Assembly (NCBI GenBank): GCA_023205875.1
Contig: CP060771.1
Coordinates: forward strand, 414,130 to 478,129
DNA from: Chloropicon primus
Taxonomy: Eukaryota > Chlorophyta > Chloropicophyceae > Chloropicales > Chloropicaceae
Direction of reading: 5' to 3'
Length of the DNA: 64,000 bases
Shown here: positions 1 through 64,000 of the stretch, in pieces
How the letters are laid out: each line of letters opens with the position of its first letter
Numbering within the stretch: the first letter of the stretch is position 1
Notes under the pieces: model-generated
What the model was told of the DNA's origin: nothing
What the model saw: the letters and a program-made list of their open reading frames with translations, nothing else
The model's database searches: none
Made by a program: the position numbers and the translations under genes

Positions 1-1070
1 TGTTCTGCGTCTCCAGGGCCGCGCCACTTCCCTTTGACATCGCGGACGCTTGCAGGAGGGAGGACGACACCACCGGCGGAACGGTGAACCAGGACACCAG
101 GCTCAACAACAGGTACATCGACCTGCGCACGCCAGCGAACAACGCCATCTTCAGGATCCAGAGCGCCGTCGGCCAGCTCTTCCGCGAGAACATGCTTGGA
201 AGGGACTTTGTGGAGATCCACTCGCCCAAGATCATGGCCGGCTCGAGCGAGGGAGGCTCGTCCGTGTTCGAGCTCTCCTACATGGGGAGGCCTGCCTGCC
301 TCGCGCAGAGCCCTCAACTGTGCAAGCAGATGGCCATCTGCGCCGACTTTGGCGGAGTCTTCGAGATCGGACCCGTCTTCAGGGCCGAGAAGAGTTTCAC
401 CCACAGGCACTTGTGCGAGTTCGTTGGCATGGATTTCGAGATGCCGATCAAGGAGCACTACTTTGAGCTTCTCGACGTGATCGACGACTTGTTCGTCTAC
501 ATGTTCGACGGCCTGAAGCAGAAGAAGAAGGAGTTGGAGGCCATCAACGCCCAGTACCCCTTCGAGCCCCTCGAGTACCTCAGGCCATCCCTGAGGCTCA
601 CCTTCGAGGAGGGCGTGAAGATGCTCCAGGAGGCCGGCGTCGAGATCGACCCCCTGGACGACCTTTCCACGGAGACGGAAAGGCTCTTGGGAAAGCTCGT
701 CAAGGAGAAGTACAAGACCGACTTTTACATCCTGCACCGCTACCCGCTGAACGCCAGGCCCTTCTACACCATGCCGGCCCCAGACAACCCGGACTACACC
801 AACAGTTACGACGTCTTCATCAGGGGGGAGGAGATCATCTCGGGAGCGCAGAGGATCCACGACCCAGTCCTCCTAACCGAGAGGGCCAAGGCCTGCGGCT
901 TGGACGTGGCTACCATCGAGAGCTACATCAAGTCCTTCTCCTACGGTGCCCCGCCTCACGGCGGCTGCGGCGTTGGTCTGGAGAGGGTTGCCATGCTTTA
1001 CCTCGGCCTGAACAACATCAGGAAAACGTCCTTGTTCCCAAGAGACCCCACCAGACTCACCCCTCCGTAA
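1..1070 (+). CDS. Aspartyl-tRNA synthetase, cytosolic, 5'-partial
   Basis: C-terminal part of a class IIb aspartyl-tRNA synthetase, which charges tRNA-Asp in the cytosol. The reading frame is open from base 3 to the TAA at 1068-1070 and runs off the left edge, so the anticodon-binding OB fold is missing. What remains is the catalytic domain: VNQDTRLNNR and IDLRTP, the motif 2 region (GPVFRAEKSFTHRH, then EFVGMDFEM), the flipping-loop region LAQSPQ, SGAQRIHDP, and motif 3 (GLERVAMLYLGL). It ends FPRDPTRLTPP, as in animal and fungal cytosolic enzymes. Identity and length follow the eukaryotic cytosolic type rather than the bacterial or organellar AspS. No intron is needed in this part. The next gene on the same strand is 1.4 kb away, behind a minisatellite. 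Confidence 0.96.
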   Translation, partial: FCVSRAAPLPFDIADACRREDDTTGGTVNQDTRLNNRYIDLRTPANNAIFRIQSAVGQLFRENMLGRDFVEIHSPKIMAGSSEGGSSVFELSYMGRPACLAQSPQLCKQMAICADFGGVFEIGPVFRAEKSFTHRHLCEFVGMDFEMPIKEHYFELLDVIDDLFVYMFDGLKQKKKELEAINAQYPFEPLEYLRPSLRLTFEEGVKMLQEAGVEIDPLDDLSTETERLLGKLVKEKYKTDFYILHRYPLNARPFYTMPAPDNPDYTNSYDVFIRGEEIISGAQRIHDPVLLTERAKACGLDVATIESYIKSFSYGAPPHGGCGVGLERVAMLYLGLNNIRKTSLFPRDPTRLTPP

Positions 1071-1180
1071 TAATCAGACGGCAGAAATCAAAACACGCCG
1101 ATAACGACGACGACGACGACGACGACAATATTCTCAATGAATCACGAATTATTATTCCTTTCGTTGACCCTCATCGAGGC

Positions 1181-1210
1181 AAGAGACGATCTATCCATCC
1201 TTACCAATGC

Positions 1211-1241
<31 letters not shown>

Positions 1242-2397
1242 CCCTCTCCCCCCTGCTCCTCCACCATCACCATCATCATTCCACTTCATCCCAATCGTGT
1301 CCTCTCTCTCTAGGGAGCAAAAGTGAGCAAGTGAGGGCTCCTTGGAAAGAGCAAGAGACGATCTATCCATCCTTACCAATGCCACACACACACACACACC
1401 TCCCTCTCCCCTTGCTCCTCCACCATCACCATCATCATTCCACTTCATCCCAATCGTGTCCTCTCTCTAGGGAGCAAAGTGAGCAAGTGAGGGCTCCTTG
1501 GAAAGAGCAAGAGACGATCTATCCATCCTTACCAACGCCACACACACACACACACACCTCCCTCTCCCCCTTGCTCCTCCACCATCACCATCATCATTCC
1601 ACTTCATCCCAATCGTGTCCTCTCTCTCTAGGGAGCAAAAGTGAGCAAGTGAGGGCTCCTTGGAAAGAGCAAGAGACGATCTATCCATCCTTACCAATGC
1701 CACACACACACACACACACACCTCCCTCTCCCCCCTGCTCCTCCACCATCACCATCATCATTCCACTTCATCCCAATCGTGTCCTCTCTCTAGGGAGCAA
1801 AGTGAGCAAGTGAGGGCTCCTTGGAAAGAGCAAGAGACGATCTATCCATCCTTACCAACGCCACACACACACACACCTCCCTCTCCCCTTGCTCCTCCAC
1901 CATCACCATCATCATTCCACTTCATCCCAATCGTCTCTCTAGGGAGCAAAGTGAGCAAGTGAGGGCTCCTTGGAAAGAGCAAGAGACGATCTATCCATCC
2001 TTACCAATGCCACACACACACACACACACCTCCCTCTCCCCCTTGCTCCTCCACCATCACCATCATCATTCCACTTCATCCCAATCGTGTCCTCTCTCTC
2101 TAGGGAGCAAAAGTGAGCAAGTGAGGGCTCCTTGGAAAGAGCAAGAGACGATCTATCCATCCTTACCAATGCCACACACACACACACACCTCCCTCTCCC
2201 CCTTGCTCCTCCACCATCACCATCATCATTCCACTTCATCCCAATCGTGTCCTCTCTCTCTAGGGAGCAAAAGTGAGCAAGTGAGGGCTCCTTGGAAAGA
2301 GCAAGAGACGATCTATCCATCCTTACCAATGCCACACACACACACACACACCTCCCTCTCCCCCTTGCTCCTCCACCATCACCATCATCATTCCACT
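1181..2397 (+). repeat. Minisatellite, eight ~160 bp units
   Basis: Tandem array whose units begin with AAGAGACGATCTATCC at 1181, 1353, 1509, 1671, 1832, 1981, 2143 and 2303, giving spacings of 149 to 172 bp. Most of the length variation is in an internal CA microsatellite. After it each unit has a CT-rich stretch, a CCATCACCATCATCATT block, a CCTCTCTCTAGGGAGC block and GTGAGCAAGTGAGGGCTCC. It fills most of the space between the AspRS stop and the methyltransferase ATG. Long histidine-rich or cysteine/valine-rich frames inside it are by-products of the repeat. The same unit occurs inverted near 23.7-24.1 kb. Confidence 0.95.
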
Positions 2398-2479
2398 TCC
2401 CATGTCTTCCTCGATGCTTTGATTCTCAGAACAGAGACAGACAGAGACAGAGAGAGAGAGAGAGAGAGAAGAGTCGAGT

Positions 2480-3857
2480 ATGGCTGGAGGTTGCTGCGGA
2501 GAGAGCGAGGAGAAGGGCGAGCGAGGAGGAGGTTGCTGCGGACCGAAGGCGCCGCCACCTTCCTGCTGCGGTCCAAACATAACCTCAGCCTGCTGCGATG
2601 GGGAGGAAGACTTGACCAAAGTCCAAGAGGGTGTCAAGGAGTATTACGGCGAGGTGTTGAAGAGCACCAATGACCTCCGTACCTCCGCGTGCACGTCGTG
2701 CGAGAAGCCAAACCCAAAGGTTGCTCAAGTTTTGAACAAGATACCAAAGCAAGTCACCGAACGCTTCTACGGCTGCGGATTCCCCGTGCCTCTCGGGATC
2801 GAGAACATGTAAGTGAGAACATGATGATGATGATGATGATGATGATGAAGATGATGATCTGTGTTCTCGAGGTTTTCTTTTCTTCTTGTTATTATTATGA
2901 TGATTGACTGACGAGAGGGATCGTCGTAACGCGTGGCAACGTAACGCTCGGTCAGGCGGCTGCTTGACTTGGGGTGTGGCACGGGAAGGGACTGCTACAT
3001 CGCGTCCGCCCTCGTGGGAGAGGAGGGAAAGGTAACGGGTGTGGACATGACCCCACAGCAGCTGGAGGTGGCTCAAGCTCACGCGGAGGAGTATTGCAAG
3101 GGTGGTCTCGGGTACGCCAAATCCAACATGAGTTTCGTCTCGGGGTACATTGAGGACCTCTCCTCGATCGAGCCGGGGTCCATCGACTTGGCGGTGTCCA
3201 ACTGCGTGGTCAACCTGTCCACCTCCAAGGAAAAGGTTTTCGAAGAGCTCGAGCGGGTTCTCGCGCCGGGAGGGGAGTTCAGGTTCTCGGACGGTAAGTG
3301 TTTTCCTCTGTTCCTTTTTGCTTTGTCTGGCGGGGACTGCTGTTTCACGCTTGGCTGACACACACACACACAAACTGTGTCTCTGTCACGACTCTCTCTC
3401 TCTCTCTCTCTCTCCAGTTTTCTCGGACAGAGTTCTTCCGGCCGAGATGCAGAACCACAAGGTGCTCGTCGGCGAGTGCCTCGGTGGGGCCATGGAGGTC
3501 AACCAGTTTCTGTCCATGGCCAAGAACGCCGGTTTCATGACGCCCTTGATGGTGAGCAAGACCCCGATCGAGGTCCACGACAAGGAGCTGGCGGCAATTC
3601 TCGGGGACACCAAGTTTGATTCCATAACCTACAGGGTCTTCAAGATACCGGAGGGAGACAGGCTCGGCGAGGAGGACTCCAAGACGGTCTCGTACAACGG
3701 TTCCTTGGAATTGTCGGAGGGCGCTTACAAAGTCAGCGCCGACCTCACCTTGCAGGCCGGAGAGAGGCACAAGGTGTCCGGGGATGTTGCGACCATACTC
3801 TGCAAGAGTTGGATCCAGAGGTTCTTCGATCAGCACTGCAGCGGATGCTGCTGCTAG
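2480..3857 (+). CDS. Arsenite S-adenosylmethionine methyltransferase (three exons)
   Basis: ArsM/AS3MT family enzyme that methylates As(III) using SAM. Exons are 2480-2808, 2956-3293 and 3418-3857, joined by introns of 147 and 124 nt with GTAAGT donors; the product is 368 aa, close to the usual ~375. The SAM site is LLDLGCGTGRD. Family cysteines are present: the SACTSC pair in the N-terminal part, SNCVVNL, and the GECLGGAM loop. The join M/RLLDLG across intron 1 and SDVFSDR across intron 2 restore the family sequence. Unusual features are an N-terminal extension with four CC pairs in about 38 residues and a C-terminal SGCCC tail, both potential extra As(III) or metal ligands. Both introns carry microsatellites (GAT in the first, CA and CT in the second). 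Cytosolic location is inferred from the absence of a targeting peptide. Confidence 0.95.
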
Positions 3858-3896
3858 TTGTTCGCAACAGCAAGAGCATCGCGTTTTGGAACACCA

Positions 3897-5339
3897 CCCC
3901 TTCTCCCTCCACTTTCGTTCGTTCGTTCGTTCGTCCCCTCGTCTGGTTTGTGTAAAAGTCAGTCATTGCTCTAGTGTTTATGACAGATAGTTTAGTCTTG
4001 TCCAGGGCTCGCGTTTCGTGGTCCTTGTCCTTGTCCTTGTCCTTGTCTCGTGATCCCCGCCGCCTGGCGTCCTCGGCCGGAGAAAAGCAAGGCGTGGAGG
4101 ATCCCTTTGAAGTCGAAGAACTTGGAAAAAAATGAGAGCAAGCGAGGCTCAACAGACTTGGTGGCGGAGCCTCGGAGGCTTGTGACAACCCACCGACCTC
4201 CTTAGAAGCACTTTCTGTGGACGACCGAGGGTCCCAGCTCGTCGTACTCGGATCTGGCGATCCACATGCCGGAGAAGGTGGAAAGGGAAGCCAAGATGGA
4301 TCCTCCAATCCAGACACTGTACTTACGCTCAGGTGGAGCCACGACCTTGATCTTCATGGAGGAAGGAGCCAAAGTGGTGATCTCCTTGGTCATCCTCTCG
4401 GCGATGTTAGGGAACATCGTGGTACCTCCGGAGAGACAGATGTTTCCGTACAAGTCCTTACGGATATCAACCTCGCACTTCATGATGGAGTTGTAGGTGA
4501 ACACGTGGATACCCTTGGCCTCCATTCCGATCAAGTGAGGCTGGAACAAGACCTCTGGGCACCTGAACCTCTCGTTTCCGACGGTGATGACCTGTCCGTC
4601 AGGAAGATCGAATGGCCTCTCGATGCTCGATCCGCTCAAGGAGGTCTGCATCTCCTGCTCGAAGTCCACGGCGACGTAGCCCAACCTCTCCTTGATGTCA
4701 CGGACAATCTCCCTCTCGGCGGAGGTGTTGAAGAAGTATCCACGCTCCGTCAAAATCTTCATCAAGTAGTCGGTCAAGTCCCTACCGGCAAGATCTAGAC
4801 GCAAGATAGCGTGTGGAAGGGCGTAACCCTCGTAGATAGGAACAGTGTGCGAGACACCGTCACCAGAGTCAAGAACAATACCGGTGGTACGTCCAGTGGC
4901 GTACAAGGAAAGGACGGCCTGGATAGAGATGTACATGGCAGGGGTGTTGAAGGTCTCGAACATGATCTCAGTCATCTTCTCTCTGTTGCTCTTTGGGTTC
5001 AAAGGAGCCTCAGTCAAAAGGACTGGGTGCTCGTCAGGGGTCACACGGAGCTCGTTGTAGAAGGTGTGGTGCCAGATCTTCTCCATATCGTCCCAGTTGC
5101 TAACAACACCGTGCTCGATAGGGTACTTCAAGGAAAGGATACCTCTCTTGGAGATGGCCTCGTCACCGACGTAGGTGTCCCTCTGTCCCATACCAACCAT
5201 AATACCCTGGTGTCTTGGTCTTCCCACAATGGAAGGGAAAACGGCACGAGGGGCATCGTCTCCGGCGAAACCGGCCTTCACCATTCCGGAACCATTGTCG
5301 CACACCAAGGCAGACACTTCTCCGTCTTCAGCCATCTGA
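3897..5339. repeat. Duplicated actin block, left copy
   Basis: About 1443 bp that recur at 6701-8143 in the same orientation, offset 2804 bp. The block holds the whole actin coding sequence, about 305 bp of 3' flank, and only four bases beyond the start codon. Translations of the two copies agree in several frames on both strands, so the nucleotide sequences are identical or nearly so. Upstream sequence differs between copies. Confidence 0.93.
4202..5335 (-). CDS. Actin, copy A
   Basis: Conventional actin of 377 aa, the cytoskeletal ATPase that polymerises into filaments. It opens [29 protein letters not shown] with the phosphate-1 loop, continues with the [16 protein letters not shown] stretch and the [22 protein letters not shown] phosphate-2 region, and ends SVVHRKCF, the standard conserved C-terminus. 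The coding sequence has no intron. The base before the ATG is the G of a CAG, and donor, branch site and AG-free tract upstream support a leader intron (separate entry). The encoded protein is identical to copy B, 2.8 kb away on the same strand. Such identity, including silent positions, implies a very recent duplication or ongoing gene conversion. Confidence 0.98.
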
Positions 5340-5695
5340 CAGGCACAGGCAAAGGCAGCAACAACGACAAGGGAAAGGGTCAGTGGGTATTACTTTGTCT
5401 TGAAGCGGCTTTGGTTTCTTTCCCTGTGCAGGAGAGAGATCGAGAGAGAAAGGGTCCAACTCTCCAGTGCCTCTGTGTTTCGGGCAAGCATTACGATGGC
5501 CAATTGCGAATGGCCAAGGGACCAAGAAGGCGTTCTTTCCTTTCCCTCTGAACAAGAAGTCTCTCTCTTTCTGGGTTTGTTTGTTTAGCTCTCGTCAAGC
5601 CTTCCCGCCAAGAAAAAAGCTTTCGTGCTAGCGGTGGGAGGGAAACATAACATAACGGCGGTGGAGTGCGGCGGTCACGAGGACGTTTGTCTTAC
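5336..5695 (-). other. Predicted 5'-leader intron of actin A
   Basis: Read on the minus strand, a GAG|GTAAGA donor lies at 5696/5695, an ACTGAC branch site at 5384-5379 and a GTCAG acceptor directly before the ATG. The roughly 40 nt between branch and acceptor are pyrimidine-rich and contain no other AG. Length would be 360 nt. The inference is strong because these signals match the coding introns elsewhere in the window; RNA evidence is not available here. Confidence 0.7.
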
Positions 5696-5870
5696 CTCTA
5701 CGCTTGTTGTGTTGCTCGAACTTGCTTCAAAAAAAGCTTGGTTAAGAGGAAAGAAAAAGAACGTTCCCTTGCGTTAATGAACTCGAACCGCGATGGCTCT
5801 CTCTCACTTAGGGTTGCGTTGTCGAGGGATCACTCAGCAGCCACTTTGCTCCTCTCCCTCGTCCTTGGCG

Positions 5871-6142
5871 AAATGGATTCGCAATATTCCATGAAACACG
5901 TTCCAAAGGGGCGTCCAGTCGAGAACCACGCAACACCGGTTTACTACAATATGGGAACAACACTGTGTTAACGTCGTAGAAAGAACACATGATTTGCCGC
6001 AATTCCGCAAAATGGATTCGCAATATTCCGTGAAACACGTTCCAAGAGGGCGTCCCGTCGAGGCCCCTCAAGACTGTTTTATTGCTTTATGGTCACAACA
6101 CTGTGTTAACTTCGTAGAAAGCAAATATGATTTGCCGCAATC
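5871..6142. repeat. Imperfect tandem duplication, ~139 bp unit
   Basis: Two diverged copies begin AAATGGATTCGCAATATTCC at 5871 and 6010. Both continue through TGAAACACGTTCC, AACACTGTGTTAAC, GTAGAAAG and end TGATTTGCCGCAAT. AACACTGTGTTAAC is nearly palindromic. The repeat lies upstream of actin A and contains no credible reading frame. It could hold duplicated promoter elements; no function is recognised. Confidence 0.85.
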
Positions 6143-6310
6143 GGGACGCTCGTCTTGGCGATGATTAGGGTCAGGTTGAGAAAGGAGAGGAGGATCAAGG
6201 AGCAGGACAACTGTAACCCAGGTGGAGAGGAGTCAAGTGATGATGGTGAGGAGGCAGGGGATTAGCACAACAAGAGAAAGACGAGGCCTTGCCGAGCGAG
6301 TTTTAAACCA

Positions 6311-6317
<7 letters not shown>

Positions 6318-6355
<38 letters not shown>
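6318..6355. repeat. CT dinucleotide microsatellite
   Basis: Uninterrupted run of about nineteen CT units between the 139 bp duplication and the dyad-rich stretch. Similar CT or GA runs recur next to gene starts and in introns across the window. Confidence 0.95.
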
Positions 6356-6358
<3 letters not shown>

Positions 6359-6453
6359 GCTGCAGCAGCACGGGCTTTTCAAGCATCACCCCTCTCCCCT
6401 GCCGTGTTTCTTTTGTTCAGGAAGTTATGCTCCGTGTGGATATTGTTTTGAGC

Positions 6454-6625
6454 GTGTGACGTCACACACAGGCTGGATGAGGAGTGTCATCCAGCCCAGC
6501 AAGGGGGACACTCCATCTTCATCTCTCCCTCCTGCATGCAGCGATGGGAGGACAGGCCGGGCAATGGGAACATCGCTGCGGTCCAATGATCCAATGCCAC
6601 TTCAATCACTCTGTCTCCGAGAGAC
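6454..6625. other. Cluster of palindromes and hairpins between the actin genes
   Basis: A perfect 14-nt palindrome GTGTGACGTCACAC (CRE-like core TGACGTCA) is at 6454-6467. A perfect 10-bp inverted repeat, GGCTGGATGA (6471-6480) with TCATCCAGCC (6487-6496), follows. GGAGTGTC at 6481-6488 can instead pair with GACACTCC at 6507-6514, which excludes that hairpin. A 9-bp arm pair, GCAGCGATG (6538-6546) and CATCGCTGC (6571-6579), and a short GTCTC/GAGAC stem (6613-6625) complete the set. No open frame explains it. It may be a structured RNA or a regulatory region. Confidence 0.5.
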
Positions 6626-6700
6626 CGGCCCGTGAAAAGATCCAGCCTGTGAAAAGAAGGGCGCCGACACCCCCGCGGACATCGATCCGAGCGAGCGCAA

Positions 6701-8143
6701 CCCCTTCTCCCTCCACTTTCGTTCGTTCGTTCGTTCGTCCCCTCGTCTGGTTTGTGTAAAAGTCAGTCATTGCTCTAGTGTTTATGACAGATAGTTTAGT
6801 CTTGTCCAGGGCTCGCGTTTCGTGGTCCTTGTCCTTGTCCTTGTCCTTGTCTCGTGATCCCCGCCGCCTGGCGTCCTCGGCCGGAGAAAAGCAAGGCGTG
6901 GAGGATCCCTTTGAAGTCGAAGAACTTGGAAAAAAATGAGAGCAAGCGAGGCTCAACAGACTTGGTGGCGGAGCCTCGGAGGCTTGTGACAACCCACCGA
7001 CCTCCTTAGAAGCACTTTCTGTGGACGACCGAGGGTCCCAGCTCGTCGTACTCGGATCTGGCGATCCACATGCCGGAGAAGGTGGAAAGGGAAGCCAAGA
7101 TGGATCCTCCAATCCAGACACTGTACTTACGCTCAGGTGGAGCCACGACCTTGATCTTCATGGAGGAAGGAGCCAAAGTGGTGATCTCCTTGGTCATCCT
7201 CTCGGCGATGTTAGGGAACATCGTGGTACCTCCGGAGAGACAGATGTTTCCGTACAAGTCCTTACGGATATCAACCTCGCACTTCATGATGGAGTTGTAG
7301 GTGAACACGTGGATACCCTTGGCCTCCATTCCGATCAAGTGAGGCTGGAACAAGACCTCTGGGCACCTGAACCTCTCGTTTCCGACGGTGATGACCTGTC
7401 CGTCAGGAAGATCGAATGGCCTCTCGATGCTCGATCCGCTCAAGGAGGTCTGCATCTCCTGCTCGAAGTCCACGGCGACGTAGCCCAACCTCTCCTTGAT
7501 GTCACGGACAATCTCCCTCTCGGCGGAGGTGTTGAAGAAGTATCCACGCTCCGTCAAAATCTTCATCAAGTAGTCGGTCAAGTCCCTACCGGCAAGATCT
7601 AGACGCAAGATAGCGTGTGGAAGGGCGTAACCCTCGTAGATAGGAACAGTGTGCGAGACACCGTCACCAGAGTCAAGAACAATACCGGTGGTACGTCCAG
7701 TGGCGTACAAGGAAAGGACGGCCTGGATAGAGATGTACATGGCAGGGGTGTTGAAGGTCTCGAACATGATCTCAGTCATCTTCTCTCTGTTGCTCTTTGG
7801 GTTCAAAGGAGCCTCAGTCAAAAGGACTGGGTGCTCGTCAGGGGTCACACGGAGCTCGTTGTAGAAGGTGTGGTGCCAGATCTTCTCCATATCGTCCCAG
7901 TTGCTAACAACACCGTGCTCGATAGGGTACTTCAAGGAAAGGATACCTCTCTTGGAGATGGCCTCGTCACCGACGTAGGTGTCCCTCTGTCCCATACCAA
8001 CCATAATACCCTGGTGTCTTGGTCTTCCCACAATGGAAGGGAAAACGGCACGAGGGGCATCGTCTCCGGCGAAACCGGCCTTCACCATTCCGGAACCATT
8101 GTCGCACACCAAGGCAGACACTTCTCCGTCTTCAGCCATCTGA
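6701..8143. repeat. Duplicated actin block, right copy
   Basis: Second copy of the block at 3897-5339, offset 2804 bp, same orientation. The left boundary falls inside the 3' flank at CCCCTTCTCCC and the right boundary four bases past the start codon, inside the predicted leader intron. Similarity beyond that point is only patchy: the branch-site neighbourhood CCCACTGACCC is shared, but spacing and flanks differ. Confidence 0.93.
7006..8139 (-). CDS. Actin, copy B
   Basis: Second conventional actin, 377 aa, the same protein as copy A. It carries the same nucleotide-binding loops and the HRKCF terminus. The frame stays open about 45 codons upstream of the ATG, but that stretch has no ATG of its own and lies in what looks like a leader intron, so it is not an N-terminal extension. 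Its different upstream sequence from copy A could give the two genes different expression while keeping one protein. Which copy is ancestral cannot be read from the sequence. Confidence 0.97.
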
Positions 8144-8669
8144 GAGCCAGGCCAAAGGGAGGACCAAAACAAACACACACAACACACACAGGCACAGGCA
8201 GCAACAACAACAAGGGCAGAGGCAAGAAGAATGGCGCACGCACACGGACGCACCAGAGCAAGACGGGACGGCAAGTAGAAGGGTCAGTGGGTGTTGCTTG
8301 TTCAATCCAGGAGAGACTTTGGTTCTTGCTCATGAACCCAAAGAAAGAAAGAAAGAAAAAAAAAACGGCGGAAGCACAAGGAACACCAACAAAAGTCGGC
8401 ATGGCGGTCGCTCGATTGCACAGCCTCGTCCTCCGATCGCCCAATCCATTCGCATTCTCCTCCCGTGTCTCCGCGGAGAAAGATGAATGAACTTTGGTGG
8501 CGGCAGGAAGAGCTTTGTGTTCCCCCCCAAAAGATCGTATCTTTTCTTGTGGGGTTGCCGCGCTTCTCCCTTTGGTGCAAGCGTTCCCCGTGGTCCGATG
8601 AGGAAACCTTGCAAAGGTGTCCGGTCTCGCCGTCTTCGTCGTCTCTCTCTTGGTCCCTCTTGCTCTTAC
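8140..8669 (-). other. Predicted 5'-leader intron of actin B
   Basis: On the minus strand, AAAG|GTAAGAGC at 8670/8669 is the donor candidate, ACTGAC at 8288-8283 the branch site, and CTCTCAG directly before the ATG the acceptor. No other AG occurs in the ~140 nt between branch and acceptor, a long exclusion zone that is hard to get by chance. Predicted length is 530 nt, longer than in copy A, and the sequence is largely unrelated to it. Confidence 0.65.
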
Positions 8670-8797
8670 CTTTACTGTCGTACTACTAAGGGGGGGATAA
8701 ACTTTGAGCTGACGTCGCTTCGTCGGCCGCTTGCTGCTTTCTTCCTAAACCTTCTCGGGTTTCTTCGTCCGGAGTTTGACACGAGACACCGAAGAAC

Positions 8798-8830
<33 letters not shown>

Positions 8831-9270
8831 GGAGAGACTTTTCCAAGGCCAAGGAGGGAAGGGCAAGAGGAAGCCAACGTCGGTGGGGATTAAGGGAATA
8901 GGCATAGGGGACAGGGTGGCACGACGGCACGACGGAAGAAAGGAAAAGGTTTCGACGACGGACGACGGACGATTGGCAAAGATCACGTCTTGTCTTGTCT
9001 TGTCTTGCGTTGAGCACGAGAATTACGGCGGGAGAATCCAAGCGGGTTTGAACCCCATGGAAGGGCGGGAGGGGAGGAGGAGTCGCGTCGTTGTGGTCGT
9101 CGTGGTCGTGGTTGTCTTGTCCGTAAAAAAAAAACAAGAAGGAAAGAAAAGGAAAAAAGAAAATGATGATCAGGAGAGAAGCCTGAGGACCTGATGATGC
9201 CTTGCTTGGTGTTCGGTTCCGCACTAGGGATGGGAAGCACACCAACAAAAAAGAAGAAAGGGCCGAGGAC

Positions 9271-9306
<36 letters not shown>

Positions 9307-10027
9307 AAAGGAGGCCCCCTTTTCTCTCTCTCTCTCTCCACTGCCTCTCGCTCCGCTCGCGCTCTCTCTCATCCCACATTCCGCATTCTACGCACGAAGT
9401 TCGAACTCCAGAGCTCCCTCTGCGCGCCAAAAATTTTTCGATCGATCGTCGATCTCGATCGAGGGAGGGGAGGATCTGGCGCAAGCAAAGGCAAGGATCG
9501 CGATCGATCGCACTGCACGACTGAGGACTCGAAAGCGCGCGATCACTCGCGCGATCACAAGTACGTCTCACGAGCTCTCGATCGGTACCTCACTTGACCT
9601 CGCGGTCCCCGCGGCACTCGGTCCAGGACCTCGCGTTCGATCCGGAACCTCGCCCTCCTCCTCGAGCCGGGTTTAGAGAGGGAAGGGTTAAAATTTTTTT
9701 TCGGTGGACGGCAGACGATCGATCGCACGCGGCGCACGACGACGACGACGAGGGGGGAGGAAGGAGAGAGCGACGCGGCGCGCGCCCCGTTCCGACGAAA
9801 GGCTCCGACGACGACGTTGACACGTTTTGAGTCACTCTTTGCTTGCAGAGTTTCTGTTTCCTGTGTCCCGGTTCATTCCATTTGCTTTGCCCTTCGATCT
9901 TCGAAGATCGTGGCCGTGCGAATCGAACGTACGGTCGAGCGAAGAAGAAGCCGGGTTTGCGATCGCTTGAGTGGTAACGGACGGGTGAGTGGATCGACCG
10001 CAGCGTAACGCTTCGCCAGTGTTCGCC
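8670..10027. other. Divergent intergenic region, actin B / remodeler gene
   Basis: About 1.36 kb with no credible gene. It contains a GA run near 8798-8833, an AAAG run near 9268-9308, a short homopolymer A run near 9125, and a dense set of GATCGATCG-type palindromes between about 9435 and 9580. Long frames here on both strands are low-complexity and lack ATG support. It should hold the promoters of both flanking genes; no core elements are recognised. Confidence 0.7.
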
Positions 10028-13000
10028 ATGCCGCTGTTGGGACGCGTGGTGTACGAGGTGAAGCCTGGGAGGGGGGGCATAACGTACAAGGCGGAGCCTG
10101 AGCCGAAGAAGGAGGCCAAGGAGGCCAAGGATGATCAAGTGAAGGCGGAGAAGGAGAACGGGGACCCCATGGAGATCGACAAGGACAAGGGCAAGGAAGC
10201 CACGACGCCGGTGAAGCAGGACAAGGGTGCAGGTGCCACGGCGGACAAGCAGCAGCAGGTTGTTGCGGCGGCGAAGAGGCCTGCAAAGGCTCTGACGGAC
10301 GTGTTCGTGATGCGGATCACCGGGGAGGTGTTCGAGAGCTACGAGGATTACCTCGTGGCGCACCGGTCGTACTGCGCGAGGAAGTGGTCGTGCAGGTACA
10401 CGGGGGCCTCGAACTTGACGTTCGAGGAGGCCCTGCAGAGCGAGACGAAGCACGGTCTTTACTCAGGGGAGATGCCGGCGACGCACGTGGAGCCCGCGCT
10501 GCGGGTCCTCCACCACTCGCTGCTGAACACGGAGATGGTGGTGAGGAAGATAGTGAGCACCTTCACGGGCCAGCTCGTCCCGGGGGAGTCCGTCATGGTC
10601 GGGGAGAAGGACTACGTCGTCGTGGAAGAGGTGGAGCAGGACAGGACCCCCGAGGCCACCGGGAGCAGCAAGCACTTCAAGCTTAGGGAGAAGGTGCACG
10701 GCAACGTCCTGCCTTGCCTGGCGAGGGAGCTGATCAAGAGGAAGAAGCACCCCCTGAACAAGCACATGGTGCGCAAGTGGTTGTACGACGTCGCGGAGAA
10801 CAAGACCATTTACGAGAACAAGCACCTCGAGGTGAGAGGGAGCAGGAAGAAGAACGCTTGGTTCGTTCTCCCGGACTTGGCCAAGAAGTTCTCTTTGCCC
10901 GAGGAGCTCCCCTTCGGCCTGAGCTTCACCCCGGCGATGAGCAAGAAGAACAGGGACAAGATCGCCGCAAAGGAGGCCCGGGAGAAGAGGAAGCTCGAGG
11001 AGAAGGAGTCCAGGGAGGCCGCCAAGAAGGTCAAGAAGATGGAGAGGAACCCAAACGTCACAGTTTTGAAGCACGGGTCCATGAAGTTCGCCGCCTTCGA
11101 GGTCCTGAAGAACGCGGGGGACCAAGGTCTGAGCGTGAACGACATCATCCAGAGGGCCCAGGCCGCTGGGTTGAGGGACTTCAGCACAACGAACGCGGCC
11201 TACAACAAGCTCTTTGGGTCCCTTTGCGCGGCCCCCCACTTGTTCACCAAGATTGACAAGGGAATCTTCTGCATACGAAAGCCGTCTGGGGAGGAGGGGG
11301 ACGAGGGGCCAATCATCCACGTGGAGGGCCCGAGGACGCCCGACGAGAGGGACTCGAAGCGGAAGGGTGCTAACGGGGCGGCGTTTACGTCGTCCCCCCC
11401 CGGGGGAGGCAAGCCCAAGGAATCTCACATGGTTAAAATCGCCAAAGCCGCCGTGCAGAAGCTCGAGGAAAGGGTGGCCAAGGCCGAGGAGGCCATCAAG
11501 GAGATCACGAACACGATCCAGCTGCAGGCCAAGGAGAAGCCCAAGAAGATTGAAGTTCCCCCAGAGCTGATCTGGAACCCCGAATTGGAGACATTCACGG
11601 GCGACGAGTACGACAGGAAGGCTGTCATGGGCCACAGAAAGTGGGTGGAGACCGAGAAGGCGAGGATGGCTCACGAGGCCGACCTCTACGTCAAGCAGCA
11701 CAAGCAGGCCGAGAAGAAGGCCAAGTTGGCGAGCAAGGCCCAGCTGCAGAAGGCCACCGGGGAGCTTTACGCGGCCAGGGAGCAGCTGAAGAAAGCCCAA
11801 AAGGTTTTGGTCAAGGCTGAGAGCATCAGCCTGATCAAGTCCGGCGACTTTTCGGCGATCCAGCTCACAAAGGACAAGGACCTTCAGAGGGAGCTCGAAA
11901 GGGAGAGGGTCCTGGCCGAAAAGAAGATGAAAAGGGAAGAGGAGAAGGAACAGAATCGGTTGAAGAGGGAGAAGGAGATGGAAGAGAGAAGGCGCCTGAA
12001 GGAGATCGCCAACCTCGAGAGAAGGTTCCCCCTGGAAGACAAGCTCCTTGTGGAAGAAATCAATAAGCTCAGGGAGAAGGACCTCCCCATAGACCTGCCA
12101 CGGGACTTGCCAGAGGTTCACGACGCTGTGGACTCAAGCTTTGTGAAGCTATGCGAGGTTGCCACGTGCCTTTTCATCTTCGGAAAGATGCTCGGGATGC
12201 AGCCCTTGAAGTTCCACGAGTTGGCAGAGATGGTCAAGCTGCCGGGGCCTGCCTTGGCTGGCCTCTATCGAGACCTGCTCAGCGTTCTGCTTCTGGATGG
12301 CTCTCAGCACCCAAGTGGCCTCCGCAGGATCAGGCGATGGATCTACACCATGACATCCGAGTGGGGTTGCGTTGCGTGGCCGGATGTGCTTGCGAGGTAC
12401 ATCCTCACCAAGCCTGGCGTGGGGGACATGGTGAAGAGCGCTGCATGTCAGCTGCAGGAGAAGGAATACCAGAAGATCAGTTACGAGGATCACGTGGAGC
12501 TTCTCCGATTCCTTTTGGATGACGTCGTGGAGACCCGATTGGTCCACGAGGAGATCGACAGGTGGCAGGAGGAAAGGGAGGACTTCATTTCTCAGAAGAG
12601 GGAGGCGAGAATGGATCTGAACAGGAAGAGGAGGGAGAGAGCCGAGGCCGAAAAAGAGAAGAGAAGGAAAATCGAGGAGGAGAAGAAAAAGAAGAAGGAG
12701 GAAATTTTGAGGCTCATGGAGGAAGCCAGAGATAGGGGAGAGGATGCCACCGCCATCAAATTCGATCATCTGGATGACAACGATGAGGACGACGAGGACG
12801 ACGAGGAGAGGTTCCAGATCCCTGAGGAGAAGCTTGAGTACCAGGGCGACCCCATGGACAGAAAGGCCGTGCTGGCTCACAGGAAGTGGGTGGAGGCAGA
12901 GAAGACGAGGCTGTCGAGGGAATACGAAGTCTACATCAAGGAAAAGCACAAGAGACAAAGGGAGGAGCAGATCAGGCTAAAGGAGGAGCAGAAAGCCATC

Positions 13001-13996
13001 GAGGAGGAGGAGTCCACCCACGACAGGATGCAGGATGCCTTGGACAGGGAGCTGGACAAGAGGCCTATTCGCCTGGCCCCCCTTGGCTTGGACAGGAACA
13101 AGGTCAAGTACTATTGGAACATGGCTGGCCAGAAGACGGCGATTTATGCGCAGAGCCCCGAGACTGGCGATTGGAAGTGTTTCTCCGATGAGAAGACATT
13201 GGACGATCTCCTCGGCTCCCTTGACAGCAGGGGCAAGAGAGAGAGTATCCTGTTGGAGAACATGCAGAGGAAGCAAGCCTCGATCAGGTCCAGCTTTGGG
13301 AAGGAGGGGGAGGACGTGACCTCCAAGCCGGCCCGCTCGGAGAGGACGAGGTCGAGCTCCAGGCTGGCGTCGGTCCCAAACTACTCTGAGAATGGGTCTG
13401 GCAGGAACCTGGGCACACTCTCCAGCAGTAGCACGGAGAGCGACGTCCTGGACTGCGAGCAGGACTCTCTCGAGTTCCTTGGGCACGAACTGGAAAGCAT
13501 CGCAATCACAGCGGACAAGTGCAACGTCCCATACGTCGTCGCAAGCGAGGCCGCCGGAGACGATGCGACGGACAACCCGGGTTGGAAACCTTGGTTGCTT
13601 AAGATGAAGGCCGCCCTCAAGGACGAGGAGGGCCTCTCCATCCAATCCATCGAGACTTTGCTTTTGGACATGGAAGACGCCATCTGGAACAACTTCCCCA
13701 ACGCCGAGGACGACTTTGTGGCGTCCGGGAAGATCAACGGGGACTTTGCTGAAATGATGGACAACTCGAGCAGTGACGAGGAGATTGACGAGAGGTCCTT
13801 GGAAGGGTACGCCAAGATGAAGAGGAAGATGAGGAACAAGCTTCTTTGGTTCAGCAACCAAGAGAGAGAGGCGTGGAAGCAGCTGGTCACCGACAGCAAG
13901 ACTGTCTCCCAGGTGGGATACTGCGCAGCTGTCCTCGAGCAGAGGTTCACCATTGTCCAGAGGACCATGTCCAAGAAGAAGGGAGCAAGGAGGTGA
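10028..13996 (+). CDS. ISWI-complex accessory subunit, WAC-HARE-HTH-DDT-WHIM protein (ACF1/RLT-like)
   Basis: Predicted 1322-aa nuclear protein that would partner an ISWI-type ATPase in nucleosome spacing. The ATG at 10028 is chosen because it begins MPLLGR, like ACF1/BAZ1A (MPLLHR); the frame continues upstream only through a GTG. Domains in order: WAC-like region about residues 85-185 (VFVMRITGEVFESYEDY, WSCRYTGASNLTFEEAL); HARE-HTH about 341-420 (MKFAAFEVLKNAG to KGIFCIRK); charged coiled coil; DDT/WHIM-like region about 698-760 (CEVATCLFIFGKMLG); second coiled coil; acidic patch about 913-928; WHIM2/3-like segment about 1012-1067 (LGLDRNKVKYYWNM). There is no homeobox, PHD finger or bromodomain. 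The N-terminal WAC resembles animal ACF1, while HARE-HTH plus DDT resembles plant RINGLET proteins. No intron is needed. It converges on DPY30, with 110 bp between the stops. Confidence 0.85.
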   Translation: MPLLGRVVYEVKPGRGGITYKAEPEPKKEAKEAKDDQVKAEKENGDPMEIDKDKGKEATTPVKQDKGAGATADKQQQVVAAAKRPAKALTDVFVMRITGEVFESYEDYLVAHRSYCARKWSCRYTGASNLTFEEALQSETKHGLYSGEMPATHVEPALRVLHHSLLNTEMVVRKIVSTFTGQLVPGESVMVGEKDYVVVEEVEQDRTPEATGSSKHFKLREKVHGNVLPCLARELIKRKKHPLNKHMVRKWLYDVAENKTIYENKHLEVRGSRKKNAWFVLPDLAKKFSLPEELPFGLSFTPAMSKKNRDKIAAKEAREKRKLEEKESREAAKKVKKMERNPNVTVLKHGSMKFAAFEVLKNAGDQGLSVNDIIQRAQAAGLRDFSTTNAAYNKLFGSLCAAPHLFTKIDKGIFCIRKPSGEEGDEGPIIHVEGPRTPDERDSKRKGANGAAFTSSPPGGGKPKESHMVKIAKAAVQKLEERVAKAEEAIKEITNTIQLQAKEKPKKIEVPPELIWNPELETFTGDEYDRKAVMGHRKWVETEKARMAHEADLYVKQHKQAEKKAKLASKAQLQKATGELYAAREQLKKAQKVLVKAESISLIKSGDFSAIQLTKDKDLQRELERERVLAEKKMKREEEKEQNRLKREKEMEERRRLKEIANLERRFPLEDKLLVEEINKLREKDLPIDLPRDLPEVHDAVDSSFVKLCEVATCLFIFGKMLGMQPLKFHELAEMVKLPGPALAGLYRDLLSVLLLDGSQHPSGLRRIRRWIYTMTSEWGCVAWPDVLARYILTKPGVGDMVKSAACQLQEKEYQKISYEDHVELLRFLLDDVVETRLVHEEIDRWQEEREDFISQKREARMDLNRKRRERAEAEKEKRRKIEEEKKKKKEEILRLMEEARDRGEDATAIKFDHLDDNDEDDEDDEERFQIPEEKLEYQGDPMDRKAVLAHRKWVEAEKTRLSREYEVYIKEKHKRQREEQIRLKEEQKAIEEEESTHDRMQDALDRELDKRPIRLAPLGLDRNKVKYYWNMAGQKTAIYAQSPETGDWKCFSDEKTLDDLLGSLDSRGKRESILLENMQRKQASIRSSFGKEGEDVTSKPARSERTRSSSRLASVPNYSENGSGRNLGTLSSSSTESDVLDCEQDSLEFLGHELESIAITADKCNVPYVVASEAAGDDATDNPGWKPWLLKMKAALKDEEGLSIQSIETLLLDMEDAIWNNFPNAEDDFVASGKINGDFAEMMDNSSSDEEIDERSLEGYAKMKRKMRNKLLWFSNQEREAWKQLVTDSKTVSQVGYCAAVLEQRFTIVQRTMSKKKGARR

Positions 13997-14106
13997 AGCC
14001 AAAGGTGTTTGTTGTTGCCTTGCATTTAAAAAAATCTTTATGGTTCTTGTATCTCATTGTTGTAGTATAATTCAGAGCATTGTTCATATATTTTGGCGAG
14101 GGCTCT

Positions 14107-14976
14107 TCAAGTCTTTTTCTTCGGGTTGTTCTTCAGCAAATAAGCCGCAAGGAACTCCACTGGATCGTCTGGCCTCGTCTTCACCAGGTGCGTCAGCCCG
14201 TTCACCAGCAAAGTCACCACCGTGGTCTCCAAGTATTGACGGATGGGCAGGGACTGCAGCTGCAGTTGGTCGGAGATCTGCAAAGCAGCTGCCTCCGCCG
14301 AAGCTCCCTGGAGATGAAGGAAAACAGACAAAGTATACGACGAATCAAAGCAACAAAAATTTTCAGCAACCGAACAACCTTCACGCATACATCCCTTCTC
14401 GTTTCTCCGCAACACAGGCAAGGCTTGCTTGATCCCAACTCTCTCTCTCTCTCTCTTTCTGTGTTCCTCATCAGGAGCGGAAGGAAACCTCTCCTAATTC
14501 CTCGTCCAGGGCGAATGAACACACGCGTCAAGGTAAACCACGTCCGACACGACCGCGTCACTTTGGTTCCTGGTCTCCCTGCCGCATCCCCCAGGCGTTC
14601 CAAGGAATCGCAGAAGAACAAGCAAGCCAAGCAAGGGAAAGGAACCCAAGCAGTTCTTCTCTCCGCATCCTCGACGGAGGCAACGAAAGAGAAGGGAAGG
14701 GAAGGGGAGGGAAGAGCAAATCGGAGAGACACAACACACTTCTCTTGCTCGTCTTACCTCGTAGTTGGGGTCCTCGGTCGTGTTCGCCGCTTGGTTGTTC
14801 GTATTCGTATTCGTATTCATTGGCGGCGTTGTCGTCTGGTTCATGGTTTGTTCCACCTTTCCCCCAACCTCTTGCGACGGTCCACTACCGTTACCCTCCT
14901 CCGTCATGGCCACGTCCTTCACCTTGTCCTCGCCTTCCGTCCCTCCCCTCGTCACCGTCTCACCCTCCATCGTCAA
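14107..14976 (-). CDS. DPY30 homologue (two exons)
   Basis: Small dimerisation subunit of COMPASS/SET1-type H3K4 methyltransferase complexes; DPY30 domains also occur in axonemal proteins. Exon 1 is 14758-14976 (73 codons, low-complexity, ending DPNYE) and exon 2 is 14107-14307, separated by a 450-nt GTAAGA...CTCCAG intron; the product is 139 aa. The Dpy-30 motif is [20 protein letters not shown] followed by [20 protein letters not shown], with the R/K, P and LA-YLL positions of the family. The long asparagine/threonine-rich N-terminus is typical of the variable part. Convergent with a chromatin remodeler gene, though these are separate transcription units. Its start faces the CIAO1 leader repeat. 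Confidence 0.92.
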
Positions 14977-15045
14977 CGCCAGTCAACTCCTCCGCTCCTC
15001 CGCTGAGCAATCCATTCAAAACCAAAGCCAACGCCGGCGAACGAC

Positions 15046-15612
15046 GCCAAAGGCGAGGAAAGAGGTGAGTGCGGAGGCCAAGGGACGGCGGGAAACAAAG
15101 ACGCGATCGATTACGATCGATTACTCATCGCGTGCTCTTTCGAATGAACCGAACCTTGCTCGGTTTGGACGAGGGATTGAACGAGGAAAGGAATGATGGG
15201 ACTGACCTTTGTTTTGTGGATCTTCGCTGCCAAAGGCGAGGAAAGAGGTGAGTGCGGAGGCCAAGGGACGGCGGGAAACAAAGACGCGATCGATTACGAT
15301 CGATTACTCATCGCGTGCTCTTTCGAATGAACCGAACCTTGCTCGGTTTGGACGAGGGATTGAACGAGGAAAGGAATGATGGGACTGACCTTTGTTTTGT
15401 GGATCTTCGCTGCCAAAGGCGAGGAAAGAGGTGAGTGCGGAGGCCAAGGGACGGCGGGAAACAAAGGCGCGATCGATTACGATCGATTACTCATCGCGTG
15501 CTCTTTCGAATGAACCGCAGGTCGGAGGGTTCACTGGCTCATGAGTCCAGGAATGAGGTTGCTGACCTTTGCGTTTTGGTTTGTCCTCTCCTCCGCCGGC
15601 GACACCTCAAAG
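15046..15612 (+). repeat. 183 bp tandem repeat: triplicated leader intron plus 12-nt microexon
   Basis: Copies start at 15046, 15229 and 15412. The first two look identical; the third has one early difference and diverges after about 15516. Each copy reads as exon tail GCGAGGAAAGAG, donor GTGAGTGCGG (15065, 15248, 15431), branch site ACTGAC or GCTGAC (15201, 15384, 15561), an AG-free tract, and an acceptor CAAAG (ending 15235, 15418, 15612). This predicts two introns of 171 nt and one of 182 nt, separated by two identical 12-nt microexons. The repeat lies in the 5' leader of CIAO1. Confidence 0.65.
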
Positions 15613-15614
15613 GC

Positions 15615-15629
15615 ATGGCTAGGGATTGA
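15615..15629 (+). other. Short upstream ORF in the CIAO1 leader
   Basis: ATG GCT AGG GAT TGA lies three bases after the last predicted leader acceptor and about 115 bases before the CIAO1 ATG. If the leader is spliced as predicted this four-codon frame is the first AUG of the mRNA. Translation of it is inferred only. Confidence 0.35.
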
Positions 15630-15744
15630 TATACTTGAGGTTGGTTGATAAGGGAGGGTCTCGTTCTGGATCATCTGGCTGGCTGCGCTCGTCCCGCACC
15701 AGTCGCAGCTTTCGTGCGCGTGTTTGTTTTGGTGTGAAGATAAG

Positions 15745-16812
15745 ATGTGTCGAGGAAAAGGAGTCTCGTTGGAAGGACACAAGGACCGCGTTTGGCACGT
15801 GTGTTGGAATAACCAAGGGGAGACGCTAGCAAGCTGCGGAGGTGACAAAACGGTGAGGTTGTGGCACCGAACGAAGGAGGACTCGAGGGAGGAGGACTCT
15901 GCTTCCACTCTTGGCTTCTCCCCGATGGAGACCTTGGAAAAGACGCACACGAAGACCATCAGGAGGTGCGAGTTCTCCAAGTGCGACACCATGATCGCAA
16001 CGGTGAGCTTTGACGCGACCACGTGCATCTGGGACAAGGGCGGCCAGGCCAGCGCCACCGATGCGGAGTGGGACCTCGTGGTGACGCTCGAAGGCCACGA
16101 GAGCGAGATAAAGGACGTTGCCTGGTCCCCGGACGGGGAGCTCCTGGCCACCTGCGGGAGGGACAAGAGCATCTGGATCTGGCTCAAGGAGATCGACGAC
16201 CAATTTGAGTGCCTGGACGTCTTGCAGGGGCACACGCAGGACGTCAAGTCCTTGCGCTGGGTGCCGAAGACGCGGGCCCTCGTGTCCGCCTCGTACGACA
16301 ACACGATCAAGATCTGGAACGAGTGCAACGACGAGTGGCTCTGCACGCAGACCCTGGACACGGCCTACCAGGGCCACGAGAGCACGGTGTGGAACCTGGC
16401 TTGCAACCAGGAGGGGTCCAAGCTCCTTTCCTGCGACGACACCGGAATGATCCTGCTTTGGAGCATCGAGACCTGCGACTCGTCGGTCGAGTTGAAGCTG
16501 GTGTCGAGGAACAAGGTGCCCAGCGACTTCAGCATCTACTCCATTGATTGGGCTTCCAGCGGGCTCATCGCGATAGGCTCCGCGGACAACTCGATCTCGC
16601 TTCTGCAGCTGGAGAGGAGCGAGGGCGGCGCCGCCGGAGAGGAGGCCGACAAGAGGGGGAACGAGATCCTGAAGCTCGTCAAGGAAGTCAAGCAGGCCCA
16701 CGCCGGAGACGTGAACTGCGTCAGGTTTAACCCCAAGGACCCCAACCTGCTCGCCAGCGCGGGGGACGACGAGCTTGTCAAGCTCTGGCGCATCAACGAC
16801 ATTCTTTCTTGA
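15745..16812 (+). CDS. CIAO1/Cia1, WD40 cytosolic Fe-S assembly targeting factor
   Basis: Seven-bladed WD40 propeller of 355 aa that docks client apoproteins to the CIA targeting complex with CIA2 and MMS19 for cytosolic and nuclear Fe-S insertion. The family hallmarks are in order: ASCGGDKTVRLW, SFDATTCIW, LEGHESEIKDVAWSPDGELLATCGRDKSIWIW, HTQDVKSLRW, SASYDNTIKIW, GHESTVWNLA, and HAGDVNCVRFNPKDPNLLASAGDDELVKLW. Length matches the usual 330-350. The ATG at 15745 opens directly into the first blade (GVSLEGHKDRVWHVCW). An earlier in-frame codon is only TTG. The coding part has no intron, but a triplicated leader intron is predicted upstream. A GA microsatellite follows the stop. Confidence 0.96.
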   Translation: MCRGKGVSLEGHKDRVWHVCWNNQGETLASCGGDKTVRLWHRTKEDSREEDSASTLGFSPMETLEKTHTKTIRRCEFSKCDTMIATVSFDATTCIWDKGGQASATDAEWDLVVTLEGHESEIKDVAWSPDGELLATCGRDKSIWIWLKEIDDQFECLDVLQGHTQDVKSLRWVPKTRALVSASYDNTIKIWNECNDEWLCTQTLDTAYQGHESTVWNLACNQEGSKLLSCDDTGMILLWSIETCDSSVELKLVSRNKVPSDFSIYSIDWASSGLIAIGSADNSISLLQLERSEGGAAGEEADKRGNEILKLVKEVKQAHAGDVNCVRFNPKDPNLLASAGDDELVKLWRINDILS

Positions 16813-16831
16813 GCGATCGAAGGGAGGGAGG

Positions 16832-16871
<40 letters not shown>

Positions 16872-17338
16872 TTGGAAAGTCATTTTTGTGTTTCCGGCTC
16901 AAGACACACGAGTTTGAGAATTGTTCCGGTGATGGACGAAGAGTTTTGAGCATTCTTTGTTATGCATATTCATTGTTATACATATATCTCCGTCCTCTTC
17001 GCCTCCCGGGAGGCCCTCGCTCCCTCCACCACGGGGCCCCTTCCTCCCGGCGCCATCCCCCATGACGGGGCTCGGAGGTTATAATTCTTGGAAGAGCAAT
17101 TTCATTTCTGGGGCAGGGGAAGGGAGGCCAGGAGGGGAGACGGGGTCAATGCCTTCCGAAGGGGCATCGCCGCAAGAGAAACAGCATCCCGAATAGCGCC
17201 CGTGACGGCAGGATTTGCATTTGCGACAGCGCGCGTGCCGGCATTGACGTTCCTCCCCTCTCTCGGCCGTTACCCGAAACGTCTTTTGGCTTTTCTTGGA
17301 TTGATTGTCGTTGTCGCCTCTGGAGGATAAGGATAAGG
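16813..17338. other. Intergenic region with GA microsatellite
   Basis: About 525 bp between CIAO1 and the hydrolase gene. It begins with GGGAGGGAGGGAG and a (GA)n run to about 16866, then unique sequence. No gene is seen. It must hold the 3' end of CIAO1 and the hydrolase promoter. Confidence 0.7.
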
Positions 17339-19365
17339 ATGAGGGTGAGGATGAGGACCCTCCTCCAGTGGTGGTCAATGCCTCGTGCTCTCGACAGGCT
17401 CATCTCGGTCCTCCTCCTCCTCGCCGTCGCGCTCGTGCTTCCCGATGTTCGGTGCCAGCAAGCGGACGGCGTCGGAGGAGGGAACCCTCTGTCCGGCATC
17501 GTCGTGCAGATGGGGAGAGCCATGGTGGAGAGGCAGATCCATCGGAACCTCTTTTATGGGCACCACAACAGGAACACCTCGTTCACCCCGTACTACGACG
17601 CGGGGGACCTCGTGGAGGCGGGGTGGGAGCCGCTCATCGTTCCGGTGCCTGGGGCCGATGACGACGACGACGGTGGTGATGTCCTGGTCGTCAGAAGGAA
17701 GGACGGGATGGAGAGGGCCAAGAGCCTCGATCACGGGAGTGGGTGCCACGTCATGTTCTTCCACGGGAACAACTTGAACTTGCTTTCCATCTTGGAGGAC
17801 CTCGACGCGTTCGAGGAGAGGCTCCAGTGCTTGGTGTACGCCATGGAGTACACCGGGTACCGCACGGACAAGCCGGAGGCCTCGCCGTCCGAGGCGGCCA
17901 TCACAGCGGAAGCCCTGGCGGCCACGGAGTGGCTCTTGGACCAAGTCGGGCCGGACGACAAGGTGTTCCTCTTCGGGCACTCCCTCGGGGCCGGAGTCGC
18001 GGTTGACGTCGCGGATCAGTTGGCTCGCCGCGAGGGGGAGGGGAAGTGGAGGACGTGGGAGACCCCGCGGAGTCCCCACGACGCGATTTCCGGGATCATA
18101 CTCGAGGCTCCCTTCCTCACGGCAGTCAAGACGGTGGTGGACTACGACGATGAGGCGTCCTTCCAATCCAGCTTGGACAGGTTGGGCGCGGCGATGCCCA
18201 TGTTCAAGACGACCATCGATGGGCTCACCTCGAGCTTCATCGAGCCGATGGACAAGTTTCGCAACGAGGACAAGATTGAGTTGGTTGGAAGCAGGTGGCC
18301 CGTATTCGTGGGTCACGCCATCAATGACAAGGTGAACCCCTACGAGCACGGGAAGAAGCTTTTCGACCTCATCGAGGGCGACAGGAAGACAGCCGTTTTC
18401 CTGGAGAGCGATGCGCATACTCTGCACGACGAAGATGGTCCAGAATCCGCGCTGTTCTTCTCGGCCCTGCAATCCTTCGTGAGCAAGGCCATGCTGGAGG
18501 GGACCCACGCGGGGAGGCAGAGGTCCAGGGGGAGCGAGCCGAGAGTCAATGCCAACTCTGGCCCGTCCGGCCCGGTCGATCAGGCCCAGCCGAAAAGCAA
18601 GGAGTGGGCGAGAAGCGAGCTTTGGGACAGTTTCTTGCGCGCGTCAGGGAGCGGGGAAGCGAGGGCCTCGAGCCTGTCCACCACAATCGTCCCACCAAAT
18701 CTGAAAGTGAGGTCGGTGGGCGAAGCTGGGCTGCTGGGCAGGACGACCGGAGCGCCTGCGTCGGGGAGGCCAAAGAACCGCTTTGGTCGCATCTCCGCTT
18801 CCAGGGACCCTGTCTTGCAATTCGATGCAGATGCCGGCACTCAGACAGTGAACATCGTTGTCGAGATCACCGCCGACGGGCAATCAGAGGGGGACCCCGT
18901 GGCCGTGATCCAAACGTCCCGCTTGAACAAATTGTCCCCGCAAGTCTCCTCAGTCGTGGGCAGAAGGGTCGGTCCCCAAGTCTCCCACGACCACCTCGTC
19001 AGCGATGTGGTCAATAGGTACAACAAGGTGAGCCCAGCCGCAGAGTTCGAGTTACATGAATCATTTTAACCACAGTGCTGACCACACAAACACCTTGTTG
19101 TCTTTCCTTCCGCGAGCAGTGCACGTTCACGACCAGCATCGGGTCCCGCAGCAGCGGCCTTAAGGTTGTTGACAAGCTTACACTCCACAGAGTCTGGGGG
19201 TCTCAGCCTCCCCGATCCAAGGGGAGCATCGTGCTTCCAGCAAAGACCTGCAAGGTGTCCCCCGACAAGAGTCAGCAGTACCTCGAGTGCAGGGAGTACA
19301 AGTACCAGTTCCTGAACGAGGAAACTTGTGAGGTGTCTCAAGCTCTCGTTGCGGCGGACGTTTAA
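17339..19365 (+). CDS. Secreted alpha/beta hydrolase with C-terminal extension (two exons)
   Basis: Predicted 644-aa serine hydrolase entering the secretory pathway. Exons are 17339-19027 and 19120-19365, with a 92-nt intron (GTGAGC donor, GCTGAC branch, GCGAGCAG acceptor). An N-terminal signal peptide or anchor is visible (LISVLLLLAVALVLPDVRC). The alpha/beta hydrolase core has the oxyanion-type HGNN loop, nucleophile elbow GHSLGAG with Ser215, Asp330 in HAINDKV and His360 in SDAHTL as likely triad. Sequence style is that of BEM46/ABHD13/ABHD17-like hydrolases; substrate unknown. After the core come about 250 residues without recognised similarity, low-complexity at first. The exon 2 part is cysteine-containing (CTFTTS, CKVSP, YLECREYKYQF). 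ATGs at codons 5 and 14 are alternative starts. Confidence 0.82.
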
Positions 19366-19418
19366 TACTACTGTACGATTCTGCGTGATCATCGATTGAT
19401 CATCTCATCATCCTCATC

Positions 19419-19778
19419 CTAAATCCATTCGTCATTGGGTGCGGTCAAGTCGCTGTCCGCGCCACCGGTGTTCACCACACCCCTGGGCTCGACAAGCAAA
19501 ACCTTGCACTCGGCTTCAGCCCACGGCTTGTGCCTCACTCCCTTGGGTACCACGTACATCTCCCCCTCCTTGAGCTCTACTGAGCCGTCCTCCAAGTCTA
19601 TCCTCATGCTGCCCTCGATCACCAGGAACACCTCGTCCGTGTCCGGATGGTCGTGCCACACGAACTCGCCCTGGATCTTCACCACCTTGAACTGATAGCC
19701 ATTCATCTCCGCGATAACCTTAGGCGTCCAATGTTCCTTGAACTTGGAAAGCTTCTCCCTCAAGTTGACCTTCGACAT
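19419..19778 (-). CDS. Small cupin-fold protein
   Basis: Single-domain cupin of 119 aa. Metal-ligand positions are visible: His42, His44 and Glu49 in WHDHPDTDEVFLVIEG (cupin motif 1), and His83 in PKGVRHKP (motif 2). The segment MRIDLEDGSVELKEGEMYVVP fits the inter-motif strands. Related small cupins, often labelled mannose-6-phosphate isomerase-like, are widespread in bacteria and algae, and their substrates are mostly unknown. No targeting peptide or intron is seen. It converges on the hydrolase gene with about 50 bp between stops. Its upstream side carries a 178 bp tandem duplication. Confidence 0.9.
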   Translation of the reverse strand: MSKVNLREKLSKFKEHWTPKVIAEMNGYQFKVVKIQGEFVWHDHPDTDEVFLVIEGSMRIDLEDGSVELKEGEMYVVPKGVRHKPWAEAECKVLLVEPRGVVNTGGADSDLTAPNDEWI

Positions 19779-19815
19779 CTTCCTTCACTTGCCTTTCAAT
19801 CCAAGTTATCACTTA

Positions 19816-20160
19816 GTTGTCCTTCCTGCAACCGTTACCGACCCCTTAGGACGCCAATAGAGTCGACCAAGGTACCAATGGAATGCCCGTGAGACGCACT
19901 AGTGTCTTGTGAAGTCGCCTATCCTTCTGTTGCCCTCCCTCGTCGTCAATGTCCGCCTTCGTCTTGGTTTGTCCTCCCTTGTCCTCCACCGAAGTTGTCC
20001 TTCCTGCAACCGTTACCGACCCCTTAGGACGCCAATAGAGTCGACCAAGGTACCAATGGAATGCCCGTGAGACGCACTAGTGTCTTGTGAAGTCACCTAT
20101 CCTTCTGTTGCCCTCCCTCGTCGTCAATGTCCGCCTTCGTCTTGGTTTGTCCTCCCTTGT
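19816..20160. repeat. 178 bp tandem duplication
   Basis: Two near-identical copies begin GTTGTCCTTCCTGCAACC at 19816 and 19994 and run through GGACGCCAATAGAGTCGACC, GAGACGCACTAGTGTCTTG and TTTGTCCTCCCTTGT. The visible differences include GTCGCC versus GTCACC. CACTAGTG is palindromic. It lies upstream of the cupin gene and of the V-ATPase gene. No donor/branch/acceptor set is seen, so this is not an intron duplication. Confidence 0.92.
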
Positions 20161-20435
20161 TCTGGAGTTCTTGAGGGAAGTTGTCCTTGGGATGAGAAGC
20201 CGAGCAAAACCCTGAGGGCGGAGGCGAGGCGAGGCGAGAGGACGACGCGGAGGTATTGGAAGGGGAAGGACGGGTCGGGACGGAGGTAACGAAGGAGTAG
20301 GAGGAGACAAGAGTGTGGAGCTTGTTTTTCTCTTTCGAACGAGCCCTTGGTGGAAGGAAACGGCGTAGGGACGAGCAAGGGAGCGACGGGGACAAGAGAG
20401 GAGAGGAGAGGAGTGGAGGAGGTGTGAACCTTGGC

Positions 20436-22240
20436 ATGCCCAGCAGCGTTCCTTCATCACCAAAGCGGCTCTACCAAGAGCTGACGGTTTTGTCGAGCGA
20501 CGGCGAGGAGACGTCGCAGGGAGGAGAGACTTCCGCGAGCTTGAGGAGGCCACGAGAGAGGGAACTCTTTGGTGAACAACAACCACGGAGAGGGATGGGG
20601 TACCCGACGGATGCGAACTTCCAGGACTTTAGCTCCCTTCAGGGTGAAGCAGACTCACTCCGTGACGCAGCTCAGGTAAGAAAAAACCAACGGACGAACG
20701 AACAAACAAACCAAAACTTCTTCATTCAATCCTTTCCTTTCCTTTCCTTTCATTTCGAGATGGTTTAGAAAGGAAGCTGCTGCTTGCTCATGGCTGCTTG
20801 CTCATGACTTGTGTGACTGACTTTTGGTTTGTGGTCCTCCTCCTCATCATCATCGTGATGTAGGAGGTGACTGAACAGGTTCTGAAGAGGCAAGTGCCTT
20901 GGGACACGTACCAGAAGGCGGACTTGATCAATGACAGGGAGCTGCAGCTGATCAAGAGGTACGACAAGCAGGAGAGGGCGCTGCAGAAGAGCCTCCTCCT
21001 GGACGAGGATGGAATGCTTTACGTCCAAGCGTTCTTCTCTCTGCTGCGGTCGATCGCCAGTGAGGAAGTGGTGCAGTACGTGCTGGCCCTGCTCGAGGAT
21101 ATGATCAAGGAGGGGGGGAGTCCCGTGGTGAGCCTCCTGAAGCAGGCCACGACTGGCCAGGGCTCGGGGGATACTTGCGCCATTCTGCTGCGCATGTTGC
21201 AGAGGCCAGACTGGTTCACCAAGGAGAAGGCGGCCTTTGTGCTCTCCTCTCTCCTGTCTTTCTCCGGCGTTGGCCCGGGCTCGTCGTCGTCCTTGGGAGA
21301 CGATCCCTCCACGTCGCAAAGCTTGCACACGTTCGTGGAGTGGCTGTGCAACGAGTTGAGGACCCCGAGCAATGACAGGAGCGAGCAGACCACGATCACG
21401 TGCTTGTCGTTGCTCCTCAAGTCGATGGAGATCCGTGAAATTTTTCTCAAGTCCAACGGGGTGGGCTGCCTCTGCGCCCACCTGGCGCCCTCCCACAGGA
21501 CCCAAACGCTCTACGAGTGCTGCTTGTGCTTCTGGCTGCTGTCCTTCTACTCGGGAGCCGTGAACGAGATGGTGCACCTCAACGTGCCCAAGAAGCTCAT
21601 CGAGGTGGTCCGGCAAGCGAACAAAGAGAAGGTCCTCCGGGTGGCTCTCATGTGCATCGAGAATGTGCTCAAGTGCCTCAAGGAGGCCGGCAAGGGAACG
21701 GCCGAAGACTCGGACTCCAAGTACTCCAAGTTGCTTTCGAAGCTCTTGGAGAACGGTCTGAACAAGGCTATTGCCACGCAAAGGATGAACTCTTACAACG
21801 ACGAGGAGCTCCTGTCGTCGATGGAGTGGCTGGAGGAGAAGCTTGAGCAGGGGGTGAAGAGGGAGATCTCAAGCTTCGACAAATACGCGGACGAGGTCCT
21901 GTCCGGCACGCTGGACTGGACCCTGCTTCACAAGCAAGAAAAGTTCTGGAAAATGAACGTGAACAACTTTGTCGCCAAAGATTGTGCGATTTTGAAAGCC
22001 TTGGCGAGGATTCTGGAAAGCAGCACGGACGAGCGGTCGTTGCAGGTCGCGTGCCACGACATTGGGCAGTTTGTCTCCCACTTCCCCCACGGAAGGGGCT
22101 ACCTCAGGAGCTTGAAGGTCAAGCCCATGGTGATGAAGTTGATGGCGCACCCGGACCCTGAAGTGCAGAAGCAGGCTTTGATGTGCACGCAAAAACTAAT
22201 GCTGAGCAAGGACTCGCTTGACCTCCTGTCGCTAAGCTGA
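20436..22240 (+). CDS. V-type proton ATPase subunit H (two exons)
   Basis: Subunit H of the peripheral V1 sector, which couples V1 to V0 and inhibits ATP hydrolysis by free V1. Exons are 20436-20675 and 20864-22240, with a 188-nt intron (GTAAGA donor, ACTGAC branch, GATGTAG acceptor); the product is 538 aa against a usual ~480. Matches to the family include VPWDTYQKADLINDRELQLIKRYDKQ, EEVVQYVLALLEDM, SSFDKYADEVLSGTLDWTLLHKQEKFW, and the C-terminal cap ACHDIGQFVSHFPHGRG then VQKQALMCTQKLM. The fold is ARM/HEAT-like. The first ~80 residues are poorly conserved, so the ATG is less certain than the rest. It converges on Rpn11 with 86 bp between stops. Confidence 0.95.
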
Positions 22241-22326
22241 AGGAAAATCGTTTAACTTCCATTGAATACAACACACAAAAGTTTTTTTTGTTTGCATAAT
22301 GATGATGTAGATTACAGAAAACAAAG

Positions 22327-23522
22327 TCAAAAGGCCACGGTGTCGAGCATGGTTCCCAAGCACTGAATAATGTTGTCCGACATGAGCTCGTTCAGACTGT
22401 ATTCTAAGTGCTTCTTGGCGTCCTGCTTGCCCACGTTCGCCACGGCCCTCTTCTCGATTGGGGTGTCTTGCTCCTCCTCGATCGACTTGACGTAACTCTT
22501 GGCGAGGTCCGCCATTTTCTTCAAAGTGGTTTCGTTCGCTTTGCTGTGGCTCTCGAAGGTCTTGAGACAAAGCCCGTCGGACCACTTCTTTCTGTTCAGG
22601 TTGAGCAGCATCTTCTCCTCCAGCTCGTTCTTCCTGTAGTTGATCGCGATCGAGTAGTAGTGCCTGTTCAGACCGTGGATAAGAGCCTGGATGGAGGGCT
22701 TGTTCAAGTGACCCAAGTTGGAGGTCGTCTGCCTCGGCTCCTGACCCAGCATCAGGGTCTGTGGGGAGATCAGCCTGAATGCATCGATCACGACCTTCCC
22801 CTTGACGGACTGAATCGGATCAATCACCACCGCGACCGCCCTCTGGTTCAGTTGCTCGAAACTCTGCTGCGTGTTAATATCCACCCCAGAGAGCCAGCAA
22901 CCAAACCCCGGGTGACTGTGATACCACCCCACAACCATCTCGTTCCTTCCCGTCTGCTTCAACATGTCGAGCATCTTGGTCTGGAACACTGGATCCACTG
23001 CCTCCACACTCACTCCGGTACCACTCTGCGGCATGGCGAACACGTCCACAACTCTCACCGTGTAGTCGTCCACAAACTCTCCAAGCATCAGACCCATCAC
23101 CTTGAAGCAGAAGAAGAAGAAGCAGAAGCAGATGGAGGAGAAGAACCAAAAAAAAAAAAAGCAAGCAGCCAGCGAGAAACATAAACCAGTCAGCTCCATC
23201 CCATCCCATCCCGCAAGAAAGAAGCAGCGATCCACGATCCACGATCTACGATCGAATGGATCGATGGTTTGTTTGTTTGAAAGGAAGGAGGTTCGAGCGG
23301 TGACGCTGGCCGAGGAGGAGTAGGAGGTCGCGTCGGTGTTGGTGTTGGTGTTGTTCTTACCTCCATGGGCACGCCAGCTCTACCATGTTTAAGCATCTTC
23401 AATAAAGCAAGGGAGGAGATATACACCTGTTCGGCGGTGTCCACCTGAGGCGCATCGGTCGGCGTCCCTCCCAAGTTCATGCCAAGCTGAGAACCGAGCA
23501 AACGTTGAAGCCGCTCCGTCAT
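22327..23522 (-). CDS. 26S proteasome lid deubiquitinase Rpn11/PSMD14 (two exons)
   Basis: JAMM metalloprotease of the 19S lid that removes ubiquitin chains en bloc from substrates being degraded. Exon 1 is 23361-23522 (54 codons, ending GVPME) and exon 2 is 22327-23100. The 260-nt phase-0 intron has a GTAAGA donor, a GCTGAC branch site at 23194-23189 and no AG before the acceptor. The product is 311 aa, against 310 in human. Catalytic residues are Glu62 in GLMLGEF, and His115, His117, Ser125 and Asp128 in [16 protein letters not shown]. The N-terminal [24 protein letters not shown] and C-terminal [12 protein letters not shown] with [11 protein letters not shown] are also as expected. Upstream lie GTC-rich triplets and then an inverted minisatellite. 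Confidence 0.98.
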
Positions 23523-23709
23523 CGTGTCCTCCTCGTCGTCGTCCTCGTCCTCGTCGTCCTCGTCCTCGTCGTCGTCGTCGCTCGCGTCGCCTCCGTCTGT
23601 TTCTGTTTTGGGATTTTTTGAATGCAGAGAGCAGCTCAGGAGGAGAGGGGGATGGGGGTGATGGTGACGAGGGTGATGATGACGAGGAGGGGAGGAAGAG
23701 AAGAAGGGG

Positions 23710-24015
23710 CATTGGTAAGGATGGATAGATCGTCTCTTGCTCTTTCCAAGGAGCCCTCACTTGCTCACTTTTGCTCCCTAGAGAGAGAGGACACGATTGG
23801 GATGAAGTGGAATGATGATGGTGATGGTGGAGGAGCAAGGGGGAGAGGGAGGTGTGTGTGTGTGTGTGTGTGTGGCGTTGGTAAGGATGGATAGATCGTC
23901 TCTTGCTCTTTCCAAGGAGCCCTCACTTGCTCACTTTTGCTCCCTAGAGAGAGAGGACACGATTGGGATGAAGTGGAATGATGATGGTGATGGTGGAGGA
24001 GCAGGGGGGAGAGGG

Positions 24016-24046
<31 letters not shown>

Positions 24047-24110
24047 GCATTGGTAAGGATGGATAGATCGTCTCTTGCTCTTTCCAAGGAGCCCTGACTT
24101 TGCTGCTCAC
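23710..24110 (-). repeat. Inverted copy of the 160 bp minisatellite
   Basis: About two and a third units of the same repeat found at 1.2-2.4 kb, here on the opposite strand. GGTAAGGATGGATAGATCGTC recurs at about 23714, 23880 and 24052. Each unit keeps the CCATCACCATCATC-type block and the CA tract, here as GT. It lies upstream of Rpn11 and downstream of COQ3. The third unit degenerates after AAGGAGCCCT. Confidence 0.93.
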
Positions 24111-24443
24111 TTGAAGAAGATGGAGGAGAAGGAGGCTTATGGATGATGATGGATTCTTCGAAGAATTCTCCCTCCTCCTCGCCTGCCTTTTGTTTAGAGG
24201 GGGGGACGAGCACCAAAGAGGGGCGGGGCGATTAGAGACAAGACCCACAAGAACAAGGGGTGGCAATCACCACGTGTATTGCACTGCTGCACGAAGGCAA
24301 GCGAAAAAACATTCAATATCAAATAGTTTGTAGAGTCAGGCAACCCCCCGGATCCTCCCTCGCGCCCGTGTCGTGCCCACGCCTCGGCGAGAAGACGCAT
24401 CCCGTCCCCTCCCGCCCCACACACCCACGCACACCTCTGCCCC

Positions 24444-25355
24444 TCACGTCTCGTCTTGTCGCGGAGGTTCTTTCCGGAACGCCGCGATGTAGTTCACGGA
24501 CAGGTCCTTTGTCAGTTCGAACTGTCCCTTGGGCACGCTCCACCTCATGCCCGAGATGGAACCGAGCTCGAGACCGGCGTCCTCGCACATGATGCAGAGC
24601 TCCTCCGGGGTCACGAACTGATCCCAGTCGTGAGCCCCTCTCGGCGCCATGCCCAGTATCCTCTCCGCGGCCACGATGGCGAGGGAGTACGACCAGAGCG
24701 TCCTGTTCAGGGTGGACATCACCACGAGTCCCCCCGGCTTGCAGAGGTTGCTCAGCGTCTTGCAGAACCCCGGGGGGTCCAAGACGTGCTCAACCACCTC
24801 CGAGCTCACCACCACGTCATACGCCTCGCCCTTCTCCACCAAACTTTCAGCCGTCGTCGCCTCGTACGTCAAGTTGGTCCTCGACCGCAGCAAGGCGTTC
24901 CTCTTGAGGTGCTTCTTGGCCACCTGGACGCTCTCCTCCGCAGCATCGATGGCCTTGACGTCTGACCCCATGACAGCCAGGGATTCCGACAGGATGCCCC
25001 CGCCGCAACCCACTTCCACCAAGGACAGACCCTCGAGCGGCCTCCGCCCCGTCGACGCCTTCCCATAGTGGTCACACACCGCCATCCTGATGAAAGGGGA
25101 CCTCGCATAGTTCAAACGATGCAATGCCCCATAAGGTCCCGCCGTGTCCCACCACTCGTCCGCCATGGCCGCGAACTTGGCCACCTCCTTGGCATCCACG
25201 CTCCTCGCCGTTCCACTGGCCTCCTCGCTCGTGGTGCTGAACCACCCGCTCCTTCGCCTCGCGCTTGCTCCCCCGAGGGGCGTCCACTTGGAGCAAGACT
25301 TCGCCAGACTCCAGTCCGCGTGGCGCCACAACCTCTGTGCGATTCCCGACGCCAT
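24444..25355 (-). CDS. Ubiquinone biosynthesis O-methyltransferase COQ3/UbiG
   Basis: SAM-dependent enzyme catalysing both O-methylations of the ubiquinone head group in mitochondria. It is 303 aa from the ATG at 25355; the frame stays open upstream but only through GTG. The N-terminus (MASGIAQRLWRHADWSLAKSC, RRRSGWFST) is arginine-rich and lacks acids, a plausible mitochondrial presequence. The UbiG core follows: EVAKFAAMADEWWDTAGPYGALHRLN, SAM-binding LVEVGCGGGILSESLA, SSEVVEHVLDPPGFC, and STLNRTLWSY with the late motif GAHDWDQFVTPEEL. Family length is 240 in bacteria and about 310 in yeast. No intron is needed. Confidence 0.96.
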   Translation of the reverse strand: MASGIAQRLWRHADWSLAKSCSKWTPLGGASARRRSGWFSTTSEEASGTARSVDAKEVAKFAAMADEWWDTAGPYGALHRLNYARSPFIRMAVCDHYGKASTGRRPLEGLSLVEVGCGGGILSESLAVMGSDVKAIDAAEESVQVAKKHLKRNALLRSRTNLTYEATTAESLVEKGEAYDVVVSSEVVEHVLDPPGFCKTLSNLCKPGGLVVMSTLNRTLWSYSLAIVAAERILGMAPRGAHDWDQFVTPEELCIMCEDAGLELGSISGMRWSVPKGQFELTKDLSVNYIAAFRKEPPRQDET

Positions 25356-26060
25356 TCGTGCCCTCCGCTCCACGCCGCTCCCTCGCGAACCCACTCCCTT
25401 CCCCCTAGGATCCTCGCCTACCGTCGAGGCCACAAGATCGACGACAACAAAACAATCCGAGCGCCAAATGGACCAATCTCGGGCTCTACAGAAAGATCAC
25501 GAGATAATCTTTCGAATGATTTGTCCCACTCCACCTCCTTCTCCCCTCCCCTCCGCAACACCTCCCCTCCTTTGCTCCCCTCCCTCCTCCTCCCACGATG
25601 GAGTTCAATCCTTTCGTTACTTTTCTAAATCTTCACCAAATGGACCGATCTCGGGCTCTACAGAAAGCTCTCGAGATGATCTTTCCAATGGTTGGTCGCC
25701 CTTCCTCCTCCTCCCTCCCTCCGCTTCGTGTCCTCCTCCGAAGCAGCGCGACGCGAGGCGAAGAGGGTCACCTCAGCTTTGTGGAGAGCGGAGCGGCGCA
25801 GTGGAACGGCGAGTAACGCTCCACTGGAGAGCGGAGCGGCGGATGGCGTGAGGGAGGGGAAGACGGATGCCAATGACATGTCATGGACATGATGTTTTGT
25901 TTCGTTTTTTCTTCTCCTCTCCTCTTGGGAACGGAGCGGAGACCTCGATGGAGGACAACCTTAGCCTTGGCAGAGGGCGAAGCGAAGGGAAGGACGAGGA
26001 CGCCGTCCAGGTGTTATTCATCTGTGAGGAGAGGAGACAGAGGTGAGGGGCACGGGCACG
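25356..26060. repeat. Intergenic region with ~172 bp tandem duplication
   Basis: Region between divergent COQ3 and the BTB gene. Two diverged copies start AAATGGACC at 25466 and 25638, share TCTCGGGCTCTACAGAAAG, then GAGAT.ATCTTTC.AATG. A second small duplication (GAGAGCGGAGCGGCG) surrounds 25790-25840. No gene is seen. The core GAAAGATCACGAGA at 25491-25504 recurs in the repeat at 39.6 kb. Confidence 0.75.
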
Positions 26061-26900
26061 ATGCCGGCTTCGTCCAAGGCGGGAGAGGGAGAGGGAGACC
26101 CGCGTCACAATGGAGCTTGGTTATCGGATGAGGACCTGTTGCTGTCCTTTGAGGACAACTCATCCGGGGTGTGGAGCATGGTGCTGGAGTTCTCAGAGGA
26201 CAGCAGGCAGCTTTATATGGACTGCGGATTCTTTTCCTATCACTCGAGGTTCGTGGAAGGGTACCTGCAGAACCTGCAGGATGTGGAGGGCGGGAAGAAG
26301 AAGCCGGATGCGACGGCGTTTCCCATCGTCATCAGCATCCCGAGGATGTTCAGTCCCGGCTGCGTCGCGGTGGAAGACGTCAGGGACGCCCTGGCCTCCC
26401 TGTACTTTCCGGACAGGTTTCCACTGAGGAGAGACAGGTTGAAGGAGATTGCCGAGGTCGCGGATTACTTCGACATCCCTCTGCTTCTGAAAAAGTGCGA
26501 CCAGTGCCTGGTGTCGCACCTGAAGCGCTTCATGTTCAGAAATAACGGGGCTCCGATGAGGTTCATGTGGTACGGGGAGACCGAGTGGAACGAGCTCCTG
26601 GTAAGAGCATTGACTCCTCTCTCTCTCCTTTCTCTCTCTCTCTCTCTTCTTTCTTATCGTGATGGCTGACACTTAAAGCATCCTTTCTCTCTCTCGAAGG
26701 ACGCCATGCTCTTGGCGGACAGGTTCACGCTGAAGAGCGCGTGGTCGCGGATCAAGCAGGGGCTGTTGCACAGTCTTGATGACGTTGGGCAGCTGATCGA
26801 CCACAAGGACTTCAGAAAGCTGAGCGCTCACTCTCAATTGGACGTCCTCGAGGGGTGCGTTCGAAAACATATGCATTACGTCCAGCACAACTGGAAGTGA
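26061..26900 (+). CDS. BTB/POZ-domain protein (two exons)
   Basis: Predicted 246-aa protein. Exons are 26061-26600 and 26700-26900, with a 99-nt intron (GTAAGA donor, CT microsatellite, GCTGAC branch, CTCGAAG acceptor). Residues about 35-165 read as a BTB domain: SGVWSMVLEFSEDSRQLYMDCGFFSYHSRFVEGYL, PIVISIPRMFSPGCVAVEDVRDALASLYF, and LKEIAEVADYFDIPLLLKKCDQCLVSHL, the usual helix that ends BTB folds. The C-terminal part (ADRFTLKSAWSRIKQGLLHSLDD) resembles a BACK-like helical continuation. No kelch repeats, MATH or ankyrin domain follow. BTB proteins often act as dimeric CUL3 adaptors, but nothing here shows the partner. The ATG at 26061 is the first in frame. Confidence 0.78.
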
Positions 26901-26992
26901 GTCGGGAACGTTACAGTTACACGAGGACGGAACATAATGTATACATATAAGATAAAAGCAAACCCTTGGGAGATATGGAGCTCTCCATTCAC

Positions 26993-28690
26993 TCAACCCA
27001 TTTCTTTTACGGAAAGTTCAACCTTTGGCTGGCCATCAGGCCCCTCTCGCACGATCAAGTCCGTCTTGACAACCTTGAAATCCTTGTTGTGGTAAAACTT
27101 GGCCACTCTCTCCCTCGCGACTCGGACGTGGTTCCTGTACGCCTCCCACTTTCTCTTGGGCACGACTCTGGCCGCCTGCAGCAGCCCGGGCACCTCCTTC
27201 AAGAGCCCCTCCACCCCCCTCCTCACCAGCGCGAGGGGGTGAGAGCGCAGGGACTTGATGATGCACGGGATGAGGCCAGCCACCTCATCGCTTTCGCTGA
27301 AAGTAAACATCCTCAAAGAGTAGATGTCCATGCAAAGCTCGGTGGCGTCGGCCAGCTCGCCCCTGATGTCCGCGTCAATCATCTCCTTGGAAACCTCTTC
27401 GAGGTAGGTGTTGTTCGCACTCTCCATGTCCAGCAGCCTCACGTGGTCAATGTGGCCATCGCCGTCGTCCCCGTCGTCCCTGTCGAACGCGCCCTCCCCC
27501 GCCCGGTCCTCGATCTCCCTGAACAAGTTGCTCACCCTTTCCTTGTCCCTCTCCGAGCACAGCACCTCCTTGGTGGCCCTGATGGCGTTCATGGAGCTCT
27601 GCATTCTCTTCCAGTTGGCCTCCAGGGCCCTGAAGAGGTCATCGGCCGCCCTCAACGTAGGGCCGGGGTTCCCCTCCTCCGCATCCTCCGCCTCCCGCGC
27701 CGTGGGGTGGTGGCTCCTCCTCCTCTTTCCCCAGGACATCTCGTGGAAGGAAGCCTCCGACGCGAGGACGACGCTCTTGTGCTTCTTGGGACTCGGGAAA
27801 GGCCGCTTCTTCTGACGCCCCGGTTCCTCTGACCCCTCGGCCGATGCAAGGGGCTCTCCCGCCCTCAACTTGCTGATCTTGTCCCGCAGCTTGCCCCATT
27901 CGCTCTCCTCCAGGTGGCCCCTGTGCCTGAACCTCGTGGTGTCCATCATGAACACCTCGGCCTCCCTGAGAGTGTTCTCGCTGAAGACTTGAAAGGTCTG
28001 GTGGTGGTCCTGCCCCCGCCGCTCCTCGTGGTTCACCACCACGCAGGTCTTGAACCGACTCTTGTTCTTCCCCTCGCCGCCGCCTCGGTTCAAGTCGTCC
28101 TTGATCTCGACATGGCACCCGATGAGTTCTATCCTCTTCACGAGAGCGGCATCGGGCTTGCGGAAGGGCTTGGCCGACACGTCCCACGCCTTGAGGTGGT
28201 CCCTCGAGATGGCCTCCGCCTCCGCGCTCATGAACAGGCCCAGCTTCTCCTTCTCCTGCCTCAGTTGCTCCGGCAGCTTCTGCCACCACACGGGGTCAAC
28301 CTCAAGGTACGACAGAAACTTGGAGGGCCTCGCCATGGCCTTGACCAGCTTCACCTTCTTCCTCTTGTTCCTGCAGTGGGTGCAGGCAAACCCGTCCCGA
28401 TACAGGGTGCTGGCGTCCTCGTTCTTGCCGATGGACTTGAGCGCGCACTCGTAATGGTACCACCTCTCGCAGTACCCGCACGTCACCCACATCATCCACT
28501 TGTCCTCGTCCTTGTCCTCCTCGGAGGACCACGCCACCTTGCACCCTTGGCACACCAGGCCGAGTCCCTCATGGTTCGCAGTGGGTGCAGGCGTTGGACG
28601 CTTCGGAGGCGTCGTCCTCGTCGACTGGCGGCGCTGCCTCTTCGACGCTGCCTTCCTGGTCCTGCTCTTGCTCGTCGTGCCTGCGGTCAT
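26993..28690 (-). CDS. PHD-finger protein of unknown role
   Basis: Predicted 565-aa nuclear protein. After a basic N-terminus (SKSRTRKAASKRQRRQS, a likely nuclear localisation signal) comes a C4HC3 PHD-type finger: Cys47, Cys50, Cys71, Cys74, His79, Cys82, Cys103 and Cys106. Aromatic residues (WMMWVTC, CERWYHYEC) suggest a histone-tail reader cage. The middle (residues about 150-260) is globular without a recognised family. A second basic patch (KKRPFPSPKKHKS, GKRRRSHHP) separates it from an all-helical C-terminal third (ADATELCMDIYSLRMF, SHPLALVRRGVEGLLKEVPGLL) that vaguely recalls TFIIS N-terminal/LW domains. That last resemblance is weak. Chromatin association is inference. Single exon; it converges on the BTB gene with about 92 bp between stops. 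Confidence 0.75.
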   Translation of the reverse strand: MTAGTTSKSRTRKAASKRQRRQSTRTTPPKRPTPAPTANHEGLGLVCQGCKVAWSSEEDKDEDKWMMWVTCGYCERWYHYECALKSIGKNEDASTLYRDGFACTHCRNKRKKVKLVKAMARPSKFLSYLEVDPVWWQKLPEQLRQEKEKLGLFMSAEAEAISRDHLKAWDVSAKPFRKPDAALVKRIELIGCHVEIKDDLNRGGGEGKNKSRFKTCVVVNHEERRGQDHHQTFQVFSENTLREAEVFMMDTTRFRHRGHLEESEWGKLRDKISKLRAGEPLASAEGSEEPGRQKKRPFPSPKKHKSVVLASEASFHEMSWGKRRRSHHPTAREAEDAEEGNPGPTLRAADDLFRALEANWKRMQSSMNAIRATKEVLCSERDKERVSNLFREIEDRAGEGAFDRDDGDDGDGHIDHVRLLDMESANNTYLEEVSKEMIDADIRGELADATELCMDIYSLRMFTFSESDEVAGLIPCIIKSLRSHPLALVRRGVEGLLKEVPGLLQAARVVPKRKWEAYRNHVRVARERVAKFYHNKDFKVVKTDLIVREGPDGQPKVELSVKEMG

Positions 28691-28879
28691 CCTGAGCTGA
28701 GGTGGTTAGGAATGAAGCAAGGACAAGAGGTTTTGTGTGTGTCCGTCCTGATGGGATGCGGATGGGGATGTGTGAGGCAATGCTCCAGGACCTCTGCTCT
28801 GTTATGTTGTGTTGTGTGTCAGGAACTGATGCTCCAGCTCCACTCCCAGAGAGCAAGGGCAAGAGGATAGAGGAGAAGA

Positions 28880-29560
28880 GAGGAGAGGAGAGGAGATAAC
28901 TCAACTCAACTCAACTCAACTCAACTCAAGACAAGCGCAACAACCTGCTCCTCTGCTGCTCCTGGTTGTCCTGGTTGGTCCTGGTCCTCTGGTTGTCCCG
29001 GTTGGTGTTGCTCCTGGTCCTGGTCCTCTGGCTCCTCCTCCTGGTGGCTCCTGCTCCTCAAGTCAAGTGAAGTCAAGTGAAGTGGTTCCTGGTTGCTCCC
29101 CTCCTTGGTGTTCCCCTCCTGGTGGCTCCTGCTCCTCAAGTCAAGTCAAGTCAAGTCAAGTCAAGTCAAGTCAAGTCAAGTCAAGGGAAGGGAAGGGAAG
29201 TGAAGTCAAGTGAAGGGAAGGGAAGGGAAGGGAAGGGAAGGTAATGTTCCTGGTTGTTCCCCTCCTGGGTGTTCCTGGTGGGGGTGTCTCCTGGTGGTGT
29301 ACGGGGGTCGGGTGTGGAGTGTAAACCTTATCTTCTTTCTCCGCCACAAAAAAAAAAAAAAACCAACAAAACCAACAAACATCATCCACACAACACAACA
29401 CAACACAACACACGAACCCTTAACTCCACGACAACCTACCTCTTACTTACTTCATTGCCTGCTTCATTGCTGGCTGGGCTGGGCTTTCCTTTCCTTTCCT
29501 TTCCTTTCCATTCCGTTCCATTCCATTCCATTCCATTCCTTTGGTTTTGGTTTTGGTTTG
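28880..29560. repeat. Cluster of different pentanucleotide-type microsatellites
   Basis: Part of a gene-free stretch (28691-29796). In order there are AACTC units (28899-28928), CCTGGT-rich imperfect repeats, GTCAA units (about 29136-29184), GGGAA units (about 29185-29240), an A homopolymer with CAACA units (about 29350-29412), CTTTC units (about 29483-29508), CATTC units (about 29508-29539) and GGTTTT. No coding sequence is seen. The rest of the stretch is unique. Confidence 0.9.
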
Positions 29561-29796
29561 GGGAACCAGCTAAGGTTCTGGTCACACTACACTACGCAAC
29601 GCCGGCGAGAAGGAGAGGGACCAAAACGCTAGGGATCACATCATACCACTGCATCATACTCCTGCATCATCATCATCCTCATCGTCATCGTCATCGTCGA
29701 CAAGGATTCGTTTCGTAAACACAAAAGCTTTGAGGTGATTGGGATTGGGATTGAGGAACGTGCGTACGTACGTGTTGTTCCAGGATCTGGGTCCGG

Positions 29797-31227
29797 ATGG
29801 TGAGGATGAGGAGCAAGTGCACGACCATGACGGCATCATCTTCGGCATCACCTTTTCGGCGGGTTGCCTTTGGATCCAGGACCTCAACCCTGTCGAGGCC
29901 ACGATACCACGGGCATCGTCATCACCACGAGCAGCACCAGCAGCATCCTCTTCAGACTCTGGAGGTGCGGTGTGGTGCCAAGGGTGGGTCCTCGAAGGAG
30001 TACAGGCAGCAAGGTGCGGAGGTGTTTGATGCTGTGGGGTTGGGGCAGGCCATGGTGGACTACGCTGGGTACGTGAGCGACGACTTCCTGAACGATGTGT
30101 TGGCCGAGCTCAACGCGGCTTCGTCGAGTGACCGCCACGACAACCACCGGCACAAGAAGGGGGACAGGATCGTGGTGACGCCGGAGGACCTCGGCAAGGT
30201 GCTGAACAAGCTGAACAGCGAGAACTTCAAGGTCACCACGGGGGGGAGCCTGAGCAACACGCTGGTGGCGCTGAGCCGGCTCGGGAACAGCAGGAACGGC
30301 GGCGACGACGACGGCGCCGGGGAGCTGAAGGTCGGGATGGCGGGCCTCGTCGGGAGCGATCCCATCGGGTCGTTCTACAGGGCCAAGATGGACAAGGCGG
30401 GAGTGTCTTTCCTGTCGCAGCCGACGCACCAGACCACGGGGACCGTGGTGGTGCTGACCACGCCCGACGCGCAGAGGACGATGCTCTCTCACTTCCCCGA
30501 GCCCCCGGAGCCGTCCTCGTCCTCGTCCTCGTCCTCGTCGGTCTTGACGCCCTCGGTGGTGAACTCGATCGTGAGCTCGCGAGTGATGCTTGTGGAGGGG
30601 TACCTCCTGGAGTGCGGGGAGAGGGTGATCGGCTCCATGATGGAAGCGATGAGGCTGGCCTCGGAGAACGGCACGCTGGTGTGCATGACGCTGTCCGACA
30701 CCAGCGTGGTGAGCAGGCACAGCGACAAGCTTTGGCGGGCGCTGAGGAAGGAGGGTCTCGTGGACATCGTCTTCGCCAACGCCCAGGAAGCCATGGCGCT
30801 GACGGGGGAGGCCGAGCCCAGGGGCGCCGCCCTCAACCTCGCCCAGCACACCAAGGTCGTCTCGGTGGTCACGGACGGTCACCACGGGTCCCACCTGGCG
30901 GGCATGGGGGCCTCCCAGCTGGTTCCCGCCTACTGGATGCCGAAGGGTCCACTGGACACGTGCGGGGCGGGGGATGCCTACGCCGCCGGGGCCATCTACG
31001 GCCTCCTCAGCGGGGCCTCCATCAGGGGCATGGGGTACAGCGGGGCGAGGGTGAGCTCCACGGTGATCTCTCAGACGGGAGCGAGGCTGAAGCGGGAGGA
31101 CGCCGACAAGCTCGTGGAGGTCCTGCCCATGATGATGTTCGAGTCCACCCGGCTCGTCATTCCAGGGGAGGCGTCCGAGAACGAGAAGAGAGTCCGAGTC
31201 AACTCGTCGCCCAAGGGCGGGAAGTGA
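29797..31227 (+). CDS. PfkB-family sugar/nucleoside kinase, probably organelle-targeted
   Basis: Ribokinase-fold kinase of 476 aa. Signature 1 region is VTTGGSLSNTLVALSRLG followed by VGMAGLVGSDPIGSFYRAKMDKAGV. Signature 2 is GPLDTCGAGDAYAAGAIYGLL, which contains the anion hole and catalytic Asp. TTGTVVVLTTPDAQRTML and FANAQEAMALTGE are also typical. This layout resembles adenosine-kinase-like PfkB proteins of algae and plants whose substrate is not established. About 70 N-terminal residues rich in Ser, Arg and His with few acids (TASSSASPFRRVAFGSRTSTLSRPRYHGHR) look like a transit peptide, plastid or mitochondrion not resolved. A GTTCCAG acceptor-like site sits 19 bases before the ATG, so an upstream non-coding exon is possible. 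Confidence 0.88.
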   Translation: MVRMRSKCTTMTASSSASPFRRVAFGSRTSTLSRPRYHGHRHHHEQHQQHPLQTLEVRCGAKGGSSKEYRQQGAEVFDAVGLGQAMVDYAGYVSDDFLNDVLAELNAASSSDRHDNHRHKKGDRIVVTPEDLGKVLNKLNSENFKVTTGGSLSNTLVALSRLGNSRNGGDDDGAGELKVGMAGLVGSDPIGSFYRAKMDKAGVSFLSQPTHQTTGTVVVLTTPDAQRTMLSHFPEPPEPSSSSSSSSSVLTPSVVNSIVSSRVMLVEGYLLECGERVIGSMMEAMRLASENGTLVCMTLSDTSVVSRHSDKLWRALRKEGLVDIVFANAQEAMALTGEAEPRGAALNLAQHTKVVSVVTDGHHGSHLAGMGASQLVPAYWMPKGPLDTCGAGDAYAAGAIYGLLSGASIRGMGYSGARVSSTVISQTGARLKREDADKLVEVLPMMMFESTRLVIPGEASENEKRVRVNSSPKGGK

Positions 31228-31559
31228 GTGACCTCTCTCGCGCGCGCCTAACGTCCAAGAAGTCAGAGTGCTTTGTGTGTATTTGTGTAAAAGAACTAGA
31301 TAGAGTAATCTCATGATACAAGTTGTTGTATTTTTGTTGTCGTTGTTGACGGTCATCGAGTGGCTCGCGAAAGCGAAAGCAAGAAAAAAAAAGCAGAGAC
31401 GCTCCCCCTCCCCCCAAGTCTTCTCGTCATCCCCCTTCTCTTCTTGGTCCGTCCCCCCCCGCTACACAAAAAAAGATCGGTCCAGAGAGGGACAAAGACA
31501 GCAGGAAGGCTGCGCAAGAACCCTGCCTCGCCAGCCAAGTCGACTGACCCCCCGGACCC

Positions 31560-32165
31560 CTAACAACAGTTTGACTTCTGAGCCTGGACCGCCCTTCCCT
31601 CGCCGGGCTTGACGGTCTGCTGCTTGCTCATGACAGGCTGGCTCGCCATCCTCTTCTTGATCTCCGCGGCCATGGTCATGAAAGACTGCTCGACGTTGGC
31701 CGCAGACTTGGCACTCGTCTCCAAGAAAGGGATCCCGAGCTCGTCCGCGAAGGCCTTTGCGGTCTCGTAGTCTACCACCTTCTTCGAAGTCAAATCGCTC
31801 TTGTTGCCGACGAGGAGCTTGTTGACGTTCTCGTTCGCGTAGCGGTCGATCTCCTGCAGCCACACCTTGACGTTGTTGAAGCTCTCCTGGTCCGTCACGT
31901 CGTACACGACAATGATGCCGTGCGCTCCTCTGTAGTACGACGACGTGATGGTCCTGAACCTCTCCTGTCCGGCAGTATCCCAGATCTGAAGCTTGATCAC
32001 CTTCCCATCCAACTCAATCGTTTTGATCTTAAAGTCCACACCAATGGTCGATATGTAACTCTCCTGGTACGTCTCATCCACGTAACGCAAAAGCAGGCAT
32101 GACTTTCCTACACCGGAATCCCCGATAAGCAATAGCTTGAACAAATAGTCGTATTCTGGATTCAT
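31560..32165 (-). CDS. Rab1/Ypt1-type small GTPase
   Basis: 201-aa Rab GTPase of the Rab1/RabD clade controlling ER-to-Golgi vesicle traffic. G1 is GDSGVGKS (residues 15-22), the switch I region is [20 protein letters not shown]3 is [23 protein letters not shown]4 is NKSD and G5 is ETSAK. The effector region and RabF motifs match Rab1 and not Rab8 or Rab11. It ends KSNCC, a dicysteine for double geranylgeranylation. The ATG begins [15 protein letters not shown] as in other Rab1 proteins. The coding part lacks introns; a leader intron is suggested upstream. It is divergent from the ABC1K gene. Confidence 0.98.
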
Positions 32166-32384
32166 CCTTTCCTTTCCTTCGGTTTGGCTTTCCTTTTGCT
32201 CTTGTTTTGTTCAGCAGCTAAGAGCTCACTCCCTCCGCCAGACAATATAAAAAAAAAGTTTCCTTCTTCTTCTTCTTCTTCTTCTTCAGTTGGGAATGGA
32301 ACAACCTCGAGGTTGACGTGATGGTAAGAACCACGATGTGTTGTGTGTGGGTTGTTTCTTGCTTTGCTTTGCTTCCTTTCCTCT

Positions 32385-32635
32385 CTGCCATGCCATGACA
32401 AGCGACGGAGACAACCGAGCAAAGGTCAGTACGCAAGGAGCAAGCGGACAAGGAGGAGACAAGAGAAGAGAAGAGAAGAGAGAGAAGAGAAGAGGACAAA
32501 CCATTCTCTTTTTGCTCTTTTCTTTTCGTGGGACGGAGAGAGAGAGAGACAGAAGAGACAGGACACGAAAGAAAAAAACAGACGGAGGGGCAAAACATGA
32601 ACACCCCGCCTCCCTCCCTCCTCGTCGTCCTGTCT

Positions 32636-32672
<37 letters not shown>

Positions 32673-32676
32673 TTAC
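32385..32676 (-). other. Candidate 5'-leader intron of Rab1
   Basis: On the minus strand, GAAG|GTAAGC at 32677/32676 is a good donor, ACTGAC lies at 32430-32425, and the first AG after it is the TGGCAG acceptor at 32386-32385, about 40 nt on. The intron would be 292 nt and leave about 220 nt of leader before the ATG. Confidence 0.42.
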
Positions 32677-33320
32677 CTTCCTTCGTCGTCGACGTTGTGT
32701 TCCGCCTCGTTAGGTTTTCGCCTCGTTTTTGCTGGCAGAAGGCTTGAAAATGAACATTTTTCGAATAACGTCACACACACTCTCCTCATAACGTTACCTA
32801 ACACGGAGAAACAACACGAGAACATACGACACGCTTCCCAACCAATACGCCTCCCAACGAATACAAGTTTTCCAAATGTAGAATCTAAGTTTGGATATTT
32901 CCGCACGAGTGGATATTGCGTTTTGAGTGGTATTTCAAATGTGAAGTAGGGCAACATTTCGAGATCTCCGCATTTCGAGAGAGCAGCAGAGCCACGAACG
33001 CGTTCTGGCGGTGCGTGAGGTGAGGAAGGCTTGGGACTTGAGGCGGTTCGTGTGACACTATAACGACGAGAAGGAAGAGATACAAGGGGTTCAACAGATG
33101 ATGCGTCTCGAGATCTTTCCAACGAACCCTCACTCGACCGAAATGACCACGAACTGAACTGATCCACGAAAAAAACAACAACACCTTCATCATCATCATC
33201 ATCATCATCTTGTCCATCGCAGGAGAACAGCATCCTCATACTGCGGCTCGGGTGTTTTGAAGACGTACGGAGTGGAGTGTCGTTCGATACGACTCGGGAT
33301 CGACCCTTCGACTCGGTAAC
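32677..33320. other. Intergenic region between Rab1 and ABC1K
   Basis: About 640 bp, noticeably less GC-rich than neighbouring genes, with no credible frame. A GTC triplet run lies just left (32637-32670) and ATC triplets near 33185-33210. It should hold the two divergent promoters. Confidence 0.65.
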
Positions 33321-35843
33321 ATGACGACGACGAAGACGACGACAAAGATGACGTTCATGATGAAACCTGAACAACAACGTCAACACCATCATCCTCAGCG
33401 TCATCCTCATCGTCGTCCTCGTCCCTGCGGCCAGGCTGCTCTCCCTCGTAACGCTCGTAACGCTTCACCGTCGTCATCGTCGTCGTGTCGCTTTGTGATT
33501 TCGGGAAGCGCTCTTCGGACGGACGAGAAGGATGCCTCGACGACGACGACGACGACGACGAAGGATGCGGATGCCTCCTCGTTGCGTCCTCCGTCGAGGA
33601 AGAGGAGCGACTTGGGGAAGCAGATGAGGGAGTACCAGGCGGCGGCGATGGAGGAGGACGAGAGGGTGAGGGCCCTGATGGAGAACTTGAGGGGGAAGAA
33701 CTTGAGCGACGCGGACTTTGCGGAGGATGACGTGGAGATGAGGCTGGTGGAGGTAACGGCGTCGAGCAGCGGGGTGAGAAGGGAGACGACCAGCAGCGGG
33801 GCGACTTACGCGGCGTCCGAGGAGGACGACGACAGCCTACCTCTGACGTACGACCCCTCGGAGATTGCGAGCTACTGGAGCGTCAGGCCGGCGTCCCTGC
33901 TCACGAGGATCACCCAGCTCACCACCCTCTCCAGCGGCTTCCTGCGGGGCATCGTGAGCGACGTGGTGAACAACAAGGTGTTCAAGAGGGAGGAGACGCG
34001 TGGGGAGAGGGAGAGGAGGGAGGTGGAGCGCGCGGCGCAGCTGAGGAAGGTTCTCACCAGGCTGGGACCCGCCTATATCAAGCTGGGTCAGGCGCTGAGC
34101 ATCCGACCGGACCTGCTCTCTCCGGTCGCCATGGTGGAGCTCCAGAAGCTTTGCGACAAGGTGCCGTCCTTCGACTCCAAGGTGGCATACCAGGTCATCT
34201 GCGACGAGCTCGGGATCGGCTCGGTGTACGACGTCTTCGAGGACATCACGCCGGAGCCCGTGGCTGCGGCGTCCCTCGGGCAAGTGTACATCGCCCACCT
34301 GAAGAAGAGAGACCCGAAGACGGGGGGGAGGGTCAAGGTGGCGGTCAAGGTGCAGAGGCCCTACGTGCTCGAGACGGTGACGATCGACTTGTTCATCGTG
34401 AGGTCGGTGGGGAAGGCGATCGGGGACCTGTTTCCGAACTTGAAGAAGAGGGTGGACATCGTGGCCCTCCTCGACGAGTGGGCGGCCAGGTTCTTCGAAG
34501 AGCTGGACTACGTCAAGGAGATGAACCACACAAAGCGCTTCGCGGCTTCCATGGCGGAGGAGCTCCCGCAGATCCTCGTGCCGGAGTCTTACGAGGAGTA
34601 CACCAGCAGGAGGGTTCTCGTGAGCGAGTGGATCGAGGGGGAGAAGCTCGCGCAGTCCACCGCCTCGGACGTCGGGGACCTCGTCAATCTCGGGGTGATC
34701 TGCTACCTGAAGCAGCTTCTGGAGATGGGGTTCTTTCACGCGGACCCGCACCCGGGGAACATGATCAGGACGCCGGACGGCAGGCTCGCCATCCTCGACT
34801 TTGGCTTGATGGCGGAGATCGACAACGAGATCAAGTACGGGATGGTGGAGGCGATCTCCCACCTGATTCACAGGGATTACGAGGCCATCGTGTACGATTT
34901 CGTGACGCTGGAGTTCATCCCCCCGGGGACGAACCTGTCTCCCATCCTTCCCGTGCTGGCCAAAGTGTTTGACCAGGCCTTGGAGGGCGGGGGGGCCAAG
35001 AGCATCAATTTTCAGGAGCTGGCAGCCGATTTGGCCCAGATCACTTTTGACTATCCTTTCAGGATTCCGCCCTACTTTGCGCTGATCATCCGGGCCATCG
35101 GGGTCTTGGAGGGCATTGCTCTGGTCGGGGACCCAGATTTCGCCATCGTGGACGAGGCGTACCCGTACCTCTCAAAAATGCTGCTGATGGACGAGAGCCC
35201 AAGGCTCAGGGAAAGCCTCAAGTACACCATTTACGGCAAGGAGGGGGTCTTTGACGTGGACAGGGTGATTGACATCCTCCAGGCGTTCGACACGTACACG
35301 ATCAACTCGAGCTCTTCTTCTGGAGATGCCGGGAGCATGGTGGGTGGCCGCCGGGACGGCCAAACCTCCGGGGAGACCACCTTGAAGTTCATCGCCTCCG
35401 AGGAGGCGAAGTTCTTCAGGAATTTGCTCGTGGATGAGATCGTCAAGAGCATCGACGCTCTTTCCAGGCAGCAGCTTTTGGGCTTGGCAGACACCTTGGG
35501 CCTTCAAAACGCTTTTGTCCCGCTGCTGGTTCCGGGCGTGATGAGGCCCTTTGTCTCCATCACGCCCAAGCTGACCAAGGAGGACGAGAAGTTGATCCAG
35601 AACATCGTGAAGGGCATCAATTTCCTCGCCGCGAACGAAGTCGTCAACGAGAACAGCTCAAACCCGCTGCTGGTCAACCCAAGGATTCTCCAGGACACAG
35701 TCACGGGCCTCAACCCTTCCATGGTCAGGGACGCTCTGTCGCTGGCCAACGAGGTGGTGCCTCAGATAACGCTCAAGCTCTTGAACCGAATTGCGGCGAG
35801 GGCGGTAAGGGACGTCTTCGTAGATGATGCACTTCGTGGATGA
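33321..35843 (+). CDS. Plastid ABC1K (UbiB-family) atypical kinase
   Basis: 840-aa ABC1/ADCK/UbiB kinase of the chloroplast type, which in plants acts on plastoglobules and regulates prenylquinone metabolism. The first ~110 residues are Thr/Ser/Arg/His-rich, a plausible transit peptide. Core motifs: the KxGQ motif LGPAYIKLGQALSIRPDLL (from about residue 248), AAASLGQVY (the alanine-rich loop that replaces the glycine-rich loop), VAVKVQRP with the ATP Lys, EELDYVKE, FFHADPHPGNM, and ILDFGLM. FDYPFRIPPYFALIIRAIGVLEGIALVGDPDFAIVDEAYPY is nearly invariant in plant ABC1K1/ABC1K3. This is the window's best evidence for a photosynthetic host. Single exon; it converges on the RluA gene with 95 bp between stops. 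Confidence 0.95.
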   Translation: MTTTKTTTKMTFMMKPEQQRQHHHPQRHPHRRPRPCGQAALPRNARNASPSSSSSCRFVISGSALRTDEKDASTTTTTTTKDADASSLRPPSRKRSDLGKQMREYQAAAMEEDERVRALMENLRGKNLSDADFAEDDVEMRLVEVTASSSGVRRETTSSGATYAASEEDDDSLPLTYDPSEIASYWSVRPASLLTRITQLTTLSSGFLRGIVSDVVNNKVFKREETRGERERREVERAAQLRKVLTRLGPAYIKLGQALSIRPDLLSPVAMVELQKLCDKVPSFDSKVAYQVICDELGIGSVYDVFEDITPEPVAAASLGQVYIAHLKKRDPKTGGRVKVAVKVQRPYVLETVTIDLFIVRSVGKAIGDLFPNLKKRVDIVALLDEWAARFFEELDYVKEMNHTKRFAASMAEELPQILVPESYEEYTSRRVLVSEWIEGEKLAQSTASDVGDLVNLGVICYLKQLLEMGFFHADPHPGNMIRTPDGRLAILDFGLMAEIDNEIKYGMVEAISHLIHRDYEAIVYDFVTLEFIPPGTNLSPILPVLAKVFDQALEGGGAKSINFQELAADLAQITFDYPFRIPPYFALIIRAIGVLEGIALVGDPDFAIVDEAYPYLSKMLLMDESPRLRESLKYTIYGKEGVFDVDRVIDILQAFDTYTINSSSSSGDAGSMVGGRRDGQTSGETTLKFIASEEAKFFRNLLVDEIVKSIDALSRQQLLGLADTLGLQNAFVPLLVPGVMRPFVSITPKLTKEDEKLIQNIVKGINFLAANEVVNENSSNPLLVNPRILQDTVTGLNPSMVRDALSLANEVVPQITLKLLNRIAARAVRDVFVDDALRG

Positions 35844-35938
35844 TGTAAGTGTACTTTTACATATTTTTTGGTTACCCCACTCCAAGAACCACACACGCAC
35901 GCGCACAACTCTCTTCTCTCTCTCACACACTCAATCAC

Positions 35939-37657
35939 TCAGTCAAAGGCGCCACTGGACAGGGCGGTCTGCACAATAGTCTCGATCTCCTCCACCCCCA
36001 TCGTGTTATCGATTCCCAGCTTTGCCAAGCAGGACGCCATGTCCTGGGGCAGGGGGGCCAGGAACCCGGCTTCCGAGGGATCGGGAACTCCCTCAGGCAC
36101 CTCGTTGAGCTTCAATTTGAAAGCGTGCAGGGCCTGCCTCTCCATGAGCTCCTCGGAGAGCATGCCGTACAGAGTGTCTCCAATGATCGGAAAGCCAGCG
36201 TCGGCGACGTGGAGCCTAATCTGGTGCGTCCTCCCGGTGAGAGGTATGGCGCAAATGAGGCAAAAGTGGTTATTCTTGCCGTCCTCCAAGTCCATGGAAG
36301 AGCTATCGAAAGGATGCAGTTCAGACAGGCGCAAGCTGTACGGCCCGTTCGAACCGGCCGGGGTCGCTCCCTTGACGCTCCTCGCGATCGTGACAAAGAG
36401 GGTCTTGGACGGCTTGGTAGCCTCGGACTCCTCTCCCTCTGCCGTCACCTTCATTGCAATCTCGTGGTCCGTTTTCCTCTCCAAGGCCGAGTCCGCTATG
36501 AAGTGGTCAGGGGGATTCCCGCAACATATCGCCAGGTAGTGCTTCTTCACCCTCCTCTCCCGGAACAACGTTTGCACAAAAGCGCAAAGGTCTTTGTCCT
36601 TGGAGTAAAGCAGGACGCCGGACGTGTCCATGTCGAGCCGGTGCAGCACGTGGGGATTGGCCTGGCCCTCCCCCGAAGCTCTCTTCCTCCGCACGTAACC
36701 AATCGCTCTGTTGACCATGGAGTTCCCCTCGAACCTGTGCCTCGGCGCCGTCCTCACGAACGGAGGTTTGTTCGCGCAAAGCCAGTACTCGTCCTCGTAA
36801 ATCACGTCCAAGCCCTGGTCATCCGCAACGAGAGGCTCGGAGCGGATGTAGAGCTTCAGCAGCTTATCAAGCCGCTTCTCGCTGAGCGACAGACTCTTCC
36901 TCACAATTTTGATCCTCTCCGGCAGCGGTAGCGTCACCGGTGTGGTGAGCGCAGTGAAGTCCTCGTCCTCGTTGTCACCACCTCGTACCCTCTCGCCAGC
37001 AGGGCGGCAGAGGTGGAAAGCAATAAAGGACGCAGCCCTCCTGATCTCTTCCTCCCTCTTCTCGGCGAACGCCAGGGCCTCTTTCGCCTTGGCGTCGTCC
37101 CCAGGCGTCAAAGGCCCCGCCTTGTTCGGCCTCGCCCTCAGCTCCTTCCAGAACGCCTCGTGCCTCTTCGCCTCCGCCTCGTCCTCGTCCTCGCAATCAG
37201 ACCTCTGCAGGTCACTCGGCATCCTCCTCAACACAGCCCGGGCCTCACTCACAGGTCCCTCCGTCGTCGCTGCGCAGAGCTCCGGGCAGCAGCTTATCAT
37301 GTGCCTGGCAAGCCTGGCAGGCAGCCTGACCCCTTGTGCGCATGCAGGACAGAACCACTCTAACTTTTCCTCCATCCTCTTCCTGTTCTCCTTCTCCATC
37401 CCCCTCCCTCTCTTCTCCCCTCCCTTCCTCCCTTCCCCTTCCTCCTCAATCCCTGCAGACCTCCCCCTCATCCTCATCCTCAATGCCGTCCTCCCCTCGT
37501 CCCTCCCTCCAGCCGTTACGCCAGCCCCTCCTCCGCCGTCACGACGACGAACGTAACGCCCGCCAGAAGTTAACCCCAACGCCGTCCCACTTCTCGTGAA
37601 CAAACTCCTCTGCGCTCCATGCAAACCAAACCAACGCCATGCCAAACCCTGGGCCAT
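35939..37657 (-). CDS. RluA-family RNA pseudouridine synthase, organelle-type
   Basis: Isomerises uridines in rRNA or tRNA. The catalytic Asp is in HVLHRLDMDTSGVLLYSKD; IPLTGRTHQIRLHVADAGFPIIGDTLYG is the other family block; an S4-like segment (SLSEKRLDKLLKLYIRSE) precedes VIYEDEYWLCANKPPFV. I start at the ATG at 37657 because it opens a presequence-like stretch (MAQGLAWRWFGLHGAQRSLFTRSG). The frame continues in-frame to an ATG at 37930 across low-complexity Thr/Ala and Gly/Phe repeats; that longer form would be 663 aa instead of 572. A small Cys/His cluster (WFCPACAQGVRLPARLARHMISCC) in the N-terminal part looks like a zinc-binding knuckle and is unusual. Target RNA is unknown. Confidence 0.87.
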   Translation of the reverse strand: MAQGLAWRWFGLHGAQRSLFTRSGTALGLTSGGRYVRRRDGGGGAGVTAGGRDEGRTALRMRMRGRSAGIEEEGEGRKGGEKRGRGMEKENRKRMEEKLEWFCPACAQGVRLPARLARHMISCCPELCAATTEGPVSEARAVLRRMPSDLQRSDCEDEDEAEAKRHEAFWKELRARPNKAGPLTPGDDAKAKEALAFAEKREEEIRRAASFIAFHLCRPAGERVRGGDNEDEDFTALTTPVTLPLPERIKIVRKSLSLSEKRLDKLLKLYIRSEPLVADDQGLDVIYEDEYWLCANKPPFVRTAPRHRFEGNSMVNRAIGYVRRKRASGEGQANPHVLHRLDMDTSGVLLYSKDKDLCAFVQTLFRERRVKKHYLAICCGNPPDHFIADSALERKTDHEIAMKVTAEGEESEATKPSKTLFVTIARSVKGATPAGSNGPYSLRLSELHPFDSSSMDLEDGKNNHFCLICAIPLTGRTHQIRLHVADAGFPIIGDTLYGMLSEELMERQALHAFKLKLNEVPEGVPDPSEAGFLAPLPQDMASCLAKLGIDNTMGVEEIETIVQTALSSGAFD

Positions 37658-38217
37658 CCACAAAACCAAAACGAAACGAAACCCAATGCCAAACCCAATG
37701 CCGAAGCCGGTGGTGGTAGCGGTAGCGGTGGTGGTAGCGGTGGTGGTGGTGATTGCCTCGCCGCTCCCGTCCTCGGTCTCGGGTTCGCCGCGCCGCGCGG
37801 TACTCGATGGAGGCGACGACGGCGTCGCCAGAAGGAAGCAGGAGCTGGCGACCGAGGCGAGAGAGGAGAGGAGAGGAGAGGTCATGTTCGCGTGCGTCGC
37901 TGTCGTGGGACCAGCGGTAAGGAAACACATCACATCGCAGGACGAAGTCTTCTCTTCTTTGTTTTTGTTTTTGGCTCGAGGGATGGGAAAGAGAAAGAGA
38001 AAGAGAAAGAGAAAGAGAAAGAGAAAGAGAAAGAGAAAGAGAAAGAGGAAGAGGTTTGCTCTGAATCATCCTGCATCCCCATCATGCCGAGTTCCATCCG
38101 AGGAGGGGGAAGAGATTGGCGTTGTGTTCTTCGTCGTGGAGCGGGGGAACACGAAGCAAACCATTTGACCAAGAACACAGAGACTCACCTTTTGCCTCGT
38201 TTGATTTGATTTGTTTG
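37658..38217. other. Intergenic region with AAAGAG hexamer repeat
   Basis: Between divergent RluA and TRAPPC2L-like genes. GGTGGT-type repeats lie at about 37707-37752 and ten or so AAAGAG units at 37988-38047. The left part may be coding if the longer RluA start at 37930 is used. No other gene is seen. Confidence 0.65.
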
Positions 38218-38952
38218 ATGCTGCTGATGGTGATGGTGATGGTGATGGTGTTGGTGATGGGACAGAACAATCCTTTGTTCGTTCAAACGTATCGAAGTGA
38301 CAATGTGGTGACAGGGATGCAGGAAGACCCGATCAAGTTCCATTACATACTGCACTGCTCTCTGGATGCCTTTGAAGAGAAAGGTAAGAACGCTGCTGCT
38401 GCTGCTGGTGATGATGATGGTGATGGTGATGGTGATGGTGATGAGTAGGCTCTTCCTCAACTCTCACCTACGTGAAGAAGGAAGTGAAGCACCACACACG
38501 GAGACACAGGAAGAGAAGAGACTGACACGTGTTCGCTCGCATGGTTTGCTTCTGTCTCTCCGTCAGCCTCGGCCAACAGCAAGACGAGGGACAACAAGGA
38601 TTCATACTTGGGGCTTCTGTATCCAACGGAGGACTACAAAGTGTATGGGTAAGTGGTTTCGTCGATCATCCAATGCGGATGCAGCTCCTTTTTTGTGGCT
38701 GTTGCTCAAGCAAGGTGTTGGACTGACTCTTTTGTTTCCAGTTACCTCACGAGCACCCAGGTGAAGCTGATATTGGTGGCGCAGACGTTCAACGCGCAGT
38801 CCTCCAAGGAAGGAAGCGTGAAGAAGGTCTTTGAGAGTCTGCATTCTGCGTACATTGACGCGGTCAGTAACCCCTTCTACACGCCGGGGAAGAAGATCCA
38901 GTCCAAGAGCTTCGAGAAACGTGTCGACCAGATCGTCAGCGCGTCCGCATAG
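38218..38952 (+). CDS. TRAPPC2L-like TRAPP subunit (three exons)
   Basis: Sedlin/longin-fold subunit of the TRAPP tethering complexes in ER-Golgi and Golgi traffic, functionally close to Rab1 encoded 6 kb away. Exons are 38218-38383, 38567-38648 and 38742-38952, with introns of 183 and 93 nt. Both have GTAAG donors and ACTGAC branch sites. The product is 152 aa against about 140 in animals. Hallmarks: [80 protein letters not shown]. The extreme N-terminus (MLLMVMVMVMVLVMG) is written by a GATGGT microsatellite and stands where the first beta strand belongs, so the exact start is uncertain. Intron 1 also contains triplet repeats. Confidence 0.9.
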
Positions 38953-39199
38953 TCCCGAACGAGGTCGGAGTCTGTTGCCTGGCGGAGGCGAAGGGAGGGA
39001 CGAGGGGTTTCAAGGGAGAACCTGGGACTGTGAGGCAAAACCATCGGAGGGAAGTCTTCTTCCACTGTAGACTATACATACCATTCATAACATAAAAAGG
39101 GATAAGGGATAGTGTCGAGCACCCCCATCACCGTCGTCGTAATATACAAATACTCTTGGGCCCCTTGGCCTGCTGCGCCCCGTCCTCGCCTTGAAAGGA

Positions 39200-39481
39200 T
39201 CACGGTATCGACTTGAGGTACCTGTCGATCTCCTCAGCGGCTTGTCTCGGCGGAAGCTTCATGGTGATCTCCTTTTTCTGTCTTGCCAGCTTCCTCTTCT
39301 CCGCCATCTCGAATAAGGAAGGGAAGAGGTGGAGGCCGCAAGCGCAACCTTCCGGGTGACCCGAGACATCTTCCTGCCCCCCAGCTGGTTTCTTTTTCAC
39401 CCCTGCCGGAGGTTGCCTCGGTGTCGCGGTCCATAGCTTCATGGCCTCCTGCCTCGCCCTCTCTCTCTCGGAGTCAGACAT
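39200..39481 (-). CDS. Small hypothetical protein, 93 aa
   Basis: An ATG-initiated frame (MSDSERERARQEAMKLW) of 93 codons. It uses the AGG-rich arginine codons of neighbouring genes only partly. The middle holds GHPEGCACGLH, a possible Cys/His cluster. The C-terminal part is helical and charged (EMAEKRKLARQKKEITMKLPPRQAAEEIDRYLKSIP). I do not recognise the family. A position convergent to TRAPPC2L with a plausible intergenic gap supports a real gene, as does the lack of low complexity. A chance frame cannot be excluded. Confidence 0.5.
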   Translation of the reverse strand: MSDSERERARQEAMKLWTATPRQPPAGVKKKPAGGQEDVSGHPEGCACGLHLFPSLFEMAEKRKLARQKKEITMKLPPRQAAEEIDRYLKSIP

Positions 39482-39558
39482 ACTCTCGTGCCCTGTCCAG
39501 AGCAAACCTCGCTCGCTCAGGCCCTTCTCGCCCCCCTCCCTCGCCCCTCAAGGCCACC

Positions 39559-39970
39559 AAACCCAGCAACCGACCCCTCAAACGAAAGATCACGAGACGT
39601 GTCTTCGCGTGGCACCACAAACACAAGCGCTAATCCACCTCCACTCCCACTGCTTCACACCTTGTCCCGCCCTTGTCCCTGATGCACCAGCCTCTCTCGA
39701 TGCCTCCTATTCGAGTCTTCCTCGACCAATCCGTGAGCAAACCCAGCAAGCGACCACTCAAACGAAAGATCGTGAGACGAATCTTCGTGTCCACCCCCTG
39801 GTTTATCTCCCTTATCTCTCCCCTTCCGCAATCTCTCCCCTCGTCCTGGTGGTCCCCCACCTTCCTCTCGGTCCCGGCACTTGAATCCCCCCTCCGTCTC
39901 CCCTCAAGGCGACGAAACCAAGCAATCGACCACTCAAACGAAAGATCGTGAGACGTATCTTCGTTTGATC
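39559..39970. repeat. Three diverged ~178 bp tandem copies
   Basis: The core AAACC.AGCAA.CGACC.CTCAAACG then AAAGATC..GAGACG..TCTTCG recurs at 39559, 39739 and 39915 (spacings 180 and 176), with pyrimidine-rich spacers. The array lies between the small hypothetical gene and the Lon gene. The inner element GAAAGATCACGAGA matches the repeat at 25.5 kb. No gene is seen from 39482 to 40340. Confidence 0.85.
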
Positions 39971-40340
39971 GGCTTCCCTTCCTCCCTCTCCCCCCTCCTC
40001 TCCGTCAACCTCCCTCGATAAGGTTCCCCCTCGAGTTATTGATAAAAGTTATCTATATTTATCTTTTGTGGTCCACAAAGGCGGAGAGCGTCGCAGGACG
40101 AGAGAGAGCGAGAGGGAGGGAGGGAGCGCGAGCGGAGGCGGTGGAGAGGGGGAGGGAGAGGGACAGGATTCACACCCGGCCGGCGTAGCGTCACGCTTCA
40201 GGCTTCCCTCCTCATTCATTCAAGGGACAGCGAGGCGAGGCGAGGCATTGAGAGGAAACAGGGAGGAGAGTGAGTGTCCAGAGCAGAAGCCAGTGTCGTT
40301 GCGTTCGTTGTTCGGGAACGGGCCAGGAAGGAGAGAGAGG

Positions 40341-43300
40341 ATGGCTTGGGTCCCAATTTTGCCGCTGGTGGAGAACCACGGCGTGCTCCTGCCTCACAGC
40401 GTGGCCACCGTGAAGATAAGCTTGACCGGGAGCAAGGGAAAGGTCGCAGAGAGTCCTGAGGCGGGAGGAAGGGCGAGGAAGCGGGACAAGGCGTGGGGAA
40501 AGGGGACCAGGGAGAGCGAGCTCGCTGCCGTGTCTCTTTCCCTGGTGGAGATGGTTCTGGAAAGTGTGGGCGACAAAGGAAGCAAGGGTGCCCACCTGAA
40601 GACGCAGGACGAGGCGAGGAGGTGGCTCAGCGAGCGCTACTCGAGCCAGGGCGGCAGCACGTCCACCAAGAAGGCGCCCAAGGGGATGATACTCGTGGCC
40701 ATGACTTTGGTTCGCGACGGGGACAAAGCGGGGGGAGCCACCGTCAAGGCGACGGTGGGCGGCAACCAAGCGTTCGAGTTCTACTCCGTGGGCTGCGTTT
40801 GCCGCGTGGTTCAGGTCAGAGTGGATAGGACGAGGAGGGAGGCGACCCTCATGATCGAGGGGCTGGCTCGGGCGGTGGTCAAGACGATCTCCATCGTGAG
40901 CCAGGCCTTCGCCATGGGGCACTGCTCGTGGCCAGAGGGGGGCCAATCCCAGCAAGGACCCAGCAACGAAGACATCAGAAACCTCGCAGAGGCCTTGCAC
41001 AACGTCCAGAACAGCATCTTGAGCTTCAACGGCATCCCCTTTCAAGGTTTGGGAAAGCTGACGAACAGCCTGTGGCAGATGGGGCAGAAGTCAGAAGCCG
41101 CTGACGTTCCGCACTCGAAGGCCCAGGGCTGGGTGACTCAGGTCAGCGACCTTCTCCTGGCGTCGCCCCTTTTGGACAAGCTCATGTCCAGAACGCAGAG
41201 GTTGGAGGCCCTGCAAGCCACGAATGCTGGTGAGAGGGTGAGGACGTTCGCCGCCATTCTGCAGGCAAAATGCAACGACCACGAAGCCCTCCAGTTGATG
41301 AGGCCCGCGAACAAGAAGGTGGGCGGAAGGAGGGGCCAAGGCAAGGAGCTCGTGCTGAGGAGGGGGCTTGGCTCGAGGGGAAGGGACCATTCCGATGCCG
41401 CCAAGGCTGACCAAGACGAGTGGGACGAGCTGGAAACCAAGCTGGAAACCAACTTGCCAAAAGAAAGCAAAGTGTACCGGGAGGCCATCAGAGAATTCAG
41501 GCGGGTGAAGGACGCCTCTACTTTCAGGAACATGCCACCTCAGCCGGGCGACAACATGATGAGAAAATGGTTGGAGTGCGTTGCGGACATTCCTTGGCAA
41601 GACAGCGAACAATTGGAGAGGCAAAACAACGGCTCGGAGGTGAACAACGTTCCCTCGCACCAGAGAGTCCTCCTCAAGGCGATCTCTGTGATGGACGAGC
41701 GCCACTACGGCCTCAAGGCGGTCAAACGGAGGATCATCCAGTATCTCGCGGTGCAGCAGCTGCTGAAGGAGACGAGGGCACGGGAACAAGAACGAGAACA
41801 AGCTGAGGGCGTGGGGGGGGGGACGAGTCTCAACCCAAAGGTGAAGAATCCTGTGATTCTTTGCTTGGTTGGTCCGCCTGGGGTTGGCAAAACGTCTCTG
41901 GCACGGACGATCGCCGAGTCTCTGGACAAGCCCCTTCAGCGGGTCTCTCTTGGCGGTGTCAGGGACGAGGCAGAGATCAGGGGACACCGGCGCACGTACA
42001 TAGGGGCAATGCCAGGCAGGGTCGTCCAGGCCTTGATTCAGTCCAAGTCCAACAAGCCCGTGCTACTGCTCGACGAGATGGATAAGGCCGGGAATCCGGA
42101 CGGCGGGGTGAGCGTGAGGGGCGATCCCCTCGGTGCTCTGCTGGAGGTTCTGGATCCTGAGCAGAACCACTCCTTTGTGGACCACTACGTCGGCCATGCC
42201 ATCGATTTGAGCGAGGTCTTTTTCATCGCGACAGCAAACTCGCTCGAGACCATGCCCCCCGCCCTGAGAGACAGGCTGGAGATCGTGAGGCTCCAGGCCT
42301 ACTCCTCCTCGGAGAAGGCAGCCATCGGGACAACGCACCTGTGGCCCAAGCAGCTGATGAAGCACGGCCTCAGTGGCGCGTTGGTGGACACCGGCAAAGG
42401 CAAGGACGCGCTGAACGTTACGATTTCCAAGCTCCAGCCGAGCATGGTGGAATACATCGCGGAGAACTACACGAGGGAAGCTGGCGTGAGGCAGCTGGAG
42501 CGTTGCCTGGCCAGCATCTGCAGGCACATCGCCACAAAAGTCGCCCTGGACCTGGAAAAGAGGGCCAAGGCCAAGGACTTTGTGAAAGACCCTCCTTCCT
42601 CCCCCCTTCGGTTCGAGGTGGACGACGAGCTCGTGGAGGTTGTGCTCGGTGCCCCAAAGGTCGGGAACTATCGCGTGCTGTACAAGAACCTGTGCCGGCG
42701 ACTGCAGACACCTGGGGTAGCAGCTGGCTTGGCTTGGACCTCCTCTGGGATGGGAACCGTCCAGCTGGTGGAGTGCTGCTCCATCAAATCCGTGTCTAGC
42801 CTGGCCCTGAAGCAGTCTGGCAACGTCGGCGGGGACCTCACGAATGCTTTGGGCCGCATGACGCTGACCGGGCAGCTGGGTGAGGTCCTTGAGGAGTCGG
42901 CTCAGATTGCCTTGACCTGGGCCCGGTCCATGTGCTCCCAGGCCACCCTTTCGAGCAGAGGACAGAGGGGGGGCCAAGGTCTGAGTGACCACGAGAAGTC
43001 CCTTTGCCTGTACGAGAGCGCGATGCTCTCCGACATCCACGTCCACCTTCCCGCGGGCTCGGTGCCCAAGGACGGCCCGTCCGCAGGCGTCACCATCGCC
43101 GTGGCCCTGACCTCCCTCTTCTTCGGAGCCAAGTGCCGGGCCGACACCGCGATGACGGGCGAGATCTCCCTGCACGGCACGGTCCTCCCCGTTGGTGGCG
43201 TGGCCGAGAAGGTCAGGGCCGCCCAGAAGATCGGCATGTCCAGGGTCGTGGTCCCGGAGTCCAACGAGGAGGAGGCGAGGGAGGCCCTCAAGGATTCCAA

Positions 43301-43445
43301 GCAGCTCAAGGAGGTCGAGGTGATCCCGGTGAAGACGGTGGAGGAGGCGATCGACGCCGCCATCGTGGGGGGGAACCCCTGGCACTCGGCCTCCGTCTGG
43401 GGTCAGGGTCCCGTCCTCTCCCAAGAGGTCGCGGCCAAACTTTGA
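40341..43445 (+). CDS. Peroxisomal Lon protease (LONP2 type)
   Basis: ATP-dependent serine protease of the peroxisomal matrix, 1034 aa. It ends VAAKL, and C-terminal AKL is a PTS1 import signal. The ATG at 40341 gives MAWVPILPLVENHGVLLPHS, matching the LONP2 N-terminus; upstream frame is low-complexity and has no presequence. Parts in order: LON substrate-binding domain (with a divergent low-complexity insert around residues 30-60); coiled-coil linker; AAA+ module with Walker A GPPGVGKTS (about residue 510) and Walker B LLLDEMDK (about 573); then the protease domain with catalytic Ser914 in KDGPSAGV and Lys957 in GGVAEKV. HLPAGSVPKDGPSAG is characteristic of Lon. Single exon. An AATAAA lies about 55 bp after the stop. 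Confidence 0.95.
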   Translation: MAWVPILPLVENHGVLLPHSVATVKISLTGSKGKVAESPEAGGRARKRDKAWGKGTRESELAAVSLSLVEMVLESVGDKGSKGAHLKTQDEARRWLSERYSSQGGSTSTKKAPKGMILVAMTLVRDGDKAGGATVKATVGGNQAFEFYSVGCVCRVVQVRVDRTRREATLMIEGLARAVVKTISIVSQAFAMGHCSWPEGGQSQQGPSNEDIRNLAEALHNVQNSILSFNGIPFQGLGKLTNSLWQMGQKSEAADVPHSKAQGWVTQVSDLLLASPLLDKLMSRTQRLEALQATNAGERVRTFAAILQAKCNDHEALQLMRPANKKVGGRRGQGKELVLRRGLGSRGRDHSDAAKADQDEWDELETKLETNLPKESKVYREAIREFRRVKDASTFRNMPPQPGDNMMRKWLECVADIPWQDSEQLERQNNGSEVNNVPSHQRVLLKAISVMDERHYGLKAVKRRIIQYLAVQQLLKETRAREQEREQAEGVGGGTSLNPKVKNPVILCLVGPPGVGKTSLARTIAESLDKPLQRVSLGGVRDEAEIRGHRRTYIGAMPGRVVQALIQSKSNKPVLLLDEMDKAGNPDGGVSVRGDPLGALLEVLDPEQNHSFVDHYVGHAIDLSEVFFIATANSLETMPPALRDRLEIVRLQAYSSSEKAAIGTTHLWPKQLMKHGLSGALVDTGKGKDALNVTISKLQPSMVEYIAENYTREAGVRQLERCLASICRHIATKVALDLEKRAKAKDFVKDPPSSPLRFEVDDELVEVVLGAPKVGNYRVLYKNLCRRLQTPGVAAGLAWTSSGMGTVQLVECCSIKSVSSLALKQSGNVGGDLTNALGRMTLTGQLGEVLEESAQIALTWARSMCSQATLSSRGQRGGQGLSDHEKSLCLYESAMLSDIHVHLPAGSVPKDGPSAGVTIAVALTSLFFGAKCRADTAMTGEISLHGTVLPVGGVAEKVRAAQKIGMSRVVVPESNEEEAREALKDSKQLKEVEVIPVKTVEEAIDAAIVGGNPWHSASVWGQGPVLSQEVAAKL

Positions 43446-43601
43446 AGCAACCAAAAGAGCGATCGGAAGGAAAGAATCGACCCAGTTTTGGATTCACGGA
43501 ATAAAGAGTTTTATTTTTCTTTTTTTGCTGCACTAAAAGTCGGAACAAAAAGAACGTCCTTCCCACTAAACCTACTAGTGACTCGACCGGCCGGCCCCTC
43601 C

Positions 43602-44207
43602 TCACTCGTCGCACGCGGCAGAGTAAGCGGCGCTGTCCATGAGGGAGTCGAGCTCTCCGGCGTCGGACACCTTGATCTTCATCATCCAGCCGCCCTCGAA
43701 TGGCTCGGTGTTGAGCTTGCTCGGGTCCTCCACGAGGGCCTCGTTGATCTCGACGACCTCCCCGGAGACAGGGGCGTAGACATCACTAGCGGCCTTGACG
43801 GACTCGACGACTCCAAAGGTCTCCGAGGCGTCCAAGGTGGATCCCACCTCAGGGAGCTCCACGAAGACCACGTCACCGAGCTCGCTCTGAGCAAAGTCAG
43901 TAATACCCACGGTCGCAGTCCCCCCGTCCATCTTGACCCACTCGTGAGACTCGGCGTACTTCAAGCCGTCCACGACCGTCGCAAAGTCCCTGCTGGCCGC
44001 GAAAGGGACCTGGACCCTCAGTGGAGCCTGGCTCTTTCCCGCCAAAGTCTTCAAGCTAGTGGCCTCGGAAGCCAGGGACGCGGTGCCGTAGCTGGCGGCC
44101 AGCTTGGAGAGCCCCGTGGTCTGCAACACGGACAAGGCACCCAAGTTCCTCATCACGTTGCAGCCCTGCCTCGCAATGTTCACCGTTGTCGCAATGGAAG
44201 AAGCCAT
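43602..44207 (-). CDS. Glycine cleavage system H protein, mitochondrial
   Basis: Lipoyl-carrying shuttle of the glycine decarboxylase complex, essential for photorespiration in photosynthetic cells. It is 201 aa: about 70 residues of serine/alanine/arginine-rich presequence, then the H domain beginning LKYAESHEWVKMDGG. Lipoylated Lys138 lies in ETFGVVESVKAASD. VYAPVSGEVVEINEALVEDPSKLNTEPFEGGWMMKIK completes the hybrid-barrel fold. The ATG at 44207 follows a GA-rich run on the coding strand, so the leader contains a purine microsatellite. No intron. It converges on Lon with about 156 bp between stops. Confidence 0.97.
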   Translation of the reverse strand: MASSIATTVNIARQGCNVMRNLGALSVLQTTGLSKLAASYGTASLASEATSLKTLAGKSQAPLRVQVPFAASRDFATVVDGLKYAESHEWVKMDGGTATVGITDFAQSELGDVVFVELPEVGSTLDASETFGVVESVKAASDVYAPVSGEVVEINEALVEDPSKLNTEPFEGGWMMKIKVSDAGELDSLMDSAAYSAACDE

Positions 44208-45090
44208 CTCTCTCTCTCTCTCCCTCTCTCTCTCAATGGAATGAAACGGAACAAAAATGGAACGGAAACCAAAAACCTGGGTCCTCTCTTTCTTGGGAAC
44301 GAAAGAACCCAAAGCAAGCAAGCAAGCGAGCGAGGAAGGAAGCAAGGAAAAGAAGAGAGATGAGAGATGAGAGTCAGCAACAGACTGTCAAGTGATCTTC
44401 AAGACCTCGAGACGGATGAAGCACTAATGCGTTGACGTTTTCGCGCGAGAGAGGAGAGGAGGCCAGGGGGCGTAGAACATCAAAGATAACCAAGTGGAGA
44501 GGGTCTCGACTCGAACGGCACACGCTCCCGTCCTCTCCCTTCGTCTCGACGACCCTCGTTATCCTCCAGTCCCCTCCCCCGATTGGCCTCCCTCTTCTCC
44601 GTCTTTTCTTCGCCATCCGGAGTCCAAACAGAGCAACCAAGGTACGGACGGAAAGGTGATGAGATAACGGATGCGATCGAACGTTTCTCTCTCCTCCATT
44701 CTTCCTTGGTGTCCAACTCGTCGTCCACTTTTCTCCTCACCTTCCTCGTCGTGGTCGCCACGAGGTTGCGTTGTCTGCGGAGGACCACACAATTCTCATC
44801 TTCAAATCTTCTGCGAAAGACGTGTAGTGTACGGTACACTGGTATATCGTCTTTTCTTTTTAAACCACGGAAGAGGGAAAAAAGGTGACAGGTGAAAACG
44901 ATCGACGATCGTCGCGGAAGGTGGAGGAGGGGCGACACTTTCAGGGACGAGAAAGAAGGGTTCCAGTGGGAACAGGGGGGACGGTAGGGGGATCAAACGA
45001 AAGAACTTTTCACGCTCTTTCGATCGAGCCCTCGCACGAAGGTTTTCTGTCCGGAGAAGAGGGAAAGGGGGACGACGAAAGGAAAGGGAA

Positions 45091-45125
<35 letters not shown>

Positions 45126-45351
45126 GAGTGACGCGGCATCTCGAGGAAAGAGAGAAAGAACAGAAAGGTCTCGGTCTTCACGTCGTTCGGTTCGTTCGAC
45201 TGGGACCTCTGCCCCTTGACTCGATTCGTTTCGCGCGCCGAGGAACGCCAAGCTCTCTTCGCGGTGTTCTCTTTCAAGCAGCAGAACGAGAACGTGATCA
45301 TTTCATCAGCAGCAGCAGCATCTTCTTGTTTCATCTTGTTCGTGTTTCGTG
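44208..45351. other. Divergent intergenic region, H protein / PDS5
   Basis: About 1.1 kb with no credible gene. It includes a six-unit CACGAC hexamer repeat at 45091-45125 and a short CAG triplet run near 45308. The left edge is a CT run. It should hold both promoters; no core element is recognised. Confidence 0.7.
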
Positions 45352-48300
45352 ATGGCGAAGATGGCGAAGGTGGAGTGTGAGGAGGACGGCATGGAGGTTG
45401 TTCTGGAGTGTGGGTCGAGGGTGAGGCGTTACGCTGCGGACATCCACGCGAAGAGCGACACGAACACGAAAGAAGTCTTGGAACTTTTGTACAAGGCCGA
45501 GCAGGTCCTGAGGAGGACCAAGCAGGGGGACAAGGACATGAAGAGGGCCGTGGCCAACACCTTCTCGAAAGCAATCGTAAGTGAAACACGCGACACGACA
45601 CACACCAACTTCCTCGCCATGGACTGACGCGACGACGTGAAACCTTTGTTGTCCTCTCTCTCTCTCTTTTTTCTCTCTCTTTCTTTTCCTGAACGACAAC
45701 GCCACGCTTACTGGCTCACTCCAACCCCGACCCAGGTCCAGGTGCTGACGAGCGAGGGCAAGCGCAGGTCCCGGGGCGGAGCGGGAGAGAGGTCGGGGGG
45801 GAGGCGAGGCGCGCAGGGGTCGGGCGAGAAAACGCGGCAGCAGGTTGACGGCGAAGTGGACAGGACAACCACTCCGCCCAGCTTGGCCCTGCTGGTGAGC
45901 GCGAGGTGCGCCTGCTGCTTCGTCCTCCTGCTTCGGCTGTTCGCGCCCAACTGCCCGTTCCCGGACAAGGACATGGAGAAGGTCCTCTCGAAAGGACTCT
46001 TCGCCAAGGAGGGGGGGCTGGTGGCCCGACTGTGCAGGAGCCTCCCGGCCGAGGGCGCGGTGGCAGCGAGGGGGAAGACCCCGAGCAAAGAGAGGAGGTT
46101 CCCGGCTGGGAGGCGGGACGACCTCGAGGAGGCTTGGTCCGAGGTGTACGACCGGGGCCTCTTCATCCTCGACACCCTGAGGGAGGTGAAGGCCTTGCTC
46201 CTTTGCTTGGACTTTGCCTCGGACGACTGCCTGTGCTGCGTCCTGGAGTCCCTTTTCGCGTGCATCACGGAGAGGAACGTCAGCGAGATCAAGGGCGTCG
46301 TTTTGGAGATCGCGGGGGAGCTCCTGGAGGAGGGGGGTGCGGACCTCGGGCCAAACCCGTGGGAGACCCTGCTGGTGGAGTGCGTGGGAAGGCACCAGAG
46401 CGGCTTGCCCGAGCTGGAGAGAAGGATCGAGGCGGTCACCGGGGCGGTGGCCAGCTCGGGGGCAGGGGGAATCGGCGGCGACACGCAGAGCGAGGGCACC
46501 GAGGACTCGCGGGCTTTGATGCTGAAGCAAGGGGAGATGGGCTCGAGCAGCGCCACCGTCGTGGCCAGGGAGCTCCTGAGGAGGAACGGCCTGGCTTTGG
46601 GCCCGCACGTCCAAAAGTTCCTGGACAGGCTCATGACCGGCTGCCTGCCCTGCTCGGACTTGAACGACGACTGCAACTACCACGCCCTGATGTACTCGCT
46701 CTACGTGACCTCGCCGAAGATCATGCTCCCGGTGCTCCCCAAGCTTCAGATGGACCTGACGACCACGAGGGACGGCAAGCGCCTGGGGGCGGTCGAGCTG
46801 GTGGGTCACTTTCTGATCTCGGACTTTGGCCCGGATTTTGCCAGGGAGTACAACGGGTCCCTCTTCCAGACGTTTCTGGATCGGTTCCACGACAAGAGCT
46901 CCGCGATTCGATCGAAGGCCACGGCGATCGCAGAGTGCTTCATCGTCAGGCACATGAGAGACGACAACAACCTCCTGGTCATCGAAGGAGACGACGAGGA
47001 GATGGAGGTCGAAGTGGTCGGGGAGTCGGACAAGAGGAGCTCCTCCTGCGTGGTGTCCCTGCTGCACCTGCTCGCCGACAGGATTGTGGACCAGGACGAG
47101 AAGGTGAGGAAGCGCGCCGTGAGAGCGGTGGGCCACATCCTGTCCATCTCCCCTTCGGCGCTCAGCGGCGCACAGTACGAGAATTTTTACGGCAGGCTCA
47201 GGGACACAAAGATCTCGGTGAGGCAGGAGACCTGTGCCCAGCTCGCCAGGATCTTCTGCTGCCACATCCAGCGGGTCCACAACGACGGCGGGTCGTGGAG
47301 GGACGAGGAGCGTGCCCAAATCATCCCAGGGCTCCTCCTCAAGGCCTATAAGGAGGACAAGGCCCTTCGGAGTGCGGTTGCCACGCGGCAGACCGGCCTA
47401 GGGATCCATGAAGCGAGCCACCAGACGGGGCCTGTGCTGGAGGAGGCGCTTTGCACTGGACTGTGGCCGGAAAACCTCGAGGCGGAGGAGGTGCTGAGGC
47501 ACTGGGTCGTCATCGTTTCCACCGAATCGTTTGACGCGATCGAGGGATTGGAGCCACCCAAGCTCTTATCCAAGTGCATTCAGATCAAAATGGCGCTGAG
47601 GAACTCCTTGAAGCAGCTGCTGATGCTGCGCGAGGAAGGCAGGACCATCGCAGAGAGCGGCGTCGATGATGACGAAAGGAAAGCGAGGTGGGCAGCCAAG
47701 TGCAGCATGCAGTGCCAGAAGGTCGCGAAGTTTTGGCTGAACGCTGAAAACCCGGAGAAATCCTCGGCGTCTCTGCAGAGGATCCTGGACCTCAAGGACA
47801 ACAAAGTCATCGACGGCCTTGTTGCGCTGACCGAATGCGAAGACGGCGAGCGGGCCCTCGAGATCAAATCCACTTTGATGCAGGCGATGAGCTACAACAA
47901 GGATCTCCAAGCGGCAGTCTCCCAAGTGTGCAACTACCTGGCATACAGCCCCATCCAGAATGACCATGTGAAGGCCTTGCTGACGATTCTTTTGAGCAAA
48001 GGCACGGAGCCGGGCGGACCTAACTTCATCCTGCACTGCAGGGATTTTGCGGTGAGGCTGGCTGCGGCGGACTCAAAACTGTTCCACCACCCGGGGGCCA
48101 GGAACCTCCTCCTCCAGATGCTCTTGGACGAGAGGGAGAGCGTGTCTCTCCTGGGGCTGGAGCTCCTGGACGCAACCCACAGGATCAGCCATCGGAAAGC
48201 TAGTGGCCGGGATCAGAACTGGCATTTGGGATCGGGATCCAGTGAGGAGGCCGCTTTGATGGGCTTGGTTTCGGATCGCCGGCGGGAGGTATCCACGAAA

Positions 48301-50019
48301 GCCATCGCTCTGGTCGACTCGGTCCTGGATGAGAACAGGGCCCAGGTGCTTCTCAAGGAAGAAGCAAAGAAATCGCTGAGACTTCTTAACGAGAGCAGCG
48401 GCGGGTCCCAAGATCCCAAGGAAACTGCCAGGGCCTTCTGTGTGATTGGGAACATTGCTTCAGTTGCGCCTCACGTTCTCAAGGAGTCCACTTTGGATGT
48501 AGTGACCACGGTGTGCTCGGTGCTGACCAATCCCCTGCCTCCTCCACCACCCGGAACCCCGGTGGCGAGGAAGGAGAGGAGAGGGGGCAGGAGGGGAAGG
48601 GCGAGTCCTCCAAAGGGTGAGAAGGTCGCCGACGAGTGGGCACCTCACGATCTCTTCGTGGCCGCGGTGACTTGCCTTGGCGATGTCTTCTGCCCCAGGA
48701 GCCCTTACTTGGACGTTTCTGATGATGTCAAGAAGGCAGTCCCATCTGCGATGCAGTATGTAGTGAATCAGCTCGAGCTTGAGAACCCCCTGATCGACGA
48801 CAGCGGCCTCGCGTCCGAGCAAAAGGCGCAAGTCAGGCTCGCAGCAGCAAAAGCGATCCTGCAGGTGATCAAAAGGCATGACAACCTCGTGAGCTTCAAA
48901 GTGTACCAGGACGTTTGTCTGGTGATGCAGGACCCCAGCAAGGACGTCAGGAGGGCCTTTGCCGCGGAACTCAATTCTCTGGTCGCAAGCTTCCAGGCTA
49001 CGAGGCCTCCCCAAGTCCCCAAAGCGGCCAAGTACGCTGCCGCGCTTGCCCTTGCCGGCGCGGATCCAAACAAGGAGAACAAGGCTTTGGCCACAAACTA
49101 CCTCATCCGTTACATTGTTCACGCTTGCGAGAACATGAAGAGGGGGGAGGGGAGGGACAAGTCCCAGAGGGATGGAGTGGACCGCAACTACCCCCTGATG
49201 CGCCCTGAGTTTGTCCTGGTGTTTGCGATCCATTTGCTGGCACACCACTCGGACTATCCTACAAAGGACGACCTTGAAGACTACGGCGTGAACGAGCCCT
49301 TCCTTCCCTTCCAGCAAATGCTCTTGTTCTTCTTGGAGATCCTGTCCCACGGCGAGTATTTCCTGGACAGCTCCAAGGGGGGCTTGAGCAAGCGCGGCAA
49401 GGAGAAGGCCAAGCCCATGTTCCAGCTGGACGCCGGGCTGGTGCAAAGCATCTTGAGAACGGTCAAGAATGCAGGGGATGCAATTCCTGCAGCAGCAGAA
49501 AGCTCGATTCACGTCATTGCTGACTTGGCGTGGCTGCTCACGGAGAGGCTCTGCACCACGGACCAAGGGGACCGATTCGCATCCGATGCCCCGGATCACA
49601 GGGTTCCTCTGCCCCGCAGCCTGTACAAGGTGCACCACGGGAGCGAGAGGAGCAAGCACAGGAATTCTCTCGGTTCTTCGCTGCCAGAGGGCCTGGAAAT
49701 CATGCCAATCGAAGAGGCTGCCTCCGGCAAGGGAAGGAAGAGCAAGAGCCCGAAGAGAAGAAGCTCCGGGGATGGGGCGACGACCCCGTCCCCAGGCAGA
49801 AAGAAGAGGAAGACCAAGAGCAGGAGGAAGGGCCAACTTTCGCCACTGTCCTCCTCGGAGTTTAACTCTGGTTCTGGCAAGGGAGGGTTTGAAGCCCAGA
49901 GCCCCAAGAGGTCCCAGCCCAAGAGGTCTGCCAAGGCAAAGGCCAAGAGCCAAATCAAGGAACAGGAAGAGAAGGAGAACCGAAGCAGCTCCAGCTTGTC
50001 TTTGGGAGTCTCCCTGTAA
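45352..50019 (+). CDS. Sister chromatid cohesion factor PDS5 (two exons)
   Basis: HEAT-repeat cohesin regulator that binds the kleisin with WAPL and controls cohesin release and acetylation. Exon 1 is 45352-45576 (75 codons), the intron 159 nt (GTAAGT donor, ACTGAC branch at 45623-45628, over 100 nt without AG, CCCAG acceptor), and exon 2 is 45736-50019; the product is 1502 aa, as large as animal PDS5. Diagnostic parts: LLRRTKQGDKDM at the N-terminus, the helical pair SPKIMLPVLPKLQMDLTTTRDGKRLGAVELVGHFLISDFG, FLDRFHDKSSAIRSKATAIAECF, and DQDEKVRKRAVRAVGHI. The C-terminal ~130 residues are basic and disordered with repeated SPKR motifs (KSPKRRSSG, QSPKRSQPKRS), as in other PDS5 tails. Confidence 0.92.
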
Positions 50020-50120
50020 GACAGGAGTAGTGTACGAAAAGAAGATTTGTATAAATAAGAAGGTGAGGTGCCCTGGCGACCAAGCCGCGCCACCTCGATG
50101 TAGATACCAAACCCACTTTT

Positions 50121-50681
50121 TCACTTGAAGATGGCGGAGACCTTTTCGAAGACCTCGTCTATGGACACGTCCGTCTTGATGTGCTTCACCTTGTCCATGC
50201 CCCTGTAATGCTCGATCACCGGCATGGTCTGGTCCTGGTAGGTCTTGAACCTCTTCTTGATGGTCTCGATGTTGTCGTCCGCCCTTCCCTCGGCTCTGTT
50301 CAGCAGCCTCTTCTCCAGGACGTCCTCGGGGCAGTCGAAGAAAAGAACAAAGGAACAGTCGTGGCCGACGACCTCTAGGAAAGTGTCCCTGTTCTCCAAG
50401 TTTCTCGGGAAACCGTCGATGAGGAACTTGGAAGACCCGCTGTCCTTCATCGCTTGCTTGAGCAAATTCACCGTCACAGAGGAGGGAACAATCTTCCCCT
50501 GCTGCATCATCTCGGCGCACTCATTGCCCTCCTTGGTTCCAGAACGCACGAACTGGCGAAGCAAGTCGCCCGCACTGAAGTGGACGTAGCCGAAGCTATC
50601 GACAATCTTCGCGCACTGCGTCCCCTTGCCGCTTCCCGGCCCTCCCAGCACAAATACAACCGTCGCAGACGCTTCTCCCAT
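50121..50681 (-). CDS. UMP-CMP kinase
   Basis: Nucleoside monophosphate kinase of 186 aa, phosphorylating UMP and CMP (and dCMP) with ATP. P-loop GGPGSGKGTQ is residues 13-22; NMP-binding segment FSAGDLLRQF; QGKIVPSSVTVNLL; LIDGFPRNLENRDTF; LFFDCPEDVLEKRLLNRAEGRADDNIETIKKRF lid. The short lid and FPRN loop fit UMP-CMP kinases rather than long adenylate kinases. The ATG at 50681 is the first ATG of the frame. The open frame upstream (to 51011) lacks an ATG and is low-complexity Thr/Ser, so I treat it as leader. It converges on PDS5 with about 101 bp between stops. Confidence 0.95.
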   Translation of the reverse strand: MGEASATVVFVLGGPGSGKGTQCAKIVDSFGYVHFSAGDLLRQFVRSGTKEGNECAEMMQQGKIVPSSVTVNLLKQAMKDSGSSKFLIDGFPRNLENRDTFLEVVGHDCSFVLFFDCPEDVLEKRLLNRAEGRADDNIETIKKRFKTYQDQTMPVIEHYRGMDKVKHIKTDVSIDEVFEKVSAIFK

Positions 50682-51385
50682 CCTCCTTGTGTGTTGCCCA
50701 CGAAGCTGAAGCGGAACAAGATGTTGTTGGATTCCGAGAGTCCTCGCGCAGTTGTCGACGAAAGAACCCTTTACTGAGTCTTGGAAAGTCGCTCGAAACC
50801 AAGCGACACTTGCTGTCCCGAACCTTTCCTTGAGTCCGTCACCGCAAGAGGAAGAGGAAGAGGAAGAGGAAGATGTTGTTGTTGTTGTTGTTGTTGTTGC
50901 AGGAAGGAAAAGGAAGTCACTCCTCCTGGCGAGTGGCGTGATACTCGTCGCTCGCGTCACCAAACGAGACAAAGTGTGGACCAAAGCCAAGCCGATTATC
51001 TTGACTGTCAATCGTCAACGTGTTCTGCGGAAATGGTATAAGAGCGCGCGCCTCGTCCTCGTCCTCGTCCTCGTCGTCGTCGTCCTCGTCCTGAAAAATG
51101 GCGGCTTTCTGGCGGGAGGCCGTTAGGCAATCAGGAGAAGGTCAGGGTGCAATGCGTTCCCCGGGAGGGGGGAAACTGCAATGCAGGGACCCGATCGATG
51201 GATCGATGGATCGATGCTTCTGTCCTCTCTCTCTCTCTTGTGCGGAGCCTGTCTGGAGCAAGCAAGCTTTGCCTCGAGGAGGAAGACCGCACCAAAGGAA
51301 GCTGAATCATAAAGTTTTGTTCATAAATGAGTATTATATAGTTCACAATAATAGTAATGGACAGGGGACGACCGGACTGCTGGCA
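50682..51385. other. Intergenic region upstream of UMP-CMP kinase
   Basis: About 700 bp with a GTT triplet run at about 50875-50898, GAG-rich triplets just before it, and GTC triplets near 51055-51085. It contains the 3' end of the large TPR/ankyrin gene on the right. No gene is seen. Confidence 0.65.
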
Positions 51386-54300
51386 TCAATCGGAGGCATT
51401 GCTCGTCGCCGTCGCCTGCTCATCGATGGAGGCCAGCGGGTTGGCCTTCTCGTCCACGGAGGTCTTGGGCGACTGAGCCAGCGGGTTGGCCTTCTCGTCC
51501 ACGGAGGTCCTGGGCGACTGAGACACCGGGTTCGCCGTTTCGTCGATGGACGACATGGGCGACCGAGACAGCGGATTCTCTGTCTTGATGATGCTCGTCT
51601 TCCCCACCTTGGTCTTGTCGCTGAACTGGGCCAGCTCAATGTCCATCGTCATCGCGTGCAGCCTTTGTCCAGCGGATTCGTGGGAGGACAACGGGTTCAG
51701 CACCACGGAGTTCTTGACCCCGGGACCCCCGTTCGCCTTCATCATCTCCGTCTCCCTCCTCTCCTTGATGGCCTCGTTCTTGCTGTTCTCCATGACTTTC
51801 GAAAAGAGCTTGGAGATGGGGACCTTGAGCTTGGAGGCGTGGATCATGAGGGTCACCACGACAATCAAGCCCCCCCCAAGGACGAGCATGATGATCCAGA
51901 TGGAGACCTCAATGCCGACCACCGAGGCGGCCTTGACGCCCTTCTGCTTCAAGATCACGCCCACCAGGGCACTCACCGCGATCCAGCAGTTCAAAGCGTA
52001 AGCGCTGCTCCTGTAGTGGTTCATGGACCAGATGGACTTGCAGGGCTGGATCCTATAATTGGCGTAAGCCAGGGCCCCGGTGACGGTGATGCACCCGATC
52101 TGCGTGATGATGGGCAACCGGTCGAAGAAGGTGTACAGCAAGGACATGATCCACTTGAGGGCGATCTCGAGCATCATGTAAGCCCCCGTGAAACGGATGT
52201 CGTTCACATCCTCATCGGGCTCCATGAAGTAAATCCCGATCACAACGCAGGAAGGGATGTAGTACATCAGGTAGGTCAGTCCCACCAGCGAGTAAAGGTT
52301 GTGCTCCCCGCCCCAGCACTTGACGTCCCTTTGGCTCTCCAGGCAGGAACCGAACCCCTTTGGACACTCCGTCACCGGACAGCAACGGAACTTCTGGTTC
52401 TCGAGGCCGTTAAGGAACTGCGTGGAGCAGGGAACGGTGTAGCTCTCCTGGGGGCAGTGCTGCCATTCCACAGGAAGGAGGGCGGTCTCGTTGATCCCGA
52501 GCTGCGCGCAGTGCGCCACAAGATTGAAGTTAGAATCCATGTGGGGGGGAAGCTGCAGCAGGGACATGTCAACCCCCCTCTGCTGGAAGAAAAGGGTCCC
52601 AGAGCGCAGGCCCGAGAGGTCTCCCTGGGAGACATAGGCACAGTCCAGCGCCCTGAAGAAGATGGAGGACACCGGCAGGACGGCGGCAACCGCGAGGATG
52701 GGCACGATGCTGCTAAGCCCAGGAATTTTGCTGAAGAAGTCTGGCTGCACGAAGGGAAACATCTTTCCCAGCTTCTTGTTGTGCAGGATGACCATGGACG
52801 ACCCCAAGTACGTCGAAAGGAGGAACCAGACTCCCACGGTGAACACGCCAAGCCAGAAGGAGTACACAAAAGTGTTCCTCCTGAAGTCCAGGATGATTTG
52901 GCTTCCAAAGCCCTTCCACTCATCCAACACGCTGTACTCGTCCGAGGACTGACTCCCAACAATGTCCAGCAGGTTCTTCGGAATGCCGAAGTTCGCGAAG
53001 GCAAGGAAATCGAACACGCAGATCACGATTCTGACGACGTTGATCACCGCCCTCGTGCCGCTCGTACGAAAGTCGTTCGGCAGGATCTTCATCCGGATCC
53101 TCTTCCTGGGGTGGCGCACGTTACGAAGCTCCTTCTCGTGGAAGCACTTGATCGTGCTGAAGAAGAGGAAAAGGGCGATCAGGACGTAGTACACGCCCAG
53201 CAGGTACAGAATGCTTCCCCTGATCTTGTCATCGTCCCCCATGCTGGGCAGAATACCCAGGACCAGGACCGTGGGGTAAACCCACATGAACAGAAAGAAG
53301 GGAAGGACCAGGAAGAAGATCACGCGCTCGTTCAAGCCGATCCTCTGCGCTTTCTGGAACACCATCTTCTGGGACGGGCTCAGGATCTGGAAGCAGGTTT
53401 GGGGTATTTTTCCCAGGATACGAGCGATCCTACGCCTTCTGAGGTAGCCCACGGTCACAAACAAGGGAAAGAAGAAGCCGTAGAGCATCATGATGAACAG
53501 GAACGAGGCGGACCGCACCAAAGGCAGCAAAAAGTTGTCCATCCTTGCCTGGTACCTTACCTGCAGGAGGTGGGCGACCTTCTTGTTTCCAGTCTTCAGG
53601 GCAAGCTGGTAGGGTTTGAGCCCCTTGGTGTCCCTGTCCCTCAGTATGCTAGTTTGCACGCCCAGGAGGAGCTCCGCGATTTGGATGTAGGCATCGACAT
53701 CTCCCGCGGTGCCAGCGCAGCACCAGTGCAACGCGTTCCAATCCTCCGTGTCCTTCTTCACCACCGAAGCAGGGTCCTCGTCCAGCTTGACCTTCACCCA
53801 CCCCACCTTGCCCTGGTACGCCGCCATCATCAAGGTCGTCCTCTTGAAGATGTCGAACTCGTCGTGGTCTTTCAGGTCCTGGGAGATCTGGCCGTTCCAC
53901 GCCAGGCGGTGGTACTCTGAGAATTGGCGGTAGTCCCCAGTGATCCCAGAGGTCCTCCTTTCCTCGACTTCCTTCATCACTTTGGACTTGACGAAAGGCA
54001 GCACGCCGGCAATATCCTTGAGGTAGTCAGAGACCTCCTTCCTTCCCCTGCTGAGCGCCAACGCGTAAGGCGTGTCGAAGTGGACCGTCTCGCACTGAGC
54101 GTTCGCTTTGGCGTCCTCGATGAGGTACTTGACGACAGGAAGGTGGCCCTCCTGGGCGGAAAGATGCAATGCGGTGTACTGGAGCTCGTCAGACGTGTCC
54201 GGGTCCACTTTTTGCAGCTTGATGAGCTCCTTGATCCTCGACAGCTCCCCAACCTTGGCCGCCCAAAGCAGGTACTGCGTGCTCGCCAGGTTCATCTCCC

Positions 54301-57300
54301 TCTGCATGGACCCGGCGGCCTTGCGGCGGGCGTTCATGGCCATACGACCCGTGATGGTCCGTCTCGGCCTCGACATGAGCCTTCTGAAGCCCATGGTGAA
54401 CCTCCCCGAAGTGCTTCTCGAGTCTATGGCTTTCCTAACGTACATCCTGGAGGAAATCTCGAGCCTCTTCGTGCCAGCAATTCCCCGGAGGGCGTTACCC
54501 TCGCTCGTGAGGTCTTGGTTCCTCCGGGCCACCACCAAGCACTCGTTGTAGTAATTCAGGGCCTTCTGCAGGATGTCCCCCGTGACGTAGATGTGGTTCC
54601 CCGTGTCATCCTCCGCCTCCTTCTCCAGCAGGGCGACGATGTTCTTGTTCACCATGTCGCCCAGAGTCATCAGGGAGTTGCAATAAAGGACGTTGTCCCC
54701 AGACTCCTTGGCGAACTCCAGGTTCTTCTTGTGGAACTCCATGGTCGACGACCCGCCAGCCCCCTTGTTCCCAAGCTTGTCGTAAATGTTCCCCAAGTTT
54801 GCCAGAAGCCTCGCCGCGAAGACGGCGTCCTCCGAGCTTGCCAGGAGCCCCTTGGCCTTGTTGGCGAACTCGAACGACTTCTTGTAGTCCTTCTTCGCGA
54901 ACTCGATGTTGCACATGGCGGCGTACGCCCTCGCAACGTTGTACTCGATCTTGAGGTCCTCTGCAATCTTCAGAGCACGAGTCACGTGACCCTCCGCCTT
55001 CACGATCTCCCTGGAATTAATGTACAAGTTTCCCAAGTCCAGCAAGGAGTTGCAGAGCGCCTCCTTGTCCCCTGTGCTGTTGGCGAAGTCCAGCGTCTGC
55101 TGGAACGCGCTCTCCGCTCTGCTGTCCTCCTTGAGGTCCAAGTAGACGTACCCAATCGCGGACAGTGCCCCCAACTCCCCGACCTTGTCCCCGACCTCGA
55201 TGTAGATCGCCATGGCCTCCTGGAGCCTCTTCAGGGACTGGTCGTACTGGCCCCTGATGTTCAGGTTTCCGCCGGACTGCTTCAAAGCCGAGGCCTTGAG
55301 CTTGAGCGCCGTCTCGTCCTTGCCTTCCCCGGCCGTTGCGATGGCGTCCTCCAGCAGCTTGCCTGCTGCCTCCAGCTCTCCCTTCTTCGTGGCAAGGGTG
55401 GCCTTGATCAGCAGGAGGTCGACCTCGTCGTGAACGGTCGTGACGAGGCCCTCCAGCTTCTCCACCCCACCCTCAGCGTCCTTGAGCCTCCCCTTCCCGA
55501 TGTGGGTCTTGATCTCCGTCACAGCGATGTTGAACTTGCTCATCGCCGAGAGGTCCGAGTCCAAGAGCTTGTCCGAGAACTCCTTGTCCACGAGATCGTC
55601 GCAGGCGAGGAGACTCACGTACAGCTTGGAAAGCTGTTCCCCGCAGTCCTTGAGCTCGTCCGGGTACATCTTGACCAGCTCGCTGGCCTCCCTAAAGTGC
55701 TTTTGCAGCATGGTCTTCATGTCCGCCGAGTTCGAGGCGATCAGATTGCTGATGAAGTTGATCTTCGTGTTCACCGTCTCCAGAGGGGACCCGCTCTCCC
55801 GGCACAGCTGGATCTCCGTCTCCTTCCACGTGCAGTACTTGTTGTTGTTGTCCAGGACCTTGTAGATCTCAGCCATCTCCGCGGCCACCATCAGGGCCAT
55901 CTTGGTGTTCTTGCCCCCCGGGCCCAAAGCCACGGACGCGTCCACCATCTTGCTGGGGTCCGGCTCCTCGCAGAACTTCCACGCCTCCTCGAGGCTGTCC
56001 AGAGCATCCTGGTACTTTTTGTTCTGGACGAACAGCTTGGCCCTGAGGACCAGAGCCTTACAAGCCAGGTCCTCGTTCTCGTCCTTCATCATCTGGAGGA
56101 ACCTGCCGAGGAACACGATGCCCCAGGACGTCTTCTCCATCTCGAGGGCGATGTTCCCGCAAGTCAAGATGGTGCCGAAGAACTTGGAGGTCAACTGGTT
56201 CGTCTCCTTGGCCACGTTAATGGCCTTCTCGTACCTGGCCAGGGCCTCGCTCTGGTTTCCAAGCTGGTGGTGCGCGTAACCCAAGTTCGTGTAGAAGGTG
56301 CACTCCTCCTTGCCCTCCGAGCCCGCAGCGACCTTGTGAGTCTTCACGAAAACTTCCAGGTGCTCCTCCGCCCCGGTCATCACCTCGACCATCTCCCTGA
56401 AGTTCTTCGTGTGGTTCAACGCCTTGACCTCCTCCTTGGAGCACAGGTACCAGGTGACCCTGTCCTCCTGTGCCTTGCGTTCGGCCAGGACGCCTTTCCC
56501 GATGCCAGCCTGCTTCCTCGCCTCCTCGTAGCTTCCAAGGTTGTTGTACGCTATCGCAGAGAGGCGGAACATCTCGGCTGCCTGCCGCTCGGACCCTTGC
56601 TTGGTCTTCAACTCCGCCGCGTAATCCGACGCCACCTTGCACAGCTCCTTGTAGTCCTTCCTCTTGTTCAGGCAAGTGCAAGCAGCCCGGAGGATGATTG
56701 GCTTGAAGCCGTCCATGTCCACGAACCGCTTGTCCTTGCGGAACCGATGCAGAGCTGCGCTGATCTCGTCCGAGGGCTGGAGGTGGTTGATAGCATCGGC
56801 CAGGAACCGAAAGAGGCGAAGGGCCTCCTTCTCCACCCAGCCCTTGGCCTCGTCGTACGCCTCCAGCTGGCTGACCGTCAAGTCGAAGACGTCCTGCCAC
56901 CTCTTCTGCTTCAGCCTCACGAAGCACAACCCGTTCTTCGTCCTCCTCATGCACTCGCCGTCCTTGCAAGTCTTGGCCAGACGCTCCAGCAGCCCCAACT
57001 GCTTGTCCACCTCGTCGTACTTGCCATTGTGTTCCGCAATGCTGCACAGGCGTTCTCGAATAAGGATGAGGTCAGAGTTCTCGATGTCGAACTTGAGCTT
57101 CTTGCCCTCGAAGATGGCCTCGTTGAGGTGCTTATCGGCCTCCTTGAGCGCCCCCTCCTTCTCCTTCTGCTTCTCCTTGGCGGTCTGGGTCGCCAGCTGA
57201 AACTGCAGGAGGCCCAGCTTTATCAGAGCAGGGACCACGTACTTGTCGTTTCCCTTCGCCCTGGCATCGTCCAGGGCCATCTGCACGAAGAGAATCTCCT

Positions 57301-57316
57301 TCTCCGTCTCCTCCAT
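51386..57316 (-). CDS. TPR-ankyrin polytopic membrane protein, 1976 aa
   Basis: Single-exon giant protein, family not recognised. About residues 1-960 are many TPR-like helical hairpins (AYNNLGSYEEARKQAG, LGYAHHQLGNQSEALARYEKA, LLDLGNLYINSREIVKAEGHVTRAL, LLANLGNIYDKLGN). About 1010-1250 are ankyrin repeats (TALHLSAQEGHLPVVKYLI, RTTLMMAAYQGKVGWVKVKL, NALHWCCAG). About 1260-1825 hold some eleven hydrophobic segments, interrupted near 1585-1675 by a cysteine-rich, presumably lumenal or extracellular loop (about nine Cys). The cytosolic tail ends in three to four tandem SPxxSxDExANP repeats, likely phosphosites. The layout recalls ankyrin-bearing TRP-like channels, but the membrane part has too many segments and no clear pore motif. 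A channel or transport role is only a guess. The ATG at 57316 is the first in frame. Confidence 0.85.
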   Translation of the reverse strand: MEETEKEILFVQMALDDARAKGNDKYVVPALIKLGLLQFQLATQTAKEKQKEKEGALKEADKHLNEAIFEGKKLKFDIENSDLILIRERLCSIAEHNGKYDEVDKQLGLLERLAKTCKDGECMRRTKNGLCFVRLKQKRWQDVFDLTVSQLEAYDEAKGWVEKEALRLFRFLADAINHLQPSDEISAALHRFRKDKRFVDMDGFKPIILRAACTCLNKRKDYKELCKVASDYAAELKTKQGSERQAAEMFRLSAIAYNNLGSYEEARKQAGIGKGVLAERKAQEDRVTWYLCSKEEVKALNHTKNFREMVEVMTGAEEHLEVFVKTHKVAAGSEGKEECTFYTNLGYAHHQLGNQSEALARYEKAINVAKETNQLTSKFFGTILTCGNIALEMEKTSWGIVFLGRFLQMMKDENEDLACKALVLRAKLFVQNKKYQDALDSLEEAWKFCEEPDPSKMVDASVALGPGGKNTKMALMVAAEMAEIYKVLDNNNKYCTWKETEIQLCRESGSPLETVNTKINFISNLIASNSADMKTMLQKHFREASELVKMYPDELKDCGEQLSKLYVSLLACDDLVDKEFSDKLLDSDLSAMSKFNIAVTEIKTHIGKGRLKDAEGGVEKLEGLVTTVHDEVDLLLIKATLATKKGELEAAGKLLEDAIATAGEGKDETALKLKASALKQSGGNLNIRGQYDQSLKRLQEAMAIYIEVGDKVGELGALSAIGYVYLDLKEDSRAESAFQQTLDFANSTGDKEALCNSLLDLGNLYINSREIVKAEGHVTRALKIAEDLKIEYNVARAYAAMCNIEFAKKDYKKSFEFANKAKGLLASSEDAVFAARLLANLGNIYDKLGNKGAGGSSTMEFHKKNLEFAKESGDNVLYCNSLMTLGDMVNKNIVALLEKEAEDDTGNHIYVTGDILQKALNYYNECLVVARRNQDLTSEGNALRGIAGTKRLEISSRMYVRKAIDSRSTSGRFTMGFRRLMSRPRRTITGRMAMNARRKAAGSMQREMNLASTQYLLWAAKVGELSRIKELIKLQKVDPDTSDELQYTALHLSAQEGHLPVVKYLIEDAKANAQCETVHFDTPYALALSRGRKEVSDYLKDIAGVLPFVKSKVMKEVEERRTSGITGDYRQFSEYHRLAWNGQISQDLKDHDEFDIFKRTTLMMAAYQGKVGWVKVKLDEDPASVVKKDTEDWNALHWCCAGTAGDVDAYIQIAELLLGVQTSILRDRDTKGLKPYQLALKTGNKKVAHLLQVRYQARMDNFLLPLVRSASFLFIMMLYGFFFPLFVTVGYLRRRRIARILGKIPQTCFQILSPSQKMVFQKAQRIGLNERVIFFLVLPFFLFMWVYPTVLVLGILPSMGDDDKIRGSILYLLGVYYVLIALFLFFSTIKCFHEKELRNVRHPRKRIRMKILPNDFRTSGTRAVINVVRIVICVFDFLAFANFGIPKNLLDIVGSQSSDEYSVLDEWKGFGSQIILDFRRNTFVYSFWLGVFTVGVWFLLSTYLGSSMVILHNKKLGKMFPFVQPDFFSKIPGLSSIVPILAVAAVLPVSSIFFRALDCAYVSQGDLSGLRSGTLFFQQRGVDMSLLQLPPHMDSNFNLVAHCAQLGINETALLPVEWQHCPQESYTVPCSTQFLNGLENQKFRCCPVTECPKGFGSCLESQRDVKCWGGEHNLYSLVGLTYLMYYIPSCVVIGIYFMEPDEDVNDIRFTGAYMMLEIALKWIMSLLYTFFDRLPIITQIGCITVTGALAYANYRIQPCKSIWSMNHYRSSAYALNCWIAVSALVGVILKQKGVKAASVVGIEVSIWIIMLVLGGGLIVVVTLMIHASKLKVPISKLFSKVMENSKNEAIKERRETEMMKANGGPGVKNSVVLNPLSSHESAGQRLHAMTMDIELAQFSDKTKVGKTSIIKTENPLSRSPMSSIDETANPVSQSPRTSVDEKANPLAQSPKTSVDEKANPLASIDEQATATSNASD

Positions 57317-57613
57317 CGTGCCCTCCTTCGCCACTCAACCCACAAATGCCAAGGCCACAGGGTGGGGACACGGCACCTGAACCCACCCCAATGCAATGCT
57401 ATGCAAACACACTCGCTTGCTCGCTTGCTTGCTTGCTTTCCTGCCAAGGCAGAGTCTTGGAAAGGGAACGGGACCCTGCGAGCGAGGCTGATGACTCTGG
57501 CGCTTCCTCAAACCTTGCCGCTCCACGGGGCTCGACGCCAGGAGACCAGCACACAATGCCCCGAGACCAGGCGATGGACAAGGGACAAGGGACAATGCGA
57601 TGCGATGCGATGC

Positions 57614-57654
<41 letters not shown>

Positions 57655-57798
57655 CAATGCAATGCGATGCGATGTGCATCCCTACAAGGGAAGACATGGA
57701 TTACGGAATGGATATTACTGTGACTCCCTCTCCCAAGGAAAAACAAATCAAGGGAGGAAGGCCTGGAGCACGGCCCGTAGACTGCCTCGAACCTCAGT
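57317..57798. other. Intergenic region with short repeats
   Basis: About 480 bp between two minus-strand genes. It holds GCTT units (57417-57436), CGATG units on both sides of a long GA run (57613-57650), and otherwise unique sequence. No gene is seen. Confidence 0.7.
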
Positions 57799-58748
57799 CT
57801 ACTCGTTCTTTGCGATGCTCTTCGCGGAAGACTGCTTGGTGGCGTAAATTATGATGTCTCCGATCTGGACGTGGGAGGGCCTCGTGCAGCAGTACATGAC
57901 GTTGTCGGCAATGTCCCTGGCGTTGAGGGGCGTGAAGCCCTTGTAGAACGTGTCCTCCCTCTCGGCATCCTGCCCGAAACGGACGAGGGTGAACTCGGTC
58001 CTCACCGCACCGGGGGAGATCGCCGTCACCCTGATGTTGGTCCCAACGAGGTCGTGCCTCATCGCGGTGGTGTAAGCATCGATGGCGTGCTTGGTGGCGC
58101 AGTACACCGACCCTCCTGGGTAAGCCTCGTGGCCAGCGATACTCGAGATGTTCACGATATGCCCGGCGTTTCTCTCCACCATGCCCGGAGCAAAGGTGCT
58201 GACGAACGCCATCACGCTGCTCACGTTCGTCTGCAGCATGGTCTGCACGTCCTCGATCGGGTTCTCGTGAGCGGGAGGCGTGCCAAGGGCGACTCCGGCG
58301 TTGTTCACCAAGATGTGCACCTTGCTGAACTCCTCGGGCAGACCGGCCTTGAGCTCACCAATCTGGTGATGGAACGACGAAGAGGTGGTGAACGTTTAGG
58401 AGGAGGAAGAGGAGGAGGGAATCGATTCAGTATACGCGGCCAGCCAAGCCAAGAACCTGTTTCCTCTGAAACCTGCATCGAGCGGAGACCCGGAAACCCT
58501 TCACAAGCCCCTGAACTCACCTTGTCCAAGTCCTTGACATCAAACTTGATGATGTGCACCTTGGCGCCCTCGTAAGCTTTCTCGATGTCTTCCTTGATCT
58601 GCTCGAGCTTGGCGACCCTCCTCGCGATCAGGATGAGCTTCGCCCCGGCCTCCGCCATCCTGTGGGCGCAAGCCTCGCCGATACCAGCGCTCGCGCCAGT
58701 GATCAGCACAACTTTGTCCTTCAAGTCCAAGGTCTCGTACGTCGCCAT
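57799..58748 (-). CDS. Short-chain dehydrogenase/reductase, YdfG/YMR226C type (two exons)
   Basis: NADP-dependent classical SDR of 263 aa, similar to 3-hydroxy acid (L-allo-threonine/serine) dehydrogenases. Exon 1 is 58521-58748 and exon 2 is 57799-58362, with a 158-nt phase-0 intron (GTGAGT donor, ATCACCAG acceptor). Cofactor motif TGASAGIG (17-24) is followed by IARR, whose arginines favour NADPH. NNAG lies at 96-99 and NISSIAG carries the catalytic Ser near 150; Tyr163 and Lys167 stand in VYCATK. TPLNARDIADNVMYCCTRPSHVQIGDIIIYAT is the typical C-terminal part of this subfamily. Substrate is inferred from family only. Location is probably cytosolic, since no presequence is visible. Confidence 0.93.
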
Positions 58749-59321
58749 CTTCTCCTTCTCTCTTGAATCGGGACAACAGCAAGCCGTCGTAGTCGTCAAA
58801 TGAATCCGATGCAGATGCCCGTGCCGGTGCCGGTGCCGGTGCCGATGCCTCGAGGTTGTTGTCGTGGGATGGGAATGAAGCCAGGCTTTGGTTCTGACTC
58901 CTGGCGTTGGTGTTGGTGTTGGTGATGCTCGTGTTGTGCCTGGCAACGTCACGCTTCGTCGTCCTCTTGAGGCGTCAATGACGAAAGAGTTGGGATGAGG
59001 TCTCCGTGCAGTCGGTCGTCACGTCGTCGTGCAGTTGTTCGTCGTGCAGTTGTTCGTCGTGTCGTGTCGTGTCGTGTCGTGTCGTGTCGTGTAGTGCGCC
59101 GCCTCGAGGGAAGGGATCTTTGGTGTTGCTTTTTGCTTTTTTTGCTTTCCTTTTTCAGAGGGGAGAGAGAGAGAGAGAGAGAGGAGAGGAGAGGAGAGGA
59201 GGAGAGATCATTATCATTGGTAGGAGGGAAGGAGGGACTCAAGGGAACCAACAACAACAACAACAGCAAAATAAAGAAACTTTTCATTCATACATTCGTT
59301 CGTTCGTTCATAATAAAAGGG

Positions 59322-59359
<38 letters not shown>

Positions 59360-59428
59360 GTGGTGGTGATGAAAAGCACGGGCTCCTGGCTGCTTTCACC
59401 ACCGCAAAGGTGTTGGCAACGGGACGAG
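58749..59428. other. Intergenic region with several microsatellites
   Basis: About 680 bp: GGTGCC/GGTGTT-type repeats (58820-58925), GTCGT units (59059-59092), GA and GAGAG runs (59165-59203), AAC triplets (about 59250), GTTC units (59296-59310) and GAT triplets (59322-59358). No gene is seen. Confidence 0.75.
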
Positions 59429-61171
59429 TCACAACTTGTTCAGCTTGGAGCTCCAAAACCTGGCCATGTGCTCCTTGCTCGGGTGGTTGTAGTACACGCC
59501 GAGGCTCCCCTGCTGGCCCACGAGGCTCGAGGCGCTCGTCAAGTCCACCTGGTCCTCGCCCTCCGGCGCGGGCTGGTGCTCCTGGTCCATCCAGGTGCCC
59601 ACGAGGTCCTCCACGTCCTCGGGAGAGATGGGGACGTTCCCGGACAGGACCTCGGGTCCCAGCCCGCCCCCGCGGACCAGGACGTCGTCCTCCAGCCTGA
59701 TCCCTATGCCCCTGTACTGGGCCGGGATGTCGTGCACGTTCCTCGGCAGGTAGAGCCCCGGTTCGATGGTGAGGACGACCCCCTCCTCGAAGGGGCGGAG
59801 GGCGGACACAGTGTGGACGTCGTGGGTGTCCATGCCGAGCCAGTGCCCGATGGAGTGCGGGTAGTAGGGCTTGTAAAGCCCTCGCAGGATGATCTGCTGG
59901 GTGCTCTTCTGGACGATCCCGAGCTTGCTCAGGGCCCTGCTCAGCAGGTGGACGGACATCTTGTGGATGTCCCTCAGGGTGTTCCCCTCCACGCAGACCT
60001 CGACGCACTCCCTGTGCGCCTCCAGCACGTGCTCGTAGACCTCCCTCTGGGGCTCGGTGAACTTTCCCGAGACGGGCCACGTCCTCGTGACGTCGCTGAC
60101 GTACCCGTAAAAGTCGCACCCTGCGTCCATGAGCACGAGCTCCCCGCCGAAGACCCTCCTGTTGTTGCTCGAGTAGTGGATGGTGCAAGCGTTGTTCCCC
60201 CCGGCGACGACTTGGGGGTACGGCATCCTCTGCGCCCCCTCCTGCTTGCACAGGAACTCGAACAGCGAGCTCAGCTGCCTCTCGTTCATCGAGGGGTGGG
60301 AGAGCGCCATGCACTGGTTGAACGCCCCCGTCGTGATCTCCGCGCTCGCCCTCATCATGTCCACCTCCGCCTCCGACTTCCTCCACCTGAGCTCGTGCAG
60401 GAGCTGCTCCAGGGTGTCGTACGTCACGCTCTTCCCTAGCACCGGGTCCAGGTGGTTGCTCTGCTTCCTCAAGGTCGTGTTCGCGCTCGGGCCCAGGACG
60501 TGGCTCGCCAGGGGGTGCCCCCTCCACATCTTGGCGTCGAGCACGACGGGCCTGTTCTCCTGGTGGATCCCCCTGACGTACGAGGGGAAGGACCCCACCG
60601 GCTCCACGCAGTCCGCCCTCAGGGCCTTGGCGTCCTTGGGGGAGTACCTCTGCCCCTCCCACCTCTGCCTCTCCGCGTCCTCCTCCGCGCAGAACAGCTT
60701 GTACGTGAAGCTCTTCCCGTCCGGGCTCACCTCCAGGCTGCACACCATGTCGCTGTCGTCGTAGACACCCGTCAGGAAGAAGAAGTTCGCTTCCTGCCTG
60801 AACGGCAGCGGGATCCTCGTCCCTGGGACGTGGTACAGCTGGGCGGCGGGCACGAGGACCACCGTCCCCGGGGACACCATCTGGCACAGCGCTTCCCTCC
60901 TCTTGGCGCACTCCTCGTGCCAGTACACCCCGCCCGGCAGCTTCCCTCCCAGCCGCTGGAGAGGAGAAGAACCTTTGGGCAAAACCATGGGTGCAGAGGA
61001 GGAGGATGCAGAGGAGGAGGACGAGGAGGAGGGTTCCGGTTTCGACGGCGACGACGACGACGACGAGAAGGACTTGGAGAGGGCCGGCGCCAAGGTCTTG
61101 GCGAGTCCTCGGAGTCCTCGCAGTCCTCGAAGGCGCAGAGCCTCCTGGGCCACCACCAGCTTCCACATCAT
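59429..61171 (-). CDS. Mitochondrial Xaa-Pro aminopeptidase 3 / ICP55
   Basis: M24B metallopeptidase of 580 aa that trims a residue from presequence-processed mitochondrial proteins in yeast and plants. Translation starts at the tandem ATG (61171, 61168) with a presequence (MMWKLVVAQEALRLRGLRGLRGL) and a serine-rich linker. The aminopeptidase-P N-domain follows (VYWHEECAKRREALCQMV, FRQEANFFFLTGV). Metal ligands lie in LMDAGCDFYGYVSDVTRTWP (two Asp), PHSIGHWLGMDTHD (His), LTIEPGLYLP (Glu) and GIRLEDDVLV (Glu), the full dinuclear set. Single exon. Its start faces the tRNA-Ala gene about 310 bp away. Confidence 0.95.
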   Translation of the reverse strand: MMWKLVVAQEALRLRGLRGLRGLAKTLAPALSKSFSSSSSSPSKPEPSSSSSSSASSSSAPMVLPKGSSPLQRLGGKLPGGVYWHEECAKRREALCQMVSPGTVVLVPAAQLYHVPGTRIPLPFRQEANFFFLTGVYDDSDMVCSLEVSPDGKSFTYKLFCAEEDAERQRWEGQRYSPKDAKALRADCVEPVGSFPSYVRGIHQENRPVVLDAKMWRGHPLASHVLGPSANTTLRKQSNHLDPVLGKSVTYDTLEQLLHELRWRKSEAEVDMMRASAEITTGAFNQCMALSHPSMNERQLSSLFEFLCKQEGAQRMPYPQVVAGGNNACTIHYSSNNRRVFGGELVLMDAGCDFYGYVSDVTRTWPVSGKFTEPQREVYEHVLEAHRECVEVCVEGNTLRDIHKMSVHLLSRALSKLGIVQKSTQQIILRGLYKPYYPHSIGHWLGMDTHDVHTVSALRPFEEGVVLTIEPGLYLPRNVHDIPAQYRGIGIRLEDDVLVRGGGLGPEVLSGNVPISPEDVEDLVGTWMDQEHQPAPEGEDQVDLTSASSLVGQQGSLGVYYNHPSKEHMARFWSSKLNKL

Positions 61172-61483
61172 CGACGCCGACCTGATTTCTTGGTTCTTTC
61201 TCTCTTTCGCAAGCCAAAGGAAGCGACGAAAGGAAGCGACGAAAGGTTTTGGCTCTTTGTTCGTGCGCGCCTTGCCTTGCCTTGCCTTGCGTTCTGGTCG
61301 TATCGTATCGTATCGTATCGTATCGTATCGTAAACCTTGTTTGCGTCGCGGCGTGTTCCTCGCGAGGTTTGTGGCTGCTGCCTGCTGCTGCGCGAGATCT
61401 TCTCTCCTTCTCGTTCGCTTTCCTTTTTTTGCCGAGGTACTACATAGTGTACGAAATTTCGGTCTCAACCAATGCTTTCTTCA

Positions 61484-61609
61484 GGGGGTGTAGCTCATTT
61501 GGCAGAGCGTTCGCTTTGCATTAACATGGGGTTTACTACAAGGACTCGACATCTCTGGAGCCCCCACGAAATCTGCGAAAGGCAGGGGGTTCGATTCCCT
61601 CCACCTCCA
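61484..61609 (+). tRNA. tRNA-Ala (UGC) with 53-nt intron
   Basis: Acceptor GGGGGTG (61484-61490) pairs with CACCTCC (61602-61608, one G-U), discriminator A at 61609. D stem GCTC/GAGC; anticodon stem TTCGC (61510-61514) with GCGAA (61575-61579); loop TTTGCA plus T, anticodon TGC at 61517-61519. The intron is 61521-61573, at the canonical position after base 37. T arm GGGGG TTCGATT CCCTC. A T8 run at 61611 is a Pol III terminator. Internal A box (TAGCTCATTTGGCAGAGC) and B box (GGTTCGATTCC) are present. Confidence 0.95.
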
Positions 61610-61610
61610 A

Positions 61611-61618
61611 TTTTTTTT
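61611..61618 (+). terminator. Pol III terminator of tRNA-Ala
   Basis: Run of eight T residues starting two bases after the discriminator base of the tRNA gene. Confidence 0.85.
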
Positions 61619-61619
61619 G

Positions 61620-63236
61620 CACCTCTGGATCCCTGACTCTCGCAGGGGGAGGAGGCAGCAGGACGACGACGACGTGCATCATCACGATGGATGGGTGGAT
61701 CGATCCTTCTTCTTCTTCGTTTCGTGACGGTGTGGATCCGTCCAGTCCATCGTCATCAAAGCCAGTGCTTCGGTCGGTCACCCACCCTCTTGTTGTTGTT
61801 GGGCTCAAGGCAGAGAGGAGGGAGGGAGTTACATCGGAGGGGCAGACGCGCGTGGTGGTGGCGGGGGGATTGGGAGGAGGCCTGTGCGAATGCGGTGGAG
61901 GGGCTGGAAGGCGTTTGCTTGGCTGAAAGGAGGGGAGGCATTGTCGCGTGTGAGGTGTCCTCTACCTCGACGAGGGCGACAGAGGAGGGTGCGGGGGGTC
62001 ATGAAGCGGGGAGGGCGAGGGGACGAGGAGAGGGGACCCCGGGTTGCTGGTGTGGTGTTGCTCAATGCATCCGTGTGTTGGGTTCAGTTCATGGGTGGAT
62101 TTTTTAGGTTTTAGGTTTAGGCTTGGAGAACCTCATGGGGCGGCGCTGATTGGGGGCCTGTGGGGGAGCTCATGGAGGTCCAGCGGGGAGGCAGAGGATT
62201 GATTTCGAGGTGTGCTTGGGGGGTCTGTGTGGGGATCCAAATGAGGTCCTTGGAATACCTTGGTCTCAATCGCCTTGCTCCATTGACACTGAATGGGAGG
62301 AGGAGGGGCCGAGCCCAGATAATGTGTATGTGTGCCCGGGTCCGGGCACTGGCGTCCAGGGGTGAGGGAGGAGAGAGAGGTGTTGAGGGTGATGCAGTGG
62401 TTTGGGAGGGGAAGGAGGCAAGGAGAGGTGTGTTATAAGTAGTTGTTCGTGGATTGGATCCTCTTTGTTTGGTTCATGCTGACTTGATTGTGTAATGTAG
62501 GTGTGTATGATATGATTCTGTTGCATTATTGTCCATTTTTCGCCTATTTTTCGGTACGAATAGTGGAGTGACGGATCCAGATCGTGTCTGATGGTTGTGA
62601 AACTTTGTCAGAAGGGGCTTGTATTTTATATTTGGATACTCTTGTAATATAGTGTATCTTCCCGTTGTCGTTGAGCCTGTAGAGATCCATCTGTCGGACC
62701 ACTAAAACCCAAAACACAGCCCTCCATGGATGATGATAATGTTATGTGAATGGAGTCCGTGATGAAGAGCCCTGTTCCGGGTGGAGTGCAATCTAGGGCA
62801 CCAGAGAATAAAGAGGTCCAATCGTAAACCTTACCCTGATCCACTCTTCTGCTGGAATCCGTCGTCTTATGCGACCTGGTTTATGGCCGACTAAAACCCA
62901 GATCACACTTAAAACTTATACCAGAAAGAAAAAGTGCGGTGGCTGGAGGCACCACGGAAAGCTTGTATGATGCGGCGGTGTCTTTCACTTAGGCTTCTTT
63001 TGTTCTCCGGCTCCTTTCCTTGGCCAGGACTTCCTTCCTTTCTTCCTCGGGCAAACCCTACTCAAGACACTTCGGACCCACGAGAGGGCCTTTTAGGCGT
63101 TAGGTTTTAGGACTCCCAAGGCTTTAGGAAACGCGGTGACTCGGACGCACCACGGCAAGCTTGGATGATGCGACGGTGTCTTTCACTTAGGCTTCTTTTG
63201 TTCTCCTGCTCCTTTCCTTGGCCAGGTCGTCCTTCC
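61620..63236. other. Subtelomeric region without recognised genes
   Basis: About 1.6 kb between the tRNA and the telomere. The left half is G-rich with GAGG/GGGG patches and the right half is more AT-rich. A short interstitial telomere-like patch (TTTTTAGGTTTTAGGTTTAGG) lies at 62101-62121 and TTTTAGGCGTTAGGTTTTAGG at 63091-63111. Frames here are short, lack similarity and differ in codon use from the window's genes; I support none. Confidence 0.75.
62949..63230. repeat. Subtelomeric duplication, ~198 bp spacing
   Basis: CACCACGG.AAGCTTG.ATGATGCG.CGGTGTCTTTC then ACTTAGGCTTCTTTTGTTCTCC.GCTCCTTTCCTTGGCCAGG occurs at about 62950 and again at about 63148, with few differences. The sequence between the copies contains a short telomere-like patch. 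Confidence 0.88.
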
Positions 63237-64000
63237 TTAGGTTTAGGATTGTAGGTTTGTTAGGTTTAGGTTTTAGGTTTAGGTTTAGGTTTTAGGGTTT
63301 TAGGTTTTAGGTTTTAGGTTTTAGGTTTTGGTTTAGGTTTAGGGTTTAGGTTTAGGTTTTAGGTTTTAGGTTTTAGGTTTTAGGTTTTAGGTTTAGGTTT
63401 TAGGTTTTAGGTTTTAGGTTTTAGGTTTTAGGTTTTAGGTTTTAGGTTTTAGGTTTTAGGTTTTAGGTTTTAGGTTTTAGGTTTTAGGTTTTAGGTTTTA
63501 GGTTTTAGGTTTTAGGTTTTAGGTTTTAGGTTTTAGGTTTTAGGTTTTAGGTTTTAGGTTTTAGGTTTTAGGTTTTAGGTTTTAGGTTTTTAGGTTTTAG
63601 GTTTTAGGTTTTAGGTTTTAGGTTTTAGGTTTTAGGTTTTAGGTTTTAGGTTTTAGGTTTTAGGTTTTAGGTTTTAGGTTTTAGGTTTTAGGTTTTAGGT
63701 TTTAGGTTTTAGGTTTTAGGTTTTAGGTTTTAGGTTTTAGGTTTTAGGTTTTAGGTTTTAGGTTTTAGGTTTTAGGTTTTAGGTTTTAGGTTTAGGTTTT
63801 AGGTTTTAGGTTTTAGGTTTTAGGTTTTAGGTTTTAGGTTTTAGGTTTTAGGTTTTAGGTTTTAGGTTTTAGGTTTTAGGTTTAGGTTTTAGGTTTTAGG
63901 TTTTAGGTTTTAGGTTTTAGGTTTAGGTTTTAGGTTTTAGGTTTTAGGTTTTAGGTTTTAGGTTTTAGGTTTTAGGTTTTAGGTTTTAGGTTTTAGGTTT
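63237..64000 (+). repeat. Telomere repeat tract, TTTTAGG
   Basis: Nearly homogeneous heptamer TTTTAGG to the window edge, with occasional TTTAGG, one TTTTAGGG and a degenerate proximal edge (63237-63340). The G-rich strand runs 5' to 3' toward the right end, the correct polarity for a right chromosome end. Visible length is about 760 bp and it is truncated by the window. Confidence 0.95.

Follow-up and report, generated by a model that had tools for sequence, protein, structure and literature searches.

A tandem array of predicted leader introns upstream of the CIAO1 orthologue of Chloropicon primus

Introduction

As the accounts in PMC3443670 and PMC4974935 present it, the growth of intron number is still argued from a few young cases with known sources. 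The multiplication of a whole pre-existing intron is kept separate, in the intron-gain literature as treated in PMC4974935, from the creation of a new one, and Arabidopsis TOUCH3 is described there as a tandem multiplication of the former kind (Knowles and McLysaght, 2006). Here we describe a locus of Chloropicon primus at which a predicted intron upstream of a CIAO1-like gene stands in three tandem copies. As in TOUCH3, the duplication carries a whole intron together with flanking exon sequence, so that each copy adds an intron (PMC4974935 for the Arabidopsis case). Unlike TOUCH3, the C. primus case lies in a predicted 5'UTR, its exon part is only 12 nt long, and two of its three copies have a different 3' half that in part matches other chromosomes.

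Two further systems resemble the locus in part. In the potato RdRp gene, as described in PMC4974935, a duplication across an intron-exon boundary likewise brings branch site, tract and acceptor; that intron is new and uses a cryptic donor, whereas in C. primus the duplication covers the donor and the 12-nt exon, and filler apparently supplied the acceptor half. The Daphnia introns associated with double-strand breaks have flanking direct repeats and short internal repeats, of which our locus shows possible counterparts, and PMC4202315 gives the neointron repeats as 4-12 bp of terminal exon sequence. In C. primus, by contrast, the flanking repeat is imperfect, measures 21-23 bp and stops 10 nt short of the donor, and the predicted intron stands in tandem copies.

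Theta-mediated end joining and break-induced replication leave tandem duplication junctions with patches from distant loci and short microhomology. The C. primus junction resembles such templated-insertion duplications in both its short patches matching distant loci and its short microhomology; the cases described come mainly from worm repair mutants and cancer genomes, whereas the filler at our locus would serve as the 3' end of an algal intron. For Chloropicon leaders, and for leader introns that are duplicated and carry microexons, our literature search yielded no usable account. The C. primus copies are young enough for their junctions to be read and occupy a site free of coding constraint. 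Another published strain (CCMP1205, for which PMC12301720 names an RNA-seq data set) and a sister species (C. roscoffensis), both mentioned in PMC12301720, would allow the order and direction of the events to be compared.

Materials and methods

The window is the whole stretch of DNA analysed, 64,000 nt long, and corresponds to positions 414130-478129 of contig 18. The genome searched comprised 17,584,162 bases in 20 contigs, and the copy number of the array rests on the published assembly. A simple gene finder was built on 199,533 bases of this genome; the sample is not random, because part of it consists of loci fetched for their repeats. Splice signals were scored against a reference set of 29 first-pass predicted coding introns, picked from 50 candidates by donor shape and length and predicted from the genomic sequence. 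Retraining of the gene finder drifted, giving 267 calls after three rounds in which the ~160-bp repeat units at 1221-2399 of the window figured as "introns", and therefore only the first-pass set of 29 was used. A Pfam check of six genes with seven junctions from this set placed four of the seven inside a domain (those in ribosomal S19e, FeS_assembly_P and IGPD, and the first glycosyltransferase junction) and three outside (those in GINS Sld5 and Dus, and the second glycosyltransferase junction).

Results and discussion

The array is a tandem repeat at 15046-15517 with a period of 183 bp, 2.6 copies and 99% identity in TRF (Table 1). Copies 1 (15053-15235) and 2 (15236-15418) are identical at all 183 nucleotides, as the first-pass annotation had supposed. 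Copy 3, which begins at 15419, matches them at 98 of its first 99 positions and then abruptly loses all in-register similarity, so the break falls at unit position 99/100. The unit, repeated head to tail, comprises a complete predicted intron plus exon sequence. Every copy presents a donor GAG/GTGAGTGCGG (the slash marking the splice boundary), the motif CTGAC, an AG-free tract and an acceptor CAAAG/GC; the acceptor CAAAG/GC and the donor GAG/GT of the duplicated segment are differing sequences. It had been proposed from the sequence that the 183 bp repeat is also a splicing unit, with these signals in each copy and predicted introns of 171, 171 and 182 nt. As a prediction this holds for the + strand, and the signals fit those of this genome's predicted coding introns. 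The accompanying description of the unit as triplicated is right for the donor half, not for the third predicted intron, whose 3' half differs.

Table 1. Positions of the predicted splice units, repeats, distant matches and neighbouring genes.
Feature	Position in window	Strand	Details
DPY-30-like gene, divergent neighbour	14107-14970	-	exons 14970-14758 and 14307-14107; predicted intron 450 nt
Candidate CIAO1 leader exon 1	14971-15064	+	upper limit, from DPY-30 ATG to first donor
Imperfect direct repeat flanking array, left copy	15032-15054	+	19/23 columns identical to 15594-15614
Predicted intron 1	15065-15235	+	171 nt; branch A 15205; donor 10.6 bits, CTGAC, acceptor 6.5 bits
19 nt identical to contig 8:190335-190353	15155-15173, also 15338-15356 in copy 2	+	19/19
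50 nt identical to contig 14:75438-75487	15186-15235, also 15369-15418 in copy 2	+	50/50
Predicted 12-nt exon	15236-15247	+	GCGAGGAAAGAG
Predicted intron 2	15248-15418	+	171 nt, identical to intron 1; branch A 15388
Predicted 12-nt exon	15419-15430	+	GCGAGGAAAGAG
Predicted intron 3	15431-15612	+	182 nt, other 3' half; branch A 15565; weak acceptor, 2.05 bits
Flanking direct repeat, right copy	15594-15614	+	straddles third predicted acceptor
Four-codon uORF	15615-15629	+	MARD
CIAO1-like WD40 protein, 355 aa	15745-16812	+	PDB chain 3fm0 "Protein CIAO1", E 6.2e-70

The array lies, as had been noted, upstream of a CIAO1 orthologue, identified by its match to PDB chain 3fm0, and is followed by the four-codon uORF that had also been pointed out. 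The divergent neighbour encodes a DPY-30-like protein: its spliced translation matches Pfam Dpy-30 (E 5.9e-16), with the exon junction outside the matched motif. The ATGs of the two genes are 774 bp apart; the 23 other predicted divergent ATG pairs in the sample are separated by 208-2119 bp (median 796). All nine upstream ATGs that precede the uORF fall inside predicted introns and none in predicted exons. Searches of the array for known RNAs gave no Rfam match up to E 5, and the array unit folds no better than its shuffles (z -0.12). By eye, a 10-nt tandem, CGATCGATTA, was spotted inside the unit.

We then compared the splice signals of the array with the reference introns. CTGAC is the most frequent 5-mer ~15-60 nt from the 3' end of the reference introns (15 of 29), which end in CAG (19), AAG (6), TAG (3) or GAG (1); PMC12301720 gives a mean intron size of 152 bp for the genome. 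The leader donor scores 10.64 bits, a value reached by 60 of 21,394 GT sites (the three leader copies included) and mid-range among the 29. All leader acceptors lie within the range of the reference set, copies 1 and 2 sharing one score; only five of the 29 reference introns fall below the third acceptor, and stronger AGs occur downstream of it at 15652, 15702 and 15739. A predicted coding intron elsewhere in the sample (locus L044) combines a donor GTGAGTGCG, CTGAC and AAAG within 167 nt. Donor, branch site and acceptor of the leader thus resemble those of the same genome's predicted coding introns, of the spliceosomal U2 type.

The joint signature (donor, CTGAC and first AG) was found at 18 donors of the sample, ten of them in reference introns, three in the leader and five elsewhere, these five equalling the mean of 5.0 in 20 shuffles of the sample (range 2-11); shuffles of the intergenic stretch 14971-15744 carried at least one such signature in 11 of 2000 cases, and all these figures are somewhat flattering because the cut-off had been placed at the score of the leader donor itself. 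The ten-base word GTGAGTGCGG was also tried as a special donor word and rejected, being not enriched: it has 37 sites in the genome, the three leader copies included, vs 48 for the reversed control. The evidence for splice units is the combination of signals, not this word. Taking the signals together, we judge it likely that the predicted leader introns are spliced.

The main rival is an untranscribed array: a repeat in the bidirectional promoter of DPY-30 and CIAO1, with CIAO1 starting downstream and without splicing, and with signals due to chance or left as relics of an older leader. Room is indeed short upstream of the first donor, the 94 nt between it and the DPY-30 ATG being tight for a promoter plus exon 1, which speaks against a transcribed leader; besides, other arrays, with periods of 147-197 bp, lack such donors, and one of them (locus L007, 6349-7229) also sits just upstream of a predicted start codon. 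A promoter repeat fits less well with sense-strand donor, branch motif and acceptor coinciding in both types of 3' half, seen at least once in few of the intergenic shuffles (11/2000). Among the nine distinct arrays of period 60-400 that TRF reported in the sample (eleven rows), donors of at least 7 bits occur only in the leader array and in none of the other eight. On balance we regard the promoter reading as unlikely.

We also traced the 3' half shared by copies 1 and 2 through the genome. Its last 50 nt (unit positions 134-183) recur on contig 14 in a block that starts 8 nt downstream of a protein kinase ORF's stop codon (Pkinase E 3.4e-64). The identity stops precisely at the predicted acceptor, where the unit boundary also lies. 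The 19-nt contig 8 match sits in the remaining 34 nt, where base composition predicts 0.0024 exact matches of at least 19 nt. The rest of this 34-nt stretch was probed with a 23-base word, which had no further genome match at up to three mismatches. Two control 20-mers from the array had no match outside it at zero or one mismatch, and one of them had three at two mismatches. Recurrence of 19-mers between sample loci was seen in one of 391 stretches, an estimate that is uninformative because its sole case is none other than the match to contig 14. The 7 nt GCCAAAG occur both at the left end of the array and where copies 1 and 2 end. When 15505-15760 was searched against the same genome, the best-scoring candidates up to E 10 contained only the self-match.

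These observations bear on the proposal of intron gain by tandem duplication that the first-pass annotation had made. A whole intron-like unit was multiplied, whether spliced or not, and "intron gain" here therefore means multiplication: in all likelihood the leader already had an intron, which was then multiplied in tandem rather than created de novo. Creation of a new intron is not supported, and a plain duplication does not fit either, since the 3' half common to copies 1 and 2 is absent from copy 3 and in part identical to contigs 14 and 8. The two distant matches suggest a duplication patched by template switching, which, on the sequence, would explain the abrupt divergence at 99/100 as well as the contig 14 and contig 8 matches.

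The course of events may have been as follows. The ancestral CIAO1 leader would have had one intron, of the copy-3 type. Template-switching repair would have duplicated the last 12 nt of exon 1 together with the donor half of the intron, and the gap would have been closed with filler from other chromosomes, 19 nt contig 8-like and 50 nt contig 14-like, before re-entry at the 7-nt microhomology just upstream of the 12-nt segment. This filler would by chance have brought along a branch site and, up to CAAAG, a tract free of AG, so that the duplicate would be a complete intron. Unequal exchange within the shared donor halves would then have copied the unit once more, giving the order A-A-B. We give this account, a CIAO1 5'UTR intron tripled by tandem duplication with filler patches, about an even chance; the sequence itself shows the repeat, the identities and the fit of the splice signals, and what we infer is transcription through the array, splicing, and the order and direction of the events. 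Should the acceptor half of copy 1 have come from elsewhere, a working acceptor would have been assembled from repair filler and then multiplied.

Against the filler stands the luck by which a random piece must hold branch site and acceptor, and shared descent would account better for the likeness that the two types of 3' half show near the branch site. A second rival takes the copies as native duplicates of one intron, in which gene conversion made the 5' halves uniform and the 3' halves diverged, and the 50 nt of contig 14 were copied from the CIAO1 intron. The 3' halves of copies 1 and 3 reach a local score of 29 around the branch site, matched by one of 5000 and six of 5000 shuffles under two scoring schemes. 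This score is nonetheless unexceptional: the copy-1 3' half scores 31 with one unrelated predicted coding intron among the 29, and the likeness may therefore reflect shared function. Pairs among the 29 reference introns reach 29 in 28 of 406 cases, many of them probably through simple repeats, and ten of 6575 genome 95-mers do so with copy 1, four of them being the contig 14 block and the other six lying at three places.

The imperfect direct repeat flanking the array, with its right copy straddling the acceptor, also suits native duplicates. Its local score was reached by 27 of 5000 and 31 of 5000 shuffles, and by six of 5000 when end-anchored, for a feature noticed post hoc; it is suggestive of an older event at this site. 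Conversion, however, would have to stop sharply at unit position 99, and chance would have to account both for the 19 nt matching contig 8 and for the contig 14 match stopping precisely where the unit does. We consider native duplicates less probable again than a promoter repeat.

One further, improbable idea is that an excised CIAO1 leader intron left its tail on contig 14: the 50 nt there would be a captured, reverse-transcribed piece that stops precisely at the predicted 3' splice site and was inserted just behind the kinase stop codon. If so, the genome would itself record the excision of this intron and the position of its 3' end, and RNA of an intron could be copied back into nuclear DNA.

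The remaining alternatives carry little weight. It is very unlikely that the introns belong to a divergent DPY-30 leader on the - strand. That strand does offer donors (GTCAGTC/GTCAGCA, 8.4-9.8 bits), CTCAC motifs and two acceptors, one of 4.6 bits at 15003 and one of 6.4 bits at 15591, but it has no acceptor of at least 4 bits within 15046-15517 and no CTGAC in the region; the repeat units are therefore not splicing units there, and at most one intron ending at 15003 fits. A copy number produced by misassembly is less likely still: identical tandem copies are hard to count, but the published assembly combined nanopore and Illumina reads with manual curation, according to PMC12301720, and since copy 3 differs at least two units are real. 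Least probable of all are introner-type mobile introns, said in PMC9860276 to occur in green algae, for although the units are near-identical and of intron size, we found no dispersed copies, the whole unit and both 3' halves matching, among the best-scoring candidates, only the array and the 50 nt on contig 14.

If a tandemly multiplied intron is indeed what stands here and all copies are spliced out, the leader would contain three GCGAGGAAAGAG segments and one short uORF. This 12-nt exon is purine-rich, and purine richness could help exon inclusion. It is a fair inference that skipping or alternative splicing would shift the CIAO1 leader in 12-nt steps and change nothing else. Retention of introns would expose up to nine extra upstream ATGs, and through these the leader copy number might tune CIAO1, an iron-sulphur assembly factor.

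Other features of the window

Several other repeats were recorded. A ~160-bp tandem unit occurs at 1221-2399 and 23708-24100 in opposite orientations, with no donors of at least 7 bits; it has at least 77 matches in the genome, many of them on contigs 19 and 20 and often covering only about bases 12-57 of the query, a 45-nt core. At 19815-20160, a 178-bp duplication (99%) lies just upstream of a - strand cupin-domain gene (ATG 19778), and has a relative (87%) at contig 13:117748-117913; contigs 10 and 16 carry shorter relatives. The segments 3896-5364 and 6700-8167 duplicate one another at 99.5% identity over 1.47 kb, and in each a 1134-nt coding sequence is predicted on the - strand. Just left of the window, the array at 6349-7229 of L007 consists of about six copies of a 147-bp unit, is followed directly by a predicted start codon (at 7265) and has no donors of at least 7 bits.

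An intron-like signature with a donor of 14.0 bits, CTGACCTTTG, was seen on the - strand at 32385-32676, ~220 nt upstream of a predicted ATG, and is perhaps a leader intron. The tRNA match at 61484-61609 is 126 nt long against a 71-position model and is therefore probably an intron-bearing tRNA. Finally, telomere-like repeats, mostly TTTTAGG, occupy 63237-64000, the end of the window being the end of the contig.
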